From a virus, in the IMG/VR virus record IMGVR_UViG_3300011116_000561, positions 1-24,478 of that record: DNA of 24,478 nucleotides. One strand, given 5' to 3'. Under the pieces are notes generated by a model. It was not told where the DNA came from and made no database searches. It was given only the letters and a program-made list of their open reading frames with translations. Shown in pieces: positions 1 to 24,478 of this stretch. Numbering within the stretch: the first letter of the stretch is position 1; each line of letters opens with the position of its first letter. The position numbers were made by a program, and so were the translations under genes.

Positions 1-58
1 ATGTCGGCCACCCCTGCCAGCATGGAAAAAACGACTTTCTATTTTTGATTTCGGTCAT
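1..58 (-). CDS. Start of an unidentified gene, cut by the window edge (possibly terminase)
   Basis: An open frame begins at ATG (58-56) and runs off the left edge after 19 codons (MTEIKNRKSFFPCWQGWPT). It follows the HNH gene by 37 bases on the same strand. No strong ribosome binding site is visible, and the frame is also open upstream of the ATG without an obvious earlier start. In many siphophages the HNH gene sits beside the terminase genes, so a terminase subunit is a reasonable guess from position alone. The visible residues do not identify a family. A short plus-strand frame also crosses this stretch, so the call is weak. Confidence 0.3.
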   Translation of the reverse strand, partial: MTEIKNRKSFFPCWQGWPT

Positions 59-95
59 GGTCGGGAAGTCCAGTGTGGGTATGGGTTTGCTGGTG

Positions 96-368
96 TCACT
101 TGTTGCTCTTCCTGATGTTACATGATCGGTGTGCTGCTGCTAGTGGCGACAGTGGGTTGCTCGGTATTATGTGATCGGCTGTGAATGGGTCGTCATCTCG
201 TGGGCCTTCGCCACAGATGTGACAGGTGGTGGCTGTCTCTCTGATGATCTGTGCTCGTCGTCTGTAGTCGTGATCGTAGAGTGAGTCGTGCTGTCTCTGG
301 CAGGTCTCGCATCTGGTGACTCGTGTGGTGAGTAGTCCACAGTTGATGCAGGGTCGTCTGATGCTCAT
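96..368 (-). CDS. HNH endonuclease
   Basis: This 90-residue protein is a small HNH nuclease. The N-terminal half carries CxxC pairs (CINC at 8-11, CETC at 20-23). The core follows: a CHIC knuckle at about 49-52, the ADHIIPSNP segment at about 64-72 holding the DH of the first HNH strand, and HRSCNIRKSNK at the C-terminus with the last H and N. The length is normal for stand-alone phage HNH proteins that assist terminase in DNA packaging or act as homing-type nucleases. Its ATG overlaps the stop of the ParB-methyltransferase gene as ATGA, so translation is probably coupled. It is the last complete gene before the left edge. The HNH family is clear; a packaging role is inferred. Confidence 0.88.
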   Translation of the reverse strand: MSIRRPCINCGLLTTRVTRCETCQRQHDSLYDHDYRRRAQIIRETATTCHICGEGPRDDDPFTADHIIPSNPLSPLAAAHRSCNIRKSNK

Positions 369-1702
369 GGTGTGCCCTGCCAGTCGTCTTTCATGTCGAT
401 GTCGCCACAGCGTAGGGTCGCTTGCTTGGGGTCGCCTTTGACAAAGATGAGCACATTCTGGTGCAGCTTCACGAGCTTCCTGCTGCTGCGCATATATGAG
501 CCTGCGACCATCGCACCTGTGCCGATCATGTTCACGAGTATCGCTTCGTTATATAGGTGCAGGCCAGCTGATAGAGCTGCGTCGATCGTCTGGCTGACAA
601 AGTTGTGGTAGTAGCCATGCTTGTCTCTGTAGTCACCGACGACGATGGCAGCGAATGAGTCGTCTCGTAGTAGTGCCACTGTGTCTCTGATGATCTGCCT
701 GTATGAGTCGATGAACTCGTCAGGTGTCATGGCTGATAGGTCTCGTGGGTCGTCGCTGTATCGTTCGAGACTTCCGTATGGTGGGCAGGTCAGTATGAAG
801 TCTGCCTGTATGTGGCCGAGTATGTCGCTGATGTTGGTGCTGTCACCTGTCACCCAGTTCGGCTGTGGGTGTGGGTCTGTGACGATCTGCTGTGCCTGTC
901 TGATGTTGGCGATGATCTGCTCTGATCGTAGGTCGATGCCATGATATGTGCGATCGAGTAGTGCTGTGACGATGCCACGCACTGAGCCACCTGCGAACGG
1001 GTCGATGACTGTGCCCTGTGGTGGTGCAAACCATCTGACTAGTAGCTCGGTGAGTACTGGGTCGAAGATCGATGTTCCGTTTGCTAGGCGTGAGTCTGCT
1101 GACAGTGTGCCATTGGCGATGAAGGTTTTGTTGCTGCGTGCCAGATCGTCGTCTCTGCCGATCTCTGACTCGATGCCTAGCTTCAGCCAGTTCTCTTTGC
1201 GTGTGCGCCAGTAGCCCTGTCGTGTGTCGAGTACTGAGAATGGTGGTACACCGAACTGGTCGGCCAGTGGTGTGCGCTCTTCCCACTCTTTAGTGATGTT
1301 GGTGATCAGCTCGTCGAGTGCGTCGCCATCGTAGAGCGTGCCTGTGAGACCGATGTCTGTCTGTGCGAGCTCTCGTAGTAGCTCTGACAGTGCACCATCG
1401 TCATAGGTGGCGAGATCGTTTGCTCGGTTATCGACTAGCAGTATGCGCAGTGCCTGCTCGTCATCACACTCGACATAGGTGGCAGCTACATGTGACCAGC
1501 CGAGTGATCTGGCTGCCTGATAGGTGTGGTTGCCTGCGAGTATGTGGCCTGTAGATCGCTGTACGACGATCGGCCTGTACTGGCCGTGTGCTTCGAGACT
1601 GGTGCAGATCGCACCGATGTCACCTTGTCTGATGTTCTTCGGGTGTGTGTACAGCTCTGTGAGTGGTACTGCTAGGTCGCTGATCTCTGGTCTGATGTTC
1701 AT
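365..1702 (-). CDS. ParB-like nuclease domain / DNA methyltransferase fusion
   Basis: This 445-residue protein joins two domains. Residues about 10-115 form a ParB/sulfiredoxin-type domain (PLTELYTHPKNIR at 13-25, then GHILAGNHTYQAA at 52-64). Residues about 205-425 form an N4-cytosine/N6-adenine methyltransferase: the AdoMet site DPFAGGS is at 234-240 and the catalytic CPPY is at 306-309, with a conserved HQNVLIFVKG block at 414-423. A linker containing FGVPPFSVLDTRQGYW (150-165) is characteristic of this actinophage fusion family. No cognate restriction enzyme lies beside it, so it probably methylates phage DNA for protection or regulation. The start ATG overlaps the upstream stop as ATGA. 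Target base and sequence cannot be read from the protein. Confidence 0.92.
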   Translation of the reverse strand: MNIRPEISDLAVPLTELYTHPKNIRQGDIGAICTSLEAHGQYRPIVVQRSTGHILAGNHTYQAARSLGWSHVAATYVECDDEQALRILLVDNRANDLATYDDGALSELLRELAQTDIGLTGTLYDGDALDELITNITKEWEERTPLADQFGVPPFSVLDTRQGYWRTRKENWLKLGIESEIGRDDDLARSNKTFIANGTLSADSRLANGTSIFDPVLTELLVRWFAPPQGTVIDPFAGGSVRGIVTALLDRTYHGIDLRSEQIIANIRQAQQIVTDPHPQPNWVTGDSTNISDILGHIQADFILTCPPYGSLERYSDDPRDLSAMTPDEFIDSYRQIIRDTVALLRDDSFAAIVVGDYRDKHGYYHNFVSQTIDAALSAGLHLYNEAILVNMIGTGAMVAGSYMRSSRKLVKLHQNVLIFVKGDPKQATLRCGDIDMKDDWQGTP

Positions 1703-2253
1703 GATTTGCTCGCTTCATTCTTGTGTTTGAGTGATCGTGCTAGTGCATCTGGCATGTCTAGGTAGATGGTGTCGTCTCGGTGATCAGGTGATGATGCGAG
1801 CTCTGATAGATAGGCAGCCTGTGTCTCACCGAACATGGTGACGAGTGACTGATGATGAGCTCTGTGCACTGGTATCGCACCATCAGCCTTGAAGCATGGC
1901 AGCAGTCGATATCGGTTGCGCACGATCAGAGTGTCACTCTTGTTTATAGTGAATGGTGAGATGATGCAGCCTGCAGGCTTGTCTGGTGAGCCATGCAGAT
2001 CACACATGTATGTCGTCACTGACTGAAATGGGCATCTTTTATTTACTGGTGCTACTCGACCAGTCGTATCATCGACCTGTGCACCATGTCTGCGCAGTGC
2101 TACTGCTTCGCTCGATGTGACTACCACAGCAATACCAGATGGGTCTGTGCTACTGCGACAGCAGCGTGCCTGACATACATCTTTGATGAACTCTGCAGTG
2201 CATGGGTGGAATAGCTGCTGCATCGCAGCGATGTTGATCTTCACTCTGGTCAT
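1699..2253 (-). CDS. Cysteine-rich protein, YkgJ-like metal-binding pattern
   Basis: This 184-residue protein has eight cysteines: C18, C27, C31, C32, C74, C84, C96 and C120. The CxxxCC cluster (27-32), the RCPF motif (73-76) and the later spaced cysteines resemble the YkgJ family of putative zinc- or iron-chelating proteins, but I cannot confirm membership. No catalytic motif is evident. The gene overlaps the GP88-family gene upstream and the ParB-methyltransferase gene downstream, both as ATGA, so the three are probably translated together. A metal- or Fe-S-dependent role in nucleotide or DNA modification is possible from context only. An alternative is a structural zinc protein. Confidence 0.65.
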   Translation of the reverse strand: MTRVKINIAAMQQLFHPCTAEFIKDVCQARCCRSSTDPSGIAVVVTSSEAVALRRHGAQVDDTTGRVAPVNKRCPFQSVTTYMCDLHGSPDKPAGCIISPFTINKSDTLIVRNRYRLLPCFKADGAIPVHRAHHQSLVTMFGETQAAYLSELASSPDHRDDTIYLDMPDALARSLKHKNEASKS

Positions 2254-3020
2254 CTGTCTGCCCTTCTGTCATCTAGCTCTGTCTGCATCTGACTGAATGT
2301 TCTGCCAGCTATGCGTCGGTTGAAATGTTTGATGTTGTTTGCTGGTATGCCGATGCGTGTAGTCGGCCATAGCACTGCGAGCAGATCAGATGCGTCTTGG
2401 CTCGAATATCCTGCGTCAGCGAGTGTCTGCTCATCTGGGAATACATCAGCGTGACGCACTGTGTCGTCGATCAGATGATCTTGTGTACCACCTGTCGATG
2501 CGAGCCATCTGAAGTTGTCAGGTATGTCTGATGCTGTCTGTAGCATCTCGATCTCTTTGGTGTAGGCATAGAACATGATCTGTGGTGTCTGTCGAGCGAT
2601 GTAGAGCCAGTCGTCGAGATACCAGTCTGCGAAGAAGTCACCAGAGTCATGTATGCGTATCGCAGGTGTTCCAGTCTCACACCAGTGTCTCAGCCAGTCA
2701 TCTGCGATCAGGTCACATGAGATCGGCAGTGATCGTGGTGGTGCAGGTCGAGTGAAGCGTGTCTGCTGTAGCTCAGTGATCATCATCTCTCGCCATGCCA
2801 GATGATCGTCGATCACCAGCTGCAGGTTTCGAGTGTGAGCTGCGAGCACATTAGAGAATAAGTATGTTCCGTTGCGTGCATAGCACACTGATGCACATAT
2901 ACCTGCTGATGGGCATGTGCGCAGTCGAGTGCCATCAGCGAGTGTCGCTGATAGTGCAGGTATCGACCAGTTCCAGATGCGATGTGGTCTGAGATCGTTA
3001 TTCTGTGTCAGTAGTGGCAT
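2250..3020 (-). CDS. GP88-family phage protein
   Basis: This 256-residue protein resembles the GP88 family (mycobacteriophage gene product 88), whose function is unknown to me. A cysteine cluster lies near the N-terminus (C36, C42, C46 in CPSAGICASVCYARNG). A conserved RIHDSGDFF block at 122-130 and the FYAYTKE segment at 150-156 follow. The arrangement, with a three-cysteine cluster and then a barrel-like alternation, is reminiscent of radical-SAM-like or Fe-S proteins, but the spacing is not the classical CxxxCxxC. The start is supported by AGGGGAAC eleven to four bases before the ATG. It overlaps the small CxxC gene upstream by 23 bases and the YkgJ-like gene downstream as ATGA. Confidence 0.75.
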   Translation of the reverse strand: MPLLTQNNDLRPHRIWNWSIPALSATLADGTRLRTCPSAGICASVCYARNGTYLFSNVLAAHTRNLQLVIDDHLAWREMMITELQQTRFTRPAPPRSLPISCDLIADDWLRHWCETGTPAIRIHDSGDFFADWYLDDWLYIARQTPQIMFYAYTKEIEMLQTASDIPDNFRWLASTGGTQDHLIDDTVRHADVFPDEQTLADAGYSSQDASDLLAVLWPTTRIGIPANNIKHFNRRIAGRTFSQMQTELDDRRADR

Positions 3021-3180
3021 CGAGTTCCCCTATATCACGCCATTTAGAGTATGAGAATGATAAAACACGGTCGCCATCTAGTGCGCACCATGTAGGTGCG
3101 TCAGAGTCACAGCCACAACCTGCCACACCACGACCAGATGTGATGATGGTGTGACAGGTCAGGCATTCGATGCTTCTCAT
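2998..3180 (-). CDS. Small cysteine-rich (zinc-ribbon-like) protein
   Basis: A 60-residue protein with CLTC at 6-9 and a second cluster CGCDSDAPTWC at 22-32, which suggests a zinc ribbon or knuckle. It recalls the small CxxC...CxC proteins common in actinophages, but I do not assign a family. The C-terminal third is acidic. Its ATG overlaps the stop of the 46-residue membrane peptide as ATGA, and its end overlaps the start of the GP88 gene by 23 bases. It therefore sits inside a continuous translationally coupled run from the transglycosylase-like gene to the methyltransferase. Function is unknown. Confidence 0.65.
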   Translation of the reverse strand: MRSIECLTCHTIITSGRGVAGCGCDSDAPTWCALDGDRVLSFSYSKWRDIGELDATTDTE

Positions 3181-3317
3181 AGATCGGCATCTCTCTGATC
3201 ACTCGGTGGGTCAGCGATCAAATCATGTACATCTCTGATTATCCATGCCATGAGCAGTGCCCATGAACTGATGATCGCACCGACCACCACCCATATACCG
3301 ATGCGTATCAGAGTCAT
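3177..3317 (-). CDS. 46-residue single-pass membrane peptide
   Basis: The ATG at 3317-3315 begins one base after the TGA of the transglycosylase-like gene. The frame ends in TGA at 3179-3177, overlapping the next ATG as ATGA. The product starts MTLIRIGIWVVVGAIISSWA and continues hydrophobic to about residue 27, then becomes polar and acidic (RDVHDLIADPPSDQRDADL). One membrane helix with the tail in the cytoplasm is likely. The precise stop/start spacing on both sides is the main evidence that it is real. It lies between DNA-modification candidates, so it may help the transporter, but nothing in the sequence shows this. Confidence 0.6.
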   Translation of the reverse strand: MTLIRIGIWVVVGAIISSWALLMAWIIRDVHDLIADPPSDQRDADL

Positions 3318-3318
3318 G

Positions 3319-3957
3319 TCACAGCTCGATTTCATGTTTGAGTTGCAGCGATGGCTGCATTCTGAGTTTATCTAGCATCGAGATCATGCGACCAGTGTTG
3401 TGATCAGGTGCAAAGGCGATGAAAGTACCATCTACGCTGTCGCAACCCCAGTCTGCAGCTATGCGCAGCCTGCGCAGACTATTCACTCGGCCCATATGCA
3501 CCCATTTATTTAGATGTTTGGCTGTATCTACGATGCGTCGAGCGTCATCTGAGAGCTTCCACTCAGTCGTACCACCGATGAAGACAGCATCTAGCTCATC
3601 GAATGGCACTGTGCTTGTAGATGCACCATTTTGCAGCACGAAAGCTGCCTTGAACCCACGATCATGTACTGCACCAGCCCACTGCTTCCATCTGACTAGA
3701 GTGCCTGCGTGATCAGCGACGATATCTGGCACAGTAGCAAATGCAGCTGATGCAGGGTCGTCATGGCCATCTATCCAGCTGAGCCATCGTGCTGCTGACC
3801 ATTTATTAGCGAAACACGCATTATCAGCTGCCCACTTCCACTCTGGTGATGGGCATGATCTCTGAGATAGTGGTGTCAGCATGAGACCGATGCCTGCTTG
3901 CAGCATATTTGATCTCTGCAGCTCACTCTGTGGCAGACAGCCACTGAGATACAGCAC
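3319..3957 (-). CDS. tRNA-guanine transglycosylase-like protein (putative DpdA-type base exchanger)
   Basis: This 212-residue protein reads as a compact transglycosylase barrel. Candidate active-site elements run in the order known for tRNA-guanine transglycosylases. WAADNACFA (42-50) matches the place of the DSGGF loop. VLQNG (107-111) corresponds to the strand that ends in QG. FIGGTTEW (126-133) corresponds to the GG loop. HMGRVNS (154-160) and GCDSVDGT (171-178) follow, with D176 aligning with the catalytic nucleophile. It is shorter than bacterial Tgt (about 370-390) and lacks the C-terminal four-cysteine zinc site. Phage relatives called DpdA insert 7-deazaguanines into DNA. The start overlaps the transporter gene by 35 bases, which supports a joint pathway. 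Catalytic activity is inferred. Confidence 0.72.
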   Translation of the reverse strand: MLYLSGCLPQSELQRSNMLQAGIGLMLTPLSQRSCPSPEWKWAADNACFANKWSAARWLSWIDGHDDPASAAFATVPDIVADHAGTLVRWKQWAGAVHDRGFKAAFVLQNGASTSTVPFDELDAVFIGGTTEWKLSDDARRIVDTAKHLNKWVHMGRVNSLRRLRIAADWGCDSVDGTFIAFAPDHNTGRMISMLDKLRMQPSLQLKHEIEL

Positions 3958-4456
3958 GCCAGCCCCTGAGTGAGAGTACTAGTAGAAGTGTCATCTCGAC
4001 TTTGCCGATGATCTGGCCTTGCCAGTATGTAATCGAGCCGAATGCGAGATATAGAAACACGAATGAGTCGATGACAGCACCGACGATGCCTGACATGACC
4101 ATCGCTAGATCAGCAGAGATGTCTCGTACTCTGACATACACAGCTAAATCTGCGAACTCAGACAGAGCGAAAGCACATGCAGATGCGACTGCTACAGCAG
4201 GATTTATCAGGAACGATAGAGCTACACCGATGACCATAGCGATCAGCACAGTCTGCTTACCTGCAGTCTGATGCAGTAGATCACGCAGCAAAAGAGCTAG
4301 ACCAATGATCAGCACGCCAGATGGTGCACTGAATCCGAAACCGACACCGATGGTATGTGGTGCACCATCAGCCATCTGCGTGCCGATATTCGCTATAAAC
4401 CAGTTTGCCAGTGGGATAGTCGCTAGGTATGCGCTGAATAGAAGTGTCTTTCTCAC
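3923..4456 (-). CDS. yhhQ: VUT/YhhQ-family queuosine-precursor transporter
   Basis: A 177-residue membrane protein with about six hydrophobic segments. Recognisable family blocks are FSAPSGVLIIGLALLLRD (42-59), FALSEFADLAVYVRVR (96-111), SGIVGAVIDSFVFLYLAFG (122-140) and GKVEMTLL (151-158). The charged residues in the second and third blocks fit substrate-binding positions of this family. YhhQ-type proteins import 7-deazaguanine queuosine precursors such as preQ0 and preQ1. The gene starts at GTG and overlaps the coiled-coil gene as GTGA. Its end overlaps the transglycosylase-like gene by 35 bases. Phage copies of this family have been found next to DNA-modification genes. No biosynthesis genes for the precursor are in the window, so the precursor would have to come from the host or the environment. 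Confidence 0.9.
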   Translation of the reverse strand: MRKTLLFSAYLATIPLANWFIANIGTQMADGAPHTIGVGFGFSAPSGVLIIGLALLLRDLLHQTAGKQTVLIAMVIGVALSFLINPAVAVASACAFALSEFADLAVYVRVRDISADLAMVMSGIVGAVIDSFVFLYLAFGSITYWQGQIIGKVEMTLLLVLSLRGWRAVSQWLSATE

Positions 4457-4692
4457 AGCTCGATGCCCTGCTGTAGATGTAGGGTCAGTCGGTCGATACG
4501 AGAGCCCTGCTCACTGATGATCTGCTCTAGTCGAGTGATCTCGGCCATGAGTAGGTCACATGATGTGCGTGCACGCTCAGTCTCTGCTCTTGCTTCATCT
4601 CTCGATTCACGCAGACGCTCGATCGAGACCTGCATCTCGTCGGTTCGGGCCTGCCAGTATTGAATCTCAGCTTGCATGGTTTCGTCGCTCAC
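4453..4692 (-). CDS. Small coiled-coil protein
   Basis: A 79-residue protein that is almost entirely charged helix. Heptad-like runs of Leu, Met and Ile alternate with Glu, Arg and Asp from about residue 8 to 72 (for example ITRLEQIISEQGSRIDRL at 52-69). The start chosen is GTG, preceded by AAAGG seven bases upstream. An ATG five codons later is possible but has a weak ribosome site. The gene overlaps the 49-residue gene upstream by 26 bases and ends in a GTGA overlap with the transporter. No family is recognised. A structural or oligomerising role is all that can be suggested. Confidence 0.65.
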   Translation of the reverse strand: MSDETMQAEIQYWQARTDEMQVSIERLRESRDEARAETERARTSCDLLMAEITRLEQIISEQGSRIDRLTLHLQQGIEL

Positions 4693-4816
4693 GCTGTCGC
4701 CTTTCTATCTCTAACTCTAACGCTCTGACAGTGCGTACAAGTACTTCTTCCTGATCGCCACGAGCTACCACTCGACGCAGAAACTCGACTGCATTGGCTA
4801 GGTCTGTGATCGTCAT
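4667..4816 (-). CDS. 49-residue helical protein
   Basis: This small frame starts at ATG (4816-4814), directly downstream of a strong ribosome site (AGAAGGGAATCT), and ends in TGA at 4669-4667. The product, MTITDLANAVEFLRRVVARG and onward, is a highly charged helix rich in Glu, Arg and Leu, much like its neighbours in composition. The competing frame, from an ATG at 4862 to a stop at 4689, is Ser/Arg-rich and looks out of frame, so I prefer this one. It overlaps the coiled-coil gene by 26 bases. Function unknown. Confidence 0.6.
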   Translation of the reverse strand: MTITDLANAVEFLRRVVARGDQEEVLVRTVRALELEIERRQRERRNHAS

Positions 4817-4858
4817 AGATTCCCTTCTCTGAGCCCCAGATCATAGATGTCTCGGTGC

Positions 4859-5863
4859 TCATATCGCTACTGCCATCAGCATCTCGACAGCCTGCCTGTC
4901 TGCGATCTGGGTCTGGCCTGTCAGGGTATCCATCATGGTGCGCTCGATCATCGACCTGCCTGATCTGGTCGGCTTCACATGCTGTCGCCATGTATTTACC
5001 GTCTGCAGTGCCCCAAAGCCTGTGCCCCTGTATGGTGCGCATCTGATGTCGCTCTGCCACATGGTGCGCATCGTCGATCTGATGTTCTGTGCTCTGGTCT
5101 GGGTCTGCTGGCTGTCAGCATCGCTCGATGGTACGAGCACACTCAGGAATCGGTCGAAATTTCGTTCTGAGACCTGCATCTGCATCAGCTGCTCGATCTC
5201 GGTGGCGAAGTCTTCATCGAGTGTGTGCACTATGCGCAGGGCATCACGAGCATCAGCGAGTCTGAGATGTGACTGTGATGTGTGGCGCACACTGATCTGC
5301 TCTGATTCTTCTCGTAGAGCCATGTTCCGTGTGTTGTCACAGACCACGATCGTGCAGGTGCGCTTGTATAGGGTCGCTATCTCACCGTTGAATGATGTGG
5401 TGGCGAGTAGGTGTGGCCGATACTCGACACCTGCTGCGACTCGGTTCTCTGGCATCTCGATCTGCACCCAACCGATAGCACCACCTTTGAGTACACCAGC
5501 TGAGCCGATCTGTAGATCATCATCTAGCAGGTTGCCTACCTGTGTGAGTAGCCACTCGTCGTACTGGTGTGGCTGATATGACTTCGATGGCACACCGAGT
5601 ACCTGCCATGTGTCGTCACGCACGATCGCTTGACGGTTCGGTACTTCTACCTGATCGCCAGCTGGTGTCGTGATGTGCATCGGCATACTGACTGCGTGCC
5701 ATGAGAATAGACGACGCTTGACATCGGTCAGTGGTATCGCACTGGGGTAGTGGTTTGGTTCTTCGCTTTGTAGGTCGGCCTTGTGATGCCATGCCTGACC
5801 ACGCTGATCTGTGAAGCCGACGAGTACCTGTGTGTTTAGATGTTCGAGTGATTCTGAGCTCAT
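4859..5863 (-). CDS. DUF932 family phage/plasmid-like protein
   Basis: A 334-residue protein with the pattern of the DUF932 family found in phages and plasmids: a beta-rich N-terminal half with WQVLGVPSKSYQP, a central TSFNGEIATLYKRTCTIVVC segment including CDNT, and a long helical C-terminal half. The frame is open further upstream, but the true start is ATG 5863-5861: it has AAAGGAAC about eight bases before it and overlaps the stop of the 67-residue membrane gene as ATGA. The family is associated with replication or recombination modules, but its biochemical role is unknown. It is the largest gene in this part of the early region. Confidence 0.82.
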   Translation of the reverse strand: MSSESLEHLNTQVLVGFTDQRGQAWHHKADLQSEEPNHYPSAIPLTDVKRRLFSWHAVSMPMHITTPAGDQVEVPNRQAIVRDDTWQVLGVPSKSYQPHQYDEWLLTQVGNLLDDDLQIGSAGVLKGGAIGWVQIEMPENRVAAGVEYRPHLLATTSFNGEIATLYKRTCTIVVCDNTRNMALREESEQISVRHTSQSHLRLADARDALRIVHTLDEDFATEIEQLMQMQVSERNFDRFLSVLVPSSDADSQQTQTRAQNIRSTMRTMWQSDIRCAPYRGTGFGALQTVNTWRQHVKPTRSGRSMIERTMMDTLTGQTQIADRQAVEMLMAVAI

Positions 5864-6063
5864 GAGATATGTTCCTTTCGCATGATGTTGTATGTGAGAC
5901 CTGCTAGAAGCGACATCGAGATGATGAAGCCTGAGAGTGATGGCATCGGTTCTGTACCGTCGGTCGATTCGAGTCCACCTGCGCAGCAGATACCTGTGAT
6001 GAGTAGAAGTATCGCCAGTTGATATTTGGCTCGCTGCCATTTGCGCTGATTTACTACTCTCAT
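5860..6063 (-). CDS. 67-residue two-helix membrane protein
   Basis: The start chosen is ATG 6063-6061, which overlaps the stop of the upstream 126-residue gene as ATGA. Longer versions would run deep into that gene. The product begins MRVVNQRKWQRAKYQL, a basic N-terminus, followed by helix one (about 14-29, AILLLITGICCAGG), a polar loop with Asp and Glu, helix two (about 43-59) and a short basic end. This fits two membrane passes with both ends inside. It ends in an ATGA overlap with the DUF932 gene. No family recognised. Confidence 0.62.
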   Translation of the reverse strand: MRVVNQRKWQRAKYQLAILLLITGICCAGGLESTDGTEPMPSLSGFIISMSLLAGLTYNIMRKEHIS

Positions 6064-6440
6064 GGTCGTACCTGCCAGACGAGATCGAGTGATGGCTGTA
6101 TGCCTGATGCGATACTGATCGATGCACCAAATCGCCACTCGCAGTAGATGCGCAGGTTGCCACTCTCTACTTTCGCAGGTGGGTTATGCCCATCGTATGA
6201 GCCGACCAGCTGCCATCTGCCACCAGTCTCACTGCACATCTCGATCAGCACAGTGTCGTCGAAGCCGTTAGCTGGTATCCATACACGCAGATTCTGCTGC
6301 GCCATCTTCAGATCACACACGATCGTGTGTGGGCCGACATCGATGGTCTTGGTCTCGATGGTCGGCATGACTCGCAGTGACATCGAGTGTGGTAGCTGAT
6401 GAAACTGTGGCTCGTCAGTGATGTGTGCAGTACTCATCAT
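6060..6440 (-). CDS. Hypothetical protein, probably beta-rich
   Basis: This 126-residue protein starts at the first of two adjacent ATGs and overlaps the upstream stop as ATGA; an alternative start lies one codon later. Its composition alternates hydrophobic and polar residues (TIVCDLKMAQQNLRVWIPA, then LIEMCSETGGRWQLVGSYDG, then LRIYCEWRFGASISIASG), which suggests a beta sandwich. No signal peptide, membrane helix or catalytic motif is visible. It is tightly coupled to genes on both sides. I do not recognise the family. Confidence 0.62.
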   Translation of the reverse strand: MMSTAHITDEPQFHQLPHSMSLRVMPTIETKTIDVGPHTIVCDLKMAQQNLRVWIPANGFDDTVLIEMCSETGGRWQLVGSYDGHNPPAKVESGNLRIYCEWRFGASISIASGIQPSLDLVWQVRP

Positions 6441-6661
6441 GCACCTGCGATCAGGGTCAGTGGCTGTGAGTTCCAGCCGAGCACTGTCATCTCGTGATCG
6501 TGCGTGAATAGGTTGATGATCTGGTCGATCGCTGAGTCGTATGCCTGCTCTGAGTGCTCATCGCAGTAGTAGGTCGGTACAGCTACTGTGAGAGTGATCA
6601 TCACGAGTGTGTGATCATTCGGTACAGATGACTGGCCGACTGTGGTCGATATGTCTGTCAT
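6437..6661 (-). CDS. 74-residue hypothetical protein, first gene after an intergenic block
   Basis: The ATG at 6661-6659 is preceded by AAAGGGGAATAC, the same strong ribosome-site type used at other leader-controlled genes in this region. This decides against an upstream ATG eleven codons earlier. The product begins MTDISTTVGQSSVPNDHTLV and has a strand-like middle (VMITLTVAVPTYYCDE) followed by an acidic helix (AYDSAIDQIINLF). It may form a ferredoxin-like alpha/beta fold, but no family is recognised. It opens the run of coupled genes that continues to the methyltransferase, so it may be the first gene of that transcript. Confidence 0.65.
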   Translation of the reverse strand: MTDISTTVGQSSVPNDHTLVMITLTVAVPTYYCDEHSEQAYDSAIDQIINLFTHDHEMTVLGWNSQPLTLIAGA

Positions 6662-6749
6662 GTATTCCCCTTTGATAGTCAGATGATGGCTCATCAGTCA
6701 TGCTGTCAGCATGAGACTGTGACACATGGGTGTGGCACAGTTTCGCCAT
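6662..6749 (-). promoter_or_regulatory. Intergenic block with hairpin and palindrome
   Basis: This 88-base gap holds two inverted repeats. The first is a hairpin at 6716-6741: arms of 11 bases with one mismatch and a 4-base loop, starting nine bases after the TAA of the zinc-finger-like gene. The second is a 17-base palindrome at 6698-6714 (TCATGCTG-T-CAGCATGA) between the hairpin and the ribosome site. The first could end or process the upstream transcript, although no T run follows it. The second is shaped like a repressor operator. No convincing -35/-10 pair was found. Confidence 0.5.
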
Positions 6750-6959
6750 TTATCGTGTGTGTCGGTACTGTGGGTCTCTCTGATGACACCTGCAGATGTC
6801 GTCAGGCATGATGGCTGTACCACAGGTCACGCAGGTAGCTGAGCGTTTGACTGATGGTGTGAAGTCGATGCCATGTGTGAGATATACATGCAGGGTCATG
6901 TCTGAGCCTCTGCGCTCTGTGTGATCACAGAATGAGCAGGTGTGCAGTGTCTGTGTCAT
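6750..6959 (-). CDS. Small zinc-finger-like protein
   Basis: A 69-residue protein with two cysteine motifs. CSFC at 8-11 followed by HVYLTH at 24-29 resembles a C2H2 finger, with H24 and H29 as ligands. CVTC at 43-46 is followed by CRCH at 56-59 and looks like a second zinc site. A nucleic-acid-binding role is plausible. Its ATG shares a base with the stop of the winged-helix-like gene (TGATG), so the two are probably co-translated. It is followed by the hairpin-containing intergenic block. No named family can be assigned. Confidence 0.65.
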   Translation of the reverse strand: MTQTLHTCSFCDHTERRGSDMTLHVYLTHGIDFTPSVKRSATCVTCGTAIMPDDICRCHQRDPQYRHTR

Positions 6960-7318
6960 CAGATCGACCGATCAGCCTTCGGGTCACGCACTTCCCAGAG
7001 TCCACGCTGCACCTTGCGATATCGATCTGCGTGACGATCGATGAGTCTGCGTGCACGATCTGCAGTGATACCTAGAGTCACAGCGAGATCGTGATGAGTG
7101 ATGTGCTCGAACAAGTGCTCGCTGCACCACTGCATCATGGTCTGCTCGATGATCTCATCTGTCTTGATGATCTCTGGGTTAGCTGTCGCTGCTGCCAGCA
7201 TCTGCTCGATGTCGCTCGATGAGACTGCCTGCCTGATGCTCATCGGTACTACTGAGACCCACATTGGTCGGCCATGCTCGATGATGGCCTGCTCGATGAT
7301 CGCCTGTGGTGTCATCAT
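6959..7318 (-). CDS. Winged-helix-like DNA-binding protein
   Basis: A 119-residue protein whose C-terminal part (about 75-112) reads as a winged helix-turn-helix: helix (ITHHDLAVTLG), turn, recognition helix (TADRARRLIDRHADRY), then a strand pair (YRKVQRGLWEVRDPKA). The N-terminal part is helical with no recognised domain. The start is the first of two adjacent ATGs at 7318, which overlaps the stop of the 77-residue gene as ATGA. It shares a leader-controlled run with that gene and the zinc-finger-like gene. It could be a regulator of the nearby operator copies, which is inference. Confidence 0.65.
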   Translation of the reverse strand: MMTPQAIIEQAIIEHGRPMWVSVVPMSIRQAVSSSDIEQMLAAATANPEIIKTDEIIEQTMMQWCSEHLFEHITHHDLAVTLGITADRARRLIDRHADRYRKVQRGLWEVRDPKADRSI

Positions 7319-7548
7319 GCACCTACCTGCATGGATTCTGCACGACTGATGGCTGAGCGCAGCTGACATGCGAAGTCATGCTGGCCGATCAGGTCGAGTG
7401 TGAAGAGTGCGTGATCGATGTTGCTGATCATGATGCGTGTGGTCTGCTGTGATGCTTGCTTGTGTCGTGCGATCACTCTGATGGCTACCTTGTAGCACTC
7501 AGATTTGACCTGCTTCAGATGAGCTTCTGCGATGTAGTCGGTGTTCAT
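7315..7548 (-). CDS. 77-residue helical hypothetical protein (leader A gene)
   Basis: The start at ATG 7548-7546 is set by AAAGGGGAATT immediately before it, at the end of leader A. Reading further upstream would run through the promoter. The product is mostly helical (MNTDYIAEAHLKQVKSECYK, then VAIRVIARHKQASQQ, then NIDHALFTLDLIGQHDFACQLRSAI). No motif or family is recognised. Its stop overlaps the next ATG as ATGA. It is the first gene of the module controlled by leader A. Confidence 0.65.
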   Translation of the reverse strand: MNTDYIAEAHLKQVKSECYKVAIRVIARHKQASQQTTRIMISNIDHALFTLDLIGQHDFACQLRSAISRAESMQVGA

Positions 7549-7654
7549 AATTCCCCTTTGGTCTAGTAGCCATCTGGCCACAACATGAATGTAGGGCAGA
7601 TGGCTGATAGTTGCAAGTCTATTTGCGAGATTTGTTTTTATTTCTTTGCCGAGC
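7549..7654 (-). promoter_or_regulatory. Leader A: promoter with operator-like repeats (copy 1)
   Basis: Read on the minus strand this gap contains an A-rich stretch (AAAGAAATAAAAAC), a -35 box TTGCAA (7616-7611), a 17-base spacer, a -10 box TACATT (7593-7588), an inverted repeat GCCATCTGGC (7569-7578) just past the -10, and then AAAGGGGAATT before the ATG. AGCCATCTG in the spacer and CAGATGGCT after the -10 form a 9-base inverted pair. The whole block matches leader B at 8331-8432 over about 100 bases, roughly 80 percent by eye, so it is a duplicated control region. Confidence 0.7.
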
Positions 7655-7828
7655 TCAGTCACTGATGCGCTGCACATTGAGCAGGTATCGACCGAATGGT
7701 GTCACACGAGTGCAGGTGCGCACGAGATCGGTGTCTGAGAGCCCTGCGCAGGCTTTGGCGAAGTCGTCGTACCAGATGGGTGCACGCTCACGCACTGCAG
7801 CTATAGTCTCGATCTTGGTCTCGATCAT
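7655..7828 (-). CDS. 57-residue hypothetical protein
   Basis: The ATG at 7828-7826 overlaps the stop of the 80-residue gene as ATGA, and the frame closes in TGA at 7657-7655, directly before leader A. The product reads MIETKIETIAAVRERAPIWY, then DDFAKACAGLSDTDLVRTCT and RVTPFGRYLLNVQRISD. It looks like a small folded helical protein with a strand at the end. The ATGA coupling and protein-like composition support it despite its length. No family recognised. It is the third and last gene of the leader B module. Confidence 0.62.
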   Translation of the reverse strand: MIETKIETIAAVRERAPIWYDDFAKACAGLSDTDLVRTCTRVTPFGRYLLNVQRISD

Positions 7829-8067
7829 TTGGCTACCAGCTCTAGAGCTGCAGTAGCTGCATCGACAGCAGTGCTGTACCCATTTGCGCCACCAGTCATC
7901 TGCTGGCCTGTGCGATCTGACCTGACTGACCAGATGTACTGATCTGAGATGATGTGTATCACTCGTACAGTTCGGCCACCGATGCTCGTGACGATGCCCT
8001 GCAGCTCTTCACGGTCGATGTAGCGCATCTGCTGACTGGTAGTGCTCGTACCTGATGGGCTCATCAT
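7825..8067 (-). CDS. 80-residue hypothetical protein
   Basis: It starts at the first of two adjacent ATGs and overlaps the upstream stop as ATGA. After a polar Ser/Thr-rich N-terminus, the central part alternates as strands (REELQGIVTSIGGRTVRVIH, then ISDQYIWSVRSDRTG), followed by a helix (STAVDAATAALELVAK) at the C-terminus. A small alpha/beta fold is likely. No catalytic residues or family are apparent. It is the second gene of the module controlled by leader B. Confidence 0.6.
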   Translation of the reverse strand: MMSPSGTSTTSQQMRYIDREELQGIVTSIGGRTVRVIHIISDQYIWSVRSDRTGQQMTGGANGYSTAVDAATAALELVAK

Positions 8068-8330
8068 GATGCCACCTGCTCACTGTGAATGCGATATTTG
8101 GTGGCTCGGCTGTCGATCTCATATGTCTTGCCATCTGAGCAGGTCAGTAGGTATGTCTTGCCCATCACATGTGTGCGATCGAAGTTCCACAGATCAGTGA
8201 TCTCGACTGAGAGCACTGTCACCAGATACTCGTATGCACCTTGCCAGTAGCAGATTTGATTCTTTGCCACTTCGATGACATCGCCAGCCTGTATCTGCTT
8301 GCATGTCTTCTTGCTGATTACTGTGCTCAT
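8064..8330 (-). CDS. 88-residue hypothetical protein (leader B gene)
   Basis: The start ATG 8330-8328 is fixed by AAAGGGGATAT directly before it, at the end of leader B. The product begins MSTVISKKTCKQIQAGDVIE and is strand-rich (DVIEVAKNQICYWQ, YLVTVLSVEI, KTYLLTCSDGKTYEI), which resembles an SH3-like or OB-like small barrel. Nothing identifies a function. It ends in an ATGA overlap with the next gene. Being first after the leader, it is likely the main product of this promoter. Confidence 0.65.
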   Translation of the reverse strand: MSTVISKKTCKQIQAGDVIEVAKNQICYWQGAYEYLVTVLSVEITDLWNFDRTHVMGKTYLLTCSDGKTYEIDSRATKYRIHSEQVAS

Positions 8331-8432
8331 ATATCCCCTTTGTCTGATAGCCATTTGGCTATGAGATGAATCTAGGGCAGATGCCTGACAGCTTGCAAGC
8401 CTATTCGCAAGATTTCTTTTTATTTCTTTGGC
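8331..8432 (-). promoter_or_regulatory. Leader B: promoter with operator-like repeats (copy 2)
   Basis: On the minus strand this gap holds AAAGAAATAAAAAG, a -35 box TTGCAA (8398-8393) inside the 10-base palindrome GCTTGCAAGC, an 18-base spacer, a -10 box TAGATT (8374-8369), and a 16-base palindrome ATAGCCAAATGGCTAT (8362-8347) just past the -10. AAAGGGGATAT and the ATG follow. It aligns with leader A almost end to end, with one-base length differences. The conserved boxes and palindromes suggest that both promoters answer to the same repressor. Confidence 0.72.
8347..8362. promoter_or_regulatory. 16-base palindromic operator candidate
   Basis: ATAGCCATTTGGCTAT is a palindrome with 7-base arms around a 2-base centre, placed at the expected start of transcription from leader B, where bound repressor would block RNA polymerase. 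Leader A has the shorter match GCCATCTGGC at the same position. The binding protein is unknown. Confidence 0.5.
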
Positions 8433-8945
8433 CTACAGAGACCAGTGACCGAGCCCACCATTATCGAGCAGATATCTGGCCACACGCAGGTTGCAGTCGA
8501 GTGTCAGCAGTCGATCGATGCCACCACCACAGGTCTGTCTGGTGACTGTCTTCCATGATGAGTTGATCTGTAGCAGACCACTGTCATACGACCCATTTCG
8601 GTTCAGAGTCCAGACCAGTCTGCCTGAGCTATCCCATCGGGCATTGGTGGCCTGTGGTCGGCATCGGGATTCACGCCACGCTATATACGAGAATGCCTGC
8701 ACAGGGTAGAGACCATGAGCTGCCATGATCGGCTCGTACTGTGGGCATCGTTTAGCAGGGTCAGCTGGTACGCCATCAGGTAGTGGCTCGACGATGGTCA
8801 CTGGCACTGGTACTGACAGGGTATCTGGCGAGCTCTGTGCCACGATCGTCTGTGTAGCTCTAGGTGCTACAGCGTAAGCTGGCGTGAGAAGCCAGAGCAG
8901 ACCTGCTGTGACTAGAGATATGGATATGCCCACGAGTTTTTGCAT
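8433..8945 (-). CDS. Secreted lytic transglycosylase / lysozyme-like protein
   Basis: A 170-residue protein with a signal peptide (about 1-26, hydrophobic LVTAGLLWLLTPAYA) and a Pro/Val-rich linker to about 62. It is followed by a transglycosylase SLT-like domain. AWRESRC at 89-95 carries the likely catalytic Glu92, and DSGLLQINSSW at 121-131 is the classic GLLQI block. The repeat-like end has CNLRVARYLLDNGG at 151-164. Four cysteines (67, 95, 139, 151) could form disulfides outside the cell. The start has AGGTGA upstream and lies six bases after the replication gene. It sits away from the endolysin cassette, directly upstream of leader B. A cell-wall role in exit or entry is likely. Confidence 0.85.
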   Translation of the reverse strand: MQKLVGISISLVTAGLLWLLTPAYAVAPRATQTIVAQSSPDTLSVPVPVTIVEPLPDGVPADPAKRCPQYEPIMAAHGLYPVQAFSYIAWRESRCRPQATNARWDSSGRLVWTLNRNGSYDSGLLQINSSWKTVTRQTCGGGIDRLLTLDCNLRVARYLLDNGGLGHWSL

Positions 8946-8951
8946 GAGTAA

Positions 8952-9749
8952 TCACCTGCTTCGGTGTAGGGCACTGACCTGTCTATATCGGTCGAGTGCA
9001 GCTGCCTGCTCATCTGGCTGTCTGTGCGATATTGATTCTATCAGATCAGACTCGCTCTGACCTGTCATGGCGAAGACATTCCCATGCGCCATCGCATCAC
9101 TGATGCGTGCTTCTAGACGCACTGGCTGGCTGCTGAGAGCTGTGGTGGGTGCATCATCGAGCCATCTCTGCTGACCGAGCCATGTGGCCATGTGAGCGCA
9201 GTAACGCATCTCTGTGATCGACTGACTGTATGCAGTGATCGTCTGTGTGAGTAGATCGAGCGTAGGTGGTTCTGGTGACTGCATCATCTTCTGCCATGCA
9301 CGCCAAGCTGCGCCTTTGGCGACCTTTCGTGGATACAGCTTCCAGATGGTCTCGAAATCGGCACGAGTAAGTGACGGTTCTTGACGGTTCAGTATATAGG
9401 TATCAGATGTGTCAGAGTGTGGCCTTTCTAGTCTCACAGTGTGGCCTTCTTCGGAATACCCCAACTCAGTGTGGGTATCTGCCGAATGACCTAGTAGCTG
9501 ATATTTACCTACCTTGCCACGACCTGCACCAGCAGGCTCGATGACTCTGAGCACACCATCTTTCACCATCTGGCTGATAGATAGACGCACCCAGTTATTC
9601 GAGCAGCGAGCCTTCTTCGCCAGTGTCGTCTGTGATGGCCAGCAGATGCCTTCATCACTAGCGAAGTCTGCTAGAGCGAGATGCAGCAGCAGTCGCTCGC
9701 CTTTGTATGGCGATGACTGCCATACCTGTGATATCCACCTAACGCTCAT
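8952..9749 (-). CDS. Helix-turn-helix replication-initiator-like protein
   Basis: A 265-residue protein. The N-terminal domain (about 1-88) is a winged HTH of the type in phage replication proteins: a helix with GERLLLHLALADFA, WPSQTTLAKKARCSNNWVRL as the HTH, then GVLRVIEPAGAGRGKVGKYQL as the wing. After a polar linker, the second domain has FETIWKLYPRKVAKGAAWRA (132-151) and TWLGQQRWLDD (189-199), typical of phage replication-initiator or DnaD-like proteins. AAGGGG before the ATG supports the start. It is placed after the recombination genes. No helicase or polymerase is in the window, so this protein may recruit the host replisome. Confidence 0.82.
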   Translation of the reverse strand: MSVRWISQVWQSSPYKGERLLLHLALADFASDEGICWPSQTTLAKKARCSNNWVRLSISQMVKDGVLRVIEPAGAGRGKVGKYQLLGHSADTHTELGYSEEGHTVRLERPHSDTSDTYILNRQEPSLTRADFETIWKLYPRKVAKGAAWRAWQKMMQSPEPPTLDLLTQTITAYSQSITEMRYCAHMATWLGQQRWLDDAPTTALSSQPVRLEARISDAMAHGNVFAMTGQSESDLIESISHRQPDEQAAALDRYRQVSALHRSR

Positions 9750-9768
9750 ATATCCCCTTGCACTCTGA

Positions 9769-10221
9769 TCAGGCTGAGATGATAGCCATCAGATCACCCA
9801 ATACCGACAATTTCATCACCACTAAACCATCAGACTCACCATCAGGCATACAGACCATCACAAACGGTCTGACATCACCATGTGACCGAGCTGCTTCGCT
9901 CTGACGCTCAGCTGACCGATATCTGGTCACGATCGGGCCGATCTGTGCGCCAGCTTTCACTTCCAGACGCAGCGAGCCACCCCACAGCTCTTCATGACGA
10001 CTATTCACACCACCGATACCGAGACGCTTACGAGCTACACGAGCCTTGCTGTCACCTTTAGCCCGATTACGCTTGCCCCTTGCCACAGGGTCGCCACAGC
10101 CTTTGACTCGACGAGCACCATCACGAGCAGGTCTGCCGAGTGTGCCGAACTTCGGGCACTGCTCACCGAGCGTGCACTTCTCTCGCCTACCCTGACATTC
10201 ACCTTTACGCTCATCAGTCAT
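9769..10221 (-). CDS. Possible PD-(D/E)XK-type nuclease or resolvase
   Basis: A 150-residue protein. Residues 1-72 are very basic with four scattered cysteines (C9, C16, C22, C42), as in a DNA-binding arm or zinc site. The second half has E-LWGGSLRLEVKAG, where ExK could be a nuclease motif, followed by the strand RPFVMVCMPD and a final strand with VVMKLSVLGDL. This pattern resembles small phage resolvase-like nucleases, but the acidic metal ligands are not certain. Its start overlaps the 59-residue gene by eight bases. It precedes the replication-initiator gene by 19 bases. Alternatives are a DNA-binding or packaging-accessory protein. Confidence 0.6.
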   Translation of the reverse strand: MTDERKGECQGRREKCTLGEQCPKFGTLGRPARDGARRVKGCGDPVARGKRNRAKGDSKARVARKRLGIGGVNSRHEELWGGSLRLEVKAGAQIGPIVTRYRSAERQSEAARSHGDVRPFVMVCMPDGESDGLVVMKLSVLGDLMAIISA

Positions 10222-10393
10222 GTCGTGCTGCTTCCAGTGCTTTGATTCGAGTACATATATCTTCGATCAGCTCTGACATCAAAAAAATATCTACATCTAT
10301 CAGCTCAGACATCTGATGCTTGTATGTAATACAGGCAAGTGCCGACTCGATGCTCTTGGGTCGATAGGTCTCTGTCGGTCGATGATCGGTCAT
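10214..10393 (-). CDS. 59-residue helical hypothetical protein
   Basis: The ATG at 10393-10391 overlaps the stop of the 101-103 residue gene as ATGA, and the frame ends in TGA at 10216-10214, overlapping the next start by eight bases. The product reads MTDHRPTETYRPKSIESALA and continues with an internal duplication, MSELIDVDI then MSELIEDI at about 28-46. The reading frame is the only one here with good coupling on both sides. No family is recognised. A competing frame across 10305-10508 is in conflict and looks out of frame. Confidence 0.62.
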   Translation of the reverse strand: MTDHRPTETYRPKSIESALACITYKHQMSELIDVDIFLMSELIEDICTRIKALEAARHD

Positions 10394-10698
10394 CTGCGTC
10401 TCTTTCTCGGTTGCTCACTGGTGGCTGATAGTAGATCGCAGAGCATCTCGTACCCACAGATCGTGAGATCGGCAGGTGGCATGAATGACACTGCATCGAT
10501 CGCTTCATGCAGCTCTACTGTGAGCAGATCACGATGCTTTAGTGCCGAGATCAGCAGTGTCATCAGTGTGCGTGCACTGCGCTCATAGTCGAGCACCTGC
10601 TCTGTGATCATGGCAAGAAACGCACCTTCGGTCTCATTGGTGGCGATCGGGTCAGCGATTAGATTCCAGTCTGGTAGATCGTCATCAGCGACCATCAC
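10390..10698 (-). CDS. Acidic helical hypothetical protein
   Basis: A protein of about 102 residues starting at GTG (10698) or ATG (10695). GGAAG seven bases before the GTG slightly favours the GTG. It overlaps the WhiB stop by 14 bases. The N-terminus is acidic (ADDDLPDWNLIADP), the middle is helical (FLAMITEQVLDYERSARTL, then LLTVELHEAIDAVSF) and the end is basic (EQPRKRRR). No motif or family is recognised. It overlaps the 59-residue gene as ATGA. Coupling to WhiB suggests shared regulation. Confidence 0.65.
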   Translation of the reverse strand: MMVADDDLPDWNLIADPIATNETEGAFLAMITEQVLDYERSARTLMTLLISALKHRDLLTVELHEAIDAVSFMPPADLTICGYEMLCDLLSATSEQPRKRRR

Positions 10699-10930
10699 GA
10701 GCTCGCTTCCGTCGCTTCATCTTTCGCTCATATGGTGTCAGACCACCGAACATGCCCCACTTGTCATCAGTCGTCTCTAGATCGATGACCAGAGCTAGAC
10801 ACTTCTTGCGCACAGGACATAGAGCACAGATCGATCTCGCCACATTCCATGCGTCAGGCTCTCTGGCATCAGGTGGGAAGAAGACGCTGACATGTGAATC
10901 TCGGCAGGCTGCCTGATCTACCCACTTCAT
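10685..10930 (-). CDS. whiB: WhiB-family transcriptional regulator
   Basis: An 81-residue protein with the WhiB signature: C9 in QAACRDS, then CALCPVRKKC at 35-44 giving the remaining three cysteines for a 4Fe-4S cluster. The GMFGGLTPYERKMKRRKRAR turn and basic tail at 59-78 (G-[VI]-x-GG-type loop) are used for sigma-factor or DNA contact. WhiB proteins are known from actinobacteria and their phages, so this fixes the host group. The start is ATG 10930-10928, overlapping the nuclease stop as ATGA; a longer form would overlap that gene further. Phage WhiB proteins are known to alter host transcription. Its targets here are unknown. Confidence 0.93.
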   Translation of the reverse strand: MKWVDQAACRDSHVSVFFPPDAREPDAWNVARSICALCPVRKKCLALVIDLETTDDKWGMFGGLTPYERKMKRRKRARDGR

Positions 10931-11385
10931 CTGATCAGATACTCGATCTCGCTCAGTGGCAGGAATCGATCGAGACTGAAGAAGCACATCGACTCGTCAC
11001 GCATCACCACACCATTATGGGTCGTCGCTCGGTCATTTACTCGTCGTGTCTCTATCCGATATGACTCGTCTCTCAGGTCGAGCAGGAAGTCATCGTCAGC
11101 GCAGGCCACCATGATCAAGGGCACGATCATGCGCAGACCAGCTGATGTCTGCAGTCGAGCTACTTTGATGGCACTGATCATGTAGTCATGCTGCCTGAAG
11201 TAGTCGGCTTTATACGATCGGCATTTGATCTCTAGCAGAGCCTTTGGTCGGCCCATCTCGTAGAGCGTGCGATCATAGTGCTGATATTGGCTCGATGTTC
11301 TGATCTCACCACGCCAGTATGTGCCGAGTCGTGCACATGCCTGATCTTCTCTCAGTCGATCACGACTGGTCTCGAATGTAGGCAT
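10927..11385 (-). CDS. PD-(D/E)XK-like nuclease
   Basis: A 152-residue protein with a likely nuclease core: E26/R27 in the first helix area, D38 in HYDRTLYEMGRPKALLEIKC, and the E52-I-K54 motif, which matches PD...(D/E)xK. A following helix (YKADYFRQHDYMISAIKVARL) and strand (LRMIVPLIMVACADDDFLLD) complete the usual fold. It lies between the annealing protein and WhiB, so a role in recombination or DNA processing is plausible. It starts two bases after the ERF-like gene stop. The exact family is uncertain; the metal site is only suggested. Confidence 0.72.
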   Translation of the reverse strand: MPTFETSRDRLREDQACARLGTYWRGEIRTSSQYQHYDRTLYEMGRPKALLEIKCRSYKADYFRQHDYMISAIKVARLQTSAGLRMIVPLIMVACADDDFLLDLRDESYRIETRRVNDRATTHNGVVMRDESMCFFSLDRFLPLSEIEYLIR

Positions 11386-11387
11386 GA

Positions 11388-12086
11388 TCAGGCTTCCATT
11401 AGACGCTTGATCAGAGCTGACGCATCTTTACTGGTCAGCGATGTCACACTCTCGATGGTGCGCTGTAGAGCATGAGTCGCATACTCAGCGATATCACCGA
11501 TGTTCTTCTCTCGTGCCAGTTTCTGTATCAGACCGATCTGCTTCTGTGATGCGACAGCAGCCAGAGTGCGCACCTGCTCACGCTGTGGCATCGGCTCAGC
11601 TGGTGTAGCACCGAAGGCCTGTGCGATCTCATCAGGTGTCAGTGTCTCGATGTCGTCAGCTGGCACAGACTCGATCGGTCTCGCCTTGCTTCCCACCTTC
11701 ACAGGCTTCGATGGGTGATCAGCCTTCGATCTATCCATCTGACGATTCATCACTTCATTAGCTGATGCGATGTGTGGCTCATCTACTGCCAGAGCAGCCA
11801 TGATCGCACGACCCCATGCTGATGTCTCTGCGTTCATCAGCTCAGAGTCTTTGGTGTAGTTAGTACGACCCATGACTGGCTCTGCAGCACATGCGATCGC
11901 AGGCATCGGGTCATCAGGTGTGCGATAGCACGCAGCTGTATAGACGATGAACTCACGACCACCGATATCGACGATACGGAATGGGTTCGCAGGGTCTGCA
12001 GGTCGCAGTACTGCTTCTGGGTGTTTCTGTCTCAGCTGTCTGATGCGCTGAGCGACATCGACATACCCATCGAGTGAAAATGACAT
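11388..12086 (-). CDS. ERF-like single-strand annealing protein
   Basis: A 232-residue protein matching the ERF-like actinophage family. YVDVAQRIRQLRQKHPEA (8-25) is followed by FRIVDIGGREFIVYTAACYR (36-55), EPVMGRTNYTKDSELMNAET (69-88) and SAWGRAIMAALA (89-100). A polar linker leads to a C-terminal helical block, QKQIGLIQKLAREKNIGD (181-198), resembling the C-terminal helix bundle seen in this group. Such proteins bind ssDNA and promote annealing. It is directly followed by nuclease genes and preceded by the YqaJ exonuclease, which makes the classic exonuclease/annealing pair. AAGGGGAAGTAAAG precedes the ATG, four bases after the YqaJ stop. Confidence 0.85.
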   Translation of the reverse strand: MSFSLDGYVDVAQRIRQLRQKHPEAVLRPADPANPFRIVDIGGREFIVYTAACYRTPDDPMPAIACAAEPVMGRTNYTKDSELMNAETSAWGRAIMAALAVDEPHIASANEVMNRQMDRSKADHPSKPVKVGSKARPIESVPADDIETLTPDEIAQAFGATPAEPMPQREQVRTLAAVASQKQIGLIQKLAREKNIGDIAEYATHALQRTIESVTSLTSKDASALIKRLMEA

Positions 12087-12090
12087 ATCT

Positions 12091-13056
12091 TTACTTCCCC
12101 TTTACTTTGACAGCACGCATGACACGCACTGGTGATGAATGTTTAGTGTATTTGGCGACTAGCTCAGGCTGATCGATGCGCAGCGATTTGATATCTACGC
12201 TCTCTCTACCTGCCTGCTCTCGCCATGTGATGACGGTCTGACCATCGATCTGACCTTCATCAGCATCTAGAAGTAGGCGTGCCAGATGATCTTTGGCAGC
12301 CTGCTCGATCGTTTCTGCTTGCTTCTTTAGTGCTCGTGCTTCTTCGAGATCACGCACCCAGTCGATAGCGTCTGCAGGTAGAGCGACAGATCGACGCTCT
12401 GTGCGCCAGAGTGATGCGATCTGGTCTGCACTCATCTTGTCGATGAGACCATCTGGCTGTATGCCTGCATCGACTGATGCACAGAACTTCTCGGCCTGCT
12501 CAGCTAGTACTTCCATCGCTCGCTCGTTTCGTGGTACAGCGAGTGTGGTGATGCGTAGATCACGATCTAGCACTGTGAGCCATGCGTCTGCACCTGTCAC
12601 ATACTGCTGCGCATATATCTGCCACAGATACTCTGGTGGTACATCAGAGAGAGTGCTGATCGAGTACTTGCGAGTCGTCTTGATCTCACCGATGATCGAT
12701 GGTGCTGTACCTGATGCCACAGACTGTGCATCGACAGCATCTAGTGTGACAGTCCAGCGACCAGAGCGATACATGATGTCTGGTGTGATCATCTCGATGC
12801 CGAGAGTGCGTGACTGTACATCGACGAGCGCAGGCTCTAGATCGTTGCCGACCTGCATCGCTGCAGATGGCTCGCTGATCGTCGGCTCTGTACTCTTGCG
12901 ATACCAGAGATCAGCCTGTGACATGAACGCTGACGAGTCCATGAGTGCAGGTGCTTCGCTGCCACCTAGTGTGCAGAGACCATGCTCGTCACGATGTCTG
13001 ATCTTCAGCCAGTCGTATGTACCGTGTTTAGGTTTCTCGATGATAATCATGTGCAT
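12091..13056 (-). CDS. YqaJ-like recombination exonuclease
   Basis: A 321-residue protein with the YqaJ nuclease pattern: TYDWLKIRHRDE, then LGGSEAPALM (30-39), GNDLEPALVD (70-79), LDAVDA (105-110), GEIKTT (123-128) and WQIYAQQYVTGADAW (145-159). These give the catalytic Glu, Asp and E-x-K residues (E74, D106 or D109, E124, K126). The remaining third is helical. It resects double-stranded ends for the ERF-like partner. GAAGGGAAT precedes the ATG. It is the first gene after the 13057-13191 intergenic region, so it probably opens the recombination transcript. Confidence 0.92.
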   Translation of the reverse strand: MHMIIIEKPKHGTYDWLKIRHRDEHGLCTLGGSEAPALMDSSAFMSQADLWYRKSTEPTISEPSAAMQVGNDLEPALVDVQSRTLGIEMITPDIMYRSGRWTVTLDAVDAQSVASGTAPSIIGEIKTTRKYSISTLSDVPPEYLWQIYAQQYVTGADAWLTVLDRDLRITTLAVPRNERAMEVLAEQAEKFCASVDAGIQPDGLIDKMSADQIASLWRTERRSVALPADAIDWVRDLEEARALKKQAETIEQAAKDHLARLLLDADEGQIDGQTVITWREQAGRESVDIKSLRIDQPELVAKYTKHSSPVRVMRAVKVKGK

Positions 13057-13191
13057 ATTCCCTTCATGTGATGTGTGCCCACATCATGCCTAATAGGTGT
13101 AGCACAGTAACGCTCACAAGATAGGGATATGTCTAACTGATAGGTGGCATGGCTCGATCTGTCAATGAAATGCAGTTCGAGCCATGCCGTA
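13057..13191 (-). promoter_or_regulatory. Intergenic control region before the recombination operon
   Basis: This gap has no gene. On the minus strand it holds TTGACA (13165-13160), a 17-base spacer and TATCAG (13142-13137), a reasonable -35/-10 pair about 100 bases before the YqaJ start. A 7-base inverted repeat with a 4-base loop (TGATGTG...CACATCA, 13069-13086) lies 13 bases before the ATG and could be an operator or an mRNA hairpin affecting translation. Confidence 0.5.
13146..13188 (-). terminator. Large inverted repeat, terminator-like
   Basis: GGCATGGCTCGA and TCGAGCCATGCC form a perfect 12-base stem, extended by three more pairs after one mismatch, around an 11-base loop. It begins three bases after the stop of the 91-residue gene. 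No T run follows on the minus strand, so it is not a standard intrinsic terminator. It overlaps the TTGACA of the promoter candidate, so an operator is an alternative. Confidence 0.5.
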
Positions 13192-13467
13192 TCAGGTGGG
13201 TTGGGAAGGGGAAACCGAACCGACCGACAGCTCTGACAATACCTGCAGATGCACCACCATCGCTACAGGTACAGCGAGTATGTGATCTACAGAGTCTTCA
13301 TCGGTGATCGACTGGCATAGCACCAGATGCTTATCTTTGGCTTCTGGCAGCAGTATGCCGACCGACTCGACGACGCACGCATCATCGGTGATCTCATCGA
13401 TACCCTGCCACCCAGTGCCGACGCTGTGAGCGTCATGCCATGTCAGACGCACGATCTGGTACTGCAT
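13192..13467 (-). CDS. Conserved phage hypothetical protein
   Basis: A 91-residue protein with a strand-rich layout: MQYQIVRLTWHDAHSVGTGW, then ACVVESVGILLPEAKDKHLVL, then VDHILAVPVAMVVHLQVLSE. This VESVG...K...V pattern is familiar from small hypothetical proteins in actinophages, but no function is known to me. It follows the metallophosphoesterase stop by two bases. After its stop comes the large inverted repeat, so it is probably the last gene of its transcript. Confidence 0.7.
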   Translation of the reverse strand: MQYQIVRLTWHDAHSVGTGWQGIDEITDDACVVESVGILLPEAKDKHLVLCQSITDEDSVDHILAVPVAMVVHLQVLSELSVGSVSPSQPT

Positions 13468-13469
13468 AT

Positions 13470-14543
13470 CTACCAGCCTTCCTTCTTTCTATCCATACAG
13501 AACACGGGTGCTTGTATGGTGATACCTTTATTCGGTACGACGATGGCGAATGCCTGCTGTGGCTGCTCAAACGAGAAGTTGCTGACATAGGCATACTCGT
13601 CGTATCCCTTCATCGAACCATTCACGACCATCGATGGTGATGGCAGGTACTGATGCCAGTGGCCGAGCCAGAGAGTCTGAAACGATGCCCCAGTTGCGAG
13701 ATATCTCTGGGCTTTGCGTGCACGCATTCGCATGATGGGTGGGTAGATGCCACCGATCGAGCCACCACCTTGCGTCTGATCGCCATGAGTGAGCAGATGA
13801 TGCGTGTCATAGATCGAGATTAGAGCATCGGTCGCTTCTGGTACTTGGAAGGTGATGCGCTTATCGGCACTGAAGTGTCGCTCTAGCATCTTCGCCAGCA
13901 GCCAGTCAAAGTTAGTGCGAGCTCTGAGCTTCGCTCTCGGTTTGCGTGTCGTTCGGCCATGATTACCAGCGACAGCTGCGATGTGCACCTTCTTGAACTC
14001 GCCAGCTAGTAGATCGATCGCTGATGCGATCTGCTCTGCCCAGTAGAGCAGTGAGCCGAGCATCGTGTCTTCATTCGTCTCTTTGAGCTCTTCATGGATA
14101 TCACCAGAGAAGATGTCGCCACCGAGCATGAGCACAACACCGTCGTACTTCATACCAGCTAGGTGATGTCGAGCGAGTTTGATCACATTCTGTGACCAGC
14201 GTTCCATGCGCATGACTGCGATCGCTCGGTTGTATGCGTTGAGACCATCTACTTCTTCAGGTAGCACTATCTCATCTAGATGCAGGTCTGAGAGCATGAG
14301 CACAAGTGACGCTGCACTCGGCTTTGATTTAGCTGGTGGCTGTAGCCATTTGATCGGCTGTAGCTGTGCTGTCTCTACCTGCTCGATCACATCGAGAGTG
14401 CGACGAGTTTCTTCGAGCTGTGTCGCTACTCGTGAGAGCTCACCGAGTGCACTGTCACGCTCACGCCTGACACGCAGTATCTCTGCTTTGAGCAGGTCTG
14501 TGCCATCAGATATGTTCGCTGAGATATCGTCGCTGAGACTCAT
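13470..14543 (-). CDS. Calcineurin-like metallophosphoesterase
   Basis: A 357-residue protein with a coiled-coil-like N-terminus (about 17-60) and a metallophosphoesterase domain from about 78. The metal-binding motifs are all present: SDLHLD (85-90), GGDIFSGD (141-148), AGNHGR (192-197), LTHGDQ (251-256) and LGHWHQ (293-298). Conserved RARKAQRYLA (274-283) follows. The family hydrolyses phosphodiesters in nucleotides or nucleic acids. The substrate here is unknown. It overlaps the HTH gene as ATGA. A role in phage DNA processing is plausible from similar actinophage genes. Length is somewhat greater than the core domain because of the N-terminal extension. Confidence 0.93.
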   Translation of the reverse strand: MSLSDDISANISDGTDLLKAEILRVRRERDSALGELSRVATQLEETRRTLDVIEQVETAQLQPIKWLQPPAKSKPSAASLVLMLSDLHLDEIVLPEEVDGLNAYNRAIAVMRMERWSQNVIKLARHHLAGMKYDGVVLMLGGDIFSGDIHEELKETNEDTMLGSLLYWAEQIASAIDLLAGEFKKVHIAAVAGNHGRTTRKPRAKLRARTNFDWLLAKMLERHFSADKRITFQVPEATDALISIYDTHHLLTHGDQTQGGGSIGGIYPPIMRMRARKAQRYLATGASFQTLWLGHWHQYLPSPSMVVNGSMKGYDEYAYVSNFSFEQPQQAFAIVVPNKGITIQAPVFCMDRKKEGW

Positions 14544-14764
14544 CGAACACCAGTTCGGTAGTTGCTGATCACAGCCTGTGACAGTGATATGCCACGCTTA
14601 TTTAGTGCACGACAGATCGCTGACTGTGGTACAGAGTGATCATCAAGTGCTGCCTGTAGATCAGCAGCATCTTCTGCGCTGAGCTCAGACATGATCTCAT
14701 CAATGCGTCGTCTCGGCCCAGATTTACGCTTGCTCTGCTCTATCTCGCTTCGCAGGCTTCCCAT
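14540..14764 (-). CDS. Small HTH DNA-binding protein
   Basis: A 74-residue protein starting at ATG 14764-14762, chosen because GGAAGGGAATCACG lies directly before it. The N-terminus is basic (EIEQSKRKSGPRRRIDE). Two helices follow, and the end, QSAICRALNKRGISLSQAVI, reads as a helix-turn-helix whose recognition helix is in the final part. It could be a small repressor or, less likely, a terminase-small-subunit-like protein. Its start overlaps the DUF2746-like gene by 41 bases. It ends in an ATGA overlap with the metallophosphoesterase gene. Confidence 0.65.
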   Translation of the reverse strand: MGSLRSEIEQSKRKSGPRRRIDEIMSELSAEDAADLQAALDDHSVPQSAICRALNKRGISLSQAVISNYRTGVR

Positions 14765-14963
14765 CGTGATTCCCTTCCAAATGCCAGTCGATATGTCTAT
14801 CAACTTTATCACCTAGCCGAATCAGTGTCTTGTGTACCGATCTGATCTGCTCGGTCACTAGTGCATGGTCTTCACGGTTCTCTCGTTTGAGACTGCCGAT
14901 GAGAGCTGCGATGATGACACCTACAGCAGAGATCACTGCCACGACCACAGCTGTGTTATCCAT
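14724..14963 (-). CDS. DUF2746-like membrane protein (lysis-associated)
   Basis: A 79-residue protein with a short N-terminus, one membrane helix (about 5-23, VVVAVISAVGVIIAALIG) and a long charged helical tail (RENREDHALVTEQIRSVHKT then RLGDKVDRHIDWHLEGNHD). This matches the DUF2746-type phage proteins placed beside endolysins in actinophages, often considered holin-like or holin regulators. The start overlaps the endolysin stop by eight bases. The membrane topology is clear; a role in lysis rests on position. Confidence 0.78.
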   Translation of the reverse strand: MDNTAVVVAVISAVGVIIAALIGSLKRENREDHALVTEQIRSVHKTLIRLGDKVDRHIDWHLEGNHDGKPAKRDRAEQA

Positions 14964-15483
14964 TTGGCTGACTCTGCATCTGCTGCTCGATGACTGCAAA
15001 CGCTGCTTTCATAGCTGCAGGGTCATCTGCCATAGCAGGTGAGATTTCGCAGTGCAGCCAGTCGCCTTTGGGTGCACCTTCGACCATCTTGCGCTCGTAC
15101 TTCACCCAACCGTTGCGTGAGCACTGCCATGCCCTACCGTATGGCTCTGGGAAGTAGTCAATAATCATTTCGAGACCTACAGCGTCAGCATGATCTGTCA
15201 GTATCTTGCACCACTGCAGTGCTACAGCACGACCATTCTGCTTGCCTTTGGTATTTGATGCGTCTTTGGTATTGGGCATGAATCGGTAGCTCAAATCGAC
15301 AGCTCTGCCAGTTGCGTGCACGCTGAGTGACTGCTTGCCCTTCATGTTTCTGATGCCCCAGTCGCCATTATTCCAGAGCCCTTTATCAGATAGACGCACG
15401 ATCTCATTGATGAAGACGGTCAGACCTGCTCGACGACCCTTCGCTGCCCCATCAGTGTTGCCTGTGTATTTGCGATTCGGCAT
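14956..15483 (-). CDS. M15-type peptidase endolysin
   Basis: A 175-residue protein resembling D-alanyl-D-alanine carboxypeptidase or L-Ala-D-Glu endopeptidase (M15/VanY fold). Zinc ligands are H56 and D63 in SVHATGRAVDLSY, and H144 in DWLHCEIS with E146 nearby. No signal peptide and no binding domain are visible, so export needs a holin. The start is ATG 15483-15481, one base after the stop of the holin-like gene, with GAAGGTG about eight bases upstream. Neighbours on both sides are membrane proteins, so this is the main lysis cassette. Cuts in peptidoglycan stem peptides are expected. Confidence 0.88.
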   Translation of the reverse strand: MPNRKYTGNTDGAAKGRRAGLTVFINEIVRLSDKGLWNNGDWGIRNMKGKQSLSVHATGRAVDLSYRFMPNTKDASNTKGKQNGRAVALQWCKILTDHADAVGLEMIIDYFPEPYGRAWQCSRNGWVKYERKMVEGAPKGDWLHCEISPAMADDPAAMKAAFAVIEQQMQSQPNG

Positions 15484-15484
15484 A

Positions 15485-15763
15485 TCACAACACCTTCGTG
15501 CGCTTCGTAGCTTTCTTGGCTGCTGACATGCCACCGAAAGCTTGATCGATCTCGTCACGAGTGAGTGTGCCATCGACAGCTGCTTTGGCCAGACTCTCGA
15601 CGACCTTAGCTACAGCTGCGAAGCCTGCGAGAGCTGCAGACTGCCAGAGACTGATGTCTGTCTCTGAGAATGAGTTGATGACGCTAGAGCCTGTGACGAT
15701 CGCTAGAGCTGATGACAGGAATAGAGCGACGATGCGCTGAGCTATCTCTTGGGCCTTCTTCAT
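15485..15763 (-). CDS. Holin-like membrane protein (r1t-type)
   Basis: A 92-residue protein. It has two hydrophobic segments: about 11-27 (IVALFLSSALAIVTGSS) and about 42-55 (SAALAGFAAVAKVVE). A polar loop with acidic residues lies between them (FSETDISLW). An acidic helix (GTLTRDEIDQAFGG) and a basic tail (AAKKATKRTKVL) follow. This is the layout of r1t-type phage holins. AAAGGATACAGACC precedes ATG 15763-15761, which overlaps the upstream stop as ATGA. It would form the membrane lesion that releases the endolysin encoded next. Confidence 0.75.
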   Translation of the reverse strand: MKKAQEIAQRIVALFLSSALAIVTGSSVINSFSETDISLWQSAALAGFAAVAKVVESLAKAAVDGTLTRDEIDQAFGGMSAAKKATKRTKVL

Positions 15764-15936
15764 TGGTCTGTATCCTTTAGTGAGATGAGCACTAGGTTGA
15801 TCACCAGTGCAGCGATGCTGATCTGTAAGCCTAACCGACGAGTCGAGCCTGAGAGAGTGACGAGCACTAGAGCAGTGCCTGCGAGAGTCCATATCAGACC
15901 ACTCATCTCATCGAGCCATTTACGCATGACGATCAT
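15760..15936 (-). CDS. 58-residue two-helix membrane protein
   Basis: ATG 15936-15934 overlaps the stop of the PA14-like gene as ATGA, and the TGA at 15762-15760 overlaps the holin-like ATG. A second ATG three codons later is also possible. The product MIVMRKWLDEMSGLIWTLAG continues TALVLVTLSG, then a basic turn (STRRLG), then a second helix (LQISIAALVINLVLISL) and a short acidic end. Two membrane passes in a hairpin fit a class II holin or antiholin. Its place just before the holin-like and endolysin genes supports a lysis role. Confidence 0.65.
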   Translation of the reverse strand: MIVMRKWLDEMSGLIWTLAGTALVLVTLSGSTRRLGLQISIAALVINLVLISLKDTDQ

Positions 15937-17183
15937 CGTAGTTTCTGGCGACGCTCAGCACTAGTGGTGCTCGCTGTAGGTACAGCCATCGCCATAGATA
16001 CTGCAGTGACTGCGATCATCACACGCCTACTGGCGACAGAGATCAGGCTGCCTTTCGGTACATATGCTGACAGTGCAGGGTCATCGAACACATTTACTGC
16101 AGACTCGAACTCATCTTTGACTGCATCTGGTGCATCAGAGATGATCTCAGCGAGCACAGTCAGCTGCTCATCTGATAGGTCATCGAAGGCTGCTGACTCG
16201 ACGATCTGGCTGATCTGCTCGACAGTGATCTGCTCAGGTGATATCTCGGTCAGCTCAGTGATAGCAGCTGACAGAGCTGCCACGATCGCAGGTGTGATCT
16301 CATCTACTGGCTCGATGATCTCAGGCTCAGTAGTGATCGGCTCAGGCTCTGTGGTCACAGTCTCGGTAGATGTAGTCACATATTCGGTGGTCGTAGTCAG
16401 CTCGACAGTGGTCGTAGAGATCGGCATGTCAGTGGTCGTCGTAGTCGGCTCAGGCTCGGTCGTGGTAGTCGTCTCGGCAGTGGTCGTATAGGTCGGCACA
16501 TAGACAGTCGTCGTGGTAGTGGTAGTCGATGTCGTGGTCGTAGGCTGATCTGATGTTGTGGTGGTGCTTACTAGGTTCACCTGTGATGTGGGTGGCGATA
16601 CTGATGTGGATACTGCCAGCAGAGTCGTCGTCGTCAGCTCACTCGTAGTCGTCGTATCCACTGGGATACTCGTAAATGCTTCAGGTGGCACGATGGCCCA
16701 CCCAGTGCTGTCGATGTTCCATGCGAGCATGAAGCATGTGCCACCACCATTCTCATAGAACCACGCATCTATCGGCTGTGTGCCAGCAGCTATATCGAGC
16801 AGACCTGACTCTGATGCTGAGCAACCCTGATCGGCCCATGTACCCCACTCATGCACACCGATCTTCGCTGTACCACCATCATCTGATGCCAGCCAGAACT
16901 TGATCGTCTGATGCTCTGGTATCTGTATCGAGCCTGAGTAGTGCAGCATGAACTGGTCGCCACCACATGCACCGAACTCTGAACCTGCGTAATCCCATGT
17001 CGCATTGATGAAGTCGAGTGTGCCCTGCCCACAGACAGGGTAGATGCCATCGGCTTTGACTGGTGGTATCTGATCGATCGTGTAGCCGACCACGCTCAGA
17101 CCGTATGCAGGCTCAGCTGCTACAGGTGACACCCATGCCAGAGCTGCTATAGGTGCGAGTATCAGCCACCTAGATCGACGCAC
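15933..17183 (-). CDS. Secreted PA14-like protein with Thr-rich stalk
   Basis: A 416-residue protein with a signal peptide (about 1-23, LILAPIAALAWVSPVAA). A PA14-like domain follows (about 25-165), with LASDDGGTAKIG at 98-109 and conserved aromatic strands such as KFWLA and FMLAW. A very Thr-rich segment lies at about 176-285. An acidic helical domain covers about 290-370 (ELTEISPEQITVEQISQIVE), and there is a hydrophobic C-terminal segment at about 387-402 before a basic tail. PA14 domains often bind carbohydrate. The start is GTG, one base after the upstream stop. It may be a surface-displayed or envelope-anchored protein; a virion adhesin is an alternative. Confidence 0.75.
   Translation of the reverse strand: MRRSRWLILAPIAALAWVSPVAAEPAYGLSVVGYTIDQIPPVKADGIYPVCGQGTLDFINATWDYAGSEFGACGGDQFMLHYSGSIQIPEHQTIKFWLASDDGGTAKIGVHEWGTWADQGCSASESGLLDIAAGTQPIDAWFYENGGGTCFMLAWNIDSTGWAIVPPEAFTSIPVDTTTTSELTTTTLLAVSTSVSPPTSQVNLVSTTTTSDQPTTTTSTTTTTTTVYVPTYTTTAETTTTTEPEPTTTTTDMPISTTTVELTTTTEYVTTSTETVTTEPEPITTEPEIIEPVDEITPAIVAALSAAITELTEISPEQITVEQISQIVESAAFDDLSDEQLTVLAEIISDAPDAVKDEFESAVNVFDDPALSAYVPKGSLISVASRRVMIAVTAVSMAMAVPTASTTSAERRQKLR
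16329..16658 (-). repeat. Low-complexity Thr-rich coding repeat
   Basis: This stretch encodes residues about 176-285 of the PA14-like protein. ACT, ACG and ACC threonine codons alternate with short Glu/Pro/Val words (TTTE, EPEP). On the plus strand it appears as runs of gtcgtc and gtagtc. Such tracts expand and contract easily, so its length may vary between related phages. Confidence 0.75.
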
Positions 17184-17184
17184 A

Positions 17185-17439
17185 TCACTCAGGGTCGATA
17201 GGTGTTGGTGCTAGAAACTCGTCTAGATCAGCATCGTATTTACAACCGATACCTGCATATGCCCCACGAAAGTTCCCATGATAGGAAGTCTGAAGCCACT
17301 GACCATCGAGACCGAGCGATGCGATGAACGCTTGGCCTACTGGCTCTGACTCAGGGAAGTCACCACCACCACAGTCATCGTTTGCGACGACGATCACCTG
17401 ATCGACAGTGCCATCAGTTATTTTTGCAAAGTGTGCCAT
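17185..17439 (-). CDS. Conserved phage tail-associated protein
   Basis: An 84-residue protein beginning MAHFAKITDGTVDQVIVVAN and ending in a recognisable block, TSYHGNFRGAYAGIGCKYDA, followed by DLDEFLAP. This combination is shared by small proteins of many aquatic phages, often beside tail-fibre genes, with no known function. The start is ATG 17439-17437, one base after the stop of the glycine-rich gene; a longer frame would overlap that gene. Its place in the tail region and its short beta-rich sequence suggest a virion component. Confidence 0.72.
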   Translation of the reverse strand: MAHFAKITDGTVDQVIVVANDDCGGGDFPESEPVGQAFIASLGLDGQWLQTSYHGNFRGAYAGIGCKYDADLDEFLAPTPIDPE

Positions 17440-17440
17440 G

Positions 17441-18256
17441 TCATACCTTCCATCTAATGTAAATGATTCCTGAGCCACCAGCACCTGCAGACGCAGGAAC
17501 GCCACTGCCACGAGCACCACCACCTGATGCTGTATTGGCTGCTGCACTAGTCGGCTGACTCGCACCTGAGCCACCAGTGCCACCTATACCACTTCCACCT
17601 GCGCCACCAGTCGTGCCACCACCACCACCACCAGCACCTTTGAACAAAGAAGAACCACCGATGAATGCACTTACATCGAAACCTGCACCACCTGCACCAC
17701 CTGTAGTGCCTGAGAAGTTCCCACCGACAGCAGTCGTGCCACCACCACCACCACCAGCATTACCAGCTGATGACGAGCCACCTTTATACCCCTGAACATT
17801 CGTAGCACCAGAGTCAGTACCGTTGCTACCACCTACCTGACCACCTAAGTTATTTACTGTCTGGGTCAAAAATATCTGCCCACCACCTGCTGCTACTGCG
17901 TCAGGAATAGCACCGATGCTAGACACATTCCCACTCGCATCAGATGCGCCACCTGCACCGACAGTCACAGTATATGACGCAGCTGCAAGATAGATAGTCT
18001 GTCTCAATATGCCACCTGAGCCACCACCACCACCATTTGCGTAGTTATAAGTGCCACCAGAGCCACCACCAAAAAGCAAAACATCAAAGAGACCAGCTGA
18101 TGTCGCTGTGAAGCTGCCTGTCGAAGTGATCGCCAGATACTGATATGCCTGACCACTGATCGTCACAGCAGTACCACCAGATGCTGTGCCATAAACATTT
18201 GCGAACGCTTGTACGGTCGTATATCCACTGACATACCCAAGATCACGCCTACTCAT
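17441..18256 (-). CDS. Glycine-rich tail-fibre-type protein, paralogue 2
   Basis: A 271-residue protein. The N-terminal part (about 1-60) has LGYVSGYTTVQAF and a beta strand region with SGLFDVLLFGGGSGG. A central poly-Gly body with Ala/Thr/Ser follows, and the end is SGIIYIRWKV. The same frame of motifs, start to finish, appears in the neighbouring gene, so they are paralogues. Glycine-rich domains like this form polyglycine sandwiches at the tips of phage tail fibres. It probably contacts the host surface. The gene starts one base after the stop of its paralogue. Confidence 0.8.
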   Translation of the reverse strand: MSRRDLGYVSGYTTVQAFANVYGTASGGTAVTISGQAYQYLAITSTGSFTATSAGLFDVLLFGGGSGGTYNYANGGGGGSGGILRQTIYLAAASYTVTVGAGGASDASGNVSSIGAIPDAVAAGGGQIFLTQTVNNLGGQVGGSNGTDSGATNVQGYKGGSSSAGNAGGGGGGTTAVGGNFSGTTGGAGGAGFDVSAFIGGSSLFKGAGGGGGGTTGGAGGSGIGGTGGSGASQPTSAAANTASGGGARGSGVPASAGAGGSGIIYIRWKV

Positions 18257-18257
18257 A

Positions 18258-19145
18258 TCAGACTCGCCATCTCACATATACGATTCCAGACCCACCATTA
18301 CCACCGTTGCGCACTGCTGTGCCATTGTCACCTGCGCCACCACCACCAGATGCAGTGTTCGCACCAGCAGCAGTACCGACTGCTGAACCTGTAGCACCTG
18401 CGCCACCGATCGAAGACCCACCAGCACCACCAGCACTCTGACCTGCACCACCACCACCACCTGCCTTCAGTAGTGATGAGCCACCAATAAAAGTATTTAC
18501 TTCTTGACCTGCACCACCTGCGCCACCAGTCGCACCTGCGCCATTACCACCAGCACCACCTGCACCACCACCACCACCAGCCGAACCGTTAGGGAAGTCG
18601 GTAGGTGCTGTACCACCAGCAAACCCTTGAAATGCAGAGCCACCAGCTCGTGTGCCATAGCGACCTGCACCACCACCACTACCACCACTCGAAGGAATGG
18701 AACGATCACCACCACCAGCAAATGAACCCCAACCACCACCGACAGCAGAGAGCATCGTGCCGACGGTAGATGATGTGCCACTAGTGCAGTCAGTTATGGC
18801 AGTTGCGCCACTTCCACCTGCGCCGACTGTGATGGTCTGACTTCCACTCAGATAGATCGTTGACTGCTGTACACCACCTGCACCACCACCACCACAATAG
18901 TAAGTCGATGCCGACACTGATATGACACCACCTGCGCCACCACCACCGAAGGCCAACACATCAAATAAACCACTGGTCAAAACGGTCAGCGTTCCAGTCG
19001 AAGTGAATGATGTGTAGTTGTAGTTGACACCACCGATAGTGACAGCGATGACACCAGTGCCACCAGTAGCAGAACCATAGCTGCTCAGGTTGAAAGACTG
19101 TATAGCGTTGCCACTTACATAACCGAGAGTTCCACGACTACCCAT
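18258..19145 (-). CDS. Glycine-rich tail-fibre-type protein, paralogue 1
   Basis: A 295-residue protein with the layout MGSRGTLGYVSGNAIQSF, a strand region with SGLFDVLAFGGGGAGG, a long glycine-rich body, and the end SGIVYVRWRV. The N-terminus, the SGLFDVL block and the C-terminal IRW/VRW strand match its neighbour, while the Gly-rich middle differs. The two are a tandem duplication that has diverged in the likely receptor-contact part. It follows the 120-residue gene by three bases. A tail-tip adhesin role is inferred from glycine-rich fibre proteins. Confidence 0.8.
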   Translation of the reverse strand: MGSRGTLGYVSGNAIQSFNLSSYGSATGGTGVIAVTIGGVNYNYTSFTSTGTLTVLTSGLFDVLAFGGGGAGGVISVSASTYYCGGGGAGGVQQSTIYLSGSQTITVGAGGSGATAITDCTSGTSSTVGTMLSAVGGGWGSFAGGGDRSIPSSGGSGGGAGRYGTRAGGSAFQGFAGGTAPTDFPNGSAGGGGGAGGAGGNGAGATGGAGGAGQEVNTFIGGSSLLKAGGGGGAGQSAGGAGGSSIGGAGATGSAVGTAAGANTASGGGGAGDNGTAVRNGGNGGSGIVYVRWRV

Positions 19146-19148
19146 GAT

Positions 19149-19511
19149 CTATGCAGTGATGCTATTTACGAAGCCAGTAAGCAGTATCACATCAGCAGTA
19201 CTAGCGAATGCTTTCACTACTCGTGCGTTCTGCAAGATCAGACCAGCGATCACAGTGACAAGACCTGCTTCTGGTAGCACAGTCACTTCGATGTTGCCAT
19301 CAGCTGCTGTAGCTGTACCCCACTCGATCGTCAGCTTCACTGAGCTCGTCGATGTGTTGTTTGCGTAAATCCAAATCTCATCGAAGACACCTGCTGTAGT
19401 ACCAGCGACAGCAGTATGCACAGTCACTGCACCAGCAGTGTTCGTGCCAGTGAGTTTGACTGCCAGACCATCTGTAGAGCCACTGAGTTTATTTTTGGTA
19501 AATGTTGCCAT
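19149..19511 (-). CDS. Small tail-region structural protein
   Basis: A 120-residue protein with alternating strands: MATFTKNKLSGSTDGLAVKL, then TVHTAVAGTTAGVFDEIWIY, then KLTIEWGTATAADGNIEVTV. The pattern is common in small structural proteins beside phage tail fibres, without a known activity. It is rich in Thr, Ala and Val and has no cysteine, signal or membrane segment. It lies between an 88-residue tail-region protein and the glycine-rich pair. A beta-sandwich tail component is likely. Confidence 0.7.
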   Translation of the reverse strand: MATFTKNKLSGSTDGLAVKLTGTNTAGAVTVHTAVAGTTAGVFDEIWIYANNTSTSSVKLTIEWGTATAADGNIEVTVLPEAGLVTVIAGLILQNARVVKAFASTADVILLTGFVNSITA

Positions 19512-19522
19512 GTCGTCGCTTT

Positions 19523-19789
19523 CTAACTAAAGACCTGTACCTGCAGTATGTCTGCGCCACCACCGATCGCCACCCATGCGCTTCCGTTATACACTTCGAC
19601 GCTGTTGGTATCCATGAGATAGCTCATCATGCCCTCTGCGAGAGTCGGCTCACCAGTGCCACCGAAAGCTGCTGTGCGTGCAGCTGCATCAGCGAATCGC
19701 ATAACCGACTGATCCATCAGATAGGTATTGACCTGTGCAGCAGTAAGCACACTGCCACTAGTAAAGAGCTTTGCGCCTGCGCCTGCCAT
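19523..19789 (-). CDS. Small tail-region protein (minor tail type)
   Basis: An 88-residue protein beginning MAGAGAKLFTSGSVLTAAQV, with NTYLMDQSVMRFADAAART in the middle and MSYLMDTNSVEVYNGSAWV near the end. This SGSVLTAAQVN...YLMDQ...YNGSAWV arrangement is widespread in siphophages of actinobacteria, just after the tail-protein genes, and is often a minor tail protein. The exact role is unknown. Its ATG lies 18 bases after the stop of the upstream tail-protein gene. Confidence 0.75.
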   Translation of the reverse strand: MAGAGAKLFTSGSVLTAAQVNTYLMDQSVMRFADAAARTAAFGGTGEPTLAEGMMSYLMDTNSVEVYNGSAWVAIGGGADILQVQVFS

Positions 19790-19807
19790 GAGTCCGAGTG
19801 TACTTGA

Positions 19808-21064
19808 TCAGGTTAGTGCGTTGCTACTGTCGAGCACGCCATATGTCGCATCGTCAAGGGTGAATGGGTACAAGATCGCAGTGTTGTAGAGACCGAGCGT
19901 GACGGTTTGGGCATTGGCTGAGATGCGATGCACCACTCGATCGATACCGTAGAGCTCTGTCACCGATGCTGGCGAGCCAGTACTGAATGATCTGGTGATC
20001 TGTACGACATCACCGATCTCTAGCCCGATGACTGTAGCCCTATCGGTGCTATTCATGGCCGAGACTTTGACCTGCAGATCATCAAATCTGAACTCTGGCA
20101 GCGAGTAGGCATCTAGTAGATCGGCTGTGAGTGCCAGTGCCTGAGCATCAGATGACAGCAGCAGGTCATCGAAAGTGAGTGTAGAGATACCGTAGTCAGC
20201 CTGACTTGCTAGGTCGTCTGATGTCTGTACTGTGCCACCTTCGACATATGCCTGCACACGGTTGTACAGGAACTGCTGACCGTAGGCGACTGCCAAACCT
20301 TCATATCCGATATCTGTGTGGCCTACAGCGTCAGAGAACACTGCTTCGATGGTGGCGAAGGCTGCTGTGACTCGATCGGTGAAGGTCAGTGTGCCATCAG
20401 CTGCGATGAAGCAGAGACCCTGCTCTGCCTGTGCTATGCGCTGCAGGTAGGCGAGAGCGTTAGTGTTTGCTGCGATGTCGTATGCACCGAGTGTGGTCGT
20501 GCCTGTGGCGATCGAGCGTGTGGCAGGGTAGCTGATCTCTGGTAGGTCGAGCAGATAGCTGACTCGTGCACCAGATAGCTGCTCAGTGGGTGTCAGCAGA
20601 GTCTCTGTCGCTGTGTTTGCTAGTAGCACGAAATCATCGGCTGCTGTGATGGTCACAGTGCTGAGCTGATAGTCATAGTTCACATCGATGTCGGTGATAC
20701 GACCAGTGAAGATCGGTACGCCACCAGATAGCACAGTCACTTTGCGTCGTGGCTGTACACCAGATTTACCTGTCGTGGTATCCCAATATGGTGATGACTG
20801 GTTCAGTGGGTCGAAGCGTCGTGCGTTATCGACGAGCGTCATCGTCATGATGCCAGCTCTGAATGACTCAAACTCGTCTGATCGACCACGAGTGATCGTG
20901 AGATCACTGATGTAGGCAGAGACATCATCACCGAGCAGTGTGCCATCTAGGTAGTCTGCGTCGAGTACACCTAGTACAGCGTCATCTAGAGTAAATGGAT
21001 TTACTGGGAAGCCAAGTTCGCAGAGTACTGTGATCTGCTCGCCAGAGACGAGAGTGGTCGCCAT
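19808..21064 (-). CDS. Phage tail protein
   Basis: A 418-residue protein, mostly beta strand. ISDLTITRGRSDEFESFRAG (about 52-71) and LVDNARRFDPLNQSSPY (about 76-92) match the start of siphovirus minor-tail proteins. RRKVTVLSGGVPIFTGRITD (about 105-124) follows. The motif PFTLDDAVLGVLD (23-35) is repeated as PFTLDDATYGVLD at 400-412, so the ends are duplicated. It begins two bases after the tape-measure stop, where the distal tail or tail-hub protein is expected. A baseplate-hub-like role is inferred. Confidence 0.82.
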   Translation of the reverse strand: MATTLVSGEQITVLCELGFPVNPFTLDDAVLGVLDADYLDGTLLGDDVSAYISDLTITRGRSDEFESFRAGIMTMTLVDNARRFDPLNQSSPYWDTTTGKSGVQPRRKVTVLSGGVPIFTGRITDIDVNYDYQLSTVTITAADDFVLLANTATETLLTPTEQLSGARVSYLLDLPEISYPATRSIATGTTTLGAYDIAANTNALAYLQRIAQAEQGLCFIAADGTLTFTDRVTAAFATIEAVFSDAVGHTDIGYEGLAVAYGQQFLYNRVQAYVEGGTVQTSDDLASQADYGISTLTFDDLLLSSDAQALALTADLLDAYSLPEFRFDDLQVKVSAMNSTDRATVIGLEIGDVVQITRSFSTGSPASVTELYGIDRVVHRISANAQTVTLGLYNTAILYPFTLDDATYGVLDSSNALT

Positions 21065-21066
21065 GA

Positions 21067-23865
21067 TCAGACCACCGACTGTGCAGTCAGTGGCAGGAAT
21101 CCATTCACACGCTCATATTGTTTGAGAGCCTGCACGATCTGGTTGCCTACCATCTGACCATCTGTACCCATGCCTGCATTGACTGTGATGTTGATCTCTG
21201 TGCTACCGAGACCCTGTGATCTGCCAAGTGGAATAATGGCTTCTGGGCCTTTCTCACCCAGTAGAGCCTGCACTGGTCGTTTGACGATGCCACCTGCAGC
21301 TAGTGCTAGACCTGCTTCCTTGTACTGCTGATATAGGGCAGGGAATGCGCCACGAGCTGTCAGCACAGGTGTCTTCGATTTGAGTGCTGGTGCGTTTGGG
21401 TGTAGTGCTCGTACTGCTTCCATGAATGAGCCATATGGCAGAGTCGATTTCTTGACTGCACCAGTGGTCTCATCGACACGAGCTACGAGAGCAGGTGGTG
21501 TCTCATTCCGTACCTTCGCCAGCTCTTCTTCTGCCTCTTTGAGCTTCTGTACAGCTGCAGTCTCACGCTCGATCGCTTCGGTCACTCGATCGCTGGCTTC
21601 CACCTGACGCTGCTTAGCATCATTGAGCTTGTCGAGTGCGTCGGTGTAGGTCTCTGAGCCTTCCTTCGCACCATTGGTCACTTCATCGAGCAGCATCTCT
21701 GCTTCGGTCAGTGCCTGAGTCGCTTCATACTGTGCATCGGTAGCGTCGGCCACCGACAGCTTTGCTTCAGCGAGACTGATCTCAGCTTCTCTGATCTGCT
21801 CTGGTGTCGCTTCGACATTCGCACGCAGCTCTTCTAGTGCACGCTCAGCATCACCGACTGCACGCACCGAGCCTTCGAGACCGTATCCTGCACGCTCAGC
21901 ATCACGAGCTGCCTTCGCACGAGCACGCTCAGCATCGGTCGCTTGCTTTGAGCCCTTGCCATATCCACGACTGATCAGGTCTAGGTACTCTTGCGCTGCA
22001 GTGACCTGCTCGGTCGCCTTCAGCAGCTCAGCCTTCGATTTGGTGACTGCTTTAGTAGCATCGGTCGCTGATTTCGATGCGCTGAGAGATGCCTTCACTG
22101 CATCGGTAAATGCCTTCAGTTTCTTGGTCGTCTCATCGATCGTCTTCTTCGCACCACCACCACCCTTGCTACCACCACCACCCATCTGCTGATCGAGCAG
22201 ACCTGTGGCATCAGTCAGCGTGTTAGTAGCACCAGCAGCGACCTTCGCTGCACCACCCAGACCATCGAACTTCTCATTTACAGCAGTCAGGTCTTTGGCT
22301 GTGAGACCCATCTGATTACCGAGCTTTTTAGTGTCGAGAGTGATCAGTGGAATGTTCGGTATCAGTGGTATCGAGTTGAATACTTTGATCAGCGCATTGA
22401 CTGCACCGATCGCCACATTCGCTAGAGCCTGCTTCATGTCGTCGAACTTTGAGACAAACCACTTCACTGCACCGACTGCGATGTTGCCGAGACCCTTCAC
22501 GAAACCGACAAATAGATCAGGTAGAGCTGCTACGAGTGCGACGATCGCACCACCGAGACCGACGATGAGTGAGCCACCGATCGTGCTGACCCACTTGATG
22601 AGTGAGCCTGCGAGACGCAGACCTAGACCGAGCAGAGTCGGTATGCCATCTGATAGTACCCACTTGCCGATCTCACCGAGAAAGGTGACGAGCTGTGCAG
22701 GTAGCTCACGAGCTGCCTTCGCTATCCAGCCGACTAGTACATCACCTAGTCGCTGTACACCAGAGACGAGAGCTGGTAGAGCTGTCGTGCCGAGCCACTG
22801 CAGCAGTGCCATCGAGAATGACTTCAGCTTGTCGATGATCATCGGCACTCGTGGCTCTATCCAGTCGATGAGAGCGTTACCCAGACTGCTGACAGCACTG
22901 AGCCACATCGGGAAGCCTGTCGTCTTTATCCAGTTAGCTGCAGTCTCGATGAAATCACCGAGAGCCTTCACGACTATAGGGAATCCAGTCTTGATCTTGT
23001 CTGCTATGAAGTCGATACCACCACCGAGACCACCTGATCGCAGTGCGTCAGAGAATCCACCGAGCACTGGCAGTATCTGATTTGAGACGATGCCGAGCAG
23101 ACCACTAAACGCAGGTATCAGTGCAGTGCCGATCTGTGCAGACACATCTTTGAACTGTGCCGAGATGATGCGCTGACGGTTCGCTACACCATCACTGGTG
23201 CGTGCGAAGTCACCCTGTGCTAGTGCAGAGTCCTTCATGATCAGCGCATATGCAGCCTGTGATTTGATTGCTGTAGGTAGCTGACCTGTGAATGTGCCGA
23301 GACCCATCGCAGCTGCTTGGGCTTTGAGACGAGACTCAGAGAGAGCGATACCGAACTTCTTCAGTGGCTCTGTCTCACCTGATAGACCAGATCGCAGTGC
23401 GAGCAGGGCATCATCGGTGCTCACATTGTTGAAGCTGGCGAGATCGGCTGCGAGACCTACGAGCGATGTACTCATCTCGGTTGCCATCGGCTGTGTCAGA
23501 CCGAAGGCTTGTAGCAGGTTGCCATATGTGCCTGCTGCTTCGAGAGCTGCCTGCTCTGAGATACCTAGTGACTGTGCGCTCGTCTTTGCGAAATCTCGTA
23601 CAGCCTTCGACGAGTCACCGAACACCACATCTACTTTGCTCAGTGACTCTTGCAGGTCAGAGCCCATGTCAATGAACTTTTTGGCTGACACTGCAGCTGC
23701 TGTACCGAGTGCTGCTGTCGCTAGGCCCATCGTCTTCAGTGACGGTAGGGCACTCGACATGCGCTTACCCATGCTGACCGTTGCGTCGCCAGTATCCTTT
23801 AGCGCACTGATCGCAGATTTAGCATTACCGAAAATCTGCAGGGTAAGTTTGCGTGCGCCAGCCAT
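21067..23865 (-). CDS. Tape-measure protein
   Basis: The 932-residue protein is the longest in the window and has the expected layout. The N-terminal tape-measure domain (about 60-250) carries LRSGLSGETEPLKKFGI at 157-173. A hydrophobic central region has WVSTIGGSLIVGLGGAIVAL and nearby runs. A long Ala/Glu/Lys-rich coiled coil covers about 580-790, and the C-terminus has GGIVKRPVQALLGEKGPEAI and a final strand region. It sets tail length and is ejected with DNA; 932 residues suggest a tail of roughly 140 nm by the usual rule. It starts 12 bases after the upstream gene. Confidence 0.96.
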   Translation of the reverse strand: MAGARKLTLQIFGNAKSAISALKDTGDATVSMGKRMSSALPSLKTMGLATAALGTAAAVSAKKFIDMGSDLQESLSKVDVVFGDSSKAVRDFAKTSAQSLGISEQAALEAAGTYGNLLQAFGLTQPMATEMSTSLVGLAADLASFNNVSTDDALLALRSGLSGETEPLKKFGIALSESRLKAQAAAMGLGTFTGQLPTAIKSQAAYALIMKDSALAQGDFARTSDGVANRQRIISAQFKDVSAQIGTALIPAFSGLLGIVSNQILPVLGGFSDALRSGGLGGGIDFIADKIKTGFPIVVKALGDFIETAANWIKTTGFPMWLSAVSSLGNALIDWIEPRVPMIIDKLKSFSMALLQWLGTTALPALVSGVQRLGDVLVGWIAKAARELPAQLVTFLGEIGKWVLSDGIPTLLGLGLRLAGSLIKWVSTIGGSLIVGLGGAIVALVAALPDLFVGFVKGLGNIAVGAVKWFVSKFDDMKQALANVAIGAVNALIKVFNSIPLIPNIPLITLDTKKLGNQMGLTAKDLTAVNEKFDGLGGAAKVAAGATNTLTDATGLLDQQMGGGGSKGGGGAKKTIDETTKKLKAFTDAVKASLSASKSATDATKAVTKSKAELLKATEQVTAAQEYLDLISRGYGKGSKQATDAERARAKAARDAERAGYGLEGSVRAVGDAERALEELRANVEATPEQIREAEISLAEAKLSVADATDAQYEATQALTEAEMLLDEVTNGAKEGSETYTDALDKLNDAKQRQVEASDRVTEAIERETAAVQKLKEAEEELAKVRNETPPALVARVDETTGAVKKSTLPYGSFMEAVRALHPNAPALKSKTPVLTARGAFPALYQQYKEAGLALAAGGIVKRPVQALLGEKGPEAIIPLGRSQGLGSTEINITVNAGMGTDGQMVGNQIVQALKQYERVNGFLPLTAQSVV

Positions 23866-23877
23866 GATCAGTGCAGT

Positions 23878-24478
23878 CTATTCTGGGAACGCTTCGCCTG
23901 TAAGCCGATCGAGCACTGTCTGATATAGACCCATGATGTGCTTCTCTTCATAGCCCACTGCTCGGTACAGGAAGAAGTCACGACCACGAGTCTGCTGCTT
24001 GAACTGATTCCAGCCCTTGATCACTCGTAGGCCACCAGACTTCGTGCGTGCGAGTAGTACCTGATCACCACCGAGACGCTTCGAGATGGTCTTGCCCGAT
24101 GCTTCGACATTCTGATTCTCGACACGCTTGGCGACCACATCGATATCTTCACCATGTCGCACTGTCGTGGCACGAGATCGACGACCACGCTGGTTAGGTG
24201 CTTTGATGAGCCTGCGCACATTTCTCTGAGCACCGAAGTTTGCGCCACCGAAATATGGTGCTTCTCTGCCACCACCACTCACAGCTACACGCAGTCTGCT
24301 AGATGATTTCTGCAGAGTCTTCGCTGCTGCTTTTTCCATCTTCGTACCAGCGATCTGATTCGCTCGTCTGATGATGATCTCAGCTACCTGCTCATTCGCC
24401 TTCTGCAGTAGGTCATCTGAGTAGCCTTCTGACTCGGCCTTCTTCATAGCTTTGATGAACCGCGTATCGTTTATGATC
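23878..24478 (-). CDS. Probable head-tail or minor tail protein, N-terminus cut by the window edge
   Basis: The frame stays open from the right edge to TGA at 23880-23878. The first internal ATG is at 24447, but ten sense codons (IINDTRFIKA) precede it, so the real start is probably outside the window. Visible residues run as a basic helix (DLLQKANEQVAEIIIRRANQ), a Gly-rich turn with AVSGGGREAPYFGGANFG, and a mixed C-terminal part (RDFFLYRAVGYEEKHIMGLY). This resembles HK97 gp10-like head-tail or minor-tail proteins. It precedes the tape measure directly. Confidence 0.65.
   Translation of the reverse strand, partial: IINDTRFIKAMKKAESEGYSDDLLQKANEQVAEIIIRRANQIAGTKMEKAAAKTLQKSSSRLRVAVSGGGREAPYFGGANFGAQRNVRRLIKAPNQRGRRSRATTVRHGEDIDVVAKRVENQNVEASGKTISKRLGGDQVLLARTKSGGLRVIKGWNQFKQQTRGRDFFLYRAVGYEEKHIMGLYQTVLDRLTGEAFPE

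Follow-up and report, generated by a model that had tools for sequence, protein, structure and literature searches.

Among the closest described relatives of the enzyme considered here are the canonical DpdA proteins of phages, for example those of Enterobacteria phage 9g, Escherichia phage CAjan and Arthrobacter phage Sonali (gp87). They are about 300 residues long, and their genes are linked in the genome to a supply of preQ0. The source of the base in phages that have DpdA but no precursor pathway is unsolved in published work (PMC6884629). Salvage of the base was voiced as an idea in 2019, and YhhQ was then said to be uncorrelated with any phage group (PMC6884629). Mycobacterium phage Orion has DpdA and no precursor pathway, and no 7-deazaguanine was found in its DNA (PMC6884629). 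Among the queuosine-precursor transporters (QPTR), the E. coli protein takes preQ1/preQ0 and the Chlamydia protein takes queuine; fusions of QPTR to bacterial TGT have been reported and serve tRNA salvage (PMC11130926).

The DNA analysed in this work, called the window below, is a 24,478-base IMG/VR fragment, and the whole phage genome may extend beyond it. No close DNA-level relatives of the window were found among phage records. Its tape-measure protein resembles the tape-measure proteins of actinophages. Two genes of the window form the pair described here (Table 1). An initial annotation, made from the sequence alone, had recognized a YhhQ-type transporter that overlaps a short protein by 35 bases, and both reading frames are indeed found in this arrangement. 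The overlap suggests translational coupling. In the window sequence an AGGGG is located 5 nt upstream of the GTG codon of the short enzyme, and the start site of the protein matches that of its relatives (VIYLSGC, VLYLSGC). An overlap of tens of bases is also present in most of the transporter-bearing relatives. The annotation had listed no precursor biosynthesis genes, and none for preQ0 synthesis were found within the 24,478-base fragment.

Table 1. Coordinates of the transporter and short-enzyme genes in the window and of the plasmid homologues
Feature	Position	Strand	Basis
Upstream gene, Vut_1/YhhQ (QPTR, COG1738)-type importer, 177 aa, GTG start	3923-4456	-	Pfam, TIGR00697, phrog_4899, AF2
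Downstream gene, putative short DpdA-like guanine transglycosylase, minimal beta/alpha barrel, 212 aa, GTG start	3319-3957	-	phrog_15826, AF2, motifs, hhalign
Overlap of both reading frames, 35 bases	3923-3957	-	ORF coordinates
Codon of D45 in WAADNACF	3823-3825	-	Counterpart of the aspartate in TGT TDSGGF; identical in 51/51 relatives
Codon of D176 in GCDSVDGT, candidate nucleophile	3430-3432	-	Counterpart of the second D in TGT GvDMFDC; 51/51
Plasmid homologues, Pseudomonas and Burkholderia	L452 5605-6468; L453 5635-6471; L454 4626-5504		HMM and motifs

The fold class of the short enzyme, the order and invariance of its motifs and its specific kinship to phage DpdA could be established by computation. 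The protein belongs to phrog_15826 (E 6.9e-56) and has no match in Pfam or NCBIfam. No relative was found when the sequences of solved structures were searched, either with the protein itself or with two alignments. A structure prediction had been proposed as a check of the initial annotation, and the AF2 model, calculated with 51 sequences, is a bare and complete eight-strand barrel with a pLDDT of 95.1, a fold compatible with a transglycosylase. TGT is among its best matches in the PDB: entries of the Zymomonas TGT make up the majority of the Foldseek matches below 1e-4. The top viral matches include queuine ribosyltransferases/DpdAs. Foldseek also ranks ribulose-phosphate epimerase (RPE) and thiazole synthase (ThiG) beside TGT, and VIA-align gives TGT a Z of 14.6 vs 15.9 for pyruvate kinase. 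Because other TIM barrels score like TGT, the fold alone proves little, and it is a necessary but not a sufficient attribute of a DpdA. The closest structural match is held by a 499-residue protein of an uncultured marine virus (BFVD A0A0F7L9Z1; 26% identity, TMq 0.79), the length of which suggests that fusions of the short enzyme to an extra domain may exist.

The motifs are more telling. The TGTs retrieved in this work contain TDSGGF, FDEC, IvQGG, aiGGLSVGE, LMGVG and GvDMFDC, and the short family contains AADNGCF, PDVVGD, AQDG, FIGGTTEWK, HMGRVN and GCDSVDGT in the same order, so that the TGT-like order of motifs that had been read from the window protein is borne out against real TGTs. Twelve residues (D45, D78, Q109, G128, G129, K134, H154, G156, R157, N159, D176 and G177) are identical in 51 out of 51 sequences. 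They follow strands 3 to 8 and are placed at the ends of strands b3-b8 in the AF2 model. The candidate nucleophile D176 does lie in GCDSVDGT, as the initial annotation had it, and D45 lies in AADN. The canonical DpdA motifs DSGAF, LDxIGD, GG, HGFG and SVDST likewise occur in the same order as DNGCF, PDVVGD, GG, HMGRVN and SVDGT of the short family, and the fold class is the same. The short enzyme, however, is only about 205 residues long, and its WK, GRVN and DGT signatures are its own and set it apart from canonical DpdA.

Profile comparison points to the same relationship. The short family aligns with 79 canonical phage DpdAs over 117 columns with a hhalign probability of 94.6%; with the full set of 178 sequences the probability is 95.1%, and 96.5% in the global mode. 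In the global alignment the SVDGT of the short family pairs with the canonical SVDST, and D176 is paired with the invariant aspartate. None of the controls (RPE, GDPD, pyruvate kinase, QueC, QueE, FolE and the transporter) exceeds 10%. These profile results indicate that the short enzyme is specifically akin to canonical phage DpdA and not to other barrels. A comparison with both Tgt and DpdA had been put forward as a check; the short family and cellular TGT match with a probability of 0.1-0.2%. Canonical phage DpdA also fails against cellular TGT (8.6%), and the failed match of the short family is therefore weak evidence. Likeness to the bacterial and archaeal TGT (PF01702) is limited to the motif order and the Foldseek match: PF01702 gives no match in the window protein or among 51 family members, the C-terminal region is missing, and the CxCxxC zinc motif of the TGT consensus is absent from the 212-residue sequence, as had been noted at the outset.

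The transporter scores 38.3 bits with Pfam Vut_1 (PF02592; E 2.1e-9), above the cut-off of 27.2, and is assigned to phrog_4899 in PHROGs. Its best NCBIfam match is TIGR00697, 'queuosine precursor transporter', at 32.4 bits, below the cut-off of 50.95; another member of the same transporter family (locus L048) exceeds this cut-off with 52.6 bits. The AF2 model has a pLDDT of 94.4 and six predicted transmembrane helices, and eight residues (N18, R58, D59, S92, E100, D103, D130 and K152) are invariant across 37 relatives. A fold search with the model returned weak matches to ECF-type components, with E 0.25 or worse. The Vut_1 domain and the best NCBIfam match thus liken the window protein to YhhQ/QPTR (COG1738, TIGR00697), but it has 177 residues vs 221 positions in the E. 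coli-type model, and the phage transporter family falls mostly below the TIGR00697 equivalog cut-off; its substrate is a predicted one.

The short gene and Vut_1 are tightly coupled on the same strand, and in other lineages Vut_1 is replaced by preQ0-synthesis genes. In a first set of 66 non-redundant short-family loci, taken among the matches listed, a transporter was located within 500 bp in 50 and preQ0-synthesis genes in 8. Canonical DpdA loci found in the same way had synthesis genes in 73 of 79 cases and an adjacent transporter in 5 of 79. The clade of the window pairs the short enzyme with import, whereas canonical DpdA is paired with synthesis genes; genomic linkage to a supply of preQ0 is common to both. 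A second alignment query, drawn from another part of the family, was also run, and both scans were pooled for the locus counts, giving 117 non-redundant viral loci among the matches listed. Import genes were found in 47 of these loci, synthesis genes in 23, both in none and neither in 47; a gene for synthesis or uptake of preQ0 is therefore nearby in 70 of the 117 listed. The exclusion has a Fisher P of 1.7e-6, a value that is indicative because the loci are related. Of the 48 transporters detected, 47 are within 500 bp of the short gene, mostly overlapping it, and all 48 are on its strand. The synthesis genes that alternate with the transporter are QueC, QueD, QueE and FolE, often as overlapping genes. 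Import and synthesis replace each other at least nine times on a maximum-likelihood tree, which means that the pattern is not that of one inherited cassette. Repeated switching of this kind suggests that the enzyme is functionally tied to a supply of preQ0 or of a near derivative.

Flanks of 6 kb may miss genes, and whole records were therefore searched too. QueC and canonical DpdA are absent from all 19 transporter-bearing whole records, including three complete phage genomes. Together with the alternation of import and synthesis, this lends weight to the salvage logic of the initial annotation. Canonical DpdA is likewise missing from five records that have QueC and the short gene, which leaves the short protein as the sole transglycosylase candidate in them. 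Phages Sonali, phiG7 and R29Z contain the short gene together with a canonical DpdA-like gene and preQ0-synthesis genes. About 40% of the viral members (47 of the 117 loci among the matches listed) have neither a transporter nor a synthesis gene nearby and do not fit the pattern; some may use host preQ0, some another base, and some may be located on truncated contigs. The proposal that the transporter occurs only with hosts unable to make preQ0 was not supported: among the bacterial genomes that carry the short family, a strong QueC match was found in 6 of 17 with the pair vs 12 of 31 without it.

Of 80 canonical DpdA loci, 41 have a ParB-domain gene next to DpdA, whereas such a gene neighbours the short gene in 2 of 47 transporter loci, and a ParB-domain protein as a general partner of the short enzyme was accordingly rejected. 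In L010 and L016-L019 a fusion of ParB_N with an N6/N4 methyltransferase immediately adjoins the short gene, but this does not hold for the family at large. In the window, a fusion of ParB_N with an N6/N4 methyltransferase is encoded at 365-1702(-), 1.6 kb downstream of the pair.

The family is widespread. A tblastn search with the window protein found 24 phage records, 12 of them from Mycobacterium and 3 from Arthrobacter phages, and several of these relatives, in Arthrobacter and Mycobacterium phages, are already annotated as 'DpdA-like tRNA-guanine transglycosylase'. The locus search with the 212-residue protein alone as the query returned no related loci; an alignment query found at least 424 short-family relatives in IMG/VR, and a further 104 came from scanning bacterial genomes. 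The enzyme had initially been regarded as a possible divergent subfamily. Divergent it is, but the subfamily is a large one, with at least 424 IMG/VR stretches, and its 'DpdA-like' labels mean that this is no first sighting. The actinophage 'DpdA-like' proteins (Sonali gp81, Aoka gp40, StevieRay gp54, Bhagsy gp55 and ReqiPine5 gp03) belong to the same family, with 40-46% identity and the same length, and the short genes of ReqiPine5, Aoka and Bhagsy have Vut_1 just upstream, as in the window. Unlike these named copies, that of the window belongs to a phage that is uncultivated and without close relatives at the DNA level.

A short-family gene was not recognizable in the reference phages 9g, CAjan, nt-1, 7-11 and NCTC12673 or in halovirus HCTV-2. 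The short-family profile had no match up to E 1 in the genome of Vibrio phage nt-1, which has DpdA2; the DpdA subfamilies are so diverged that the short family may be akin to DpdA2 all the same. In Escherichia phage phiG7 (L007 5932-6216 and 6195-6524), and also in phage SHIN8, the short gene is found in two overlapping frames, in phiG7 between the clamp and DNA polymerase genes. The split in phiG7 is possibly a frameshift, either real or derived from sequencing. CAjan, a sister phage of phiG7, is without the short gene altogether. Guanine is replaced in Campylobacter phages such as CP220. The CP220 hypothetical protein CPT_0056 (L461 1351-2142) has a weak but specific match to the short-family profile (52%, vs about 1% for canonical DpdA and TGT) and contains the motifs LDN/DNS, PDALGD, VVQG, HLLGC and SLDTS, which make it a candidate transglycosylase. 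It differs from the short enzyme in its length of 258 residues and in its neighbours.

Relatives occur in 156 plasmid records, 117 of which are from Pseudomonas. Homologues of 278-292 residues that have all short-family motifs (HMM E 4e-28 to 3e-31) and are annotated as 'hypothetical protein' are found on large plasmids of Pseudomonas, some of about 400 kb, and on plasmids of Burkholderia. Genomes of Nocardia, Streptomyces and Nonomuraea (L187, L191, L202, L247 and similar) carry chromosomal or island copies of 230-310 residues with no transporter, and many of these genomes are without a strong QueC match. In Nonomuraea L247, the short gene comes after two ORFs recognized by eye, one PAPS-reductase-like and one cytosine-methyltransferase-like. 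The transporter and short-enzyme pair is present in the genomes of the potato-scab species Streptomyces turgidiscabies (L182) and S. stelliscabiei (L189).

The pair is probably a salvage-type 7-deazaguanine module, in which imported preQ0 or preQ1 is exchanged into phage DNA by a minimal guanine transglycosylase. The Vut_1 protein would import preQ0 or preQ1 that other microbes have released, and the short enzyme would then swap guanine in phage DNA for the imported base by double displacement. By motif equivalence, D176 would be the nucleophile and D45 the acid/base. Double displacement accords with the chemistry of TGT and DpdA. The modified DNA would be expected to resist host restriction enzymes, by analogy with the published DpdA phages. 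The negative result for Orion weighs against this reading, as do the viral members with neither kind of gene nearby and the failure of host QueC to follow transporter loss. Orion also shows that DpdA can stay inactive when no base is supplied, and the same could happen here in unsupplemented laboratory medium.

It is unlikely that the short enzyme instead places the imported base into tRNA, making preQ1- or preQ0-tRNA for queuosine-less hosts during infection. Queuosine salvage for tRNA is known to use a transporter placed beside or fused to a transglycosylase (PMC11130926), and cellular TGT is missing in 10 of the 12 searched bacterial genomes that carry the pair. DNA is nevertheless the favoured substrate in this analysis because the profile kin of the enzyme is phage DpdA and not TGT, because the zinc site and C-terminal region of TGT are missing, and because the enzyme is carried by phages and plasmids. 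Its recurrence in phages as the sole transglycosylase candidate beside preQ0 synthesis also speaks against tRNA. Action as a transglycosylase or glycosidase on free nucleosides, nucleotides or a base other than 7-deazaguanine, while the transporter brings in some other purine, is improbable. Such a role would agree with the varied specificity of Vut_1 members (PMC11130926) and with the bacterial members that have no visible source of preQ0, but the alternation with the frequently overlapping QueC, QueD, QueE and FolE ties the family to preQ0 specifically. That the protein is an unrelated TIM-barrel enzyme with a coincidental order of motifs is very improbable in spite of the structural ranks of RPE, ThiG and pyruvate kinase, since canonical DpdA matches by profile while the barrel controls fail, every motif residue is invariant and the gene is linked to those for 7-deazaguanine.

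With salvage into DNA as the preferred reading, a broader proposal can be made, tentatively and with some doubt: the family may be a distinct minimal (about 205 residues) subfamily of DNA-guanine transglycosylases that needs no ParB-type partner, uses a scavenged base in the transporter lineages, confers restriction resistance varying with the chemical surroundings, and is also employed by plasmids. Neither Pfam nor PHROGs gives the family a name, but it was in part labelled by phage annotators before this work. The new elements are the short subfamily as defined here, the exclusive alternation of import and synthesis, the independence of canonical DpdA and ParB neighbours and the presence on plasmids; part of the novelty of the short subfamily may already have been named in work on DpdA subfamilies (Cui 2023; 2024 review). 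Dozens of unrelated phages with no means of making the base share the transporter and short-enzyme pair. A short DpdA subfamily with import or synthesis but never both, and with at least nine switches between them, makes the salvage hypothesis testable in cultured phages. If the hypothesis is true, the DNA camouflage of many actinophages would depend on nutrients, and a barrel of such small size would be handy for writing modified guanines into DNA.

Several other genes of the window were observed. Just downstream of the pair, a GP88-family protein (PF17338) is encoded at 2250-3020(-) and overlaps a protein at 1699-2253(-), which has a weak CxxCxxCC metal-binding match. Two adjoining glycine-rich proteins of 271 and 295 residues, similar to each other, are encoded at 17441-19145(-). 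They start with MSRRDLGYVSG and MGSRGTLGYVSG, and are probably virion tip or fibre proteins.
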